From Phycisphaera sp. (GTDB lineage: Bacteria; Planctomycetota; Phycisphaerae; Phycisphaerales; UBA1924): a DNA stretch of 55,204 bases. The DNA lies in assembly GCA_025916675.1 (NCBI GenBank), contig CP098402.1, positions 1 to 55,204 of the forward strand, in the 5' to 3' direction. The position numbers and the translations under genes were made by a program. The number at the start of each line of letters is the position of its first letter. Within the stretch, counting starts at the first letter, position 1. The notes beneath the pieces are model-generated. The model saw only the letters and a program-made list of their open reading frames with translations, ran no database searches and was not told where the DNA came from. Of this stretch, positions 1 to 55,204 are shown in pieces.

Positions 1-15
1 CGCGTTGGGCTCCTG

Positions 16-296
16 ACGCCGAAGCATCCGCCGAGCGAGTCTTCGAGCGAAAGCGCATGCGAGAGGCGCGGCCGCTGAGCGGCCCGGCCGATAGGCCGCA
101 AGCGACCGAAGGGAGCGCTCAAGAACACCCCGTTGGACGAGCGCTGGCGCAGCCGTCTTCGGCTCCGCCGCAGCGTCGAACATTCGGAACGCGCCGGAGC
201 TCCCTCCCGAACACCCGCGACCGCCCGGCACCACGAGCGCCCCACGCCGGAGTATCCGCCGAGTGAGTCTTCGAGCGAGCGCCCAAGAACACCCCG
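16..296. repeat. Degenerate direct repeats in gene-free left edge
   Basis: A 35-nt element at 16-50 recurs at 244-278 with three mismatches (32/35). A second 18-nt element at 115-132 recurs at 279-296 with one mismatch. The stretch 1-398 is very GC-rich, and its open frames encode Arg/Pro/Ser-rich low-complexity peptides with no family resemblance, so I see no gene here. A TACACT hexamer at 369-374 lies 24 nt before the first gene and may be its -10 element. The repeats may be decayed copies of a dispersed element; whether other copies exist outside the window is unknown. Confidence 0.6.
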
Positions 297-398
297 CCGA
301 GCGGCGAAGTGCCAGCAACGCGCGATCGACACAACCCAAGAGCCCAAACCCCCGAGGCGCAGCCGCCATACACTGGCCCAACCCCCGGAGACCCCACC

Positions 399-764
399 AT
401 GCCATCCCTCTCCATCGTCTCGGGCCCCAATGAGGGCGACTACTACCCGCTCGGCACGCGGACCATGGTCATCGGCCGCGACGAGGCCTGCCCCGTCCAG
501 GTCAACGACGACCGCGTCAGCCGCCGCCACCTCCAGATCCGGCTCGACAACGGACGCTACCTGGCCACCGACATGAAGAGCGCCAACGGCGTGGCCATCA
601 ACGGCCGCCCGGTCGAGGGCGAGTGCGAGTTGCAGGACGGCGACGTGCTGGAGATCGGCCGCTCGAAGGTCGCCTTCTGGGAGGGCGAGTTCGAGGACCG
701 CGAGAGCGCGATGGACCACTGGCGTGAACGCGGCCAGCGCGGGCGGCCGACGCTCCAGGATTAG
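399..764 (+). CDS. FHA domain protein (phosphothreonine-binding adaptor)
   Basis: This 121-residue protein is essentially one forkhead-associated domain. Visible hallmarks are VIGRDEACPVQVND (the GR of strand 3), VSRRHLQI (the SxxH phosphopeptide-contact motif) and SANGVAINGR (the NG motif). FHA domains bind phosphothreonine peptides, so it probably reads the output of a Ser/Thr kinase; a kinase gene lies at the far end of this window but is not adjacent. I chose the ATG at 399 because GGAG (387-390) lies 8 nt upstream and the FHA fold begins at once. The frame is open further 5', but that part is low-complexity. The last 4 nt overlap the convergent MscS gene. No membrane segment or other domain is seen. 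Confidence 0.9.
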   Translation: MPSLSIVSGPNEGDYYPLGTRTMVIGRDEACPVQVNDDRVSRRHLQIRLDNGRYLATDMKSANGVAINGRPVEGECELQDGDVLEIGRSKVAFWEGEFEDRESAMDHWRERGQRGRPTLQD

Positions 765-2182
765 CCGGCCGGCTTCTCTTCCAGCACGTTCGCCCCCTCC
801 TCGGGATCGCGCGACTCGTCGGCCTGCTTCTCCAGATCGTGCGTTTCGGTGCCCAGGTCGCCCTCGGCCTCGATGGTCGCGTCCGGGGACTCGGCCGGCC
901 GTGGCGCGACACGCTCCCGATCGGCGGTCTGCTGGGCCGCCGCCTCGTCACCCTCGAGCATCCGCACCGGCACACCCTGCGGGAAGATGACCTCGCGCGC
1001 CTCGTCGGGCATGGAGATGCCCTCGCTGGTGAGCGCCGCCTTGGCCCGGCGGATCGCCGAGCTGGTGACCTTGAGCATGCTGTGCTCCGTGCCGTCGATC
1101 CAGAAGTACGCCCGCAGGTTCACCGTCGAAGCGCCAAGTTGTTCGATGAGCACCAGCGGCTCCGGGTCGTCGATCACCGCCGGGTGAGCCACGAGCATCG
1201 CGTGCAGCACCTCCTGCGCCTGTGCGACGTCATCGTCGTAGCCCACGCCAACCGTGAAGGTCAACCGCCGCTTCGGGTTCGCCGTGAAGTTGCGGATGGT
1301 GCTCTTGTACACCGTCGAGTTGGCGATCTGGATGTGGTTGCCATCGAAGTCGATCAGCAGCGTCCCGCGGCTGGTGACCTTGCGAACCACGCCGGTGTTG
1401 CCATCCACCTCGATCACGTCGCCGAGGTGGAACGGCCGCTGGATGCTGAGCAGCAGGCTGGCCAGGAAGTTCTCGGCGATATCGCGAAACGCGAAGCCGA
1501 GGATAAGGCCAAGGACGCCCGTGCCGCTGACCACGGTGATGGCCACGCGTGTGAGCCCGCTGATCCGCAGGGCGATATACACGCCGATCAGCAGCACAAC
1601 GATGTACACGACCTTGCGCAGCACACCGCGCAAGAGGTCGCTCTCGGTGCCTCGGCCGATGATCGGGCCGACCGCCCGCTGCGCAAGCGAGGCAAGGAAG
1701 AACGACAACGCGAGCACGACCAACCCGACGCCCACGAGGGGGCCGTTGGCGACCATCTGCCGCCATAGCGTGACCAGTTCCCGCTTGGCCGGCTCGAGCG
1801 TCCAGATGGGCCCCTGCTCGATGGCGATGTTGTTGACCACCGCGACCACGCCCTCGGTCCGGCGCGCCAGATCGCCCGCGAGCTTCCTGGATTCGTCGTA
1901 CACGGTCGATCCGCTCAGGAACGCCACGCCCTCGCGCACCTCGACCTCGATGGTCGAGAACCGCTCGGTCGCGACGAGCACCTCGCGCAACCGATCGGCG
2001 ATGCGCGTGTCGTCGACCTGGTCGTTGACATCGACCGCCTGCTCGCTGGCCGACAACTCGGCATCGGGCTCGGTGACTTCCCCGGCCGCCGGCTGCTCGT
2101 CCTGCCACGCCCACGCGGGCGCAACAAGCACGAGCGCGACCAGAATGACCGCGAATCGGAACAGTGGGTTTCGCACGGGCAT
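761..2182 (-). CDS. Mechanosensitive ion channel (MscS family) with N-terminal BON domain
   Basis: 473 residues. A signal peptide (about 1-25, ending APAWA) is followed by a BON domain at about 57-122 that contains the typical GVAFLSGSTV and GVVAVVNNI segments. Three membrane helices follow at about 148-168, 188-208 and 213-240. The last is the Gly/Ala-rich pore helix (GTGVLGLILGFAFRDIAENF). A beta domain (LGDVIEVDGNTGVVRKVT) and the C-terminal MscS alpha/beta domain come next, then an acidic disordered tail (about 410-473). MscS channels release solutes on hypo-osmotic shock. BON domains bind phospholipid and probably place the N-terminus in the periplasm. The gene sits 15 nt downstream of a small membrane protein gene on the same strand, so the two are probably co-transcribed. 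Confidence 0.92.
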   Translation of the reverse strand: MPVRNPLFRFAVILVALVLVAPAWAWQDEQPAAGEVTEPDAELSASEQAVDVNDQVDDTRIADRLREVLVATERFSTIEVEVREGVAFLSGSTVYDESRKLAGDLARRTEGVVAVVNNIAIEQGPIWTLEPAKRELVTLWRQMVANGPLVGVGLVVLALSFFLASLAQRAVGPIIGRGTESDLLRGVLRKVVYIVVLLIGVYIALRISGLTRVAITVVSGTGVLGLILGFAFRDIAENFLASLLLSIQRPFHLGDVIEVDGNTGVVRKVTSRGTLLIDFDGNHIQIANSTVYKSTIRNFTANPKRRLTFTVGVGYDDDVAQAQEVLHAMLVAHPAVIDDPEPLVLIEQLGASTVNLRAYFWIDGTEHSMLKVTSSAIRRAKAALTSEGISMPDEAREVIFPQGVPVRMLEGDEAAAQQTADRERVAPRPAESPDATIEAEGDLGTETHDLEKQADESRDPEEGANVLEEKPAG

Positions 2183-2197
2183 CCTCGGTTAGGTGGG

Positions 2198-2368
2198 TTA
2201 GGTGTTCTTGCCGATGAGGAAGTAGAGGATCATGCCGATGACCGGCAGCAGGAGCACGACGAGGATCCACAGCACCTTCCAGCCCACGCTCTTGCCGGCT
2301 CCAAGGATGCTGATGATCGCGATAATATCCAGGATCAGGACGATGAGCCCGATGATGCCATATTCCAT
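2198..2368 (-). CDS. Small PLDc_N-type membrane protein
   Basis: A 56-residue protein with two hydrophobic helices (IIGLIVLILDIIAIISIL and VLWILVVLLLPVIGMILYFL) ending in IGKNT. This matches the phospholipase-D-nuclease N-terminal (PLDc_N) module, including the conserved W..LV..LP.iG...Yf pattern. Standalone PLDc_N proteins are common and of unknown function. The ATG at 2368 has GGGAG a few nt upstream. An open frame extends to 2479, but the added residues do not fit the family. It lies 15 nt upstream of the MscS gene. The 131 bp before it (2369-2499) shows nothing beyond the ribosome binding site. Confidence 0.85.
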   Translation of the reverse strand: MEYGIIGLIVLILDIIAIISILGAGKSVGWKVLWILVVLLLPVIGMILYFLIGKNT

Positions 2369-2499
2369 TTTGAAACTCCCAGGGGTGCCTTCGAGTATGC
2401 CGGGGCGAATCCCCGACGCTTTCAGAATATGAACCGGCACGTGAAACAACCCCCGCTCCGGGGGTGAAAACCGGCTCATACTGGATCAGGAGATCGGTG

Positions 2500-3303
2500 T
2501 TAGTTTTCGAGCAGCCCGCGAGCCTCGCGCATCGTCACATCGTCGATCAACGGCCGCGCCACGCCCCGGTCGCCCATCTTCAGCAGCCACGGCGCCGACT
2601 CGTCGGCGTCGCTGAACTTCCCGTCACCATCGGTGTCGCCGAGCAATTGGAAGTACACGTACTCGCGCTCCCAATCGATCCACGAGCGGACCACCAGCAT
2701 GCCCTCGGGCGTGACGACCCGCGGGTTGCGCGCGTCGCCATCGGCCATCCACGCCCGCCGCGCGTCCAGGCTGTCGAGCAGGCCGTCCTCGTTGGTGTCC
2801 TCGGTCGTCGCCAGGTACATCACCGCCCACACGCTCCGCTCGGGAGACTTGGGCGGCGTCAGGAACGCCACCGAGCTGATCACGCCCCGCCGATCGAGCA
2901 GCATCCATCGCTCGTCATTCGCGAGATCACGCCCGAACGCGTTGTGCCACCGCACGCCGGTGGCGGCGTACGACGCGCCGCTGCGCGAGTCGCGCGACGC
3001 GGTCTCGAGCCAACCATCATTTCCGCGCCCTATTCTGCTCCGCATCGCCGGTGCTGTTCCACGCCGTCGGTAGGGGTCATCGGATTGGAACCACCCCTTC
3101 TCGTCTTCCATAACGAAGGGCACGAGCACCACCTCGTGCCCGGGCAGCCCGATGGGCCGCTCCAGCGCCGCCCGCCCCTGCACCGACTCGCCCACTGTGG
3201 TCTTCGAGATCGTCAGATCGTTCTTGGCGTACGTCCGACCCGTATCGCACCCGCCAACGGTCGCGACCAACGCCCCGCAAACACCGATGAATATTCCGCG
3301 CAT
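2500..3303 (-). CDS. Putative lipoprotein with two EF-hand-like Ca loops
   Basis: 267 residues, family not recognised. The N-terminus has a hydrophobic stretch and a lipobox-like VGGC, so it is probably lipidated at Cys19 and exported. Two DxDxDG-type calcium loops are visible in the second half (DTNEDGLLDSLDA and DTDGDGKFSDADE), the second near the C-terminus. The text between them (WIDWEREYVYFQLLGD) resembles a protein that describes numeric or structural data rather than an enzyme. The ATG at 3303 is preceded by AGGAGG with 6 nt spacing. It lies 50 nt downstream of the CRTAC1-type gene, so it is likely the next cistron of a secreted-protein operon. Confidence 0.75.
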   Translation of the reverse strand: MRGIFIGVCGALVATVGGCDTGRTYAKNDLTISKTTVGESVQGRAALERPIGLPGHEVVLVPFVMEDEKGWFQSDDPYRRRGTAPAMRSRIGRGNDGWLETASRDSRSGASYAATGVRWHNAFGRDLANDERWMLLDRRGVISSVAFLTPPKSPERSVWAVMYLATTEDTNEDGLLDSLDARRAWMADGDARNPRVVTPEGMLVVRSWIDWEREYVYFQLLGDTDGDGKFSDADESAPWLLKMGDRGVARPLIDDVTMREARGLLEN

Positions 3304-3353
3304 GGATTGCCTCCTGGGTTGTTTCTAAATAGTGAGTGCGAGAGCCGTCCGCT

Positions 3354-5279
3354 TCAAGCGCAGCCGTCCTGGAACAAATTCTGGAACACAAGAAAGTCGA
3401 AGATCGTCAGCACGCCATCGCCGTCGAAGTCCGCGGCCACGTCCCCCGCGTCGAACAGGTTCTGGAACGCGAGGAAGTCGAAGATCGTTAGATCTCCATC
3501 CCCGTCCAGATCGGCCGGGCAAATCGCCGCTTCACGGATCTCCACGAACGAATCGGCCGCGAATTCGTGATTGCTCACAACCCCGCTGGGCCATCGCACC
3601 TCGACCATCGCCACCGAAGCCAGCCCGAGCCCGAACTCAAGATCCAGGCCGCTCGTGCTCGCCGCGTTGCTGCTGCCGCTGGCGACCTCCTTCATCTGTG
3701 TCTCGCCGGCCTCAATGGTCCCATCACCATCAAGATCGGCCGACACCAGAACCCGCGCCCCGATCGCGTCCCGCGTCGAACGCAGCGGCCCAGACGTGGT
3801 TGGATCGCCCTCTACCCGGATGCTCAAGAACCCGTTGGACGACCCCGCCATGTCGGCAAACCCATTACGCATCATCGCCGATGCCAGCCCGTCGATGTTG
3901 ATCAGGAACAGGTCGATCCACCCGTCACGGTCGTAGTCGGCCGACATGCTCCCGCGCGCCTCACGCCGGTCACGCGCGATGCCCAGCGCCTCGGCTTGCT
4001 CGGCGAACCCCGTTCCCGTGTTCATGTACAGATAATCACGGAACGGGAAGCTCGTGGTCGTGTGCAGGTCCTGCCAGCCGTCGTTATTGAAGTCCTGGAA
4101 TTGCGCGCCCCACCCCAGCTTGGCCGGCGCGTGGTACGCCGGCGCCACGTCGGCGGCCAGCTCGAAGCCGAACGCGCCCGTGTCGGCCAGTTGCCCCAGC
4201 CATAGATCGTTCATGCCCGGCGATGATGGCTCGCGGATATCCGACATGTCGGTGATGTACATGTCCAGATCGCCGTCGTTGTCCAGGTCGGCCACGTCGA
4301 TGCCCATCGCGAACGTCGAGGCCGCGCCAAACTCCGGGCTCAGGTCGTACGTTGCCACGCGGAACCCCAGCCACGTGCCGTCGGCATCGGCCCCCTGGTT
4401 GATGTAGAGCATATCGCGGTCGGTCGGCCCGCCGATCTTGTTGGTGGCCAGCAAATCGGGCCATCGGTCATTATTAAAGTCGGCGAAGATCACGGCGTTG
4501 CTCGAGCTGAACCGCTGGTGCTCATTCTCGTAGCTGCCATCGGCCGCCACCCACCCCGGCACGTCGTACGCCATCGTCATGTCGGTGAACGTCCCGTCCC
4601 CGTTGTTGATGTAGAACACGTCGCGCCGCCCCGGCACGTCGTACGGACCCTCGAATGGCAGCGGCTTCTCGAAGTACCCGTTGTGGTTGCCCACATACAG
4701 GTCCAGGTCGCCGTCGCGATCCGGGTCGCCCCAGGCCGCCGTCAGCGAGTTGTCGAGCGCCACGCCCTCGTAGAAGCAGTTGCCAACGCCCAACTGATCA
4801 TCGGCCACGCCCGGCGTCGGGTCGGTACTCGCCGTGACGTCGACAAACGACATCGTGCCGCTTTCCACCAGCATGTTCTTGAAGAGCACGTTGGCACCGT
4901 CAAAGTTCACGACGTACAGGTCCAAGTCCCCGTCGTTGTCGTAGTCTCCAGCAATCGCGCCCGTTGCGTCGCCCGCATCGGCCGCGCCCGAGGCGTCGGG
5001 CATCTCAACGAAGTACCTTCCGGCGACCGGCCCGGGGATGTTCAGGAACAACTGGTTCGTCCCCGGCGGCCCCATCGACAGCGCGCGCACGAGGTACAGG
5101 TCGGGGTATCCATCGCCGCTTAAGTCGGCAAACACCCCGCCCGGCCCGCGCGAGTCGCCCGTTGTCGCGCGATAGCCCGCCAAGCCAACATCCTCGGTCA
5201 CGTCCTCGAACGCCTCCTGCGCTCCGGCTACCGAAGCCGCCAAGCCAAGCGCAACCGCCACCCGTGTCATCATGCCCAT
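3354..5279 (-). CDS. CRTAC1/ASPIC-UnbV VCBS-repeat protein with GC-type dockerin
   Basis: 641 residues. A signal peptide ends near VAGAQ. Multiple FG-GAP/VCBS beta-propeller repeats follow, each with a D-x-D-x-D-G-D/N calcium loop (for example DYDNDGDLDLYVVNFDG and DLDNDGDLDMYITDMSD). Then comes an ASPIC/UnbV-like domain (IGARVLVSADLDGDGTIEAG ... VEVRWPSG). The C-terminal GC-type dockerin has two copies of the DLDGDGxLTIFDFL.FQNLF motif and ends DGCA. Such proteins are secreted, and the dockerin is thought to anchor them to a cell-surface partner. GGAGGT lies 5 nt before the ATG at 5279. It follows two related dockerin genes, with a 27-nt gap to the nearer one. Confidence 0.92.
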   Translation of the reverse strand: MGMMTRVAVALGLAASVAGAQEAFEDVTEDVGLAGYRATTGDSRGPGGVFADLSGDGYPDLYLVRALSMGPPGTNQLFLNIPGPVAGRYFVEMPDASGAADAGDATGAIAGDYDNDGDLDLYVVNFDGANVLFKNMLVESGTMSFVDVTASTDPTPGVADDQLGVGNCFYEGVALDNSLTAAWGDPDRDGDLDLYVGNHNGYFEKPLPFEGPYDVPGRRDVFYINNGDGTFTDMTMAYDVPGWVAADGSYENEHQRFSSSNAVIFADFNNDRWPDLLATNKIGGPTDRDMLYINQGADADGTWLGFRVATYDLSPEFGAASTFAMGIDVADLDNDGDLDMYITDMSDIREPSSPGMNDLWLGQLADTGAFGFELAADVAPAYHAPAKLGWGAQFQDFNNDGWQDLHTTTSFPFRDYLYMNTGTGFAEQAEALGIARDRREARGSMSADYDRDGWIDLFLINIDGLASAMMRNGFADMAGSSNGFLSIRVEGDPTTSGPLRSTRDAIGARVLVSADLDGDGTIEAGETQMKEVASGSSNAASTSGLDLEFGLGLASVAMVEVRWPSGVVSNHEFAADSFVEIREAAICPADLDGDGDLTIFDFLAFQNLFDAGDVAADFDGDGVLTIFDFLVFQNLFQDGCA

Positions 5280-5306
5280 CGTCCACCTCCCGTGGTGCAG
5301 CGCACC

Positions 5307-5999
5307 TCAGCACCCCGCCATGAACTGCGTCTGGAACTCAAGAAAATCGAACAGCGTGAACTCGCCATCGCCGTCGAAATCGGCGAGCGGATCCGCAAGA
5401 TCGAAGAGGTTGAAGAACGCCAGGAAGTCGAACACCGTCGCCTCACCGTCACCGTCCAGGTCCACGGCGCAATCGCGGCCCACGAGCACCCGAAGCTCAC
5501 CTTCGACAAGGACATCGAGCCGTGATTCGCTCAGCGACGACATCCGGTCCACATACACGTCGTACCGAATCGTCCGTGTGCGAACATCCAACACCACAGG
5601 CCCCGACAGCACATCGGAAACCGTCAAGTCGATCGCCCAGAACGGCATCGGGTTGGTCGGGTCCGCGTAGATCGCACCGGTACCCGGGAAGTTGAGCTGC
5701 CCGGCGAGGATGCCCTCGATGCTGTCGCCTACCAACTCGCCGCGTTCCGTACCCGGCCCTCTCATGGGGTCAAGCAGCCGCCAGTTGCTCAGTTCCCCCT
5801 GCAAGGCCGACACTTCAAAGTTCGTCGCCACGCCCGCGATCGCGTAGTCCCGGGCTTCGAAGCCGGCTTGCAACGTAATCGTGATCGTCTCGCCCGGCGT
5901 GGGCTCTGGGTTCGACACGTCGATGAAGATCTCCACGCCCTGGGCCGCTGCTCCAGCAGCCGCCAACAATACCGCCGCACCACATGTAAGTCGCCGCAT
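5307..5999 (-). CDS. GC-type dockerin-anchored secreted protein, copy 2 of tandem pair
   Basis: 230 residues with a signal peptide ending near AAAQ. The central domain of about 140 residues (starting VEIFIDVSNPEPTPGETITI) looks cohesin- or invasin-like: a beta-sandwich preceded by PEPTPGE and ending LDVRTRTIRYDVYVD. The C-terminal dockerin has two Ca/FDFL repeats and ends MAGC. It is about four-fifths identical, with the same length, to the next gene upstream, so the pair is a tandem duplication. AAGGGG lies 8 nt before the ATG. Gaps of 39 and 27 nt to its neighbours suggest an operon. Its function is unknown beyond export and anchoring. Confidence 0.88.
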   Translation of the reverse strand: MRRLTCGAAVLLAAAGAAAQGVEIFIDVSNPEPTPGETITITLQAGFEARDYAIAGVATNFEVSALQGELSNWRLLDPMRGPGTERGELVGDSIEGILAGQLNFPGTGAIYADPTNPMPFWAIDLTVSDVLSGPVVLDVRTRTIRYDVYVDRMSSLSESRLDVLVEGELRVLVGRDCAVDLDGDGEATVFDFLAFFNLFDLADPLADFDGDGEFTLFDFLEFQTQFMAGC

Positions 6000-6038
6000 C
6001 TCAATACCCCTTCCTACTTCTTGCGCCCAACGGACGCC

Positions 6039-6731
6039 CTAGCACCCCGCCATGAATTGCGTCTGGAACTCCAGAAAATCAAACAAGGTGAAATCCCCAT
6101 CACCATCAAAGTCCGCCAGCGGATCGGCCAGATCGAACAGGTTGAAGAACGCCAGGAAGTCGAACACCGTCGCCTCGCCATCGCCGTCTAGGTCCACGGC
6201 GCAGTCGCGGCCAACGAGCACCCGAAGTTCGCCCTCGACAAACACGTCCAGCCGTGATTCGCTCGTCGAAGAACTCATATCGATATACACGTCGTACCTC
6301 GTCGTCCGAGTCCGCACATCCAACACCACAGGACCCGAAAGTACATCATCCACCGTCAGGTCCACCGCCCAGAAGGGGATCGGGTTCGTCGGGTCGGCGT
6401 AAATACCAGCTGTCGCAGGGAAGTTTAATTGCCCCGCGAGGATGCCCTCGATGCTGTCGCCCACTGGCATCCCCATGCTCGTGCCGGGCCCGTCCATCGG
6501 TGCAACGAGGCGCCAATCGCTCAACTCGCCCTGGAGTGCCGAGACCTCGAAGTTGGTGACCACACCCGCGATGGCGTAGTCCCTTCCTCCATACCCCGCC
6601 TTCATCGTGATGGTGATCGTCTCGCCCGGCATGGGCTCGGGGTTCGACACCTCGTAGAAGATCTCCCAAGTCTGGCCCATCGCCCCGCCGGCCATCGCCA
6701 GCACCGCCGCCGCACACGTCATCCCGCGCAT
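6039..6731 (-). CDS. GC-type dockerin-anchored secreted protein, copy 1 of tandem pair
   Basis: 230 residues, the paralogue of the gene just downstream. It has the same signal-peptide, beta-sandwich and dockerin layout and the same length. The dockerin halves are nearly identical between copies (VDLDGDGEATVFDFLAFFNL in both), while the mature N-termini differ more. Two in-frame ATGs lie at 6737 and 6731. AGGAGG ends only 1 nt before the first but 7 nt before the second, so 6731 is preferred, and it also makes both paralogues 230 residues. It is probably the first gene of the 6731-to-2500 secreted-protein operon. Confidence 0.88.
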   Translation of the reverse strand: MRGMTCAAAVLAMAGGAMGQTWEIFYEVSNPEPMPGETITITMKAGYGGRDYAIAGVVTNFEVSALQGELSDWRLVAPMDGPGTSMGMPVGDSIEGILAGQLNFPATAGIYADPTNPIPFWAVDLTVDDVLSGPVVLDVRTRTTRYDVYIDMSSSTSESRLDVFVEGELRVLVGRDCAVDLDGDGEATVFDFLAFFNLFDLADPLADFDGDGDFTLFDFLEFQTQFMAGC

Positions 6732-6814
6732 GTCCATGCCTCCTGTCGGTTGCCCCGGGCGGGCCACCACGAGCCACACACCATGGCCTCACACCGATAA
6801 CTCGCCCGAGCACC

Positions 6815-6843
6815 AATCTACCAGAAATCAGCGCGCGAAACAA
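6815..6843 (-). promoter_or_regulatory. Candidate sigma-70-type promoter for dockerin operon
   Basis: On the minus strand, TTGTTT (6838-6843) and TAGATT (6815-6820) are separated by 17 nt in a locally AT-richer stretch, about 80 nt before the start at 6731. The match to consensus is partial. The rest of the 6732-6987 gap shows no gene. Confidence 0.35.
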
Positions 6844-6987
6844 CAGCAAGGCCTATCTCGCGTATCTCAACGCGAAAAGCTCGCGGATATGCAACTGATT
6901 ACGAACAAATGATGAAGGCAAGGCAGAATACGACCGCGCCACACGTGGCCTCTCTACAACGGGCGCGTCGCTGCCCTTACCTTCGAT

Positions 6988-7569
6988 TCACGAATCCCCA
7001 AACAACCGTCGCTCAACAGCCTCGACTAGCGCGTGCAACACAAGCATGTGGATCTCCTGGATCCGGTCCGCCGTGGGGGCTCCTACCGGCACACCCGGAA
7101 CGATCCACTCCAGGTCGCTCGTGCCCGCCAGCTTCCCGCCGTCGCGTCCGAGCAAGCCGATGGTCCGCATTCCGATCTCGGTCGCCGCCTCGACCGCGCG
7201 CACGACGTTGGCCGAATTTCCGCTCGTGCTCAGCGCCACCAGCACGTCGCCGGGCTTGCCCAGCGCCCGCACCCCACGCGCGAACACCTCGTCGTACCCG
7301 TAGTCATTTGCAACACACGACATGTGCCCCACATCGGTCAGGCTGACCGCCGCGAGCGCCCGGCGATCCTTGCGGAACCGTCCGGTGAGTTCTTCACAAA
7401 AGTGCATCGCGTCGCACGCTGACCCGCCGTTGCCGCACGCCAGCACCTTCCCACCCTCGCTGAACGATTCCGTGAGCATGTCCGCGGCAAGGTCCAGCGT
7501 CGTGAAGTTCCGCCCGTCGGCCAGAAAGGCCTCGAGCGCCAGCTTCGCGTTCTGGAAGGCCTCGATCAC
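6988..7569 (-). CDS. gmhA: Phosphoheptose isomerase (D-sedoheptulose 7-phosphate isomerase)
   Basis: 193 residues, the usual GmhA length. It converts sedoheptulose 7-phosphate to D-glycero-D-manno-heptose 7-phosphate for lipopolysaccharide or glycoprotein heptose. The SIS fold is plain: ACGNGGSACDAMHFCEEL, LTGRF, then LSTSGNSANVVRAVEAA. The zinc ligands of E. coli GmhA correspond to His56, Glu60, Gln171 and His179, all present in the right spacing (DAMHFCEE and RIQEIHMLVLH). The start is GTG at 7569, 2 nt after the smc stop codon, so it is likely translationally coupled to smc. No other heptose gene is in the window. Confidence 0.93.
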   Translation of the reverse strand: MIEAFQNAKLALEAFLADGRNFTTLDLAADMLTESFSEGGKVLACGNGGSACDAMHFCEELTGRFRKDRRALAAVSLTDVGHMSCVANDYGYDEVFARGVRALGKPGDVLVALSTSGNSANVVRAVEAATEIGMRTIGLLGRDGGKLAGTSDLEWIVPGVPVGAPTADRIQEIHMLVLHALVEAVERRLFGDS

Positions 7570-7571
7570 GG

Positions 7572-10500
7572 TCAGTTCGCCTCGGCCAACTCGGCGGTCT
7601 CGCCCGCCTCAACCTCGGCCGCCTCGCCCCGCTTCATATGAGCGAGCGCATCACGCAGCTTGGGCTTCTCGACCCCATTCGCATCTGGTGCCTTCGCCGA
7701 CGAATCCACAGCCGCAGCACTCAATCGCCCATCGGCACCCACCTGATCGAACCGCACGCCCACCCGCGTCGACACGCCGCGCTCCTGCATCGTCACGCCG
7801 TGCATCCGGTCGCACATCGCCATCGTCTTCTTGTGGTGCGTGATCACGATGAAGTTGCTCTTCACGCTGAACTGCTTCACCACGCGGCTGAACCGATCGA
7901 CGTTGGCATCATCAAGGGCCGCGTCCACCTCGTCCAGCACGCAGAAGCAGCTCGGCTTGCTCTGGAAGATCGCCAGCAGCAACGCCACCGCCGTCATCGC
8001 CTTCTCACCGCCACTGAGCTGGCTGATGGAGCGGGGCTGCTTGCCCGGCGGTCGCGCAACGATCTCGATCCCACTTTCGAGCAAGTCAACTTCGTCGGTC
8101 ACAACCTTCTGCCCATCCACCTCGCGCACCAGCGGCATGAGCTTGATCTCCGCACGCCCACCGCCAAACAACTGCCGGAACAACCCGTCATCGCCCGCGA
8201 AGCTCTCGCGCACACGTTCCAGCATGTCGCCAAACCGATGCCGGCTCGCCTCGTTCAACTGGTCGATCAGCGTCTCCAGCCGGATGCGCGCGTTGTCGAT
8301 GTCCTCGACCTGGGCCGCGAGTTGCTCGTTCTTGCCGGCAAGCTGGCCCTCCTCGTCCATCGCCGCCAGGTTCACGCTGCCCAGCTTGTCGATCGACTTC
8401 TTGAGCGTCGAGATCGCCTCGCTCGATTCTTGATCGCCCATCGCCCGCATCACGCCGTACTCGTCTCCATCGGACCCGGAGCCCAGCGCCTCGCGATACC
8501 CCGGCAACTCGGCGGGCAAATCCAACCCGTCCTCGTCCATCGTTCGCTGCACCAGGTTCTCGAGCCTGATGTCCGCCTCACGCCCGCGGAGCTCCAGATC
8601 ATGCCACGCCTTGTCGACGTCGCCCGCGCTCCGCCGCGCCGCGTCGAACTTCCGCTCGAGCCCCAACGCCGCCTCCTGCGCGCCGTGCAAAGCCGCCCGC
8701 TTGCCGTCCAGGCCCTCGCGCACCGCCTCGGCCTCTTCTTGCAGCGATTCAATCTCTTCTGCAGCCTCGCGCGCCGTCTTCTGGTGCGCCTGCGCCTGCT
8801 CGCTGGCCCGTTGTACGTGCGCCGCCAGGTCACGCTGGCTCGCCCGATGCTTCGCCGCCGCGTCGCGCAACCCCGAAGCCTCACGCCGAACCGCACCGAT
8901 CTGCTCACCCAGCCTGCTCGCCGACACCCGAGCGACCGTCAACGCCTCGCCCAGCGAGTCGGCGTCCTTCTCCGCCTGCTCGGCGACGGCACCCAACCCA
9001 TCGAGCGCGGTACGCTCATCATCCAGGATGCCCGACAGCGACGCCAGCTTGCCCTCGAGTTCCTCGACCTTCTCACGCGCCTGCGTGCCACTCTTCGCAG
9101 CCGCATCCTGCTCGTCGCGGGCCCGGTTGCGCTGGCGATCCAACCGCGCGAACGCATCGCCCGCGCGCTCGGCCTCACCCTCGGCCTTCAACCGAGATTG
9201 CACGAGTTCGTTGAGCGTGCGCTGCACCGCCGTCTGCCGTTCGGCCAGGTCGCCCGCCTTCTCGTCCAGCGTCCGCAATGCCGCCTGTGCGCGCTCGAGT
9301 TCGCCGGTCGCCCGCTCCAGATCCACCGTCAACTGCTCGAGCTCGGCCCGGCGTTGCAGCACGCCCATCGCCTGCCCGCCCTCGCCGGCCTCGGCCGTCA
9401 AGGGCCCAGCGCTCACCACGCCCGGGTACCGAAGTACGCTCGCGTTCCCATCGGCGATCGTCGCCCCACGCATCGGCCCACGCATCGGCCCAGCCGATAG
9501 CAACGCCGCGGCTTCCAGGTCGCCCGTGCGCCAGCAGTCGTGCAGCAGCACGTCGAGCAACCCCGACACCGAGGTCGGATCAACGCCCGCCGCCCGGCAC
9601 GCCACTTCATCCACGCCGGCTACCTCACGCAACGGCAACAACCGCCCCGCCGCGCGCAACGCCGCGAACGCCGCGTGGTCGTAGCGCTCTTCGACAGCAG
9701 GCACACCGATACCAAGCGGCACGAAGCTCACCCGCCCGGTCAGTGTCGCCAGATCCTCACGGCTGGGCATCGCGTCCATCGAGGGCACTACCAGCGCCGC
9801 CAGCAACGACCCCAACGCCGCCTCAACCTGCGGCGCGTGTTCGATCGGCACCCGGATCAACTCGGCCAGCGGAGCGATGACGGTGCCGAAGCCCTCGCCT
9901 CGTGCCACCCTATCGAGCACCTCGCGCGCCGGCTGACCCAGCCCCTCGCGAGAGGCCAGCACCTCTTCCACCGCGTGATGCCGCGTCTCGAGCCGGAGCC
10001 GCCGCTCCTCAAGCGATTTCACTTCCTGCGATTGCTTCGCGCGGCCCTCACCCAACGACGAGGCTTCGGTCTCCAGCCGCTCCGCCTCGCTCGTGCGCTG
10101 TGCGTGGGCATCGCCAAACTTCTGTGCCTCGCCGAGCGCCGCCTCACGCTGCCCGCTCGCTCGCTCGGCCTCTTCGTCGAGCCCTGCCAACTCGGCCTCC
10201 ACCAGCCGCGCCTTCTCGGCGAGTTGGTCAGCCCGCCGCGTTTCTTCCTCGATGCGCGCCTTCGCCGAGAGCTGGTCACGCTCGATGCGCTCGACCTCGC
10301 GCCGCTTCTCGCCGTGGGCTTGCCGATGCTTCGCCACGTCTTGCTGCGCCTGCTGACGCGCCTGAGACGCCTGCTCCAGCACACGTTCGGCGTCGGCCAG
10401 TTGCTCGGCCACCGCGGCCACCCGCTCGGCGGCCTTCTCGGCCTGCGCCTCGGCCTCTTCGGCGGCCTGCTCCACCTCGGCCAGCCGCTGACCGTCGGCG

Positions 10501-11600
10501 TCGAGCCGAGACAACGCCTCGCTCGCCGATCGCTCGGCCAACTCCCGCTTGTGCTTGGCTCGCTCGACCGATGCGTTCGCCTCGGCCAATTCCGCTTCCG
10601 CCGTGCGCAGCGCCCGGGCCGCGTCGTGCCGCTTCAGGTCGGCCTCCTGGCGTTCCTTCTCAAGAGCACCCAGCTCGGCCTCGGCCTTGTCGCGCTGCGC
10701 CCGCGCGCCCTCCATATCCTCGTGGATGCGCTCGACCGCGGTGGTCAGGGCGTCGTGCTGGGCCAGCGCCCGCGACGCCCGCCACGCCCTGAGTTCGGCG
10801 TCCAGCTCGACGAACTGCCGCGCCTTGGCTGCCTGCCCGCGCACGATCTTCAGCCGCCGCTCGGTGTTGGCAAGCTGCTCGCGCGTCACCGCCAGGTTGC
10901 GCTCGGCCCGGTCCAGCTTGCGGATCGACTCGACCCGACGCTGGCGGTACCGCGCGATCCCGGCCGCCTCCTCGAAGATCGTCCGCCGCTCCTGCGGGTT
11001 GGCCAGCAGCATGGCGTCCACGCGACCCTGCTCGATGATCGAATAGGCATCGGCACCCACGCCCGTGTCCAGGAACAGGTCGCGGATGTCCCGCAGCCGG
11101 CAGCGCTTGTTGTTAATGAGATACTGGCTGCCACCATCGCGATACAGCCGACGCTCGACCTCCACGATGTCGGTGTCCACCGGCAGCCCGCGACCCACCG
11201 TCCGCCGGTCCGCCAGCACGCTGTTGGCGTCCGGCTCGTCGTCGATGTCACTCGATTCGTCCTCGGCACCATCGAGAGTGGCGTTGATCTCCAGCGGCTC
11301 GGCCTCGGGGTCCTGGACCTTCGGTGCCTCGTCCAGCGGCGGGTTCTCGAAGGTCAGCGTGACGCTGGCCATGCCCGCCGGCTTGCGTGCGGCCGAGCCG
11401 GCAAAGATGACGTCCAGCATTTCCTTGCCGCGCAGGCTCTTGCTGCTCCGCTCGCCCAGCACCCACTTCAGGGCGTCCACCACGTTGCTCTTGCCGCAGC
11501 CGTTGGGCCCCACGATGCCCGTCACGGGATCATCGAAGTGGAACTCCGTCCGGTCGTCGAACGACTTGAATCCATTGAGCGTCAGCTTGGCAAGCCGCAT
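7572..11600 (-). CDS. smc: Chromosome segregation protein SMC
   Basis: 1342 residues, about 150 more than typical bacterial SMC. Walker A is GPNGCGKSN at 31-39. The Q-loop region, YSIIEQGRVDAML, is clear. Two long coiled-coil arms flank a hinge that starts near REVLDRVARGEGFGTVIAPL. The C-terminal signature (SQLSGGEKAMTAVALL) and Walker B (FCVLDEVDAALDD) are intact. The enzyme organises and separates chromosomes with ScpA and ScpB, neither of which is in this window. An acidic insertion of about 45-55 residues (roughly 88-143) interrupts the N-terminal head. AGGAGGT with 5 nt spacing fixes the ATG at 11600, although the frame stays open for another 2.5 kb because of high GC. Confidence 0.96.
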   Translation of the reverse strand: MRLAKLTLNGFKSFDDRTEFHFDDPVTGIVGPNGCGKSNVVDALKWVLGERSSKSLRGKEMLDVIFAGSAARKPAGMASVTLTFENPPLDEAPKVQDPEAEPLEINATLDGAEDESSDIDDEPDANSVLADRRTVGRGLPVDTDIVEVERRLYRDGGSQYLINNKRCRLRDIRDLFLDTGVGADAYSIIEQGRVDAMLLANPQERRTIFEEAAGIARYRQRRVESIRKLDRAERNLAVTREQLANTERRLKIVRGQAAKARQFVELDAELRAWRASRALAQHDALTTAVERIHEDMEGARAQRDKAEAELGALEKERQEADLKRHDAARALRTAEAELAEANASVERAKHKRELAERSASEALSRLDADGQRLAEVEQAAEEAEAQAEKAAERVAAVAEQLADAERVLEQASQARQQAQQDVAKHRQAHGEKRREVERIERDQLSAKARIEEETRRADQLAEKARLVEAELAGLDEEAERASGQREAALGEAQKFGDAHAQRTSEAERLETEASSLGEGRAKQSQEVKSLEERRLRLETRHHAVEEVLASREGLGQPAREVLDRVARGEGFGTVIAPLAELIRVPIEHAPQVEAALGSLLAALVVPSMDAMPSREDLATLTGRVSFVPLGIGVPAVEERYDHAAFAALRAAGRLLPLREVAGVDEVACRAAGVDPTSVSGLLDVLLHDCWRTGDLEAAALLSAGPMRGPMRGATIADGNASVLRYPGVVSAGPLTAEAGEGGQAMGVLQRRAELEQLTVDLERATGELERAQAALRTLDEKAGDLAERQTAVQRTLNELVQSRLKAEGEAERAGDAFARLDRQRNRARDEQDAAAKSGTQAREKVEELEGKLASLSGILDDERTALDGLGAVAEQAEKDADSLGEALTVARVSASRLGEQIGAVRREASGLRDAAAKHRASQRDLAAHVQRASEQAQAHQKTAREAAEEIESLQEEAEAVREGLDGKRAALHGAQEAALGLERKFDAARRSAGDVDKAWHDLELRGREADIRLENLVQRTMDEDGLDLPAELPGYREALGSGSDGDEYGVMRAMGDQESSEAISTLKKSIDKLGSVNLAAMDEEGQLAGKNEQLAAQVEDIDNARIRLETLIDQLNEASRHRFGDMLERVRESFAGDDGLFRQLFGGGRAEIKLMPLVREVDGQKVVTDEVDLLESGIEIVARPPGKQPRSISQLSGGEKAMTAVALLLAIFQSKPSCFCVLDEVDAALDDANVDRFSRVVKQFSVKSNFIVITHHKKTMAMCDRMHGVTMQERGVSTRVGVRFDQVGADGRLSAAAVDSSAKAPDANGVEKPKLRDALAHMKRGEAAEVEAGETAELAEAN

Positions 11601-11620
11601 CGGACCTCCTGTCCCCAATT

Positions 11621-11659
11621 GGCCTGCTGATACAGGCCAGGGGCGGCATCCTGCCGCCC
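11621..11659 (-). other. Two consecutive hairpins in the smc leader
   Basis: GGGCGGCA (11641-11648) and TGCCGCCC (11652-11659) form an 8-bp stem with a 3-nt loop. GGCCTG (11621-11626) and CAGGCC (11633-11638) form a 6-bp stem with a 6-nt loop. Both lie between the FlgI-like gene and the smc ribosome binding site. Neither is followed by a T-run, so they are not ordinary intrinsic terminators. Confidence 0.55.
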
Positions 11660-11734
11660 GAGCCACAGTATCGGCCCCGTGCCGTTGGAGACGTGGGATT
11701 CTTCGGCCCTTTCCACGCCCGCGTTGGCTGGTTA

Positions 11735-13750
11735 TCAGCCCTGTCCGTCCGGAGCGGTTTCGCCCCGATCGGCACCGCCGCCCTCGCCCCGGATTGACCG
11801 CTGGATGTAGCTCTGCAGCGGATCGGGCTCTTGGGCCTCGTCGCCCTCGAACTCGGGCCGGTCGGCTGCCGTCCCGCGGGTGAATCGGTCGACGCCCTCG
11901 CGCAGCAGGTTCTGCTCGACCTGCCACTGGGCTTTTACCGCGTCCACCCGCTTGAGCTGGTGCACCACGGTGACGATGTTGCCGAAGCTCATGCCCAGCC
12001 CCCCCGTGGGCCGCTCCACGGTGGGCTTGGTGGCCAGAAACTCGATGAACTCGTGCAGGCTCGCCGGCGCGTTGGTGATGGTCACCAGCCAGTCGGCCGG
12101 CTGGTGGCGATAGCGCACCCGCACGTCGTAGCCCTGGGGGTCGAAGTCCGGGTCGCCCTCGTTCGGTCGCGCCAGGATCAGGTCGTCGCTCAGCCGCAGC
12201 ACGGCCCCGGGCTCGATCTGCATCTCGGGCCCGAACAGCACCAGGCCGGCGAGTCCTTCTTGGCGCAGGAAGATCAGCGGCTCGCCGATGGGCACGCGGT
12301 CGACCACGAACCCGCCGGGCATGACGTCCCGTCGCAGGCCCTGGATCAGGCTGCCGCGGAACCGATTGCGGGCGTACTCGCTCCAGGCTCGCAGCACGCT
12401 CACGGGGTCGTCGCCCGGCTGCAGTTTGGATTGCTCCATCATCATGGCGCGCAGCTCGCGCAGGCCGGCCCGCCTGGCGATGGCCTTGTACGCCGCCACG
12501 CGCACCGAGACCAACTCGGTACCAGCCAACTCTTGCAGCGTGGCGTCGATCATGGCCCCCGTGCCCAACTCGCCCAGCAATTCGATGGCCTCGATCTGCA
12601 GCGCCGGATCCGAACTCTGGGCGATGGCGATGAGGGGGCGTTCGGCGTTGGGGTCTCCCAGCTTGGCGCCCACCCGCAGCGCCGCCATGCGCGGGGCGAT
12701 CTCCGGCGAGTCGTACAGCGTCGAGATGGTGGTCGAGCCCCGGATCACCACCGGCCCGAGGGCTTCCAGGGCCCATGCGATGCGGTCGGCCGAGCCCGGC
12801 TCCTCGCGAAGGGCCTGGATGTACCGGCCCACGTATCGCTCCTCGCGGCCCTGGGCGTCGGGGTTGATGTGGGCCACCAGCCGCAGGAACTCCTCGGGCT
12901 TGTCCTTGTAGCTCCAGGGGATGCTGACGGTGACCAGCGAGGTCGAGGCGTCGGCCTGGCCGGTCAGGCGGCCGCTGGCGATGTCGCCGCGGTCGACCGG
13001 GCTGTTCCCGAAGCGGCTGTTGATGAGCGACGCGATCGCCCGCGTGCGCCTCGGGCTGGGCACGTTCAGGCGGATGGCCAGCTCCAGCGGATTGGTCATC
13101 ACCCCGCCGCCGATGACGCGGCCCTGGGTCTTGTTGGCCGCCGGGCCGGCGGCGAAGGGGTTCACGTACACCGGCCCCTCGGCAAAGCCGACCAGCCGGG
13201 TCGCGGGCCCGCCCTGCACGGTGGGGCGGCCCAGCCGCAGGTCGGTGCGCCAGAGGTGCCCGCCGGTCAGTTCTTCGTTGTTCAGCGAGTAGACCAGGAT
13301 GTCGAAGGTCGAGCCCTGGGGCGCGCCCGGCGCGACCATCGCCAGCACGGCCACCACCGACACATCGGGCCGGCGCAGGAAGCTCTCGGGGCTCTCGCCC
13401 TCGAAGGGCGTGCCCTCGAACATGTCCATGCCGCGGGCGCCCTCGCGGAGTGCGAGCTGGCGGACGACGGTGGCCTCGACGGCCTGGGGCAGCGGGCCGC
13501 CCTCGCCCGACGAGCCCACCACGATGCCCAGCCCCGACACGAGCGTGGGCTGGATGCCGATGAGGTCGGCCGACGCGCCCACGGTGCCCCGCAGCACGCT
13601 GGGCCCGTCGAACGGCGCCACCACGCCGCCGCCGGGGTTCACCACCCGGCCCTTGCCGCGGCAGCCGGCGATCGAGGCGAGCGTGAGCCCCAGCAGGGCA
13701 ACCACCGTCAGGGCGGCGGTCAGGTGGCGGGCGGGCGTGCGGTTGGCCAT
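11735..13750 (-). CDS. FlgI (P-ring)-like lipoprotein with HEAT-like C-terminal half
   Basis: 671 residues. A hydrophobic segment and lipobox (SIAGC) predict a lipoprotein. The first half follows the flagellar P-ring FlgI pattern: GIQPTLVSGLGIVVG, VVAVLAMVAPGAPQGSTFDI, a TRLVGFAEGPVYV segment and RVIGGGVMTNPLELAIRLNV. It then departs from FlgI with Ala/Leu-rich helical repeats (PRMAALRVGAKLGDP, PALQIEAIELLGELG) that look HEAT-like. An AAA-free C-terminal part follows, ending in an acidic tail. No flagellar genes lie nearby, so it probably uses the FlgI fold in another envelope role. GGAG with 8 nt spacing supports the ATG at 13750. An ATG at 13777 has its Shine-Dalgarno too close. Confidence 0.75.
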   Translation of the reverse strand: MANRTPARHLTAALTVVALLGLTLASIAGCRGKGRVVNPGGGVVAPFDGPSVLRGTVGASADLIGIQPTLVSGLGIVVGSSGEGGPLPQAVEATVVRQLALREGARGMDMFEGTPFEGESPESFLRRPDVSVVAVLAMVAPGAPQGSTFDILVYSLNNEELTGGHLWRTDLRLGRPTVQGGPATRLVGFAEGPVYVNPFAAGPAANKTQGRVIGGGVMTNPLELAIRLNVPSPRRTRAIASLINSRFGNSPVDRGDIASGRLTGQADASTSLVTVSIPWSYKDKPEEFLRLVAHINPDAQGREERYVGRYIQALREEPGSADRIAWALEALGPVVIRGSTTISTLYDSPEIAPRMAALRVGAKLGDPNAERPLIAIAQSSDPALQIEAIELLGELGTGAMIDATLQELAGTELVSVRVAAYKAIARRAGLRELRAMMMEQSKLQPGDDPVSVLRAWSEYARNRFRGSLIQGLRRDVMPGGFVVDRVPIGEPLIFLRQEGLAGLVLFGPEMQIEPGAVLRLSDDLILARPNEGDPDFDPQGYDVRVRYRHQPADWLVTITNAPASLHEFIEFLATKPTVERPTGGLGMSFGNIVTVVHQLKRVDAVKAQWQVEQNLLREGVDRFTRGTAADRPEFEGDEAQEPDPLQSYIQRSIRGEGGGADRGETAPDGQG

Positions 13751-14232
13751 GCGGCGATCTCCGGCGGGGGCGGGCATGTCCTCTCTGGATACGAGAAGGT
13801 CCAGACTTTACGGCCGCCAGCGGCGATTGCTGCATGCGGCTGGCGTGGCGGGGGCTCTCGAAGAAGGATATGCTCGAGTTGTTTGGCATCCACTCGGCAT
13901 GTGCGAACGGTTGCCGCCATCTGGTGGTGATTGAGCCAGATTTTGCCAGAATTTCATGTTGGGTACCGCATGGTGTATAAGCATTTACCAGAACCACTAC
14001 CTGTCGAAATATGGCGCTTGTGCTGTCGGTTGGTGGTATTGGAGGGGCGCAAGTGGTCTCACAGGCGTGGTTTACCGTGAAGATGGGCAGACCGACAGGT
14101 TGTCCATACTGTATCTTGTGGTGAAAAAGTCTTGCGTCCACGAATTGTAGTGGGTAGAGTGGTGGCACCGATATTCGCGTCTGGCTGGGTGGCCTGGACG
14201 CCGGTGGGCTTCAATCAGGGAAGGATCCGACG
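13751..14232. other. Divergent intergenic region
   Basis: About 480 bp between the FlgI-like gene and dcd, AT-richer than its surroundings between 13930 and 14150. Short open frames here show no family features, so I call no gene. It must hold promoters for both directions; the best dcd candidate is listed separately. Confidence 0.5.
14132..14160 (+). promoter_or_regulatory. Candidate promoter for dcd
   Basis: TTGCGT (14132-14137) and TAGAGT (14155-14160) have 17-nt spacing, giving a leader of about 65 nt before dcd. The match is moderate. Confidence 0.35.
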
Positions 14233-14805
14233 ATGCCCGTGCTGTGCGACGAACAGATCAGGGAGCTGGTCCGCATCGAGCCCTTCGAGAAGGGCGAGCG
14301 GCGTCCTGGTAAGATTTCGTACGGTGTGTCGAGCTACGGCTACGACGTGCGCGTGGGTCCGAACTTCAAGATCTTCACGCCCACGCCCCGCAGCGGCGGC
14401 ATCACGGTCGTCGACCCCAAGAACTTCACCGACGAGCTGTTCGTCGAGGTGAACACCGACGACCACAACACCGACCACGTCATCATCCCGCCCAACAGCT
14501 TCGCACTGTGCGAGACGGTCGAGTTCTTCGAGATCCCGCGGGACTGCCTGGTCATCTGCGTGGGCAAGAGCACCTACGCCCGCTGCGGCCTGATCGTGAA
14601 CGTGACGCCGCTGGAGCCCGAGTGGCGCGGCAAGATCACGCTGGAGATCAGCAACACGACGCCGCTGCCGGCGCGGGTGTACGCGAACGAGGGGATCGCG
14701 CAATTGGTCTTCCTGAAGGCGGACCAGGTGTGCGCGACGAGCTATGCGGATAAGGCTGGGAAGTATCAGGATCAGGGTGGGTTGACGTTGCCGAAGGTGG
14801 ACTGA
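14233..14805 (+). CDS. dcd: dCTP deaminase
   Basis: 190 residues, normal for Dcd, a trimeric cytosolic enzyme that deaminates dCTP to dUTP on the route to dTMP. Characteristic segments are [13 protein letters not shown] near the N-terminus, [20 protein letters not shown] in the middle (substrate-binding and trimer region), [16 protein letters not shown] with the catalytic Glu, and the C-terminal [15 protein letters not shown]. The dUTP product would be used by the separate dut gene at 42233, so the pair gives a complete dCTP-to-dUMP route. The ATG at 14233 starts the conserved sequence at once. It sits two genes upstream of ribonucleotide reductase on the same strand. Confidence 0.95.
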
Positions 14806-14806
14806 A

Positions 14807-15613
14807 TTGTCTGGAATTCCCTCGCAGCTTAATTTCTACGATCTTGCCTTGGTCGTCACGCCGCCGGTGATTCTTGCTGGCGCAATACTCCCGGCTCTTG
14901 AAGTGATGTATGGCTGCGCTAGCAAGATGGTGAGCAGTCAGGCCTTCACAACTCTTTCCACGCTGGGAACGTTTCCTTCTCTCGTACTTGCTCTGGTCTC
15001 CTTGGCATGTCTGTTCACCTTTGGCCAGTTACTCCTTGGTGTGACTGACATACTGAGGCTTCGTTTCACACGCGTAGTGTTTGAAACTAAGAAGGGCTTG
15101 TCCAAATTGATCCCAAGCCGCGTTGAGAAGATGCTGGCTTGGGTTCCAGATCGGTTTATTGACATTGGCGATCCATTCGAGCGAGGCCTAAAGCGGATTG
15201 GATCCCAACGCGACTTGTTCGAGGATAGCCTTGCTCGGCTCAGGCTTGCTGATGCGTCAGTGACTAGAGCAAGGTCCCAGGTCTGGGCAGCAGCAGGATA
15301 CCTACAACAGAATGCCAACTACGGGCACGCAGATCGATTCAATACTCTTGCAATTTTCTCGTTCTGCATTGCGACTATCAGTAGTCTCTCAAGTGTGCTC
15401 TCTGCATTCGCGGCCTTCATCATGGCTTCCGCGCCTTTAGGCGCGTGGGCTTTCGCTCTGGCTGTGACCGCGTTCTTTTTCTATCACAGGGCACTGCAGT
15501 TTCATCAGTTTTTTGCTACCACAGTAGCGAGCGGATTTATGGCCCATCAAGCCGGCGAGCGTCTCGCGCAGTTGCAACTGGTTGAAGTTCCCCGCGATTC
15601 CAAGGTTGGATAG
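14807..15613 (+). CDS. Four-helix membrane protein of unknown family
   Basis: 268 residues, not recognised. Four hydrophobic helices are visible: about 13-31 and 55-78 at the N-terminus, then two near the C-terminus (SFCIATISSLSSVLSAFAAF and WAFALAVTAFFFYH). A charged central domain of about 100 residues sits between the pairs. The start is a TTG one base after the dcd stop codon, preceded by AAGGTGG with 7 nt spacing inside the end of dcd. The next in-frame ATG would cut off most of helix 1. Base composition is clearly lower in GC than dcd and nrdJ on either side, so it may be a later insertion between them. It ends 33 nt before nrdJ. Confidence 0.7.
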   Translation: MSGIPSQLNFYDLALVVTPPVILAGAILPALEVMYGCASKMVSSQAFTTLSTLGTFPSLVLALVSLACLFTFGQLLLGVTDILRLRFTRVVFETKKGLSKLIPSRVEKMLAWVPDRFIDIGDPFERGLKRIGSQRDLFEDSLARLRLADASVTRARSQVWAAAGYLQQNANYGHADRFNTLAIFSFCIATISSLSSVLSAFAAFIMASAPLGAWAFALAVTAFFFYHRALQFHQFFATTVASGFMAHQAGERLAQLQLVEVPRDSKVG

Positions 15614-15646
15614 AAGCAAGATTTAGGTTCAGGAACGAACGACGCT

Positions 15647-18600
15647 ATGAAAATCACCCGCAAATTCACCACCGCCGGCCAGGACCCCTTCGACAGCGTC
15701 AAGTGGACGACGCGCTCGAGCAAGATCAGTAATCCTGATGGCTCGATCGTGTTCGAGATGAACGACGCCGAGGTGCCGGCGACGTGGAGCCAGCTTGCGA
15801 CGGACATCGCCGTGAGCAAGTACTTCCGCAAGGCGGGCGTGCCGCAGATGGACAAGGCCGGTTCGATCATCGCCGGGGGGTGGCAGGCCGCCACCAAGCG
15901 GGCCAAGGATGGCCTCCCCTCCGGCGTGCAGAAAGACGACGACGGCAACGTGGTGATGGGGCCCGAGCGCAGCGTGCGCCAGTTGGTGCATCGTCTGGCC
16001 GGCTGCTGGCGCCACTGGGGCGAGAGCCACAAGTATTTCGATAGTACTGCCGACGCGCAGGCGTTCTACGACGAGCTGGTGTACATGCTCATCCACCAGA
16101 TGGCGGCGCCCAACAGCCCGCAGTGGTTCAACACCGGGCTCAACTGGGCGTACGGCATCGACGGGCCGGCCCAGGGCCACTGGGTGCCCGACCCCAAGAC
16201 GGGCGAGGTGAAGCTGGCCGAGGGGGCGTACGCGCACCCGCAGCCGCACGCGTGCTTCATCCAGAGCGTGAGCGACGATCTGGTGAACGACGGCGGCATC
16301 ATGGACCTGTGGGTGCGCGAGGCCCGGCTGTTCAAGTATGGCAGTGGCACGGGCACGAACTTCAGCCGCCTGCGCGGCGAGGGCGAGCCGCTGAGCGGCG
16401 GCGGCAAGAGCAGCGGGCTGATGAGCTGGCTGAAGATCGGTGACCGGGCCGCGAGTGCTATTAAGAGTGGCGGGACGACGCGGCGGGCGGCCAAGATGGT
16501 GTGCCTGGACATGGACCACCCCGACATTGAGAGCTTCGTGAACTGGAAGGTTCGCGAGGAGATCAAGGTGGCGGCGATGGTGGAGGGGCTGAGCAAGATC
16601 GCCGGCGAGCGGGCGAGCATCCACGATCCCGAGACGGTGGGCGAGACGGCCAAGCGGCTGGGGCTGGAGCTGGACTTCGACTTTAATGGTGAGGCGTACG
16701 CGAGCGTCAGCGGGCAGAACAGCAATAACTCGGTGCGCGTGCCTGATAAGTTCTTTGACGCGGTCGACGCCGGGAGCGCGTGGGAGACGCGCTGGCGGAC
16801 GGCCGAGGGCGTGGCGCGGACGGTGGACGCGAAGAAGCTGTGGGACGACATCGCGTACGCCGCGTGGCGGTGTGCCGATCCGGGCGTGCAGTTCGACAGC
16901 ACGATCAACGCGTGGCACACGTGCCCGCAGGGCGGGCGCATCAACGCGAGCAATCCGTGCAGCGAGTACATGTTCCTGGACAACACGGCGTGCAACCTGG
17001 CGTCGCTGAACCTGATGAAGTTCTACGACTCGCCCACGCGGCACTTTGATGTGCGGGCGTACGAGCACGCGACCGACCTGTGGACGATGGTGCTGGAGAT
17101 CAGCGTGCTGATGGCGGCGTACCCGAGCAAGGAAGTCGCCGAGCTGAGCTGGAAGTATCGCACGCTGGGGCTTGGTTATGCGAACCTGGGCGCGATGCTG
17201 ATGCAGGCGGGGATTCCGTACGACAGCGAGGATGGGCGTGCGATTGCCGGGTGCCTGACGGCGATCTTGACCGGCGGCTCGTACCGCATGTCGGCGAAGA
17301 TGGCCAAGGAGCACGGCCCGTTCGCCGGGTACAAGGCCGATAGCGAGAGCATGCTGAAGGTGGTGCGCAACCACCGCCGTGCGGCCCACGGCGTGAAGCG
17401 CGAGGCGGCCGAGTGGGAGGGGCTGAACGCCAAGACGCGGCCGGTGCCGATCGATCAGGCACGCTGCCGCGGCGGGAAGATCCCCGTGGCGAACACGGCC
17501 GAATTGCTGGACCGCGCGAAGATGGCGTGGGACCAGGCGATCCAGCTCGGCGAGAAGCACGGGTATCGCAACGCCCAGACGACGGTGATCGCGCCGACGG
17601 GGACCATCGGCCTGCTGATGGACTGCGACACCACGGGCGTGGAGCCGGACTTCGCGTTGGTGAAATTCAAGAAGCTGGCGGGTGGCGGGTACTTTAAGAT
17701 CGCCAACGCGAGCGTGAAGCCCGCCCTCGAAGCCATGGGCTACGGCGAGACCGAGCGGCAGGACATGCTGCGGTACCTGCTGGGAACGCTGCACCTGGAA
17801 GTGGAACTGCCTGAGGGTGTGCCGGGGGCGCAGATCGGCCAGACGCTGGCCCAGTGGCTGCGCGGCAAGGGGCTGACCGAGCAGGACCTGAAGACCATCA
17901 CCGACGCGCTGCCGGGCGTGTTCGAGCTCGGGTTTGCCTTCAGCGCGTGGACGCTGGGCGACGAAGTGCTCGAACGCGCGGGCGTGGACACCGAGGCGGC
18001 CAAGGCCAAGCCGGGCTTCAACCTGCTGCGTGAGCTGGGGCTGACCGCCGAGCAGCTTGGCGAGCTGAACCTGAAGGTGTGCGGCACGCAGACGCTCGAG
18101 GGTGCGCCGCACCTGAAGGACGAGCACCTGCCGGTGTTCGATTGTGCCAACACGTGCGGACCCTTGAGCACGCGGTACATCGAGCCGCAGGGGCACATCC
18201 GCATGATGGCGGCGGCCCAGCCGTTCATTAGTGGTGCCATCAGCAAGACGATCAACCTGCCCAACGACGCGGGCGTGGCGGACATCAAGGACTGCTACCG
18301 CCTGAGCTGGGAGCTGGGGCTGAAGGCCAACGCGCTGTACCGCGACGGGTGCAAGCTGAGCCAGCCGCTGAGCACCAAGAGCGACGCGAAGGAAGATGCG
18401 TCCGAGTTGGTCGCGGTCGAGGTTGACCTCGAGGATGTGGTCGAGATCGACGAGCTTGGCGAGGCCGAGGCTCTGGAAGAGGTCGAGGACCTGACCGTTG
18501 CGGCCGCCGAGTCGGTGAGCAAGGAAGACGCGCAGGTCACGATCAAGACCGTCGAGCGGATCGTGCATCGGCCGATGCGTCGCCGCCTGCCCGACACGCG

Positions 18601-19387
18601 CGGGTCGATCACGCACAAGTTCAACATCGCCGGCCACGAGGGCTACCTGACGGTGGGCCTCTACGAGGATGGCTTGCCGGGCGAACTGTTCATCACGATG
18701 GCCAAGGAGGGCTCGACCATCGGCGGCCTGATGGACAGCCTGGGCACGGCGGTGAGCGTGGCGCTGCAATACGGCGTGCCGCTGGAGAGCCTGGTGCGCA
18801 AGTTCACGCACCAGCGCTTCGAGCCGGCGGGCATGACGACCAACCGCGATATACCGCTGGCCAAGAGCCTGGTCGATTACATCTTCCGCTGGCTTGGCAT
18901 CCAGTTCATCCCTGGCTATCGCGAGGCCAACACGCCCAACCGCGGCAAGAGCAGCACAAGCGAGGCCGAGAGCACCAAGAGCGAGTCTGGAGCAGGGACG
19001 CCCGACCGTCTGCGTTCGCTCGCCGGACCCACGGAGGGGTCTGGCGGGCGCGTAGAGATCGCCGCCCGGGCGACACGCGAGGCCAACCCGGAGGCCGGGA
19101 GCGACTCCGATGGCTCGGGCAAGGCTCGTGCGACGGCCGAAGTGGTGGTCCCGAGCGGCCGATCGGCCGTGGCCGAGGCGACCGAGACCGCGGCACGCCG
19201 GAGCCGATCGGTTGAACCCGTTGCCAGCAAGCAAACCGAGGCCAAGTCGGGCGAGGCCGCGCAGCTTTCATCCATGCTCGAGAGCATGGCCGACGCCCCG
19301 GCCTGCGACGTGTGCGGCACGATCACCGTTCGCAACGGCACGTGCTACAAGTGCCTGAATTGCGGCAACAGCATGGGGTGCAGCTGA
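15647..19387 (+). CDS. nrdJ: Vitamin B12-dependent (class II) ribonucleotide reductase
   Basis: 1246 residues. It reduces ribonucleotides to deoxyribonucleotides using adenosylcobalamin. The redox pair corresponds to Cys203 (PHACFIQS) and Cys449 (TACNLASLN), with the thiyl-radical Cys438 in NPCSE (436-440). A TSCPD-type domain with RRRLPDTRGSITHKFNIAGH follows around 980. A low-complexity Ser/Ala/Glu/Arg linker of more than 100 residues leads to a C-terminal zinc-type tail with CDVC, CYKC and CGNSMGC, the module thought to re-reduce the active site. No ATP-cone is obvious at the N-terminus. No cobalamin riboswitch fits in the 33-nt gap before it. Confidence 0.96.
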   Translation: MKITRKFTTAGQDPFDSVKWTTRSSKISNPDGSIVFEMNDAEVPATWSQLATDIAVSKYFRKAGVPQMDKAGSIIAGGWQAATKRAKDGLPSGVQKDDDGNVVMGPERSVRQLVHRLAGCWRHWGESHKYFDSTADAQAFYDELVYMLIHQMAAPNSPQWFNTGLNWAYGIDGPAQGHWVPDPKTGEVKLAEGAYAHPQPHACFIQSVSDDLVNDGGIMDLWVREARLFKYGSGTGTNFSRLRGEGEPLSGGGKSSGLMSWLKIGDRAASAIKSGGTTRRAAKMVCLDMDHPDIESFVNWKVREEIKVAAMVEGLSKIAGERASIHDPETVGETAKRLGLELDFDFNGEAYASVSGQNSNNSVRVPDKFFDAVDAGSAWETRWRTAEGVARTVDAKKLWDDIAYAAWRCADPGVQFDSTINAWHTCPQGGRINASNPCSEYMFLDNTACNLASLNLMKFYDSPTRHFDVRAYEHATDLWTMVLEISVLMAAYPSKEVAELSWKYRTLGLGYANLGAMLMQAGIPYDSEDGRAIAGCLTAILTGGSYRMSAKMAKEHGPFAGYKADSESMLKVVRNHRRAAHGVKREAAEWEGLNAKTRPVPIDQARCRGGKIPVANTAELLDRAKMAWDQAIQLGEKHGYRNAQTTVIAPTGTIGLLMDCDTTGVEPDFALVKFKKLAGGGYFKIANASVKPALEAMGYGETERQDMLRYLLGTLHLEVELPEGVPGAQIGQTLAQWLRGKGLTEQDLKTITDALPGVFELGFAFSAWTLGDEVLERAGVDTEAAKAKPGFNLLRELGLTAEQLGELNLKVCGTQTLEGAPHLKDEHLPVFDCANTCGPLSTRYIEPQGHIRMMAAAQPFISGAISKTINLPNDAGVADIKDCYRLSWELGLKANALYRDGCKLSQPLSTKSDAKEDASELVAVEVDLEDVVEIDELGEAEALEEVEDLTVAAAESVSKEDAQVTIKTVERIVHRPMRRRLPDTRGSITHKFNIAGHEGYLTVGLYEDGLPGELFITMAKEGSTIGGLMDSLGTAVSVALQYGVPLESLVRKFTHQRFEPAGMTTNRDIPLAKSLVDYIFRWLGIQFIPGYREANTPNRGKSSTSEAESTKSESGAGTPDRLRSLAGPTEGSGGRVEIAARATREANPEAGSDSDGSGKARATAEVVVPSGRSAVAEATETAARRSRSVEPVASKQTEAKSGEAAQLSSMLESMADAPACDVCGTITVRNGTCYKCLNCGNSMGCS

Positions 19388-19490
19388 TCGGCTGAGATAA
19401 CGAACTCCTTCTCCCCCAAGATCGTCGGGATCTAGCCCGTCCCCCTCTCTCCGACGGGCTGCCACCACCCGGTTCCGACGATCGCCCACG

Positions 19491-19525
19491 CCCCCGGGCC
19501 CGCCACCAGGCCCGGGGGTTCTTAT
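19491..19525 (+). terminator. Intrinsic terminator after nrdJ
   Basis: A perfect 10-bp GC stem (19491-19500 with 19509-19518), an 8-nt loop and a T-rich tail (TTCTTATT). It ends the dcd-nrdJ transcription unit. Confidence 0.85.
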
Positions 19526-19602
19526 TGATGGATTGGGTGAGGAAGTGACTAAAGCGACCGTGGTACGATCTCGAGAGCGGATGGCGCATATCCAAGGGTG
19601 AT

Positions 19603-20394
19603 GTGTTGAACGAGGATTTTCACAATGGGAAGGTGGCGGCCCCGAGCGGTCGACGCCGCCGTCGTATCCGTCGAGAACTGCTGCTTCTCGTGGTGCTCGG
19701 AGGCATAGCGGGTGTGCTTACGCCTGTATCACAACTCGGCATTCAGATGGTGGAGGATCGATTGGACCACAATGGTCGCTGGTGCCGGCTTGAAGACGGA
19801 TCGATTTTTCGTGTACTCAAGACTCGAGCAGGCTCGCGGTTCCGACTTCTTTCCAGACCGGGTTGGTCGAACTATGACGATTACACGAAAATCTATGAAT
19901 CCTCCGCCCCTTTGTCTGTACCGGCCACGATGCCGCTTATGCTCGAACCTGTATGGAATGAGCTAGAAGCAGACTTGGGCGAGCGGAAAGCCACCGATGC
20001 GGAGGTTGCTTTATTGGGCTGGCCGCTGCGCACGTTGCGTGGTGGAGTGCTTGTGCCCGATAAGGGAGGAACCGTGCCACCGGCGGACGTACTCACAAGA
20101 ACGAGCCTGCTCGATGCAAGGGGAGCCCAATCTCTACGTGACCGATGGCAGTTGGTGTTCGGTCCGGTTTGGAGCACACTGCTGGCGACGTGGGGACTGC
20201 TCTTTTTATTGTTGTGGTTGATGTTGATGCTTGTGAAGCTTCCAGTCGTGTTTGGTGTTCGCGCTCGTCGCAGGCACCGCGGGCTGTGTATGGTGTGTGG
20301 ATACGATTTGTCAGGGATTGGAAGCCAATGTCCTGAGTGTGGCCGGCGAGTGCCGGGTCACTCGGGCAACGTCCACGGGCTGAGCAAGAATTAA
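19603..20394 (+). CDS. Membrane protein with C-terminal zinc ribbon
   Basis: 263 residues, a type often seen in planctomycetes with no known function. There is a basic N-terminus (GRRRRRIRREL), a first membrane helix at about 25-46 and an exported middle domain. A second helix of very Leu-rich sequence (LLFLLLWLMLMLVKLPVVFG) is followed by a short cytosolic tail with CMVCGYDL and CPECG, a treble-clef or zinc-ribbon pair. The start is GTG at 19603, with AAGGG a few nt upstream. A TACGAT hexamer at 19564-19569 may be the -10 element. GC is lower than in its neighbours. It converges on the methyltransferase gene with a 10-bp gap. Confidence 0.72.
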   Translation: MLNEDFHNGKVAAPSGRRRRRIRRELLLLVVLGGIAGVLTPVSQLGIQMVEDRLDHNGRWCRLEDGSIFRVLKTRAGSRFRLLSRPGWSNYDDYTKIYESSAPLSVPATMPLMLEPVWNELEADLGERKATDAEVALLGWPLRTLRGGVLVPDKGGTVPPADVLTRTSLLDARGAQSLRDRWQLVFGPVWSTLLATWGLLFLLLWLMLMLVKLPVVFGVRARRRHRGLCMVCGYDLSGIGSQCPECGRRVPGHSGNVHGLSKN

Positions 20395-20404
20395 CGCTCT
20401 GTTT

Positions 20405-21391
20405 TTAGCCCGGCCTGTCTTCACGCTTGCACGCCAGCACGCGCACCTCGCCGTACGCCAGCGGGTGGCTCGCGTGGTTCCCGATGCGTTCCTTGACCAC
20501 GTCCAAGCCCTGGCTCGTGAGCATCGCCGCGAGCAACTCGGGCGTGAAGGCGTGTGGGTGCATGTCGTCGACGGTGCTGCGCAGGTCGACGAGGATCCAG
20601 GCGTGGCCGCCCGGCTTGAGCACGCGGGCGATCTCGGCAACGACGCGGCCGGGGTCGGCCACGTGGTCGAGGCAGTTGTCGCAGACGACGAGATCGAACG
20701 TGGCGCTGGTGAGGGGGAGTTGCTCGCCGGGCGCTGCGATGGGCGTGAAGGTCAGTGGCGGTGGGGGGAACAGGTCGCAGGCGGCATAGCCGTCGTTCAG
20801 GGGATCGACCGCGGCGGCGAAGCGCCAGTGGCCTTGCGCGACCATGGGGTGCGGGCCGCCGCCGATCTCGAGTGCGGCGGTGGCGGCCTGCCACATGTCG
20901 ACGCCGTCGATGCCCAGCCAATGCGCGAGTTCTTTGCAGCGGTCGACCTGCCATCGGGCGAAGACCGTGTGAAAATCGCCGTAGCTTGGGTCGATCGCTT
21001 CGTGGGCACCGGGCACGCGGACGGCCCTGACCCAGTACGCCAACTCGTCGCGCAGGCGGCGCTCGAGGTGGGCGTCGCCGATGGCGCTGGTGAGCGAGCC
21101 GTCGAGCCCGCCGCGCCACGCGTGCCAGCCTCCAGCGCCGGCGATGGCGTCCTCGATGGGGGCTAAGGCCGGGCGGATGGCGCGACGAACGGCCTTCTTA
21201 AAGAACTCGAACGCGGCGTTGGAAACGCGATTGCGCTCGGCGGGTGGGCGGTACTCGATTGGTTCGGCGGGCCGGACCGGGCCCGGGGGCGCGGGCTGGT
21301 CGCGGCGTGGGTTCGTGTCCCGGTATTCGGCGGGCACGGCATCAACGGCCGGAGGGGCGTCCGGTAGTGGGCTCGTGGGGCTGCTGCGCAT
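20405..21391 (-). CDS. Class I SAM-dependent methyltransferase
   Basis: 328 residues. A Pro-rich disordered N-terminus (about 1-50) precedes a Rossmann methyltransferase core. Motif I is ALEIGGGPHPMV, and motif IV/post-I is FDLVVCDNCLDHVADPGRVVAEIARVLKPGG, the standard Methyltransf_11 pattern. The C-terminus (GLDVVKERIGNHASHPLAYGEVRVLACKR) closes the sheet. The substrate cannot be read from the sequence; small-molecule or sugar methylation is typical. The ATG at 21391 has no Shine-Dalgarno, but TACGCT lies 7 nt upstream, so the mRNA may be leaderless. It is divergent from phoU. Confidence 0.88.
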   Translation of the reverse strand: MRSSPTSPLPDAPPAVDAVPAEYRDTNPRRDQPAPPGPVRPAEPIEYRPPAERNRVSNAAFEFFKKAVRRAIRPALAPIEDAIAGAGGWHAWRGGLDGSLTSAIGDAHLERRLRDELAYWVRAVRVPGAHEAIDPSYGDFHTVFARWQVDRCKELAHWLGIDGVDMWQAATAALEIGGGPHPMVAQGHWRFAAAVDPLNDGYAACDLFPPPPLTFTPIAAPGEQLPLTSATFDLVVCDNCLDHVADPGRVVAEIARVLKPGGHAWILVDLRSTVDDMHPHAFTPELLAAMLTSQGLDVVKERIGNHASHPLAYGEVRVLACKREDRPG

Positions 21392-21398
21392 CGCCTGT

Positions 21399-21404
21399 AG
21401 CGTA
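21399..21404 (-). promoter_or_regulatory. -10-like TACGCT, possible leaderless promoter (methyltransferase)
   Basis: TACGCT on the minus strand ends 7 nt before the ATG at 21391, so transcription would begin at or next to the start codon. No clear -35 is seen. Confidence 0.4.
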
Positions 21405-21425
21405 CGCCCGATGGAGCGATTGGCC

Positions 21426-21431
21426 TACGAT
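21426..21431 (+). promoter_or_regulatory. -10-like TACGAT upstream of phoU
   Basis: TACGAT ends 5 nt before the in-frame ATG at 21437, which would be a leaderless start. With the downstream start at 21500 it would give a leader of about 60 nt. Confidence 0.35.
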
Positions 21432-21499
21432 TGCCGATGGCTTCGAATGCGTCCGGTTCCGGTGGACCGCGCGGCACCGGCGGGAAGGAACCCACCCAG

Positions 21500-22186
21500 A
21501 TGGAATCACAACCGGCATTCGAGCGGCAGATCGGCGGGAAAGACCTTCCCCGCCAGATCGTGGGCCTCAAGCGGCAATTGATCAAAGAAGCCTCCTACGC
21601 CGTCGCGATGATCGAGCAGGCGCTCGATGCCCTGCTGCGGCTCGACCGCCCGCAGGCCAAGGCCGTACGCAAGCAGGATGATGTCATCGATCGGCAGGAA
21701 CTCGAGATCGAAGCGGCTTGCCTCGACCTGCTCCTGATGCAACATCCGGTCGCCAGCGACTTCCGGGCCGTGCTCTTCGTGCTCCGCGTGAACACGCAGG
21801 TCGAGCGCGTGGGCGACCACGCCACCAGCATCGCCAAGTGCGCCTCGCGCATGGTCAAGGCCGGGCTCGAACCCAGGTGGCCAACCTCGCTCGTCGAGAT
21901 GGCCCATCGCGTGCCGGCGGCGTGCCACAAGACGCTGCGGGCCGTGCTCGACGAAGACCTCGATGCCGCCCGCGAGATCATCGACGAGGACGAGCTGATC
22001 GACCAGCTCGAGAAAACCCTGTTTGGCGAGACGCTCGAACTCATCCGCAACGATCCCAATGGCGAGATGGCCGGGCTCTACATCTTCCGCGTGGGGCGCG
22101 AGCTGGAGCGGACCGCCGACGTGATGGCGAGCATCTGCCGCGACCTGATCTACCGGGACACGGGTGAGAACCTCCGGCACACCTGA
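21500..22186 (+). CDS. phoU: Phosphate signalling regulator PhoU
   Basis: 228 residues from the ATG at 21500. The protein is two tandem three-helix PhoU domains. The metal-binding E/D-rich repeats are visible in both: LRVNTQVERVGDHATSIAKC in the first and FRVGRELERTADVMASICRD in the second. PhoU restrains PhoR and the PstSCAB transporter when phosphate is ample, but no pst or pho genes lie nearby. The start at 21500 fits family length and has AAGGA 10 nt upstream. An in-frame ATG at 21437, directly after a -10-like hexamer, would add a Gly/Ser-rich tail of 21 residues. It is followed 47 bp later by a phosphatase gene. Confidence 0.93.
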   Translation: MESQPAFERQIGGKDLPRQIVGLKRQLIKEASYAVAMIEQALDALLRLDRPQAKAVRKQDDVIDRQELEIEAACLDLLLMQHPVASDFRAVLFVLRVNTQVERVGDHATSIAKCASRMVKAGLEPRWPTSLVEMAHRVPAACHKTLRAVLDEDLDAAREIIDEDELIDQLEKTLFGETLELIRNDPNGEMAGLYIFRVGRELERTADVMASICRDLIYRDTGENLRHT

Positions 22187-22233
22187 TCGGCCGCCGGTGC
22201 CCCTTGAGCGCGTAACGCGTCACTTCGGGAACA

Positions 22234-23772
22234 ATGCGGCCCAGCCGCGGTTTGGTGCAAGCGATGCGTGTACCGTGGCGAATAAGGGTGCTTGGTGTCT
22301 TGGCGCGACCCAAGTCGAAGCGGGCGTTGATCGCCTCTGCTCTACTCGTCCAGGTGGTCGTACTCGGCGGTGGATGGTTCCTGACGTTCCGTATCGTGCA
22401 GCGATCGTTCGGCCTTGTGGTCGAGGACATTGTCCAAGAACATAATCGTGAGATCGTCGAGCGTGTGGCGTCGCTGCTGCCGTCGGTCATGGACGACGTC
22501 GAGTTCGGCGGCGACGACTGGGAGAAGCTCCAGCGGGTGATCGAGGGCGAGGCGCTCAACGACCTTCCGGCTGGCGGATTCGCGTGCCTCATCGAGCCCG
22601 ATGGCCGGTTGCTGTGCCATCCGGATATCCGAGACGATCCTGGATTACGAAACTTCAGTTTCAGCGGCATGCAGATCGCCGAGAGCCTCGACCCGGAAGC
22701 CGAGTATCAGCCAGTGATCTCGGCCGGTTCGCCCAACGAGCCCGCCTCGGGCATCCTGGAGTTTCCCGGCGAGTTCCACTATGTCGCAACACAACCAATC
22801 GACAGCAACGGGCTGCGATTGCTCGTGCATCAACCCGTGAGCGGTCTCATCAAGACTGGTGAGTCGAGCACGCAATGGATCTTGATCATCGCGGGTTTCG
22901 CATCCATCGGCGTGCTCTCGATCTCGGGGTTCGGTTTGAACATGCTGCTGCATCGCTACGAGGGTGCGCAGGAGCGGCTCAACCATCAGTTGAAGGAGCA
23001 TCTCCTGGTCGCGCGACGCATCCAGCGGGCGACGCTGCCATCGAGCCTACCGAAGGTCGCGGGATATGCGTTTTCCGGATGGAGCGAACCGGCAGATGAG
23101 ACCGGCGGCGACACGTTCGACTTCGTCGAGCTCGGGGGCGGCCGGGAAGTCGCCATCATGATCGCCGACGCGTCGGGGCATGGCATCGGGCCAGCTCTGG
23201 CGATCGCGCAGCTGCAGGCCATGGCCCACCTCTCGTGGCGCCACGAGCGGGATCCGCTGGCCGTGGCGCGGGTGCTCAACGAACGGATGGTGGCCCAGCT
23301 CCCCGACGGTCGGTTCGTCACAGCCTGGTTCGGCGTGCTCGATCACACCACGGGCCGGCTGCGCATGATCAGCTCGGGCCAGGATCCGCAATTGGTGTAC
23401 CGGGCCGCGACCGATCGGGTCGAGCGGCTGCCGACCGACACGGTGCCGCTGGGGATCCTCGATGGGCTCGAGGGTGATGGCTGCCGCGAGATCGAACTCG
23501 AACCCGGCGACACGCTGCTCCTGGCGTCGGACGGCATCGCCGAGACGGCGCTCAACGGCGAGCAATTCGGCGTGGAGCGGCTGGCCAAGGTCCTGCACTC
23601 GAACAATGCCCGTACACCAGAAGAGATTACCGATGCGGTTCGGTTGGCAGTTAGCGAGTTCTCGCGCGATCGTCAAGCTGCCGACGACCGGACCGTCGTG
23701 GTTGTGCAAAGGGAGCGAACAACCATGCTGGCGGGCGAGTCGGAGCGTATACTCCCGGCTTCGGGCGCATAG
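22234..23772 (+). CDS. SpoIIE/PP2C-type serine phosphatase, membrane sensor
   Basis: 512 residues. The N-terminal membrane helix (about 32-52), an extracytoplasmic sensor domain of about 160 residues (EIVERVASLLPSVMDDVEF to LLVHQPVSG) and a second helix (about 213-233) precede a short coiled linker. The C-terminal PP2C/RsbU domain begins near LLVARRIQRATLPSSLP. Metal-binding residues are visible in PADETGGDTFD and IADASGHGIGPALAIAQLQAM, and near the end in DDRTVVVVQR. Such proteins dephosphorylate anti-sigma-factor antagonists or receivers in response to signals. Its TAG stop codon lies inside the following tRNA gene, a 10-nt overlap. An 11-bp CGCGTAACGCG palindrome lies just before the gene. 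Confidence 0.92.
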   Translation: MRPSRGLVQAMRVPWRIRVLGVLARPKSKRALIASALLVQVVVLGGGWFLTFRIVQRSFGLVVEDIVQEHNREIVERVASLLPSVMDDVEFGGDDWEKLQRVIEGEALNDLPAGGFACLIEPDGRLLCHPDIRDDPGLRNFSFSGMQIAESLDPEAEYQPVISAGSPNEPASGILEFPGEFHYVATQPIDSNGLRLLVHQPVSGLIKTGESSTQWILIIAGFASIGVLSISGFGLNMLLHRYEGAQERLNHQLKEHLLVARRIQRATLPSSLPKVAGYAFSGWSEPADETGGDTFDFVELGGGREVAIMIADASGHGIGPALAIAQLQAMAHLSWRHERDPLAVARVLNERMVAQLPDGRFVTAWFGVLDHTTGRLRMISSGQDPQLVYRAATDRVERLPTDTVPLGILDGLEGDGCREIELEPGDTLLLASDGIAETALNGEQFGVERLAKVLHSNNARTPEEITDAVRLAVSEFSRDRQAADDRTVVVVQRERTTMLAGESERILPASGA

Positions 23773-23836
23773 CTCAGTTGGCTAGAGCGCTGCCGTCACA
23801 TGGCAGAGGTCATAGGTTCGAGTCCTATTGCGCTCA
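23763..23836 (+). tRNA. tRNA-Val (anticodon CAC)
   Basis: 74 nt without an encoded CCA. The acceptor stem GGGCGCA pairs with TGCGCTC (one G-T wobble). The D arm is GCTC...GAGC. The anticodon stem CTGCC/GGCAG encloses a loop with T33 and anticodon CAC. The T arm is ATAGG TTCGAGT CCTAT. The first 10 nt overlap the 3' end of the phosphatase gene, whose stop codon TAG occupies tRNA positions 8-10. Confidence 0.95.
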
Positions 23837-23850
23837 TTCCCGAACGATCG

Positions 23851-23885
23851 AGACCCCGGCCCGGCGGCTGGGGTCTTATTTTTGT
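23851..23885 (+). terminator. Intrinsic terminator after tRNA-Val
   Basis: A 7-bp stem AGACCCC/GGGGTCT (23851-23857 with 23870-23876) with a GC-rich loop is followed by TATTTTTGTT. Confidence 0.85.
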
Positions 23886-23996
23886 TCGTACGAAGCGAGG
23901 CGTACTACCCGAATTGGCCACTCATGGCCGTTTGTCGGATCGGGCAATACCGGACCCCAACCGTGCAAGAAACTGGCTCGCTTCATTCGGTGGGCA

Positions 23997-24023
23997 TTGA
24001 AACCGCGGTGACTCGGGTAGAAT
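23997..24023 (+). promoter_or_regulatory. Candidate promoter for prepilin-like gene
   Basis: TTGAAA (23997-24002) and TAGAAT (24018-24023) are well matched to -35/-10 consensus, but with short 15-nt spacing. They lie about 25 nt before the start. Confidence 0.4.
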
Positions 24024-24048
24024 ATCAACGACTTGTGGGGTGATGTCC

Positions 24049-24843
24049 ATGCCCGACGATCGAATCCCAGCGGATTACAACCCCATGGCTTTGGCCAGGG
24101 TGTTGCGCGTGCGCCGTGGCGTTACGCTGATCGAGTTGCTGATCGTGCTGGCCTTGCTTGGCGTGTTGTTGGGCATCCTGCTTCCCGTGCTCAATGGCGC
24201 CATCGATGCCTCACGCTCGTTCCGATGCCAGATGTCGATGCGCAACGTGGCATTAGACCTGACGATGTTCATCGATCTGGACGAGCCCAGGCCGCAGGAT
24301 CCTTGCGGCCGGCACGGGCACGTGGCGCTCGAGACGTTCCAGGAGAGCCTGTACGGCATCGACGAGTACTGGCGGTACGGCAGCGATCGCTCGCAGGTCT
24401 CGCTTGGTAACGAGGACGACGTGCCGCTGCGCTGTGCGGCGGTTCGTGGCGACCTCGTCCTGCGACGTGACGCGCCATGCTCTTCGGGTGGCGTTGCGAG
24501 TTGGAACACCGTGTCCTACGGCTTCAACGCGCGGCTGCATCGGGTCGATGGCCCGGGCGGTCGCAGCATGGGCACCTGTTTGACCGAGCGAGTGCTGGAA
24601 AACGGCATGGTCCCGCTGGCCTGGGACGTGGATGGAAAAGAGGCCACTCGGCGCGGCGTGACCCCCGTGTTTTCCGCACCACCGATCGGCGATGGCGGGC
24701 TCTATGACGACGGGCTGAGTTGGATGCCCGCCGCACGCCACGGGTCGGGCATGAACGTGGTCTTCATGGATGGGCACATCGACTCAAGCCATCGGCCACT
24801 GGAAGAGGCCGGATGGCGTTGGGATTACTACGCTCGCCACTGA
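24049..24843 (+). CDS. Prepilin-like protein with H-X9-DG motif
   Basis: 264 residues. The N-terminus has a type IV prepilin/pseudopilin signal: basic residues, then RRGVTLIELLIVLALLG with the conserved Glu at position 5 after the cleavage site (VTLIE rather than the usual FTLIE). Near the C-terminus, RHGSGMNVVFMDGHID is the H-X9-DG motif of the planctomycete DUF1559-like family. These proteins are processed by a prepilin peptidase and probably assemble into pseudopilus or secretion structures. Starts at 24040 (GTG), 24043 and 24049 are in frame. 24049 is chosen because GGGG lies 8 nt upstream. It is apparently monocistronic. Confidence 0.88.
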   Translation: MPDDRIPADYNPMALARVLRVRRGVTLIELLIVLALLGVLLGILLPVLNGAIDASRSFRCQMSMRNVALDLTMFIDLDEPRPQDPCGRHGHVALETFQESLYGIDEYWRYGSDRSQVSLGNEDDVPLRCAAVRGDLVLRRDAPCSSGGVASWNTVSYGFNARLHRVDGPGGRSMGTCLTERVLENGMVPLAWDVDGKEATRRGVTPVFSAPPIGDGGLYDDGLSWMPAARHGSGMNVVFMDGHIDSSHRPLEEAGWRWDYYARH

Positions 24844-24880
24844 CGCCGGGCTTACGCTTGCTAACCCGTGAGCCCGACCG

Positions 24881-26356
24881 ATGGCGCTGTCTCCCCTGCG
24901 TATAAAGTTTGTGTTCTTGCTGGCCGCCTTCGGGTTGGTGGTGGTGATCAACGCCACGACGATGCTCTGGAGTGTGTTGTTCCTCGAGCGGCAGATCGAC
25001 CGGCCGTTGCGCGCGACCCAGACGGCGTTGACCCTGCTGAGCGAGGCCAAGCGGGCCGCGGGAGAGCAACACAACGACATCGCAAGGGGCACCGAAGCGG
25101 CGGCGATCGGGCCGAGGGTGGCCGAGGGCCAGGGGCCGCTCGGACGCGTTGACCATGTCGAGTTGCTCACCCGAGCGGCGAAGGCCGAACGCGCAACCAG
25201 CAACCTGCTCGAAGCGAAAGACCTCGAGATCGTCCTCGGCGGGGGTGTGCCCCAGTATTTAAAGGACCGGGTCTCCCGAGCAAATACCGCGCTGCGCACG
25301 TGGATGGACAGCGGCGATGAGGACGCGAGGGCCGAGACCCTGCGGCTGCTGTTCGATCTCCACGAGCGTATAGAGACAACCGAGACGAACGTTGTCAAGA
25401 ACGCGTCGATGGCGAGTTCGCACACCGACAGCATGCGCAAGAAGGTCTGGATCTCACTGGCCGCGAGCGTGGCGATCGCGATCCTGACGGCCATCCTCGC
25501 CGCCCAACTCGTGCGGCGGTGGGTGCTCGCGCCGGTGGCCGAATTGCGAGAAGCCGCCGAGCGATTCGCGCGGGGTGAGCTAGACTACCGCGTGGCGGTC
25601 GTTGGCCAGGGCGAGATCGCCACGCTGGCAAGCGAGTTCAACACCATGGCCGGCACGATCAAGGGCATGCAGCACGAGCGCATCGAGCGTGAGCGGCTCG
25701 CAGCGTTCGGCACGGCTACCCAGCGCATCGTCCACAACATCAAGAGCCCGCTGGCGGGCATCCGCATGATGGCCGAGCTCGCCGGCGATGGGGCGGACGA
25801 CGCCAAGGAGAAGCTCGAGCGCATCGTGTCCACCGTGGACCGCATGAACACCTGGCTCAAGCGGCTGCTCGACGTGTCGCGGCCCGGCGAACTGAACACG
25901 TCGATCACCGGGGCCGCACGGTGGCTGAACGACATCCTCGCGCCACTGCACGCCCGGGCCCAAGGGGCGGGCATCGAGTTCGAGGTCGATGTTTCTGGAG
26001 CACCGGAACAGGCACGGTTCGACTCGGCCCAACTCGAGCAGGCGGTCGTCGCGCTGGTGTCCAACGCGTTGGAGGCAACGCCCAAGGGTGGCACGGTCCG
26101 GGTGCTTGCCTGGTCCGAGAAGCCAGCGGATGGACCCCCAAGGTGGGGGATCGACGTGGCCGACGAGGGGCCCGGCGTGTCCGAGGAGGCAGCCGAACGG
26201 TTGTTCCAGCCGTACTTTACAACGAAGACCGAGGGGAGTGGCATCGGGCTTGCAATGGTGCAGAAGGTTGCGAGGGACCACGGAGGAGATGCGTGGCTCC
26301 GCGACGCTGGGGAGGGTCATGGAGCGGTGTTCGCCCTATGGCTCCCCACGGATTGA
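24881..26356 (+). CDS. Sensor histidine kinase (HAMP, HisKA, HATPase)
   Basis: 491 residues. The first membrane helix is at about 9-34, with a periplasmic, mainly helical sensor domain to about 187. The second helix is at about 188-209, followed by a HAMP domain (210-262; VAELREAAERFARGELDYRV). The phospho-acceptor is His285 in RIVHNIKSPLAGI. The ATPase domain carries the N-box (AVVALVSNALEA), G1 (DVADEGPGV) and G2 (GSGIGLAMVQK). Neighbouring genes make it the cognate kinase of the NtrC-type regulator 39 nt downstream. The signal it senses is unknown. TACGCT at 24853-24858 may be its -10 element, giving a leader of about 15-20 nt without a clear Shine-Dalgarno. Confidence 0.93.
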   Translation: MALSPLRIKFVFLLAAFGLVVVINATTMLWSVLFLERQIDRPLRATQTALTLLSEAKRAAGEQHNDIARGTEAAAIGPRVAEGQGPLGRVDHVELLTRAAKAERATSNLLEAKDLEIVLGGGVPQYLKDRVSRANTALRTWMDSGDEDARAETLRLLFDLHERIETTETNVVKNASMASSHTDSMRKKVWISLAASVAIAILTAILAAQLVRRWVLAPVAELREAAERFARGELDYRVAVVGQGEIATLASEFNTMAGTIKGMQHERIERERLAAFGTATQRIVHNIKSPLAGIRMMAELAGDGADDAKEKLERIVSTVDRMNTWLKRLLDVSRPGELNTSITGAARWLNDILAPLHARAQGAGIEFEVDVSGAPEQARFDSAQLEQAVVALVSNALEATPKGGTVRVLAWSEKPADGPPRWGIDVADEGPGVSEEAAERLFQPYFTTKTEGSGIGLAMVQKVARDHGGDAWLRDAGEGHGAVFALWLPTD

Positions 26357-26395
26357 CCCTGCTTCGGGCCCTGTGTGGCCCCGTGGAGGCCACGT

Positions 26396-27823
26396 ATGGC
26401 CACAATTCTTCTAGTCGAGGACGACCAAGACCTCCGGTACTCGATCAAGGCCACGCTGGAGCGGGCTGGGCATGTCGCGTTGGAGGCGGGCAGTGTCCCA
26501 GAGGGGCTCGAAGTCTTCGGCCAGCGGCATGTCGACCTCGTGCTGACCGATCTCAGGCTGCCCGGCGATGACGGGCTGGTGCTCATCAAGGCGGTGCGTG
26601 GCGAGGGCTTCGCCGGCGGCGTGCTGGTGATGACCTCCGACGACAGCGTGTCGATGGCCGTGGAGGCCATGAAGCTGGGAGCCGACGAGTATCTGCTCAA
26701 GCCCATTAGCGTGGCCGAACTGACGCTCGTGGTCGAGCGAACGCTCGAGCGGGGCAAGCGTGACGCGAAGCTACGGCTGCACGAGAGGCTTGCCAGCCAG
26801 CGTGCGGGCGAGGACAGCGAGCAGCCGGCTGGCGAGCACCCCGCGTGGCGAGAGGCGTTGGCCATGGCCCGGCGGCTGGCGGGCCTGCCCTTGCCCAAGA
26901 ACGGGAGCGGGCCCCAGGCGCTGCCAACGGTGCTGCTGACCGGCGAGACCGGCACGGGAAAGGGCGTGCTCGCTCGGGAGCTGCACATGGCCGCGCCGCG
27001 CGACGCGGGGGAACCGCCCTTCGTCCATGTCAACTGCGCGGCCCTGCCCGCGAACCTGATCGAGTCGGAGCTCTTCGGCCACGAACGCGGTGCGTTCACC
27101 GATGCCAAGGCGGCGCGCGAGGGCCTGTTCGAGATGGCGTCGGGCGGCACCATCTTCCTTGACGAAATCGGCGAGTTGCCGCTGGAGCTCCAGAGCAAGC
27201 TGCTGCTGGTACTCGAAGCGGGCACGCTGCGTCGCGTGGGCGGTACGCGCGAACGTCAGATCTCGGCGCGTGTGGTGGCGGCGACCAATCAGAACCTGCC
27301 CGAGCGTGTACGCGAGAAGGAGTTCCGCGGCGATCTGTTCTATCGATTGAACACGTTTACCATCGAGATCCCGCCGTTACGCGAGCGTGGCAAGGATTCG
27401 CTCTTGATTGCGCACGCGGCCTTGCAGCGATTCGGAAAGCACTTCGGGCGCGGTGATATGGATCTGAGCGACGCTGCCGAACAGGCCGTGCTCGGCCATT
27501 CATGGCCCGGAAACGTCCGGGAGCTGGTCAATGTCATGCAGCGTGCGGCGATGCTGAGCAAGGGCACGACTGTCGAGCCCGCGGACCTGCCAATCTCACG
27601 TCAAGATGCCTACTCGTTCGGGGAGAGTGGCTTGGAGTTTGACTTCGAGCACGGGCCGTGCACTGTCGAGGCGGTCGAACGAGCCCTCGTTGAGCAGGCC
27701 CTGCGGCACACTGGCGGGAACGTCACCGCCGCGGCTCGCCTGATCGATATGCAACGCAGCAGCATCCGCAACCGCATCGACCGGTACGGTCTGCACGAGT
27801 TCGTGAAGGAGCTGAGCGCGTGA
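26396..27823 (+). CDS. NtrC-family sigma-54-dependent response regulator
   Basis: 475 residues. The receiver domain (1-115) has acidic pocket Asp9/Asp10, phospho-acceptor Asp52 (LTDLRLPGDDG) and Lys102 (LKP). The AAA+ sigma-54 interaction domain has Walker A GETGTGKG (183-190), Walker B GTIFLDEIGE (251-260), and the sigma-54 contact loop reads GAFTDA (232-237) instead of canonical GAFTGA. The C-terminus is a Fis-type helix-turn-helix (HTGGNVTAAARLIDMQRSSI). GGAGG with 7 nt spacing sets the ATG at 26396; a GTG at 26375 is less likely. It is paired with the upstream kinase. A sigma-54 promoter lies 1.6 kb downstream, next to the following gene. Confidence 0.95.
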   Translation: MATILLVEDDQDLRYSIKATLERAGHVALEAGSVPEGLEVFGQRHVDLVLTDLRLPGDDGLVLIKAVRGEGFAGGVLVMTSDDSVSMAVEAMKLGADEYLLKPISVAELTLVVERTLERGKRDAKLRLHERLASQRAGEDSEQPAGEHPAWREALAMARRLAGLPLPKNGSGPQALPTVLLTGETGTGKGVLARELHMAAPRDAGEPPFVHVNCAALPANLIESELFGHERGAFTDAKAAREGLFEMASGGTIFLDEIGELPLELQSKLLLVLEAGTLRRVGGTRERQISARVVAATNQNLPERVREKEFRGDLFYRLNTFTIEIPPLRERGKDSLLIAHAALQRFGKHFGRGDMDLSDAAEQAVLGHSWPGNVRELVNVMQRAAMLSKGTTVEPADLPISRQDAYSFGESGLEFDFEHGPCTVEAVERALVEQALRHTGGNVTAAARLIDMQRSSIRNRIDRYGLHEFVKELSA

Positions 27824-29289
27824 TAGGGCTTTGCAGGGCACAAGTAGTCGCGGTGTTGTTCGTGCTTCTGGCAGCCGTCGTTGCTGCCGCTGATGCGACC
27901 GACGGGGTGTATTTTGATCCGACGGGCGACGCGGTGTTGCGTCCGACCGATCGCGGTGGCATGGGGATGGTGCATCCCGACGCGGTATTGCCCGACATCG
28001 TGTCGCTTACGATCGTGGGGTGGCAGCCGTTCTCGCCGGCGAGCGATCCGTACTCGGGGTCCGTGATTGGCAGCGAGGGTGCCGATATCTTCAGGCTCCA
28101 GGCCGTGTTCGATGGATTGATCAATCCGCCCGGTACGCTTGGTTTTGCGGGCCAGCCGTTCGACCCCTACCGGTTCGGCACGAGCCCGGTGTTCGGCTTC
28201 ATCGAGCTGAGCGTGGACCGGCGCGAGAGTACAGGCGGGCACCTGGGTGCTTCTGCCGAGAGCCGGTTCATGGCCAACGTGGCCCGATTCGGGAGCCGGC
28301 CGCACGACTCCATCGGCGGGCGGATCGCGGCATCGGCCGATGACTACGACCGTGACATCAGAACTGGTCCGCAATTCGAGCGGAGCGGCGCCGATTGGTC
28401 GCTCTCCTTGTGCGGCTGCTCGGCCGTGACACTCGTGCGGGAAATTGGCAACGGGAACGGGTTGTTCGAGGCCGGCGAGACCATGATCGTTCGCGGCCGC
28501 TTCTTCGCACGCTCGGAGGGGTACATCGGCCCGAGCGGGATGCGCGGGGGCTCGGTCGACGGCGCGTACGACCCGTGGGTCGATCTGCGATTCAGCCACA
28601 ACATCGCGAGCGATCAAACTATGGTGACGTTCGTCGGGCCGGTTACCAATCGGGGGTACGGCCAACTCGCGGGCACATCGACCCCGCCGATCAACTTCAG
28701 GGCCGACGACGGCTGGAGCATCGAAGAGGGGGTGACCGACCTGATCCTCTCGGTCTGTTACGGTTGCGCCGCCGAATTGCTAATCGAGGATTGGGAAGGC
28801 AGAGATATCGAGGACTCGCTCGAGCCCGACCGCTGGGAAGCGACGGCTCTCGTTGGCACGAGCTACACCGATCCGTTTGTGGATGGCTTGTTTGTTTGGA
28901 CCGACGTTGGCTTCGACTTGGAACCGGGCAACCTCAACGGGGATTCGAGCGTTGGGTTGCTGGACCAGGGCATCTTGCGGAACTGGGTCTACGCGAACGA
29001 TGGGGCGGCGTTCGATGCCGACGGCATCAAGAATGGGGTTGTGGTTGTTCGCAGAACACCGTTCAATTTTTCTCTGTACGACCTCGACGCCTCGGGTGAG
29101 ATCGAGCACCGGGACCTGGCGGTCTACGGGCCACGGGCCGATCTGGATGGCGACGGCGTCTTGACAGTGTTCGACTTCCTGGCCTTCCAGAACTTCTTCG
29201 ACGCCGGCAACCTCCGCGCGGATTTTGACTTTAGTGAGACGCTCGACATCTTCGATTTTCTCGCATTCCAAAACACGTTCGACGAGTAA
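27820..29289 (+). CDS. Secreted protein with degenerate GC-type dockerin
   Basis: 489 residues with a signal peptide (VLFVLLAAVVAAADA). The large exported domain is not recognised; it contains CGCS and CYGCAAELL Cys clusters. Near the C-terminus a type-I-like dockerin segment is visible (NLNGDSSVGLLDQGILRNWV ... DLDASGEIEHRDLAVYG). It is followed by a GC-type pair whose first half is normal (DLDGDGVLTVFDFLAFQNFF). The second half lacks the DGDG calcium loop (DFDFSETLDIFDFLAF), and the protein stops at FDE without the usual Gly-Cys. The GTG start overlaps the regulator's stop codon by 4 nt, with AAGGAG 8 nt upstream. It is therefore translationally coupled to the two-component genes. Confidence 0.85.
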   Translation: MIGLCRAQVVAVLFVLLAAVVAAADATDGVYFDPTGDAVLRPTDRGGMGMVHPDAVLPDIVSLTIVGWQPFSPASDPYSGSVIGSEGADIFRLQAVFDGLINPPGTLGFAGQPFDPYRFGTSPVFGFIELSVDRRESTGGHLGASAESRFMANVARFGSRPHDSIGGRIAASADDYDRDIRTGPQFERSGADWSLSLCGCSAVTLVREIGNGNGLFEAGETMIVRGRFFARSEGYIGPSGMRGGSVDGAYDPWVDLRFSHNIASDQTMVTFVGPVTNRGYGQLAGTSTPPINFRADDGWSIEEGVTDLILSVCYGCAAELLIEDWEGRDIEDSLEPDRWEATALVGTSYTDPFVDGLFVWTDVGFDLEPGNLNGDSSVGLLDQGILRNWVYANDGAAFDADGIKNGVVVVRRTPFNFSLYDLDASGEIEHRDLAVYGPRADLDGDGVLTVFDFLAFQNFFDAGNLRADFDFSETLDIFDFLAFQNTFDE

Positions 29290-29300
29290 CGGTCGTCGAC

Positions 29301-29326
29301 TGGCCACGCGAGGCCCTGTGGCCACG
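29301..29326 (+). promoter_or_regulatory. Candidate enhancer sites for the NtrC-type activator
   Basis: TGGCCACG occurs at 29301-29308 and again at 29319-29326, 18 bp apart. The second lies within the perfect palindrome GTGGCCAC (29318-29325), and a related GGCCATGG follows at about 29333. They lie roughly 110-130 bp upstream of the predicted sigma-54 start, the usual distance for activator binding sites. The assignment to the neighbouring regulator is inference. Confidence 0.4.
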
Positions 29327-29366
29327 GCTGGCGGCCATGGCGAGCCACACCGACTCCCTCCACGTT

Positions 29367-29408
29367 GCAACAACCCCCGTCGCTCACGCTGCGGGGGTTG
29401 TTGCTTTT
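29367..29408 (+). terminator. Strong intrinsic terminator after dockerin gene 27820
   Basis: A perfect stem of about 13 bp (from 29367 to 29404) with a loop of about 11 nt is followed by TTTT. It separates the regulator operon from the sigma-54 promoter, which starts within its tail. Confidence 0.92.
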
Positions 29409-29422
29409 GGCACGGCAGTTGC
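29407..29422 (+). promoter_or_regulatory. Sigma-54 (RpoN) promoter
   Basis: TTGGCACG-GCAG-TTGC matches the -24/-12 consensus (TGGCACG, four bases, TTGC) at essentially every conserved position, with GG (29409-29410) and GC (29421-29422) separated by exactly 10 nt. The predicted start is near 29434, about 70 nt before the ATG at 29503. Confidence 0.88.
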
Positions 29423-29437
29423 CATGGTGTTCATTGC

Positions 29438-29463
29438 CCCGCGGTCGGAGGAGTTACCGCGGG
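29438..29463 (+). promoter_or_regulatory. 5'-terminal leader hairpin
   Basis: CCCGCGGT (29438-29445) and ACCGCGGG (29456-29463) form a perfect 8-bp stem with loop CGGAGGAGTT. It would lie within about the first 30 nt of the sigma-54 transcript and could stabilise the mRNA or affect translation. Confidence 0.6.
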
Positions 29464-29502
29464 ACCAAGACACACGAACTTTCTTACCTCAGGAGAACGA
29501 AG

Positions 29503-30789
29503 ATGCAACGCACGATGAACACGAAGACTCTGACCCTCGTCCTCGCCGCCGGCGCGATCACCAGCGCGGCCAACGCCCAGATCTCGTTTGGCCCGCGTAC
29601 CGACCTGCCGACAGCGCAGCGCCCGGCCGGCGTCGCCGCCGGCGACTTCACCGGCGACGGCCTCATGGACTTGGCCGTCGTCGTCGATAACCCCGACCGT
29701 GTGCTGATCATGGCCGGCGACGGTGCTGGTGGCTTCGCGGCCGGTCCGGTCACCTTCCTCGGCGCGGGCGTCGGTGCCGATGCCGCCGAGGCCCACGACA
29801 TCGACGGCGATGGCGATCAGGACCTGGTCGTCATCTTCGACAACACTTCGAGTGCCCAGATCCTGCTCAACGATGGGGCTGGCAACTTTGCCCCGGGTGG
29901 CCGCGCTGCCACCGGTGCCGAGCCGGTCTGGATCGCCAAGGGCCGGCTCAACGCCAACCCGGGCGCCGACTTTGTGATCGTCAACCGCGACAGCAATAGC
30001 GTGACCATCCTGCTGGACTTCGGCGTCTCGACCGTTAGCTCGACGCTGGCCGTCGGTGCCGAGCCGCGTGCCGCGGCGATCGGTGACTACAACGGCGACG
30101 GCAACGCCGACCTGGCCGTCACCAACCACGACAGCCGCTCGATTGGTATCTACACCGGCAACGGCGCGGGCGGCTTCGTGGCCGGTCAGGTCATCACGAC
30201 CCCAGGCCAGCGTCCCGAGGGCATCGTGTCGGCCGACTTCGACGGCGACGGCGACGCCGATCTGGCCGCTACGGTTGACGATTTCATGCAGGTGTACCGC
30301 AACGACGCGGGCGCCTTCTCCTTTGCGGGTCGTGTGGCAGTCGGTTCGTTCGATCCCTCCGAGATGTACGTCGGCAACTTCGCGCCCGGTGGTGCCGGCC
30401 CCGACGTGATGACCGTCAACAACGACGGTGGCTCGGTTTCCGTGTTCGAGAACCTCGGCGGACTGGCCTTCAGCGCCGCCCTGGTGCTGCCTACGGGCGT
30501 GCAGCCCGAGTTTGCCGCGATCGCCGATTTCGATGGCAGCGGCTCAAGCGATATCGCCGTGACCAACCGCGACAGCAACACCACCAGCGTGTTCATCAAC
30601 GACGCTGTGGTGGCACCGCCCTGCCGGGCCGACTTCGACGGCGATGGCAGCCTGACCATCTTCGACTTTTTGGCCTTCCAGACCGCGTTCGCGATGGGTA
30701 ACCCCCGGGCCGATATCGACGGCGACGGCAGCCTGACCATCTTCGACTTCCTGGCATTCCAGAACCTGTTCGTGGCCGGCTGCCCGTAA
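29503..30789 (+). CDS. VCBS/FG-GAP repeat protein with GC-type dockerin, sigma-54 promoter
   Basis: 428 residues. The signal peptide (TLTLVLAAGAITSAANA) precedes a seven-bladed-type propeller of FG-GAP/VCBS repeats, each with a calcium loop (GDFTGDGLMDLAVV, DIDGDGDQDLVVI, GDYNGDGNADLAVT, ADFDGDGDADLAAT, ADFDGSGSSDIAVT). The C-terminal dockerin has two matched halves (DFDGDGSLTIFDFLAFQTAF and DIDGDGSLTIFDFLAFQNLF) and ends VAGCP. AGGAG with 7 nt spacing sets the ATG at 29503. It is the clear target of the sigma-54 promoter at 29407 and therefore probably of the neighbouring two-component system. Confidence 0.92.
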   Translation: MQRTMNTKTLTLVLAAGAITSAANAQISFGPRTDLPTAQRPAGVAAGDFTGDGLMDLAVVVDNPDRVLIMAGDGAGGFAAGPVTFLGAGVGADAAEAHDIDGDGDQDLVVIFDNTSSAQILLNDGAGNFAPGGRAATGAEPVWIAKGRLNANPGADFVIVNRDSNSVTILLDFGVSTVSSTLAVGAEPRAAAIGDYNGDGNADLAVTNHDSRSIGIYTGNGAGGFVAGQVITTPGQRPEGIVSADFDGDGDADLAATVDDFMQVYRNDAGAFSFAGRVAVGSFDPSEMYVGNFAPGGAGPDVMTVNNDGGSVSVFENLGGLAFSAALVLPTGVQPEFAAIADFDGSGSSDIAVTNRDSNTTSVFINDAVVAPPCRADFDGDGSLTIFDFLAFQTAFAMGNPRADIDGDGSLTIFDFLAFQNLFVAGCP

Positions 30790-30854
30790 TACTCGGTCCC
30801 CGGTCACACGGATTCTCTCTCTGTTTCGGTGGCTCTGTTCCTCTCTTTACCCCA

Positions 30855-30893
30855 GGCGGCGACCTATCCACGAGAAGGTCGCCGCCTTTTGTT
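30855..30893 (+). terminator. Intrinsic terminator after VCBS-dockerin gene
   Basis: A perfect 10-bp stem GGCGGCGACC/GGTCGCCGCC (30855-30864 with 30877-30886) with a 12-nt loop is followed by TTTTGTT. Confidence 0.92.
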
Positions 30894-30916
30894 ACATTTG
30901 GTTGATACCATCGGCC

Positions 30917-32194
30917 ATGGCCAAGACCCCTCCCACCGAACCGCCTCCCCCGATCGAGCCCGGGCCGCTGGGGCCTACGACGCGGGGCAAGCGGATCGAT
31001 TCGATCGACACGCTCCGCGGCATCGCGGTCATGGGCATCTTTATGATGAACATCCCGACATTCGCACTGAGCGAGGCGGCGTTCTTCAATCCGCCAGTCG
31101 CCGGCGGGTTCGAGGGGCTCGACTACCTGACCTGGCTGGTCAGCCATGTGCTGTTCGAACTGAAGATGATGGCGATCTTCTCCATGCTCTTCGGCGCGGG
31201 CGTGGCGCTCATGGCCGAGCGGTTGGCCGAGTCGGGCCGTGGGGCCGGTGTCCACTATCGGCGCATGGGCTGGCTGCTGCTCATCGGCATGGCCCACGCG
31301 TACCTCATCTGGATCGGCGATATCCTGGTCGGTTACGCGCTCATCGGCATGCTGGTGTATCCCTTGCGACGGCTACCGGCGATCTGGTTGATGATCATCG
31401 CGTGCGCCCTCCTGCCGGTGGCCATGGTACTCGGCGGGTTGCAGCAGGCACTCTTCGAGATGCTGCGTGCCAGCGACGATCCGCAGATGATGGAAACATG
31501 GGACGACGTGGGCACCATGTTCTACCCGACCGAGACCTCCCTCGAAGAAGAGCGCCAGGGGGCGCTCGGCGGCTTCTTCCATCGCGTGTCGGCCCACGCC
31601 GAAGACGCCATGTTCATGCAGACCTACGTGTTCGCGATCTTCATGCTCTGGCGCGTGGGCGGGCTCATGCTGCTGGGCATGGCCCTGCACAAGTGGGGCG
31701 TGTTCAAGGCGGAACGCTCGGCGCGGTTCTATCTGGGCATGCTTCTCATCGGCGGCGTGTTGGGTGGCGGGATCGTCGGTACGGGCGTGGCCCTCAACCA
31801 CCGCAACGGCTTCGATCCTGTGGCCTATTTCGGCGTTATGGGCTGGTTCAACTATGTGGGCAGTATCGGCGTCGCGCTCGCGTGGGTCGCGCTGGTCATG
31901 CTCCTGTGCAAGGGCGGCGTGCTCGGCTGGCTCCGCCACGCGCTCGCGTCGGTCGGCCGGATGGCCCTGACCAATTACCTCATGCAATCGCTCATCGCCG
32001 CGTTCATCTTCTATGGCTGGGGCCTGGGTTACTTCGGCAGCCTGAGCCGGAGCGAATACGTGCCGATCGTTCTTGGTGTGTGGGCGTTCCAACTGGTCAT
32101 GAGTCCGCTGTGGCTCTCGAGGTTCCGCTTCGGCCCGATGGAATGGCTGTGGCGGAGCCTGACGTACTGGAAGCTCGAGTCGATTCGCAAATAG
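30917..32194 (+). CDS. DUF418 polytopic membrane protein
   Basis: 425 residues. The N-terminal signature RIDSIDTLRGIAVMGIFMMN and the C-terminal DUF418 region (GRMALTNYLMQSLIAAFIFY ... PLWLSRFRFGPMEWLWRSLT) identify the family. About 8-10 hydrophobic helices are visible. DUF418 proteins are inner-membrane proteins of unknown function, distantly related to acyltransferase-3-type membrane proteins. The ATG at 30917 follows TACCAT by 5 nt with no Shine-Dalgarno, suggesting a leaderless transcript. A TTG at 30902 is the less likely alternative. It is followed 21 nt later by a sulfotransferase gene. Confidence 0.9.
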   Translation: MAKTPPTEPPPPIEPGPLGPTTRGKRIDSIDTLRGIAVMGIFMMNIPTFALSEAAFFNPPVAGGFEGLDYLTWLVSHVLFELKMMAIFSMLFGAGVALMAERLAESGRGAGVHYRRMGWLLLIGMAHAYLIWIGDILVGYALIGMLVYPLRRLPAIWLMIIACALLPVAMVLGGLQQALFEMLRASDDPQMMETWDDVGTMFYPTETSLEEERQGALGGFFHRVSAHAEDAMFMQTYVFAIFMLWRVGGLMLLGMALHKWGVFKAERSARFYLGMLLIGGVLGGGIVGTGVALNHRNGFDPVAYFGVMGWFNYVGSIGVALAWVALVMLLCKGGVLGWLRHALASVGRMALTNYLMQSLIAAFIFYGWGLGYFGSLSRSEYVPIVLGVWAFQLVMSPLWLSRFRFGPMEWLWRSLTYWKLESIRK

Positions 32195-32203
32195 CCCTTG
32201 GCC

Positions 32204-32209
32204 TACGCT
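32204..32209 (+). promoter_or_regulatory. -10-like TACGCT before sulfotransferase
   Basis: TACGCT ends 6 nt before the ATG at 32216, within the 21-nt gap after the DUF418 gene. No Shine-Dalgarno is present, so a leaderless start is possible. Confidence 0.35.
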
Positions 32210-32215
32210 TGGCCC

Positions 32216-33136
32216 ATGGTTGTTGACGATCCAGAATCGCCTTCGCGAGGCGGGAAAGAACGCCCGATCGACCCACGCCCGGTCTTACTCGTGGGCACGC
32301 ACCGGAGCGGCACGACCTGGCTCAGCAAGATCCTCAGCGAGCATCCCGAGACCGCGTTCGCTGCCGAACCCCGACCCATCTGGGTGCGCGGGAATGCCTA
32401 CAAGCCCGACGACCGTTTGACCGCCGACGATGCATCCCCCCGGATCGTGGCGCGAATCCATCGAGCGTTCAACACGATGTTGCGTGAACAAGGCAAGCCA
32501 CGGCTTGTGGAGAAGACCCCCAGCAACTGCCTGCGCGTGCCATTCTTGCGCGCTGTATACCCACAAGCGAGGTTGCTCCTAGTGATCCGTGATGGCCGGA
32601 GCGTGGTGCATTCGACCGCTGATCTGCAGCAACGAAAAGGCAAGCTGCGCAACGCCTTCAATCGCGCGAGGCAGATGCCCCCGCAGGAATGGCCCGCCGA
32701 GACTGGCCGCGTGCTCGACATGGTGCGCCGCCGGGTCTTGGGCAAGCCCATGCCCATCTGGGGCCCTCGCCCGCCCGGTTGGCGTCAGTGGGTGCGTGAG
32801 GACCATCCAGACGTGGTACGCGCCAAGCAGTGGTCGGCGACGATCCTTACGGCCTATCGCGATGCCAGGGCATGGATCGAGCAGGCCGAGGCGAACGGCG
32901 AGGACCCCGGAGTATTGATCTTTCGTTATGAGGATCTTGTGATGGATCCGGGCCCGACGCTGGAACGCATCCTGTCGTTTGCGGAACTCCGCGACGACGG
33001 TCTTTCGGAGCGTTTGGCCGAGAGCGTCGATCACGCCCGCTTTTCCAATCGCCAGGACGCGAACACGTCCGAGCAACTCGAGCGGATGAAGCCCTACCTC
33101 GAACCCGCCTTGGTCGAACTGGGATACACCTGGTAG
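32216..33136 (+). CDS. PAPS-dependent sulfotransferase family protein
   Basis: 306 residues. The 5'-phosphosulfate-binding loop is VGTHRSGTTWLSKIL, and the 3'-phosphate-binding segment is VIRDGRSVVHSTADL with its conserved Arg and Ser. RYEDLVMDPGPTLERILSFA is the usual C-terminal motif. It transfers sulfate from PAPS to an acceptor, probably a carbohydrate given the general use of this family, but the acceptor cannot be read. The ATG at 32216 is used; an upstream TTG at 32198 has no support. The gap 33137-33257 between it and convergent gcvP shows nothing. Confidence 0.9.
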   Translation: MVVDDPESPSRGGKERPIDPRPVLLVGTHRSGTTWLSKILSEHPETAFAAEPRPIWVRGNAYKPDDRLTADDASPRIVARIHRAFNTMLREQGKPRLVEKTPSNCLRVPFLRAVYPQARLLLVIRDGRSVVHSTADLQQRKGKLRNAFNRARQMPPQEWPAETGRVLDMVRRRVLGKPMPIWGPRPPGWRQWVREDHPDVVRAKQWSATILTAYRDARAWIEQAEANGEDPGVLIFRYEDLVMDPGPTLERILSFAELRDDGLSERLAESVDHARFSNRQDANTSEQLERMKPYLEPALVELGYTW

Positions 33137-33257
33137 CGAGCCACACGCGGAACCGAAGCGGTGTCCGGCGACGGCAAGACCTTCCAGATCTTGGCCAACT
33201 CGCCGACCCCCTGGCCGATGCCGCCTGCAGCACTACCTCGGCTCGCGCGCGATTGAT

Positions 33258-36164
<2,907 letters not shown>

Positions 36165-36262
36165 GGGCGCCTCGACGATGACGGGGGACTGATCGGTACC
36201 GGAGCACGTGGTCAAGCTGGCGTTCCTCGCTCAAGAAAGGCGGTCGCGCGGGCAGAATCCAC

Positions 36263-36268
36263 ATGATA
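36263..36268 (-). promoter_or_regulatory. Candidate -10 for gcvP
   Basis: TATCAT on the minus strand matches the -10 consensus at 5 of 6 positions and would give a leader of about 90 nt. No good -35 is seen. The rest of 36165-36379 shows no gene. Confidence 0.3.
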
Positions 36269-36379
36269 GGGGAGAAGCCCGCCCGTTTGGCCCACAGCGG
36301 CCGCCCGTTGGGGTCTGTCCGGGGGCGAGATGGGGCGAGTTTGGGGCGTGGGGGGCGTTATGGGGCTGGCGGCCCGGTC

Positions 36380-37780
36380 TCAGGGGCACCCCACCGCGAA
36401 GGCGTCCTGGAAGGCCAGGAAGTCGGCGACGGTGAGCTGGCCGTCGTTGTCGAAGTCGGCGATGGCCTCGCCCGCGTCGAAGGCGCGCAGGAACTCGAGA
36501 TAGTCGAAGACGGTCAGCACGTCGTCGTTGTCCAGGTCGGGGCACTCGTAGCAGGAGAGGTTGAAGAGGTAGGCGGCGCCGGTGGCGGGGGTGCCCGGGC
36601 CCTCGCACTCCTCGCTCGAGCCGACGAGCACCAGGTCGCCCAGTAAGGCCAAATAGCCTGCGTACTGGGCCGCGTGGAATGGCGGCGTCGGCAGCAGGCG
36701 GGCGTTCTGCCGCCATACACCGTCATCGGTACGCTCGAAGGCAACGGCGATATGGTCCGATCGCGGTGTGCGGTCGCCCCACACCTGGGCCACCAAGCGG
36801 TCGCCATCGACCTCGACCGCGTACGTGCCAAAGTGGTGCCCGTCCTTGGCCGGGCGGTGCGCGAGCGCCTGGCGGAGCGTCCACAGCCCGTCTTCCAGTT
36901 CCAGGATGTGCACAAAACCCTGGTACTCGGAGCCGGGAAAGACCCGGAACGCGCTCACCGCGAGCGTTGTCCCGTCGAAGCCGATCGCCCGCCCAAAGGA
37001 CCTGATGTCATACGGACCCATGTCGGGCCCATCGATCTTCTGCACGAAGTCGTAGGTCCCGCTGTCCTGGCGGCGGTACACCGACACCGAACCAGCGCCG
37101 CCGGATGTCGGAAGGATGTCCTCGTTGAAGGCACCCACGAACAGCCAGCCGTCCTTGGCCGCGATGTCGTGGCCGAACCACGCGTCGGCGGCTATGCCCT
37201 TGGGCTGGTCGATGACCTGAATTGGAGTCCAGCCGTCGTCGGTGCCCGGCGCGGGCCGGAACACAACGATCGAGCCGCGATGCCCGCCCGCGCCGATGAT
37301 CGTGTCGCCGTCGATCAGCGGTCGAGACGCGGCCCCCTCGGTTGTCACGCCCTCGGGCGGCCTGCACACGCCGGTGAACTGCCACGCGTCCCCGACGCGG
37401 TCGTACACCGCCGCGCTGCCGATCCTGTAGTGGCGATCGGGCCATCGGACCTGGTACGCCCCGATCGCCATGCGGTCGCCCTGGACGTCGACGCTCCAGC
37501 CGAAGCCGTAGTTGAAGACGGTGAAGGGTGAGGTCAGTTCCTGCCCCCCGGTCAGCCGCCCGTCGACAAGGTCGAACGCCCACACCGAACCGTCCTGGCC
37601 GATGGCCACGCGAACGTCTTCGCCTGCGGGCGACATCGCCAGCGGCCCGCCAAACTCGCGGGCCTCGGCCCCATCGGGAGAGACGAACCGCACGGGCGGG
37701 CACTGGGCGCTGGCAGCCGGGCTCGCCAGGGCGATCGCGGCGAGGCAGCAGAGCGAGATAGTCGAACGCGGTGTTGTCAT
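36380..37780 (-). CDS. FG-GAP-like propeller protein with GC-type dockerin
   Basis: 466 residues. The signal peptide ends ASPAASA. The repeats of the type VAIGQDGSVWAFDLVDGRL, RIGSAAVYDRVGDAWQF and GAGSVSVYRRQDSGTYDF belong to the FG-GAP/integrin-alpha-like seven-bladed group. They lack the strong DxDxDG loops of VCBS proteins. The C-terminal GC-type dockerin (DLDNDDVLTVFDYLEFLRAF, then DFDNDGQLTVADFLAFQDAF) ends AVGCP, with DNDD/DNDG replacing DGDG. GGGAGG with 5 nt spacing supports the ATG at 37780. A longer open frame runs to 38704 only because of base composition. The 297-bp region upstream carries the repeats and hairpin listed next. Confidence 0.88.
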   Translation of the reverse strand: MTTPRSTISLCCLAAIALASPAASAQCPPVRFVSPDGAEAREFGGPLAMSPAGEDVRVAIGQDGSVWAFDLVDGRLTGGQELTSPFTVFNYGFGWSVDVQGDRMAIGAYQVRWPDRHYRIGSAAVYDRVGDAWQFTGVCRPPEGVTTEGAASRPLIDGDTIIGAGGHRGSIVVFRPAPGTDDGWTPIQVIDQPKGIAADAWFGHDIAAKDGWLFVGAFNEDILPTSGGAGSVSVYRRQDSGTYDFVQKIDGPDMGPYDIRSFGRAIGFDGTTLAVSAFRVFPGSEYQGFVHILELEDGLWTLRQALAHRPAKDGHHFGTYAVEVDGDRLVAQVWGDRTPRSDHIAVAFERTDDGVWRQNARLLPTPPFHAAQYAGYLALLGDLVLVGSSEECEGPGTPATGAAYLFNLSCYECPDLDNDDVLTVFDYLEFLRAFDAGEAIADFDNDGQLTVADFLAFQDAFAVGCP

Positions 37781-37867
37781 ATGAACCTCCCCGGGCACGG
37801 CCGATCGATCGCCGGCCGCATTGGTGTACCGCCCGCCCAACCCCCGGTTGCGGCCGCCCACGACGCG

Positions 37868-37964
37868 AAACCGGCCCACCAGAACCCCAAACCGGCCACC
37901 CAAACCGACGATCCGGATGACCAAAACGGCATTCCGGTCATCCGGATTTCCAGTTTGGGCGGCC
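37868..37964. repeat. Direct repeats and a long hairpin in divergent intergenic region
   Basis: AAACCGGCCCACC (37868-37880) and AAACCGGCCACC (37889-37900) are direct repeats 21 bp apart. Next, 37894-37964 folds into a hairpin. ATCCGGATGACC (37911-37922) pairs perfectly with 37936-37947 over a 13-nt loop. A symmetric 5-nt internal loop follows, then GGCCACCCAAAC (37894-37905) pairs with 37953-37964 with one mismatch. No T-run follows on either strand. The rest of 37781-38077 shows no gene. Confidence 0.7.
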
Positions 37965-38077
37965 ACGATCGCGTCTCGGGGGCCCAGAACACCGCCCTGG
38001 ACCCGCAAATCGGAGATTTGTGCCGCCTGCGCCGATTTTGAGTAGAGCCGGCTCGCCGCCTTGCCGACACAACCGGC

Positions 38078-38755
38078 ATGAGCACGATCCCCGAGCGACT
38101 GGCCGATGTTGTCCCCTGGTGCAAGAGCCGCCTCACCGCGTGGGCGGCCGATCCCGCCGCGATCGGGCTGGACGGGGCCACCGTCGCGAGCCTCGAGGCC
38201 CAGACCGAGGAGGCGTTGGCCGCTCGGCGGGCGTACATGCGGTTGCGCGACGCCGCCGACGCCGCGCTGCAACACTCGAACAACCTGACCGGCACGCTGC
38301 GCGACAACGCGTCGGTGGCCGTCGGCCGCGTCCGCGCCCACGCGGCCGCGCAGGCGTCGCCGTCGGACGTGCTGGCCAAGGCGCTGCTGCCCGGCCGCCG
38401 CGATGCCTCGCCCATGCCCGCGCCGGGCACGCCCTTCCGCTTCGAGTTCCGGCTGCTGGACGACGGCTCGATCGAGGCGACCTTCAAGTGCGACAACAGG
38501 GCCGACCGCGGGCGGCGCTTGCGCGGGGTGGTGTACGAGGTCCGCCGGCGCGACGGCGACGATGGCGGGTTCGAGCACGTGTGCACCGCGCTGGAGCGCC
38601 GCTTCCGCGACGGGACGATCCCCCCCGGCACGCCGATGGTGACCTACCAGGTGACCGCCCTGACGAGCACGCGCCGCGGCACGCCCGCGCGCAAGACGGT
38701 GCACTTCGGGTCCGGGTGCGTGAGCGCGGGGGAGGCGGGCGCGCGGGCGGCGTGA
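38078..38755 (+). CDS. Orphan cytosolic protein, unknown function
   Basis: 225 residues, not recognised. The N-terminal 100 residues are Ala-rich and helical (ERLADVVPWCKSRLTAWAAD, then a long helix). The second half is a predicted beta domain (FRFEFRLLDDGSIEATFKCD ... VVYEVRRRDGD ... TPMVTYQVTALTS) resembling a fibronectin-like fold; a similar layout occurs in other short planctomycete orphans. There is no signal peptide. The ATG at 38078 lacks a clear Shine-Dalgarno. It is divergent from the dockerin gene at 37780 and converges on another dockerin gene with a 21-bp gap. Confidence 0.6.
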   Translation: MSTIPERLADVVPWCKSRLTAWAADPAAIGLDGATVASLEAQTEEALAARRAYMRLRDAADAALQHSNNLTGTLRDNASVAVGRVRAHAAAQASPSDVLAKALLPGRRDASPMPAPGTPFRFEFRLLDDGSIEATFKCDNRADRGRRLRGVVYEVRRRDGDDGGFEHVCTALERRFRDGTIPPGTPMVTYQVTALTSTRRGTPARKTVHFGSGCVSAGEAGARAA

Positions 38756-38776
38756 GGCGAGCGCCGCGCCGCGGCG

Positions 38777-40018
38777 TCAGGGGCAGCCGGCGTCGAAGGC
38801 GTTCTGGAACTCGAGGAAGTCAAAGAGCGTCAGCTCGCCGTCGCCGTCGAAGTCGGCGATCGGGTCGCCCGCGTCGAAGCGGTTCTGGAACTCGAGGAAG
38901 TCAAAGAGCGTCAGCACGCCGTCGCCGTCCAGGTCGGCGTCGCACGCCAGGCCGGTGGGCGTGAGCAGGACGATGGCGTTGCGCTCGGGGGCGAACTGGA
39001 ACGCGGTGGTGATCATGCGACGGTGGTTGTCCAGGAAGCCCTTGGCGATCTGCCAGTCGCTGCCGCCGGGGATGAGCGACGCGGGGTTGCGCACGATCTG
39101 ACCCTCGTCCTTGAACAGGATGCCCGAGCCGCCGCCGGCCGACCACACCACGTCGCCGCGGTTGTTGATGTCGTAGAAGCCCACGAAGCGGGCGGGCAGC
39201 TCGGCGGGGTCGGCCATCGCGAAGCCCGCCGAATCGCTGTGGGTGTAGCAGAGATAGTTCTCGAAGACCGTGCTGGCCAGGTCGGCGGCGGCGACGGTCT
39301 CGTTGCTGTCGTTGACGCCGTAGATCAGCACGTTGGTGAAGCGCACGGTCCCCAGCGGTTCGGGCACGCCAATGTCGGTGACCTCAAGGGTGCCCAGGTC
39401 CATGCGGAGCTGGCCGCCGACGACCACGCCCGTCTCGCTGAGGTCAGTGGGGGTGGCCTGGAAGCCCAGGTCGCCCAGGTTCACCGGCTCGGCGGTCATC
39501 GAGAAGAGCGTGGCGGGGCCGCCCTGGAAGCCCTGGGCCCGCGTCCAGCCGACGATCGTGCCGTCGTCGTTGATGTCGACCGCGATGCCGCCCGCGCTGG
39601 CGAGCGGGCCGCGGGGGCCCTGGACGAAGTCGGGGGTGTCCAGCACAACGCCGTCCTGGTAGCCGCCCATGCCGTCGGGCAGCCAGATGGCCGGCTGGCC
39701 CCCATCGGAGGGGAACGTATCGGAGGACATCGTCCCGACGACTACGCCATGGTTGTTGACGCCCGAGGCCTGCCCGGTCGCGAAGCCCGCCGGCAGCGGC
39801 AGCAGCACGAGCCCATCCGCCTCGGTTACGATGAAGGGCCGGGCGAATCCAGCCACGACCTGCCAGCCCACGCCGTGGCCCGCGTCGCTGGCGCCTGTGA
39901 GCGTGGTGGTGCTGCCGAACTCGGCCAGGACGGTGAGCTCGTAGTCGGGCACGTCGGCCAGCGTGGCGGTGGCGGCCAGGGCGGCAAGCAGGCCCGAGAT
40001 CGTGGTGTAGCGTTGCAT
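38777..40018 (-). CDS. HAF-repeat-like secreted protein with GC-type dockerin
   Basis: 413 residues. The signal peptide ends ATATLA. The repeated 'G(V/I)N(N/D)xGxVVG' units (ASGVNNHGVVVGTMSSD, AVDINDDGTIVGWT, FYDINNRGDVVWSAG) match the extracellular HAF repeat pattern of beta-rich proteins. The C-terminal dockerin is well conserved (DLDGDGVLTLFDFLEFQNRF and DFDGDGELTLFDFLEFQNAF) and ends DAGCP. AGGGGAG with 7 nt spacing supports the ATG at 40018. ATACACCAT (minus strand, 40034-40042) lies in its leader and recurs before the divergent gene at 40223. Its binding partner and function are unknown. Confidence 0.88.
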   Translation of the reverse strand: MQRYTTISGLLAALAATATLADVPDYELTVLAEFGSTTTLTGASDAGHGVGWQVVAGFARPFIVTEADGLVLLPLPAGFATGQASGVNNHGVVVGTMSSDTFPSDGGQPAIWLPDGMGGYQDGVVLDTPDFVQGPRGPLASAGGIAVDINDDGTIVGWTRAQGFQGGPATLFSMTAEPVNLGDLGFQATPTDLSETGVVVGGQLRMDLGTLEVTDIGVPEPLGTVRFTNVLIYGVNDSNETVAAADLASTVFENYLCYTHSDSAGFAMADPAELPARFVGFYDINNRGDVVWSAGGGSGILFKDEGQIVRNPASLIPGGSDWQIAKGFLDNHRRMITTAFQFAPERNAIVLLTPTGLACDADLDGDGVLTLFDFLEFQNRFDAGDPIADFDGDGELTLFDFLEFQNAFDAGCP

Positions 40019-40094
40019 GGATTCGCTCCCCTGATGGTGTATGCGGCGGGACAAGTCGCCCCAGGCCCCAGGGCGACATGCAAACCGGATGCCG

Positions 40095-40190
40095 TGCATC
40101 GCTGGCGCCGGAGCGCGGACCACCATGCATCGCGCGGGCCCGGCTTGGCCGCGCCCGGATCTTCCTGGGCCACGGTGGGCCGCGCCCGGA
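40095..40190. repeat. Degenerate 31-bp direct repeats in divergent intergenic region
   Basis: TGCATCGC occurs at 40095 and 40126. GGCCGCGCCCGGA occurs at 40147-40159 and 40178-40190. Both pairs have a period of 31 bp, about three helical turns, and intermediate bases also partly agree, so three degenerate units are suggested. The region separates a dockerin gene from the epimerase gene. ATACACCAT is present in the leader of both divergent genes (40034-40042 on minus, 40212-40220 on plus). Confidence 0.5.
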
Positions 40191-40222
40191 GCCAGAGCCA
40201 CCCGTGAACCGATACACCATCC

Positions 40223-41851
40223 ATGAGCCAGCTTGCCCAGAATACCACCCCCAAGGCCAAGCCCCGCGGCCTGCTGCCCCTCGCCGGGGTGCCGTGCGTG
40301 GTCGTGGGCGACGCGACCACCGCCGCCCTGGCCGCACGGCTGATCCCCGAGGGCGGGCCGGTCGTCGCGGGGCTGGTGCTGACGGGCATCGGCGAGAAGG
40401 GGCACACGGGGCTGATCGGCGTGCCCACGCTCGGGTCGCTGGAAGCGTTGGAAGACGTCCGCGAGCGATTGGGCGTGCGTGTGGCGATCGTGAGTTTGCC
40501 GCTGGATGACCACGCCGGAATCGCCAAGGTGCGCGCGGCGATCCAGGAGGCCGGGCTTGAGGAGCGTTTCCTGCCGCCGGTTGTTGATCTTCTGAAGAGG
40601 CAGCCGCCGGTGCTCGTTGGACTCGGCGGCCCGCCCGAGAGCAAATCCGGCACCGCCGGCGCGACGATGGCGACGGCGCCCGTGATCGACCTGCAAGCGC
40701 TCATCGACCGGCCGATGCGCGAGACCGACGAGGCACCCTTAAGAGAGCTCATCCAGGGGAGGCGCGTCTTGGTGACGGGCGCGGGCGGCTCCATCGGCAG
40801 CGAGCTGGCCCGCCTGTGCGCCCGCTTCGCGCCGTCGAGTTTGATTTTGATGGAGCGGGCCGAGAACGCGCTGTTCGAGATCGATCGCCGCCTGGCCTGG
40901 GCCCATCCCGGCATGGCGCGGCGGGCGCTCCTGCATGATGTCGCCGATCGGGACGGAACGCGCCGGTTGCTCCACGCCGAGCGGCCCCAAGTTGTCTTCC
41001 ACACGGCGGCGCACAAGCACGTTCCGCTGATGGAGGACCACCCCGCCCAGGCGATCAGCAACAATCTGCTCGGCACCGCGTCGCTCGTCGACGCCGCGAT
41101 CGAGGTTGGTGCGCAGCGCGTGGTCCTGGTGTCGACCGACAAGGCCGTCGCGCCCAAGAGTGTGATGGGCGCGACCAAGCGCTTGGCCGAGGCGTACGGC
41201 ATCGCCGCCGACCGCAAGGCGAGAGACGAGGGCAAGCCCACGCGCGTGGCCATCGTCCGCTTCGGCAACGTGCTCGGCTCCGCGGCGAGCGTGCTCCGCA
41301 TCTGGAGCGCCCAGGTGGCCGAGGGTCAGCCCATCACCATCACCGATCGCCGCATGACCCGCTACTTCATGACCATCGGCGAGGCGGCCCTGCTCGTCGC
41401 CCACGCCGGTGCGCTCGAACCCACAGACAACTGCGGTGTCTTCGTCCTGGACATGGGCGAGCCCGTCGAGATCGCCACGCTGGCCGAGCGGTTCACCAGG
41501 GCCCATGGCCTGGCACCCGTGTGGAACGACGGCGGGGCCCCGGGGGAACAGGTCATCCTCGAGACCGGCGTTCGTCCCGGCGAAAAACTCCACGAGGCCC
41601 TGGTCCACGCCGCCGAGGAGTTGGTCGAGACCGCCTGCCCCGGGGTGCTGCGATTGAGCGGTGCCGATGATGGCCCCGACGGCGCCGAGGCGGCCCGGGC
41701 ATTGGCAGATATGGCCGGGTCGGCCGATCGAGACGCCGTGCTGGCCGAACTGCGGCGCTGGGTGCCGACCCTCGGGGTCGCGCCGGCCGTGCAAGGGAAA
41801 TCCCAGGCCCCGGCAACCAAACGTTCGCCCGCACCAACAAGAGACGGCTAA
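40223..41851 (+). CDS. CapD/FlaA1-type nucleotide-sugar epimerase/dehydratase, soluble
   Basis: 542 residues. The C-terminal part is the polysaccharide biosynthesis (CapD/WbpM/FlaA1) domain. It contains the NAD-binding TGAGGSIGSELARLC and the catalytic region STDKAVAPKSVMGATKRLAE, with Met replacing the Tyr of classical SDRs as in UDP-GlcNAc 4,6-dehydratases. IVRFGNVLGS and PGEKLHEAL also match. The N-terminal about 130 residues form a Rossmann-like domain (VVVGDATTAALAARLI), but the four membrane helices of WbpM-like enzymes are absent, so it is probably cytosolic. It likely makes a 4-keto-6-deoxy or epimerised UDP-sugar for surface polysaccharide or glycoprotein. The Ala/Pro tail is low-complexity. 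Confidence 0.88.
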   Translation: MSQLAQNTTPKAKPRGLLPLAGVPCVVVGDATTAALAARLIPEGGPVVAGLVLTGIGEKGHTGLIGVPTLGSLEALEDVRERLGVRVAIVSLPLDDHAGIAKVRAAIQEAGLEERFLPPVVDLLKRQPPVLVGLGGPPESKSGTAGATMATAPVIDLQALIDRPMRETDEAPLRELIQGRRVLVTGAGGSIGSELARLCARFAPSSLILMERAENALFEIDRRLAWAHPGMARRALLHDVADRDGTRRLLHAERPQVVFHTAAHKHVPLMEDHPAQAISNNLLGTASLVDAAIEVGAQRVVLVSTDKAVAPKSVMGATKRLAEAYGIAADRKARDEGKPTRVAIVRFGNVLGSAASVLRIWSAQVAEGQPITITDRRMTRYFMTIGEAALLVAHAGALEPTDNCGVFVLDMGEPVEIATLAERFTRAHGLAPVWNDGGAPGEQVILETGVRPGEKLHEALVHAAEELVETACPGVLRLSGADDGPDGAEAARALADMAGSADRDAVLAELRRWVPTLGVAPAVQGKSQAPATKRSPAPTRDG

Positions 41852-41927
41852 ACTTCCGTTCATACGGGATGGGCCCCGCTCGAATTCTCATCAGCCGCGC
41901 CCTTGCGAACCCCGACCCCGAGACACA

Positions 41928-42236
41928 ATGGCCACCGCCACCACCACCGAAATCCCAACCGCAGATCTTTCCACGCTGGTTGCCGACCTGCGCGCCACGC
42001 GGGCCAGGGCCGTCGTCGCCCTCGAAGAGATGCGCCAGGCCCAGCACGCGAGCGCGGCCCGCATGGCCGAGCGCCCGGGCGGGGATACCTACCGCCGCGT
42101 CGCGGGCACGACGAGCCTGCAACGCGCCGCCGAGGCCGCCGAACGGATCGTCGCCTCGGTCGACCGCCAACTGGCATCCCTCTCGCCGATGACCGAAGTG
42201 AAGGGCGGCCCCAAGCACTGGGCCAACGCCCGATGA
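41928..42236 (+). CDS. Small helical orphan upstream of dut
   Basis: 102 residues, not recognised. Composition is Ala/Arg-rich and helical (LVADLRATRARAVVALEEMR, then AAEAAERIVASVDRQLASL), suggesting a coiled coil or small adaptor. No signal peptide. The ATG at 41928 follows ACACA without a clear Shine-Dalgarno. The stop codon overlaps the dut start by 4 nt (ATGA), which argues that it is a real, translated gene coupled to dut. Confidence 0.65.
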   Translation: MATATTTEIPTADLSTLVADLRATRARAVVALEEMRQAQHASAARMAERPGGDTYRRVAGTTSLQRAAEAAERIVASVDRQLASLSPMTEVKGGPKHWANAR

Positions 42237-42694
42237 ACGCACCGCCGGTTCGCTTCCGAATCCTCGACGACCGGGCCACCATCCCCACGCGCGGGAGCGA
42301 GCAGGCCGCCGGCCTCGACCTCGCAGCATGCCTGCCAACAGAGCAACCCTCCTTAACCCTGGACCCGGGCCAGATCGCCATCGTGCCCACTGGCTTGGCG
42401 ATCGCGATCCCCGACGGCTACGAGGGCCAGGTGCGCCCACGCTCGGGCCTGGCCACCAAGCGCGGCATCACCGTGCCAAACGCGCCCGGCACCATCGACG
42501 CCGACTATCGAGGTGAGCTGCGTGTGGCGCTCATCAACCTCTCGCGCGAACCCCAGACCATCGAGCACGGCGACCGCATCGCCCAGCTCGTGATTGCCGC
42601 CGTGGCGATGTGCGAGGTTGTGGTGGTTGAGGATCTCGATGAGACGATCCGCGGCGTGGGTGGATTTGGTTCGACAGGCGTGGCGGCTTCCTGA
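42233..42694 (+). CDS. dut: dUTP diphosphatase
   Basis: 153 residues. It hydrolyses dUTP to dUMP and pyrophosphate, which supplies thymidylate synthesis and keeps uracil out of DNA. All five family motifs are present: AGLDLAA, RSGLATKRGITV, GTIDADYRGEL (catalytic Asp), GDRIAQLVI and the C-terminal RGVGGFGSTG that closes over the active site. It is normal length for a trimeric enzyme. The ATG at 42233 overlaps the preceding stop codon, and its own stop codon TGA shares a base with the next ATG. It complements dcd at 14233. Confidence 0.96.
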   Translation: MNAPPVRFRILDDRATIPTRGSEQAAGLDLAACLPTEQPSLTLDPGQIAIVPTGLAIAIPDGYEGQVRPRSGLATKRGITVPNAPGTIDADYRGELRVALINLSREPQTIEHGDRIAQLVIAAVAMCEVVVVEDLDETIRGVGGFGSTGVAAS

Positions 42695-43173
42695 TGTCAC
42701 TCGTGAATCTCGTTTGCGAAGCAACCCGCTTGCAGACCGAGTGGACGGCGTTCTGTCAGGCATACCGCGAAGAGATTGATCCCGATGACCGTGTTGAACT
42801 CTTTGGCGACCTAGTTGCACTCGTCGAGCGGCTTGCATCGGCTCCGGGCTCGTATCGGGACTGGACCTTCCTGCAGGCCGATGAAGTCCAAGCGTTCTGC
42901 CTGGGCTCGATCCCGCACGCTGCCGATCGCAAGGTCACGCCCGATGCCGTCATCGCGGCGGTGTTGAACATCGCACTCATCATTGACTGTGATATGCGCG
43001 ACTCGAGCCAGGATATATCTCTCGCGATCTGTGCCGCGTACTGCTCGCACTTGAGCGAGGATCACCCCTTTGCGACCCAATATTGCTCCATCAAACTCCA
43101 AAACAACATGCAAATCGCCCAACCCATGGTTGAGCGATATCGAGAATACATGACCTGGATCAGCGAAGCGTAA
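42694..43173 (+). CDS. Orphan protein co-translated with dut
   Basis: 159 residues, family not recognised. It is mostly helical, with a Cys-rich C-terminal half (ICAAYCSHL, DCDMRDSS, QYCSIKL). No signal peptide or clear membrane helix is visible; LNIALIIDC is mildly hydrophobic. Base composition is lower in GC than dut. The ATG shares one base with the dut stop codon (TGATG), so translation is coupled and the two probably share a transcript. It converges on the S1-protein gene with a 15-bp gap. Confidence 0.7.
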   Translation: MSLVNLVCEATRLQTEWTAFCQAYREEIDPDDRVELFGDLVALVERLASAPGSYRDWTFLQADEVQAFCLGSIPHAADRKVTPDAVIAAVLNIALIIDCDMRDSSQDISLAICAAYCSHLSEDHPFATQYCSIKLQNNMQIAQPMVERYREYMTWISEA

Positions 43174-43188
43174 ATCGAGTCCGGAGGC

Positions 43189-44628
43189 TTAGCCCAGCCC
43201 GCCCCTGAGCCCGCCGCCACCAAACTTCTCGCGGAGCCGGCGCAGTTGCGGCGTCTCCTTGAGGATCTCCTCGGCGCTCGGGCCACGCTCGCCCTTGCCG
43301 CCCTTCCCCCCCGCGGGTGCCGGCTTGAGGGCCTTCATGCTCAGGCCGATGCGGCGTGAGCCGGGGTCGACGCTCAAGACCTTGACGTTCACCACCTCGT
43401 CGGGCTTCACCGCGTCGCTCACAGCCTTCACACGCTTGTGGTCGAGCTCGGAGATGTGGATCAGCCCCTCGACGCCCGGGGCCAATTCGACGAACGCGCC
43501 GAAGTCCATGATCTTGGTGACGCGGCCCGAGACCTCGGCGCCCTCTTCGATGGCGCCCATCTTCTCGGCGTACGGGTCGGCCTGGAGCTGCTTCATGCCC
43601 AGCCCGATACGCTGGTTCTCCCAGTCGAGCTTGAGGATCTCAACGCGGACCTGCTGGCCCTCGCTGACCATCTTGCGGACGGCGGCCTCGCCCTGGCCGA
43701 TACGCTCGTGCGAGAGGTCGGACACGTGGACGAGCCCGTCGATGCCGCCGATGTCGACGAACGCCCCGAACGGCGCGATGCGCTGCACGGTGCCCTCGAC
43801 CACCTGGCCTACGGCCAGCGTGTCCTTGAGCTTCTCGGCTTCCTTGGCCCGCTCCTTCTCGAGGATCGTCCGGCGGCTAAGCACCACGTTGCCCCCGCCG
43901 CGGCGGTCGACGCGCTGCACCTCGCACTCGAGCTTCTGGCCGATGAACTTGTCCAGGTCGTTCACGCGCTCGATGGCCACCTGGCTGGCGGGCAGGAAGG
44001 CGCGGTGCCCGCCGGCCAGCTCCATCTCCAGGCCGCCCTTGTTGGTGGCCACGCAGGTGGCCTCGATGACCTGGCCGCTCTGCAGGGTGTCCCAGATGGC
44101 CTTGCGGATGGCGCCGGGCCGGGCGCACACGAAGATCGATTCGGCCTTGTCAAACCGTTCGATGATGACCTCGAGCTCCTGGCCGGTTTCGGGCAGGTTC
44201 TCGCCCTCGCGCCATTGGTCGCGCGAGACGATGCCGAGCTCCTTGGGGCCGAACTCGAGGAAGATGTCGTTTTCGGTGACGTTCACGACCTTGCCCGTGC
44301 GCATGGACGGCTGGCCGCCGACGACGCGAGGGCCGCGGATACCGCCCGGCTTGCCGCCCTTGCCCATCCCTTTGCCCGGGCCGGCCTGGTCGGCGGGCGT
44401 CGACGCTTCCATCGCCGCGTCGATCTGCTTGGACAACTCGTCGCTCAGCGGCTGGGTTGTGGGCATGCCACCGGGCGCGCTTTCATCATCGGCCGGTTTC
44501 GTGGCCGCGGCATCGGGCGTGCTCTGAGGAGCAGGACTGGGCTTCTCGCTGGCAGCGCTCGCCTCGGGGGCGGGCTGAGCCGGCGAGGGCGACGGATCGG
44601 TGGGGGTGCTGGTCTGCTCTTCGGCCAT
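43189..44628 (-). CDS. S1 RNA-binding protein with four S1 domains (ribosomal S1-like)
   Basis: 479 residues. Four S1/OB domains lie at about 107-170, 184-253, 273-346 and 361-434. The last two are most typical (GTVQRIAPFGAFVDIGGIDG and GRVTKIMDFGAFVELAPGVE). The N-terminal 100 residues are a disordered Pro/Ala/Ser-rich segment followed by a Gly/Lys patch. It is shorter than the six-domain E. coli S1 but fits the short S1 types seen in many bacteria, so it is a candidate rpsA. It should bind mRNA on the 30S subunit, which matters in a genome with many weak or absent Shine-Dalgarno sequences. A perfect palindrome sits at the predicted start of its transcript. Confidence 0.88.
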   Translation of the reverse strand: MAEEQTSTPTDPSPSPAQPAPEASAASEKPSPAPQSTPDAAATKPADDESAPGGMPTTQPLSDELSKQIDAAMEASTPADQAGPGKGMGKGGKPGGIRGPRVVGGQPSMRTGKVVNVTENDIFLEFGPKELGIVSRDQWREGENLPETGQELEVIIERFDKAESIFVCARPGAIRKAIWDTLQSGQVIEATCVATNKGGLEMELAGGHRAFLPASQVAIERVNDLDKFIGQKLECEVQRVDRRGGGNVVLSRRTILEKERAKEAEKLKDTLAVGQVVEGTVQRIAPFGAFVDIGGIDGLVHVSDLSHERIGQGEAAVRKMVSEGQQVRVEILKLDWENQRIGLGMKQLQADPYAEKMGAIEEGAEVSGRVTKIMDFGAFVELAPGVEGLIHISELDHKRVKAVSDAVKPDEVVNVKVLSVDPGSRRIGLSMKALKPAPAGGKGGKGERGPSAEEILKETPQLRRLREKFGGGGLRGGLG

Positions 44629-44709
44629 GGCTTTGGATTCCGGACGGGTGAAAAGTGGAACTGGGCGGCCAGTCGTCAGGCACGATGCTCGGACTGCCGG
44701 CGGGTCTGG

Positions 44710-44729
44710 CCACCGGTGGGGAAAGTCTA
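44710..44729 (-). promoter_or_regulatory. Candidate -10 and start-site palindrome for S1 gene
   Basis: TAGACT (44724-44729, minus strand) is followed at the expected start site by the perfect 10-bp palindrome CCACCGGTGG (44710-44719), about 85 nt before the ATG. No good -35 is seen. Confidence 0.35.
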
Positions 44730-44769
44730 GCTATGGCTGGCATCCATGCGTTGGAAAAGGGGCCGGGTC

Positions 44770-45927
44770 TCATCGTCTCACGGGCCGGCCGACGGGCACG
44801 TCCTGGCCCGATTCGGTCGAGACCTCGATGTTGAGGTCGATGCTGGAGTTGGCCGAGGCGAGGTTATCGCCCATGATGGAATGGATCGATTCGACGATGC
44901 GTTGGGCCGTCCGCACGTTGGCGAAGCCGGCCGTCGCGTCGATGGGCGGAGGGCTTCCCGTGTGGATCGCATCCAGGAACGCCCGGATCTCCATCACGAT
45001 GGGCTCGCCGTCGTCGATCTCGAGTTGCTCCACGTTGACCAACTCGTCCCACTTCAGATCCGTCAGATCGGCCCCACCGCGGAGTTGGGCCCGGATCTCG
45101 CCCATCTGGAGCTCGTTGGCCGTTCGGCGGATGATGACGCCGGTCTTGGCGCCATAGTCGAGCTTGATGTAGGCCTTCTCGCCCGTGATGCGCGTGACAC
45201 GCTCGGTCTTGAGTGCCAGGCGGCTGGCGGTGATGTTCGCCACGCACGCGCCGCTCGGCTTGTGCCAGGTTAGCCGGGCGTTGCAGATGTCCTCGTGCTC
45301 GGTCACCACGGCTACGCCCGCGGCCTGGATTTCGTCGGGCTCGGTGCCGCCCATCAGCATGAGCACGACGTCAAGATCATGGATCATCATGTCCATGACC
45401 ACGCCGATGTCCACGCTGCGGAAGGTCATCGGGCTGACGCGATGCACCTCGATGAAGCGGGGCGTGATCGATTGGTCGGCCGCCGTCGCCCGCTGCATCG
45501 CTCGCATGATCGGGTTGAACCGCTCGATGTGTCCAACCATCAGCACCACGCCGCGCTGCTCGGCCAGGTCGCGGATGGCCTCGGCGTCCGCCGACGTGCC
45601 CGCTAGCGGCTTTTCGATCAGGCAGTGCACGCCCGCGTTGATGCAGCGCTCGGCCAAGTCGCGGTGGGCGGTTGTGGGGGCGGCGATGGACACCGCGTCG
45701 ACGCCCGCATCGAGCAGTTCATCGAGCGTGGCGAACGCCTTTCCGCCGAACTGCTCGGCCATCTCGCCGGCACGGTCCAGGTTGGCGTCCACCACGCCCA
45801 CCAGTTCCGTGTCGGCGAGCTGGCCGTACACGCGCGCGTGATGGCGGCCCATGCGGCCGACACCCACGGCCCCGCATCTCAAGCGGGCGCCGTTGGTCTT
45901 GCCGGTATTGGGGTTGGGTGTTGTCAC
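44770..45927 (-). CDS. Gfo/Idh/MocA family NAD(P) oxidoreductase
   Basis: 385 residues from a GTG at 45927. The Rossmann domain has AVGVGRMGRHHARVYGQL and the family's EKP motif (CLIEKPLAG). The C-terminal domain has VMDMMIHDLDVVLMLMGG and HEDICNARLTWHKPSGACVA. The overall pattern resembles the UDP-GlcNAc 3-dehydrogenase (GnnA)-like group involved in amino-lipid A sugars, but the substrate is uncertain. No ATG precedes the conserved start, and the open frame upstream runs antisense-free through trxA in another frame, so GTG is the best choice; its Shine-Dalgarno is weak. It lies 38 nt downstream of trxA. Confidence 0.85.
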   Translation of the reverse strand: MTTPNPNTGKTNGARLRCGAVGVGRMGRHHARVYGQLADTELVGVVDANLDRAGEMAEQFGGKAFATLDELLDAGVDAVSIAAPTTAHRDLAERCINAGVHCLIEKPLAGTSADAEAIRDLAEQRGVVLMVGHIERFNPIMRAMQRATAADQSITPRFIEVHRVSPMTFRSVDIGVVMDMMIHDLDVVLMLMGGTEPDEIQAAGVAVVTEHEDICNARLTWHKPSGACVANITASRLALKTERVTRITGEKAYIKLDYGAKTGVIIRRTANELQMGEIRAQLRGGADLTDLKWDELVNVEQLEIDDGEPIVMEIRAFLDAIHTGSPPPIDATAGFANVRTAQRIVESIHSIMGDNLASANSSIDLNIEVSTESGQDVPVGRPVRR

Positions 45928-45965
45928 CAGAGACTGTATCGCGTGCTCGGGGGGAAGGCTTCGGG

Positions 45966-46304
45966 TCAGGCCGCGCCGACGGCCCCGTTCATGGCCGCCG
46001 CGAGCTCGTCGCGGTTCTTCAGGCCGATGAACTTCTCGACGGGCTCGCCATCCTTGAACAGGATAATCGTGGGGATGGCGTGGATGCCGTACTTCACCGC
46101 AACCTCGCGGTTGGCATCGGTATCCAGCTTGCCCACCTTCGCCTTGCCGGAGAACTCCTCGGCCAGTTGGTCGACCGTGGGGGCCAGCATCCGGCAGGGC
46201 ATGCACCATTCGGCCCAGAAATCGACAAGAACGGGTTGGTCGCTCTTGAGCACCTCGGCCTCAAAGTTAGCGTCGGTAAACTCCTGAACATGCTCGTTGG
46301 CCAT
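45966..46304 (-). CDS. trxA: Thioredoxin with WCMPC active site
   Basis: 112 residues. The thioredoxin fold is complete: VLVDFWAEWCMPCRMLAP carries the redox pair Cys34/Cys37, and the cis-proline is in GIHAIPTIILFKDGE. The active site reads WCMPC instead of canonical WCGPC, a change that normally shifts redox potential. It would reduce cytosolic disulfides and supply the peroxiredoxin encoded at 50420. AAGGAG with 6 nt spacing precedes the ATG. Upstream, TAGGAT (46341-46346) and an inverted repeat could form a regulated promoter. It is followed by an oxidoreductase gene. Confidence 0.95.
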   Translation of the reverse strand: MANEHVQEFTDANFEAEVLKSDQPVLVDFWAEWCMPCRMLAPTVDQLAEEFSGKAKVGKLDTDANREVAVKYGIHAIPTIILFKDGEPVEKFIGLKNRDELAAAMNGAVGAA

Positions 46305-46340
46305 GTGCCGCTCCTTGCGTTTCGCGGGCCTCAGCGGCCC

Positions 46341-46379
46341 ATCCTACTCTCGAATCCGGCCGAGATCGGACAACCGATC
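46341..46379 (-). promoter_or_regulatory. Candidate trxA promoter with inverted repeat
   Basis: TAGGAT (46341-46346, minus) is a possible -10. GATCGG-ACAA-CCGATC (46364-46379) is a perfect 6-bp inverted repeat placed over the -35 region, where a regulator could bind. Confidence 0.3.
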
Positions 46380-46435
46380 CTAGCGAGCCGTCCGGTCCCT
46401 TCCACTCGGTTCGGGGCACCACGGGGGTGCTTCTA

Positions 46436-47353
46436 TCAAACCCCCGATCCGTCCCGAGCATTCCATGCTTCCAATACCGATAAGGCCTGCACGTGCTGGG
46501 CCACGTCGTGGACACGGTGCAACAGCGCACCGCCCAGGGCTCCCAGCACCGTGACGGCGACCGATCCAGCCAGGCGTTCCATCGGCTCGCTGGCCTCGCC
46601 GATCGACACGCGGCCAACGAACCGCTTCCGGCTGGCACCAACGTACACCGGCAAACCCACTCCAGCGAGTTCGCCGACGTGCCGAAGCAGGTCCATGTTC
46701 TGCTCCACGCTCTTGCCAAAACCCAGGCCCGGGTCGATGACAATTCTCTCACGCGCCACGCCGTGGGCCACCGCTCGCTCGGTGTGTTCGGCCAAGGCCC
46801 TGCGCACGGCTCTAACCACGCCGCCCGAGTACGCCGGTTCGCGTTCGTACTCGTCGGCGTACTTGTCCTTGGGTGGAGCCGGTCCGCGATGCATCAGCAC
46901 CAAACCCGCGCCCGTGCTCGCGGCCAAATCAAGCAACGCGGGGTCCTCGGTGCCACCCGAGACGTCGTTGATCGCGTCCGCGCCGGCATCGATGGCCGCC
47001 CTCGCGACTTCGGCCAACGTGGTGTCCACGCTGATCGGGATGCCAGCGACGTCCATGTCATCGCATCCACGGATGGCTCCGATAATCGGCAGCACGCGCG
47101 CGATCTGCTCGTGGGCCGAAACTCGATCGGCACCGGGTCGAGTGCTCTCGCCGCCGACGTCGAGCATGGCTGCCCCGCCACGCACCGCTTGCATCGCGCG
47201 CGCCAAGGCTGTACCCGTGTCGGGCAGTTCGCCGCCGTCGTAGAAGCTGTCGGGCGTGGCATTCAGAATGGCAACAACGCGCGGCCGCTCAAGAGCGACC
47301 GCGCGTCCGTGGGCTAAAGCCCAAGCCTTGGGTTGGGGGCTGGACTCGATCAG
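46436..47353 (-). CDS. folP: Dihydropteroate synthase, non-standard start codon
   Basis: About 305 residues if started at CTG 47353. It joins p-aminobenzoate to dihydropterin pyrophosphate in folate synthesis. Conserved segments are ILNATPDSFYDGG, LDVGGESTRPG, INDVSGGTEDP, IDPGLGFGKSVEQN and the phosphate-binding ASRKRFVGRV. The first standard start codon in frame is TTG at 47206, which would remove the essential ILNATPDSF strand. Homologous sequence (LAHGRAVALERPRVVAILNA) continues upstream to about 47326. The best start is CTG 47353, which overlaps the TGA of the preceding gene by 2 nt, implying coupled reinitiation. ATC at 47350 is the alternative. Confidence 0.85.
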   Translation of the reverse strand: MIESSPQPKAWALAHGRAVALERPRVVAILNATPDSFYDGGELPDTGTALARAMQAVRGGAAMLDVGGESTRPGADRVSAHEQIARVLPIIGAIRGCDDMDVAGIPISVDTTLAEVARAAIDAGADAINDVSGGTEDPALLDLAASTGAGLVLMHRGPAPPKDKYADEYEREPAYSGGVVRAVRRALAEHTERAVAHGVARERIVIDPGLGFGKSVEQNMDLLRHVGELAGVGLPVYVGASRKRFVGRVSIGEASEPMERLAGSVAVTVLGALGGALLHRVHDVAQHVQALSVLEAWNARDGSGV

Positions 47354-49074
47354 AACGCCGGCCCGCCGTCGCCCTCGTCCTCGAAATCCATGCCCGGGCC
47401 GCCCATGGCGCCGCCGAACATCATGCCGAGTTCCATGCCCTTGGAAATGACCGCGGGCGAGATGTGCAACGCGATCTCGGCGGTGCCGTCACCGCTGGCC
47501 GCGACGATGCCCACCGGCGGCATCGGGGGGATATCGCCCAGGAACGCGGCGCCGATGCCCATGAGGTGGTCAACGCCGATGTACAACTCGAACGCGCGGT
47601 TGTTGGGCAACTTGGCCGAGACGGCGCCGATGCTGTCGCCGCTGCCCAGGCCGCCGCCGTTGTTGGCCGTGCCCAGGGTCTGGGTGAGCATCTGGCTGTT
47701 GCGCGACATGGTCATGACCACGCCGTCCTTGGCGGGAGCGACGTATCCGCCCAGGCCGTTGCTGCCGAAGATCATGCTCATGGCCATCTGGGCCTGCATG
47801 GCCTGCTCGTTGGCCTCACCCTCGATGTTGGTGGCCACGCCCCACTCGTCGACGGTCACGCCCTCGATGGTGCGCGCCTCGGGCCGGTAGCTCGTTGTGG
47901 TGGTGATGGTCATGCCGTCCTGCTCGACCGTCTGACCATCGGCCGCGAGCATGCCCTCGGCCATGGCCTTCTGGAGCTTGGCGGGCTCGGCGGAGCGGTA
48001 GTACGCCGCGCTGCGAACGAATGCGCCGGCTCCGATGCTCATCTCCTGCATCGAAGGTGCGCCCAGCACGATGGCGCCGCCGCTCGAATTCTTCATCGCG
48101 TCCATCATGGCCTGGGCCTGCGCGGGCTGCTGATCGCCGGCGCCCTCTTCCACCATCGACATGATGCTCTTCATGCCCGGCGAGGACGTATCGAACGAGA
48201 GCGCGAGCCCGAACGGCATATCGGGCAGGCTATCGAGCAACCCCTCTGTACTCGACTTGCCTTGGAACAGGCCGGCCAGCAGCGAGCCCTCCTTGAATCT
48301 GCTCAAGAGCCGGGCGGTCACCCCATCGTTTTCGAAGTCGATGGCGATGACGCCGGCCTGGGCATCGGTCAGGAAAGCCGCGACGAGCGGATCCGCGGCC
48401 GCAAATCCTTGGGCCGCCTCGGGGCCGCCCATCATCATGGCCATGCCCTTCATGCCCTCGTAACTCTCACGCCAGTCGGCGGCCAAGGAAGCGATCGAAC
48501 CCATGATGAACACGTCGGCGGACTCGGCGGCGGCCTGCGATCGCGTGCCCATCGCGCTCACGTGCGCGGCCTGGTGGCCCTTGGTGGGCTCCCAATCTTC
48601 GAGGGTCAGGTCGTTGTCGCTCATCGCGATGTAGCTGTCGCTCACCTGCTTCACAAACGCGTCCTGCCCGCCGAAATTGATCTCCTCGACGCCCGCGCCC
48701 ACGCCGCCGCGGGCGGTGACGAACTCCTTGTAGCTCGTGACGGGAAGCAGCATGATGCTCTCACCATCGGGCCCACCCGTGAAGAAGAACGCGGCCGAAC
48801 CGCCCGCGTTGACGCCCACGCCGTCAACCTCGGCCAGCATGGCCTGCATCTCGCCGCCCATCAGCGGCACGCTGCTGGCGTCCATGAACGCCCGCATGTC
48901 GCCCATGGCACCGCCTAGGTTGTTGATCGCCACCACGCCCATCGCGTCCTCGGGCACATAGTCCAGCACCACCGGGGTCGCCAGAGCGGGGGCGGAGATA
49001 GCCATCCCGCAAGCCGAAACAACACACGCGACTCGCCCGGTCAGGCCATCAAACGAACGAACAGACTTGAACAT
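47350..49074 (-). CDS. Large secreted protein of unknown function upstream of folP
   Basis: 574 residues. The N-terminus has a signal peptide (VVSACGMAISAPALA), and the mature part begins TPVVLDYVPEDAMGVVAINN. The 'VPED...VVAI' opening and alternating Ala/Gly/Met-rich strands resemble DUF3352-type exported proteins, but I cannot assign it firmly. It contains many Met residues in short clusters (MKGMAMMMGG, MQAQMAMSMIFG, GMELGMMFGGAMGG) and an acidic C-terminus. AGGAGG with 6 nt spacing gives a firm ATG at 49074. Its stop codon overlaps the inferred folP start. TAGACT at 49150-49155 may be its -10 element. Confidence 0.75.
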   Translation of the reverse strand: MFKSVRSFDGLTGRVACVVSACGMAISAPALATPVVLDYVPEDAMGVVAINNLGGAMGDMRAFMDASSVPLMGGEMQAMLAEVDGVGVNAGGSAAFFFTGGPDGESIMLLPVTSYKEFVTARGGVGAGVEEINFGGQDAFVKQVSDSYIAMSDNDLTLEDWEPTKGHQAAHVSAMGTRSQAAAESADVFIMGSIASLAADWRESYEGMKGMAMMMGGPEAAQGFAAADPLVAAFLTDAQAGVIAIDFENDGVTARLLSRFKEGSLLAGLFQGKSSTEGLLDSLPDMPFGLALSFDTSSPGMKSIMSMVEEGAGDQQPAQAQAMMDAMKNSSGGAIVLGAPSMQEMSIGAGAFVRSAAYYRSAEPAKLQKAMAEGMLAADGQTVEQDGMTITTTTSYRPEARTIEGVTVDEWGVATNIEGEANEQAMQAQMAMSMIFGSNGLGGYVAPAKDGVVMTMSRNSQMLTQTLGTANNGGGLGSGDSIGAVSAKLPNNRAFELYIGVDHLMGIGAAFLGDIPPMPPVGIVAASGDGTAEIALHISPAVISKGMELGMMFGGAMGGPGMDFEDEGDGGPAF

Positions 49075-49149
49075 GCGATTCCTCCTGGCCTCCGTTGGGC
49101 CCGCGTTGCTGTGCTGTCAGCGTGGCCCGGCCACGCGCTTGCGATCCAT

Positions 49150-49155
49150 AGTCTA
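49150..49155 (-). promoter_or_regulatory. -10-like TAGACT upstream of 49074
   Basis: The same TAGACT hexamer as before the S1 gene, giving a leader of about 70 nt. No clear -35. The 49075-49211 gap otherwise shows nothing. Confidence 0.3.
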
Positions 49156-49211
49156 TCGGAACTTACGTCCCGACCTTTCCTCGGGTCAGGCCAACCGCCT
49201 CCGGGGCGATG

Positions 49212-49742
49212 CTAATCCGCCACCCCATCGTTCAGGATCGTCCGGATCGCCTCGTGGCTTTCCCGGGCCGTCTCCATCGTCGATTTCCTTGATTTCCGAA
49301 CAAAACTCAACCACATGAACGGGATCGAGATGATCGTGAGCGGGTAGTACCACCACATGATCGATCCCCAGCCCCACGAGCCGGGGATCATCACGTCCAG
49401 AAAGTACCGCCCGGGCTCGACCGTCAGGACGAGGGCCGCGATGTAGATGATGGGGATCTTCTTCCGCCAATGGAGGCCGAAGCGAAGGCGGACCCCGTCG
49501 CCGTCCCGCTCGGCCCATCCCAGCAAGTCACGGTCGAAAGGATGGCCCAGTGCGCTGGCGCGAAACAGCGCGTTCTCGGGCCCGCCGCGGGCGTATTCGG
49601 GTAGCTTGCCCCGCCGGGCCGCCCGCCCCAGGCGTTCGAGCACTTGCTCCGTGGTCAGGGGAACCCGGATGTCCGCGAGCCCATCGCCGGACTGATCGTC
49701 CGTTCCTGCGGGCTGGTTGGGTTGGGAGTCCCCTTGGGTCAT
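49212..49742 (-). CDS. Two-helix membrane protein, unknown function
   Basis: 176 residues, not recognised. A cytosolic N-terminal half (TTEQVLERLGRAARRGKLPE ... GVRLRFGLHWRKK) is followed by two membrane helices (PIIYIAALVLTVEPGRYFLD region and WWYYPLTIISIPFMWLSFV), then a basic tail. The ATG at 49742 has no Shine-Dalgarno but is preceded by TACACT 7 nt upstream, suggesting a leaderless mRNA. It is divergent from the gene at 49806, with 63 bp between. The larger open frame to 50435 is antisense to a real gene and was not used. Confidence 0.7.
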   Translation of the reverse strand: MTQGDSQPNQPAGTDDQSGDGLADIRVPLTTEQVLERLGRAARRGKLPEYARGGPENALFRASALGHPFDRDLLGWAERDGDGVRLRFGLHWRKKIPIIYIAALVLTVEPGRYFLDVMIPGSWGWGSIMWWYYPLTIISIPFMWLSFVRKSRKSTMETARESHEAIRTILNDGVAD

Positions 49743-49749
49743 GCTGGCC

Positions 49750-49755
49750 AGTGTA
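49750..49755 (-). promoter_or_regulatory. -10-like TACACT, possible leaderless promoter
   Basis: TACACT ends 7 nt before the ATG at 49742 on the minus strand, with no Shine-Dalgarno between. Confidence 0.4.
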
Positions 49756-49805
49756 TCGGCCGGTTCGCGACGGTTCGGCACGAGATGTGCAATCCTGCCC
49801 ACACG

Positions 49806-50357
49806 ATGAGGGATTCGACCGGAACAAGCCATTCGTTGCGTCTCGTCGGCAACCCGCGTGGTGCCGGGGCAACGGCGTTGCCCCAACGCAACGTCGCCAG
49901 GGCAGCGGCCGCGCTCGTCGCTGCCGCGCCGGCCGTCGAACGCCCCAGCGAGGCGGCCCGCCAGGCCGCCCGAGAACTCGAAGTCGCCCGGGCTAACCGA
50001 CAGGCCGCCGCCATCGACGCGGTGGACGCACGGTGGGTGCTCGCCTGCCGCGTCGCGGCCAGCCTCGAGGGCGGCCGGGCGGCAATCCTCAGGCCCGAAT
50101 CCCGGGACCGACTCCTGAACCAGGCCAGCCACCTGGGCCTCCGCCAGTTCGACGCCAACCTCATCATCGCCATCGTCCAGGACTCGGCCCGCTGCGGCGA
50201 GGAGCCCCTGGGCCTGGCCACCGCCGAGCGGCTCCCGCTCATCCGCCCCGCCCACACGCCCACGCCGGCCGGCCTGCCCATCGCCGCCCGCTTCGGCATC
50301 GCGATGATGGTGGGGGTCGTCCTCGCGGCCACGCTCATCCGCTGGGTGCTTTCCTGA
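49806..50357 (+). CDS. Orphan with C-terminal membrane anchor
   Basis: 183 residues, not recognised. A long Ala/Arg-rich helical body (ARAAAALVAAAPAVERPSEA ...) ends in a single C-terminal hydrophobic helix (FGIAMMVGVVLAATLIRWVL) with almost nothing after it, so it is tail-anchored with most of the protein cytosolic. The ATG at 49806 is chosen as the first in-frame ATG near the divergent promoter. The frame is open further upstream but would run into the opposite gene. It lies 62 bp upstream of bcp on the same strand. Confidence 0.6.
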   Translation: MRDSTGTSHSLRLVGNPRGAGATALPQRNVARAAAALVAAAPAVERPSEAARQAARELEVARANRQAAAIDAVDARWVLACRVAASLEGGRAAILRPESRDRLLNQASHLGLRQFDANLIIAIVQDSARCGEEPLGLATAERLPLIRPAHTPTPAGLPIAARFGIAMMVGVVLAATLIRWVLS

Positions 50358-50386
50358 ACGATCCGCAGCGAGGCTCGTGATCGCGG

Positions 50387-50411
50387 TACGCTCCTTGGGA
50401 ACCCCAAGGAG
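50387..50411 (+). promoter_or_regulatory. -10-like TACGCT plus perfect 21-bp dyad over the bcp Shine-Dalgarno
   Basis: CTCCTTGGG (50391-50399) and CCCAAGGAG (50403-50411) are perfect inverted repeats with a 3-nt centre. The right arm contains the Shine-Dalgarno AAGGAG (50406-50411), 8 nt before the ATG. The left arm overlaps the -10-like TACGCT (50387-50392). It may be a repressor operator or, if transcription starts further upstream, an mRNA hairpin that hides the Shine-Dalgarno. Confidence 0.55.
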
Positions 50412-50419
50412 TACTTCGC

Positions 50420-50929
50420 ATGGCCACCACCGCAATCGAACCCATCAAGGCCGGCCGGAAGGCACCGGCGTTCAAGCTGCAAGACCAGGACGGCAACACC
50501 CACGCCTTGAGCGATTACGCCGGCAAGCCCGTGGTGCTGTTCTTCTATCCCAAGGACGACACGAGCGGCTGCACGCAGGAGGCCTGCGACTTCCGCGATC
50601 GGTTGCCCGCTTTCGAGAAGCTCGGTGCGGCCGTGCTGGGCATCAGCATCCTGAACACCAAGAGCAAGGCCAAGTTCGCCAGCAAGAACGACCTGAACTT
50701 CCCCCTGCTGGCCGACGACCGCGAGAACGACGCCGGCAAGCCCGACCCCGCCATCGCCCAGAAGTACGGCGTCTGGATCGAGAAGAGCATGTACGGCCGC
50801 ACCTACATGGGCATCAACCGCACGACCTTCCTGATCGACGCGCAGGGCAAGATCGCCCGCGTGTGGAGCAAGGTGAAGGTGCCCGGCCACATCGATGAGG
50901 TGGCCGAAGCGTTGAAAGAACTCGCCTGA
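50420..50929 (+). CDS. bcp: Thioredoxin-dependent peroxiredoxin (Bcp/PrxQ type)
   Basis: 169 residues. It reduces hydrogen and organic peroxides using thioredoxin. The peroxidatic Cys51 and resolving Cys56 lie in DDTSGCTQEACDFRD, the arrangement of atypical 2-Cys PrxQ enzymes. The start GRKAPAFKLQDQDGNTHALS and GINRTTFLIDAQGKI are family-typical. A slight insertion around FPLLADDRENDAGKPDPAIA is noted. No signal peptide, so cytosolic. AAGGAG with 8 nt spacing lies inside a perfect dyad. The stop codon is one base from the convergent PEP-CTERM-like gene. Confidence 0.95.
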   Translation: MATTAIEPIKAGRKAPAFKLQDQDGNTHALSDYAGKPVVLFFYPKDDTSGCTQEACDFRDRLPAFEKLGAAVLGISILNTKSKAKFASKNDLNFPLLADDRENDAGKPDPAIAQKYGVWIEKSMYGRTYMGINRTTFLIDAQGKIARVWSKVKVPGHIDEVAEALKELA

Positions 50930-50930
50930 T

Positions 50931-52457
50931 TCAGCGGCGGCGACGCGTGGCGATCAGGCCGCCCAATCCGAGCAAGGCCAGCGCGCCCGGTGTCGGGACT
51001 TCACGTACCACAACGAGGATGGCACCGGGATTAAAGAACACGTCGACCTGGCCCTCAAGTCCCAAACCCCTGAGCTGCACGTCGCGGAAGAGGCCATCGA
51101 TGCCATCGGCCAACACAATCTGGAACTGATCGCCCGGCTGCACCGGCGGCTCGCCCGTGAACGGCGAGAACTCGAGCTCGAGCGTGCCGTCCATCAAGGC
51201 GATGCCCCGCACGTCGAGCACGTCGTGGCCAACACCAGGCACGCGGCCGGCGATTTCAATCAGCAGCGAGCCGCCCGCGGTCTGCTCGTACACATGGCTG
51301 CCACTGCCGGGGGCCTGGGTCACCAGCACGCCGGGCGAGTTGCCCGGGCTGACCAGCCCGTCGTTGATAAACGACGAGGCCTGGACCGTGCCGTTCCCCT
51401 GGACAACGCCGCCATTGTTGTTCAAAGTGCTGGCACCGCCGCCCGCGGTCACCACGCCGCCGTTGAGGACCGTGACCATCCCGCCGTTGTTGTCGATGAC
51501 GCTCATGGCGGTGATGGACGAACCTGTGCCGTCGGCAATAAGCTCGCCCTCGTTGGTCAGCCCGCCGGGGGGTGCGAAGAACACGTCGGCCCCACCCTCG
51601 GCCTGCACCAGGCCCTGGTTCAGGTCGACACCCGAGAACTGGGAGAACACCGAATCTGAGCTGCGGAAGATCACGTCGGCCTGGTTCGTGGCGATCGTCG
51701 TGCCGGGCAAATCCAGCGTGGCGCCATTGCCGATGTCGTAGACCGCCGGGCCGAGCGTGGTCGGGGCCGGCAGGATCGGGTTGGTGATACGCAGCGTGCC
51801 CTGCTCGACGATGACGGTGCCGGTGTTCTCGAAGCCCACCCCATCGATAAGGGTGAGACCGGCCGATTCCTTGGTGAGCGTGCCGCCATTTCGGAACACT
51901 GCGGTCGAATCTCCAACGAAGTCTCCGGAGTTCTCGATGGTGAATGTCGAGGTGGCACCCGTCTCGAAGATGGTGGTGCCCGAGAAGCGGATGTCGCCCA
52001 GGCCGGTCTTCCGCGCTGCGCCACCGACGTGGCATGCCGGTGTGTCGTCGATCTCACAGAGAATGTCGCCGCTGAATCGCAGCGTGCCCTCGCTCATGAG
52101 TTCGGACAAAGCGCGCACGGTTGCATCACCAAACTCGATATCGGTGCGCACCACGATCGTGCCCACGCTACCGCCGTCGATGGTCGCGTCGCCGCTCGTG
52201 AAGCGGAGGAAGTCCAGGTCGATATCGGCTGCGAGGCCGATGGTGTACGGACCACCGGAATCGAAATCGATGATGGCGCGGTAGCGGTCCGGCCCACGGG
52301 CGGTGGGGAAGTCGGGCGTGCTCCAACGCCCGGCGTCGCTCCAGGAACCCGAAGTATCATCGACCCACGTCGAGTCGATCTGACCGATAGCCGATTGGCC
52401 CGCCAGCAACACAACGCCGGCGGCGGTGGCCGCCCGGGGAATACGCATCTTGGTCAT
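50931..52457 (-). CDS. PEP-CTERM-like secreted passenger protein
   Basis: 508 residues. The signal peptide (ATAAGVVLLAGQSAIGQ) is followed by autotransporter-type beta-helix repeats with Gly/Asn-rich turns (TSGDATIDGGSVGTIVVR, NGGTLTKESAGLTLIDG, VLNGGVVTAGGGASTLNNNG, NGTVQASSFINDGLVSPGNS). The C-terminus VPTPGALALLGLGGLIATRR plus two further Arg is a PEP-CTERM sorting signal with PTPGA in place of the usual PEPGT. It is likely processed by an exosortase and displayed or released. GGGAGAG with 5 nt spacing precedes the ATG. A good promoter lies 45 nt upstream. Confidence 0.88.
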   Translation of the reverse strand: MTKMRIPRAATAAGVVLLAGQSAIGQIDSTWVDDTSGSWSDAGRWSTPDFPTARGPDRYRAIIDFDSGGPYTIGLAADIDLDFLRFTSGDATIDGGSVGTIVVRTDIEFGDATVRALSELMSEGTLRFSGDILCEIDDTPACHVGGAARKTGLGDIRFSGTTIFETGATSTFTIENSGDFVGDSTAVFRNGGTLTKESAGLTLIDGVGFENTGTVIVEQGTLRITNPILPAPTTLGPAVYDIGNGATLDLPGTTIATNQADVIFRSSDSVFSQFSGVDLNQGLVQAEGGADVFFAPPGGLTNEGELIADGTGSSITAMSVIDNNGGMVTVLNGGVVTAGGGASTLNNNGGVVQGNGTVQASSFINDGLVSPGNSPGVLVTQAPGSGSHVYEQTAGGSLLIEIAGRVPGVGHDVLDVRGIALMDGTLELEFSPFTGEPPVQPGDQFQIVLADGIDGLFRDVQLRGLGLEGQVDVFFNPGAILVVVREVPTPGALALLGLGGLIATRRRR

Positions 52458-52503
52458 GTCATCTCTCCCAATCCGCCCTCAAGCGGCTTGCTCCTCATGA
52501 TGG

Positions 52504-52532
52504 AAGATACCAAGGAGCGTCTTTAGACTCAA
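52504..52532 (-). promoter_or_regulatory. Candidate promoter for PEP-CTERM-like gene
   Basis: TTGAGT (52527-52532) and TATCTT (52504-52509) have the ideal 17-nt spacing on the minus strand, in an AT-richer stretch, with a predicted leader of about 40 nt. Confidence 0.45.
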
Positions 52533-52547
52533 GGGCAATATGTAGTA

Positions 52548-55204
52548 TTACCCGGCAGACATTCGTGCCCGTACGCCGTCTATTAGGTCTTGAACGTCTT
52601 CGAGGTGTGTGTTATCGGGCGGTATGCCCAATTCGATCTGTTTTTCCGCAAACTCGCGCGCTTTGGTGAATGCATCGAGAGCAGCCCGTAATTCGTCCTG
52701 TGAGGGATCGGGCTCGCCGGCCCGGCGCTCGTGGAACACGCCGAGGCGATACCAACCCACGACGGCGTCGTTGAAGTGCTGCGATGTTGGGTCGATCGCG
52801 GCCGACGCCTCACGAAGATGGATCGATTCGTCGAACTTTCGCCGGGCGTTGTCGAGTTGTCCGGCTTCCTGATAGCTCTGGCCGAGTTGGCCGGTCAGCA
52901 TCGCCAACCGGCGCGCCAGAGTCACGTTCGCTTCGTCGGCATTGAATGCTTGCTGCCCACGAGCGACGGCGTCTTCGAGCATGCTGATCGACTGCTGACG
53001 CGCCTCCTTGGCATCCCGTGCGAGTTCCTCCGACCGCTCCGGCTGCTGTTCGGCCAGGGCATCGAGCTGCGCGCCACGGACACGCATGGCCTTGGCCCAT
53101 CCCTCGTCGGCCATCAGCCGATCACGCGGATACACCGCACTCTTCGGGTCACGCGTCTCGAGCCCCTCGATGAGCGCCACGGCCCGATCGAGCAATGCCA
53201 TCGCCCGATCGAGACGATCGAGCATCTCCTGGTGGTCGACGGATTCCAGTTGCGCGTTGTCAAACGTGACGCTGCGAATCGTCCATTCGGCAAGCCGCAC
53301 CAGTGCCCGCGAAACGCCGAGTTCGCCGCGATCGACGTCGACCGTTCGGTCGATCATCGACTGGAACGCCCGTTGCGCCTGCTCGAACGCATCGCGGGCT
53401 CGTTGGGCGATCTCACGGGCCGTGGCCTCATCAGTACTCGCGACGGCCATACCACGCTCGACCTGTGTGTTCCCGCGTTCCAGCATGCTGTCGGCGCGGA
53501 GGTACTCGATGTTCGCTCGCAGCTCCGAATCCGGGCCAACAAGCCGAAGAGCGCGGTCGGCCTCATCGATGGCCTCATCGATGGCTTTGCTCGAGCCCAG
53601 GTAGTCCTTCTGCAGCCTGCGAGCGTGCGAGATCGCCGCGAGCGTTCTGGCCCGCAGCACACGTGCCTCGGTCAACGAGGCCCCCTCGGCGATCAGGCCA
53701 TCAGCGATCGCCAGAGCGGATTCGTACAGCGCAGGCCCCTCGTCCGGCCTTCCGACCCGATGGAACTCCGCCCGCCCCGCGTACAACATCCCAAGCCGCA
53801 ACCGACCGCGACCGATCAACAGCAGCCGCTGCGGATCCCCTTCCGCCTCGGCTTCGAGGCCATCGAGCGTTGCCACAGCGTTCTCGGCGAGCGCGAGCTT
53901 CGCCGCTGTCGCCCCGCGTAGATCACGGATCGCGTCGTAGAAGTCCGTGAGCATCGTGCCGGTGAGGTCGTACGCGTTTTCGAGACGAGACTCGGCCAAT
54001 TGTCGCTGTTCGGCTTCTGCGGAGCGCGCCAGATTCGCGGCGATGGTCTCTTGTTCGGCGATGCCGCGAGCCGTCTTGGCGTCCTCGTACAACACCGTGA
54101 TCACCACCGCGAACACGATGAGCGCCACCAGCGAACCACCGGCCACCGCGACGGGCGCTTGGTACCGCTTGAGCGTCTTGGTGATGACATACCAGCCGCT
54201 ATCCCGCTTGGCCTCGATGGGCTGGCCCTCGAGGAAGCGGTGGACGTCCCGCCCGAGTTCGCCCGCGCTCTGGTAGCGGCGTTCACGCTGCTTCGACAGG
54301 GACTTGAGGACGATCGTCTCGACCTCATCGTTGATCTTGCGTCGAATGGTACTGGGTCGCGCCGGCTCGGCGCGCACGATGTTGTCCAGCACGTCCCGCA
54401 TGTTGCCCAGGACTTCGTAGGGGAAACGGTTGGTGAGCAACTGGTACAAGATCACGCCCAGCGAGTACACGTCGGTGCGCACGTCGATGTTGCTGGGCGA
54501 GCCCTCGGCCTGCTCGGGGCTGGCCCAAGGCAGCGAACCGATGAACTGCCCGGTCATGCTCATCAGCTTGCCGCTGCCCTCTTCGTCGAGGTCGGGGATG
54601 GCCAGTTTGGCTAGACCAAAATCGACGACGATGGGCTCGCCGTGCTTGTCGATGCGGATGTTGGCCGGCTTGAGGTCTCGGTGGATGACGCCCTTGAGGT
54701 GGGCGGCGTTGACGGCATCGCAGATCTTGGCGAACAGCTTCAGCGATTCGCGGATGGGCAGTTGCCCCTCGGCCAAGAGCTTGTCCAGCGGCTTGCCGCT
54801 GATGTAGTCCATCACGTAGAAGCACGAGCCGTCCTTGGTCACCCCGCTGTCGTGGATGCCCACGATGTTGGGGTGATCGAGCTGCCCGAGCACCTGCACC
54901 TCACGCTCGAACCGCGCGCGGCCCGACGAGCCCATGAACGGCCCCGAGTGCATGACCTTGATCGCCACGTGCCGCCGCGTGCTGAGCTGGACGGCCTGGT
55001 ACACCACGCCCTGCCCGCCACGGTGGATCTCGCGCACGATGTCATAGCCGGGAAACGCGCCATGCGGCGGCAGGGGCGCACCCTCGAACCACGCGGTGGA
55101 CGTCTCGGGCCAGCCGCTGGCGGGCTGGGCGCCCTCGAAGGCCGCCTCGATGAGCTTGCGCTCGCTGCTGGAGCCGCCCTTATTCGTGGGCGCAGCGTCA
55201 TCGG
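52548..55204 (-). CDS. Serine/threonine protein kinase, 5' end outside window
   Basis: At least 884 residues; the reading frame is open to the window edge, so the true start lies beyond it. The first visible 55 residues are a Ser/Gly/Pro-rich leader. The kinase domain then begins with IHRGGQGVVYQA, followed by VAIKVM with the ATP-binding Lys, HRDLKPANIRID (catalytic loop), VVDFGLAK and SLPWASPEQAEG. A single membrane helix (APVAVAGGSLVALIVFAVVI) follows, and the large C-terminal part is helical and TPR-like (LENAYDLTGTMLTDFYDAIR onward). This matches the typical planctomycete Hanks-type kinase. It ends 90 bp before the PEP-CTERM-like gene. Confidence 0.93.
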   Translation of the reverse strand, partial: DDAAPTNKGGSSSERKLIEAAFEGAQPASGWPETSTAWFEGAPLPPHGAFPGYDIVREIHRGGQGVVYQAVQLSTRRHVAIKVMHSGPFMGSSGRARFEREVQVLGQLDHPNIVGIHDSGVTKDGSCFYVMDYISGKPLDKLLAEGQLPIRESLKLFAKICDAVNAAHLKGVIHRDLKPANIRIDKHGEPIVVDFGLAKLAIPDLDEEGSGKLMSMTGQFIGSLPWASPEQAEGSPSNIDVRTDVYSLGVILYQLLTNRFPYEVLGNMRDVLDNIVRAEPARPSTIRRKINDEVETIVLKSLSKQRERRYQSAGELGRDVHRFLEGQPIEAKRDSGWYVITKTLKRYQAPVAVAGGSLVALIVFAVVITVLYEDAKTARGIAEQETIAANLARSAEAEQRQLAESRLENAYDLTGTMLTDFYDAIRDLRGATAAKLALAENAVATLDGLEAEAEGDPQRLLLIGRGRLRLGMLYAGRAEFHRVGRPDEGPALYESALAIADGLIAEGASLTEARVLRARTLAAISHARRLQKDYLGSSKAIDEAIDEADRALRLVGPDSELRANIEYLRADSMLERGNTQVERGMAVASTDEATAREIAQRARDAFEQAQRAFQSMIDRTVDVDRGELGVSRALVRLAEWTIRSVTFDNAQLESVDHQEMLDRLDRAMALLDRAVALIEGLETRDPKSAVYPRDRLMADEGWAKAMRVRGAQLDALAEQQPERSEELARDAKEARQQSISMLEDAVARGQQAFNADEANVTLARRLAMLTGQLGQSYQEAGQLDNARRKFDESIHLREASAAIDPTSQHFNDAVVGWYRLGVFHERRAGEPDPSQDELRAALDAFTKAREFAEKQIELGIPPDNTHLEDVQDLIDGVRARMSAG

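Follow-up and report, generated by a model that had tools for sequence, protein, structure and literature searches.

Sigma-54 promoters, two-component systems and C-terminally tagged secreted proteins meet in the PEP-CTERM system. The accessible portion of its description (Haft et al. 2006; PMC1569441) sets out an upstream motif, a PrsK/PrsR pair and a -24/-12 element that precedes the genes of secreted proteins by 71 nt on average, and the accessible portion of another study (PMC9850573) reports the mapping of RpoN-dependent pepA, with TGGCAC at -24. As far as these portions describe that system, the locus analyzed here resembles it in several ways: a kinase is accompanied by a response regulator of the NtrC/Fis type, usually in tandem; a -24/-12 element precedes genes for secreted proteins that bear a C-terminal sorting-type domain; and a box farther upstream is proposed as the site of the regulator.

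Our literature searches returned no paper with the term 'GC-type dockerin', nothing joining dockerin, Planctomycetes and sigma-54, and nothing joining dockerin, sigma-54 and two-component; a kinase-regulator-dockerin unit was not found described. Four papers contain both Phycisphaerae and dockerin. In the accessible part of a sigma-54 regulon survey covering Planctomycetota (PMC12316311), the word 'dockerin' does not occur. Here we analyze such a unit and the promoter beside it in a window of 55,204 nt, by which we mean the whole stretch of DNA that was analyzed, from a genome that forms a single 3.62-Mb contig.

A sigma-54-type promoter element before a dockerin gene

The -24/-12 element, TTGGCACG-GCAG-TTGC, spans positions 29407-29422 on the plus strand (TTGGCACG at 29407-29414, GCAG at 29415-29418, TTGC at 29419-29422) and matches the sigma-54 pattern exactly, with exactly 10 bases between the GG at 29409-29410 and the GC at 29421-29422. 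The ATG of the putative target gene P0005 (29503-30789, plus strand) lies 80 bp past that GC, preceded by a Shine-Dalgarno sequence, AGGAG, at 29491-29495. By eye, P0005 begins with what looks like a signal peptide. It further has FG-GAP repeats (FG-GAP_3/FG-GAP in Pfam) and a C-terminal GC-type dockerin, and like GC-type dockerin proteins it passes the dockerin_GC model NF041540 (50.6 bits against a cut-off of 29). A preliminary description of this DNA had placed a near-perfect RpoN element with GG-N10-GC spacing 80 bp before a dockerin gene, and its coordinates, spacing, start codon and protein assignment all held up. That description had also treated a genome without rpoN as incompatible with the promoter; rpoN is encoded in this genome (PF04552, E 1.2e-59), with the RpoN box ARRTVAKYR.

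Between the genes upstream and the element, a terminator-like hairpin recognized by its folding energy occupies 29367-29404 (plus strand). It has a 14-bp outer stem and a folding energy of -31.1 kcal/mol (z -6.3), its T-tail is just TTTT, and the -24 box starts inside that tail. The strong terminator that had been proposed directly before the element is borne out by folding energy and not by the short tail or by a consensus scan, from whose output the hairpin is absent.

The exact motif TGGCAC-N5-TTGC occurs once in the window, as the 29407-29422 element; with up to two mismatches it occurs 53 times against 61.7 expected. Across the 3.62-Mb genome we counted nine exact copies against two for a reversed-pattern control, and at one mismatch there was no excess (262 against 269). 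On these counts a consensus match by itself is weak evidence, and the element at 29407-29422 is more than chance because it is conserved in relatives. A scan of 29250-29520 for sigma-70-like promoters gave no match, and an ordinary sigma-70 promoter for P0005 was dropped on that result. Judged from sequence, the sigma-54 promoter reading of the element is well supported.

The kinase-regulator-P0004 unit

Upstream of the element, the gene order is prepilin-like, histidine kinase, NtrC-type regulator and P0004. The sensor histidine kinase P0002 (24881-26356) carries HAMP, HisKA and HATPase_c domains (Pfam); the response regulator P0003 (26375-27823) carries a receiver, a Sigma54_activat and a Fis-type HTH_8 domain; and P0004 (27820-29289) is a secreted dockerin-type protein whose gene shares 4 bp (GTGA) with that of the regulator, all three genes being on the plus strand. 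An NtrC-type activator and its kinase had been described as immediately upstream of the element: both are indeed encoded upstream, with the P0004 gene sitting between regulator and element. Relatives of the kinase adjoin the regulator in the loci of relatives. The prepilin-type gene just 5′ of the kinase (24040-24843) has LIELLIVLALLG near its start and FMDGHI near its end, and prepilin-like genes precede the kinase in several relatives too. A SpoIIE-type phosphatase gene (22234-23772) also lies upstream of the unit, and a relative of it is found upstream in genome G005 as well.

P0003 resembles NtrC/AtoC/ZraR-type regulators in its receiver, sigma-54 interaction and Fis HTH domains (AAA+ domain PF00158, E 4.7e-60), and NtrC-family regulators are its best solved-structure matches. 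Unlike them it carries the loop GAFTDA instead of GAFTGA, as do 33 of 36 fetched regulator relatives (the exceptions being G042, which is without the searched pattern, and G052 and G021, unreadable past an early stop), and it falls below the cut-off in the best 25 of 105 NCBIfam models (ntrC, 341.6 against 558.6). GAFTDA is counted among activity-keeping variants in the accessible part of a study of Desulfovibrio vulgaris (PMC4641369), and in that of a study of Dickeya VfmH, which has GAFTDA, sigma-54 was not pulled down (PMC10714721). The genome holds at least 15 matches to the regulator (the best 15 of 33 candidates), so another activator could serve the P0005 promoter.

Conservation within the genus

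We compared seven genomes of the same genus, that of the window included. In five, the regulator (68-100%) and P0005 (66-100%) both have close orthologs, with the gene order kept. The other two, G003 and G006, lack a close counterpart of either: the regulator is matched at 42% at best, and P0005 at best at 41% in G003 and, in G006, by fragments at 64% along the dockerin tail and 40% along the body. All five species having the P0005 ortholog carry TGGCACG-N4-TTGY before it. TGGCACG and TTG are invariant, three of the sites end in C and two in T, and the five spacers (GCAG, GCAG, CTGG, TCCG and AGTC) comprise four different sequences. By this alignment the boxes are kept while the spacer changes, which is the behavior expected of a -24/-12 element. 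The sole exact TGGCACGN4TTGC of the G005 genome is the site before its P0005 ortholog. GGAGA at the Shine-Dalgarno sequence is invariant in the same five-species alignment.

Regulator loci beyond the genus

The wider set comprised 37 loci from 34 genomes, namely the window and 36 fetched regulator loci from 33 other genomes; of six sampled families, the fetched loci represent three, f1, f3 and f4, and weaker regulator matches and the partial match G055 were left out. The regulator gene overlaps a P0004-like gene by exactly 4 bp in 30 of the 36 fetched loci. Under this overlap rule G033 and G007b (both running to the contig end), G047 (none shown) and G075 have no P0004 partner, G075 having a P0004-like match and a regulator match split into two pieces, and G052 and G021 were misread owing to an early in-frame stop. 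At locus L048 (G052), two kinase-regulator-P0004 units stand in tandem within 15.5 kb.

In the main placement test, a site had to match TGGCACG-N4-TTGC at 10 or more of 11 positions and be followed, 50-140 bp on, by an ATG that has a Shine-Dalgarno sequence and opens an ORF of at least 100 aa with a signal-like N-terminus (37 loci, 376 kb). Such sites were found in 18 of 37 loci with the real motif, in none with the reversed motif, and, with 200 permuted motifs of the same composition, in 0.15 on average and never more than 2. Counted anywhere in the 37 loci, sites numbered 25 for the real motif, 11 for the reversed motif and a mean of 10.2 for permuted motifs, whose maximum was 64, so that it is placement and not raw count that stands out. 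Lowering the ORF minimum to 80 aa gave 19 loci with a spacer of 4 and 0-1 with spacers of 0-3 and 5-8, and when 9 or more of 11 matches over a wider range sufficed, the margin narrowed, to 21 loci for the real motif versus 3.8 on average, and 13 at most, with 60 permuted motifs. The 37 loci are related and so do not represent independent events; on these motif statistics, chance cannot reasonably be the account of the placement and exact spacing seen across them.

Site and regulator are conserved together in relatives. At the level of gene order and motif, the kinase-regulator-P0004 unit is conserved across three families, with a predicted sigma-54 target beside it in 18 of 37 loci. In the other 19 regulator loci the main test revealed no neighboring site. 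A target thus need not lie beside its regulator, and in these loci it may be elsewhere.

The 18 targets differ in type and position. Nine have a dockerin-like tail (five genus members, G012, G029, G045 and the second G017 locus, whose target is DUF3466-like, below that model's cut-off). Six are proteins of ~140 aa without a dockerin tail (G007, G063, G067, G075, G079 and G083), and no Pfam family was matched at E <= 0.01 by the two of these small proteins that were searched. The remaining three run off the fetched stretch (G014, G017 and G036): that of G014 resembles P0005, and the partial targets of G017 and G036 are propeller-like by eye or by weak matches. The target is downstream of the unit in the genus, G012, G014 and G045, and divergent, upstream of it, in G007, G017, G029, G036, G063, G067, G075, G079 and G083. 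Within family f4, exact TGGCACGN4TTGC sites and reversed controls numbered 32 and 3 in G063, 21 and 2 in G067, and 11 and 2 in G079; these three genomes may have larger sigma-54 regulons.

Upstream boxes and a candidate regulon

Candidate activator boxes, GGCCA, stand at 29302, 29320 and 29333 (29302-29337, plus strand), the first and third 31 bp apart; such boxes lie ~75-110 bp upstream of the -24 element and are often ~31 bp apart. They were spotted by eye before the statistical tests. Among 17 of 21 upstream sequences, near-duplicates being excluded, GGCCA on either strand was the top 5-mer (15 sequences against 6.2 expected) and TGGCCA the top 6-mer (7 against 1.0). The pair test covered those 11 of the 21 upstream sequences that are nearest the window: direct GGCCA pairs 30-33 bp apart occurred in six of them, against 0.01 expected; the six are four same-genus species, G029 and G039, the last represented by a site that has no qualifying start codon and stands outside the 18 sites. 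The boxes are weak or absent in several distant loci. Paired GGCCA combined with TGGCAC proved unspecific as a genome-wide pattern (matches in 145 of 300 genomes) and was set aside; over the seven genus genomes it gave 22 matches against 8 for the control. From their recurrence and spacing, the GGCCA boxes are likely a binding site for the regulator.

Four of the nine exact copies in this genome stand no more than about 110 bp ahead of a start, and three of these four, that of P0005 included, precede genes with GC-type dockerin tails. Similar sites before other dockerin genes, which the preliminary description had looked to as support, were thus found twice more. The gene starting at 1032373 (minus strand) encodes a 623-aa protein ending in a GC-type dockerin, with its tail among the profile matches listed; the 673-aa product of the gene starting at 1412329 (plus strand) has one single GC-type repeat at its end, a tail that was read by eye and is not included among the dockerin_GC places listed. 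Between -150 and -30, these two promoters have 2 and 3 GGCCA boxes (Markov-shuffle probabilities of 0.017 and 0.0015), the window promoter has three (0.0008), and the fourth promoter-position site, which is not before a secreted gene, has one (0.086). With boxes at two further dockerin promoters, a regulon of three genes appears likely in this genome. Searched with the first 483 of its 673 residues, the 1412329 protein gave matches in other genus genomes to the repeat part only (residues 380-483), so this target is probably specific to the species. At L006 (G000:C1:1124938-1124952), the GC of an exact -24/-12 site is 34 bp before an ATG, and the gene product has an acidic start and an Arg-rich run, with no signal peptide by eye.

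The genome contains at least 150 dockerin_GC places (the best 150 of 224 candidates). Among 42 plus-strand dockerin_GC genes below 2.67 Mb, four have a site with at most one mismatch in the start region, against 1.0 expected, and the exact site is before P0005 only. This sigma-54 control does not seem to extend to most of the ~150 dockerin genes.

The P0004 family and the P0005 leader

Twenty-nine aligned proteins of the P0004 family (28 of 32 stretches plus the window, with G052 and G021 excluded as misread and G079 and G063 as near-duplicates) share a conserved body of ~400 residues and a dockerin-like tail, and no Pfam family was found for the body in this set. P0004 itself scores 26.5 bits against NF041540, below the cut-off of 29. 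Dockerin_1 is matched at E <= 0.01 by 15 of the 29 members, and the family profile matches solved cellulosomal type I dockerins (2y3n, 1.9e-8). The repeat flavor of the tail varies by lineage. With an AlphaFold2 model of P0004 (mean pLDDT 90.4), Foldseek returned no solved structure at E <= 0.001, and VIA placed glucodextranase 1ug9 first (Z 7.5, rmsd 3.4, 160 aligned; next row 4.5, with 7b04_C, 2ivf_C, 7nwn and 1i82 at 3.7-4.1), Z values under 8 being such as may reflect a common arrangement. The model hints at a sugar-binding-type fold for the body, possibly a CBM9/DOMON-like one.

The transcript of P0005 is predicted to start at about 29434, 12 bases after the GC of the element. Just past this predicted +1, a hairpin with a GGAGGAG loop occupies 29438-29463 (plus strand), with counterparts in four same-genus relatives, and GAGGAG is invariant in the leaders of the five genus members. 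Over these five sequences, 88.6% of cells are paired and three pairs are changed on both sides; the paired-cell share and the covariation score were each reached by 7 of 500 shuffles and the number of both-side-changed pairs by 99 of 500, so that covariation is suggestive. Folding energy of the whole leader was no better than that of shuffles (z -0.6 to 0.0; the L042 and L043 stretches were shifted), and the hairpin stretch alone gave z -1.82. The genome has two matches to csrA. A GGA-bearing loop together with GGA in the Shine-Dalgarno sequence is reminiscent of CsrA targets, and 29438-29463 is a possible CsrA-type site.

Discussion

We consider it very probable that the element at 29407-29422 is a working sigma-54 promoter belonging, with the neighboring kinase and regulator and the GGCCA boxes, to a small regulon of secreted proteins. 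From the conserved promoter and neighborhood, the presence of rpoN and the shared boxes, we infer a path of signal, phosphotransfer, binding and promoter activity. The kinase (24881) would sense a signal and phosphorylate the regulator (26375), which would bind the GGCCA boxes, some 75-110 bp ahead of the -24 element, and open the promoter through ATP hydrolysis against sigma-54, allowing RpoN to transcribe P0005 (29503) from a start near 29434. Targets in this genome would be P0005 and probably the two GC-dockerin genes at 1032373 (minus) and 1412329 (plus), and those in relatives would be dockerin-tailed repeat proteins or small proteins of ~140 aa. The secreted P0004 would be made together with the regulator and probably joins the same surface process. 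That the neighboring two-component system drives the P0005 promoter is likely, given the conserved neighborhood and the shared upstream boxes.

A related account keeps the sigma-54-dependent promoter and assigns it to another NtrC-type activator, the adjacent two-component system controlling something else. It draws on the at least 15 regulator matches in the genome, on the 19 of 37 regulator loci that have no adjacent site in the main test, and on L006, where the gene behind a good sigma-54 site is not a secreted one. Yet site and regulator stay neighbors across genera despite the target changing side and type, and G003 and G006 lack both regulator and target; we therefore hold this account to be quite unlikely.

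Far less probable still is a chance consensus match in the hairpin tail, with P0005 read from an unrecognized housekeeping or ECF promoter in its leader. The overlap of the -24 box with the T-tail, further exact copies inside coding sequence of this genome and the lack of a one-mismatch excess genome-wide would all fit such a match, but the element is kept in five species while its spacer drifts, qualifying sites, which depend on the right spacer, occur in 18 of 37 loci where permuted motifs reach 0.15 on average, and the sigma-70-like scan of 29250-29520 was without a match. Equally hard to credit is sigma-54 control as a general property of the GC-dockerin genes of this genome. Three sigma-54-type promoters do precede genes with GC-type dockerin tails, but against the at least 150 dockerin_GC places the plus-strand test (4 of 42 genes with a site, 1.0 expected, P0005's alone exact) left a general dockerin regulon unsupported, and we disfavor it.

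Beyond the regulon of secreted proteins that we prefer, a more speculative extension would make the locus a dedicated dockerin-surface-protein module, present in three families of this order. Its parts, taken jointly, are that kinase, GAFTDA regulator and the co-translated P0004, whose body is possibly CBM9/DOMON-like, make up a single sensing unit, with P0004 informing the kinase about the cell surface or a bound sugar; that the regulator fires a small sigma-54 regulon of secreted proteins; and that in the genus the regulon mRNA begins with the GGAGGAG hairpin, open to CsrA-type translational control. We offer this combination tentatively and think it rather doubtful as a whole.

The kinase-regulator-dockerin unit goes beyond the preliminary description. 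Conserved as it is and coupled to a predicted sigma-54 promoter, the unit would provide a first regulatory handle on GC-dockerin proteins, since it names a specific regulator, putative targets and candidate boxes.

Comparison with known systems

The dockerin tails recall the cellulosome, from which this genome differs in having no match to cohesin (PF00963); as far as that model sees, this is therefore not classical cellulosome pairing. There are differences from the PEP-CTERM system as well. P0005 carries a dockerin tail and no PEP-CTERM; P0003 scores 318.8 against a cut-off of 502.6 for TIGR02915, the PrsR model, and P0002 scores 93.4 against a cut-off of 300 for TIGR02916, the PrsK model; and the third gene encodes a secreted dockerin protein in place of the TPR protein PrsT. 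By analogy, the PrsK/PrsR-sigma-54 system is nonetheless the nearest precedent; the present locus would work in a like manner, and it fails two of the tests for that family. The comparison suggests that a two-component system and sigma-54 have been paired with C-terminally tagged surface proteins outside PEP-CTERM as well.
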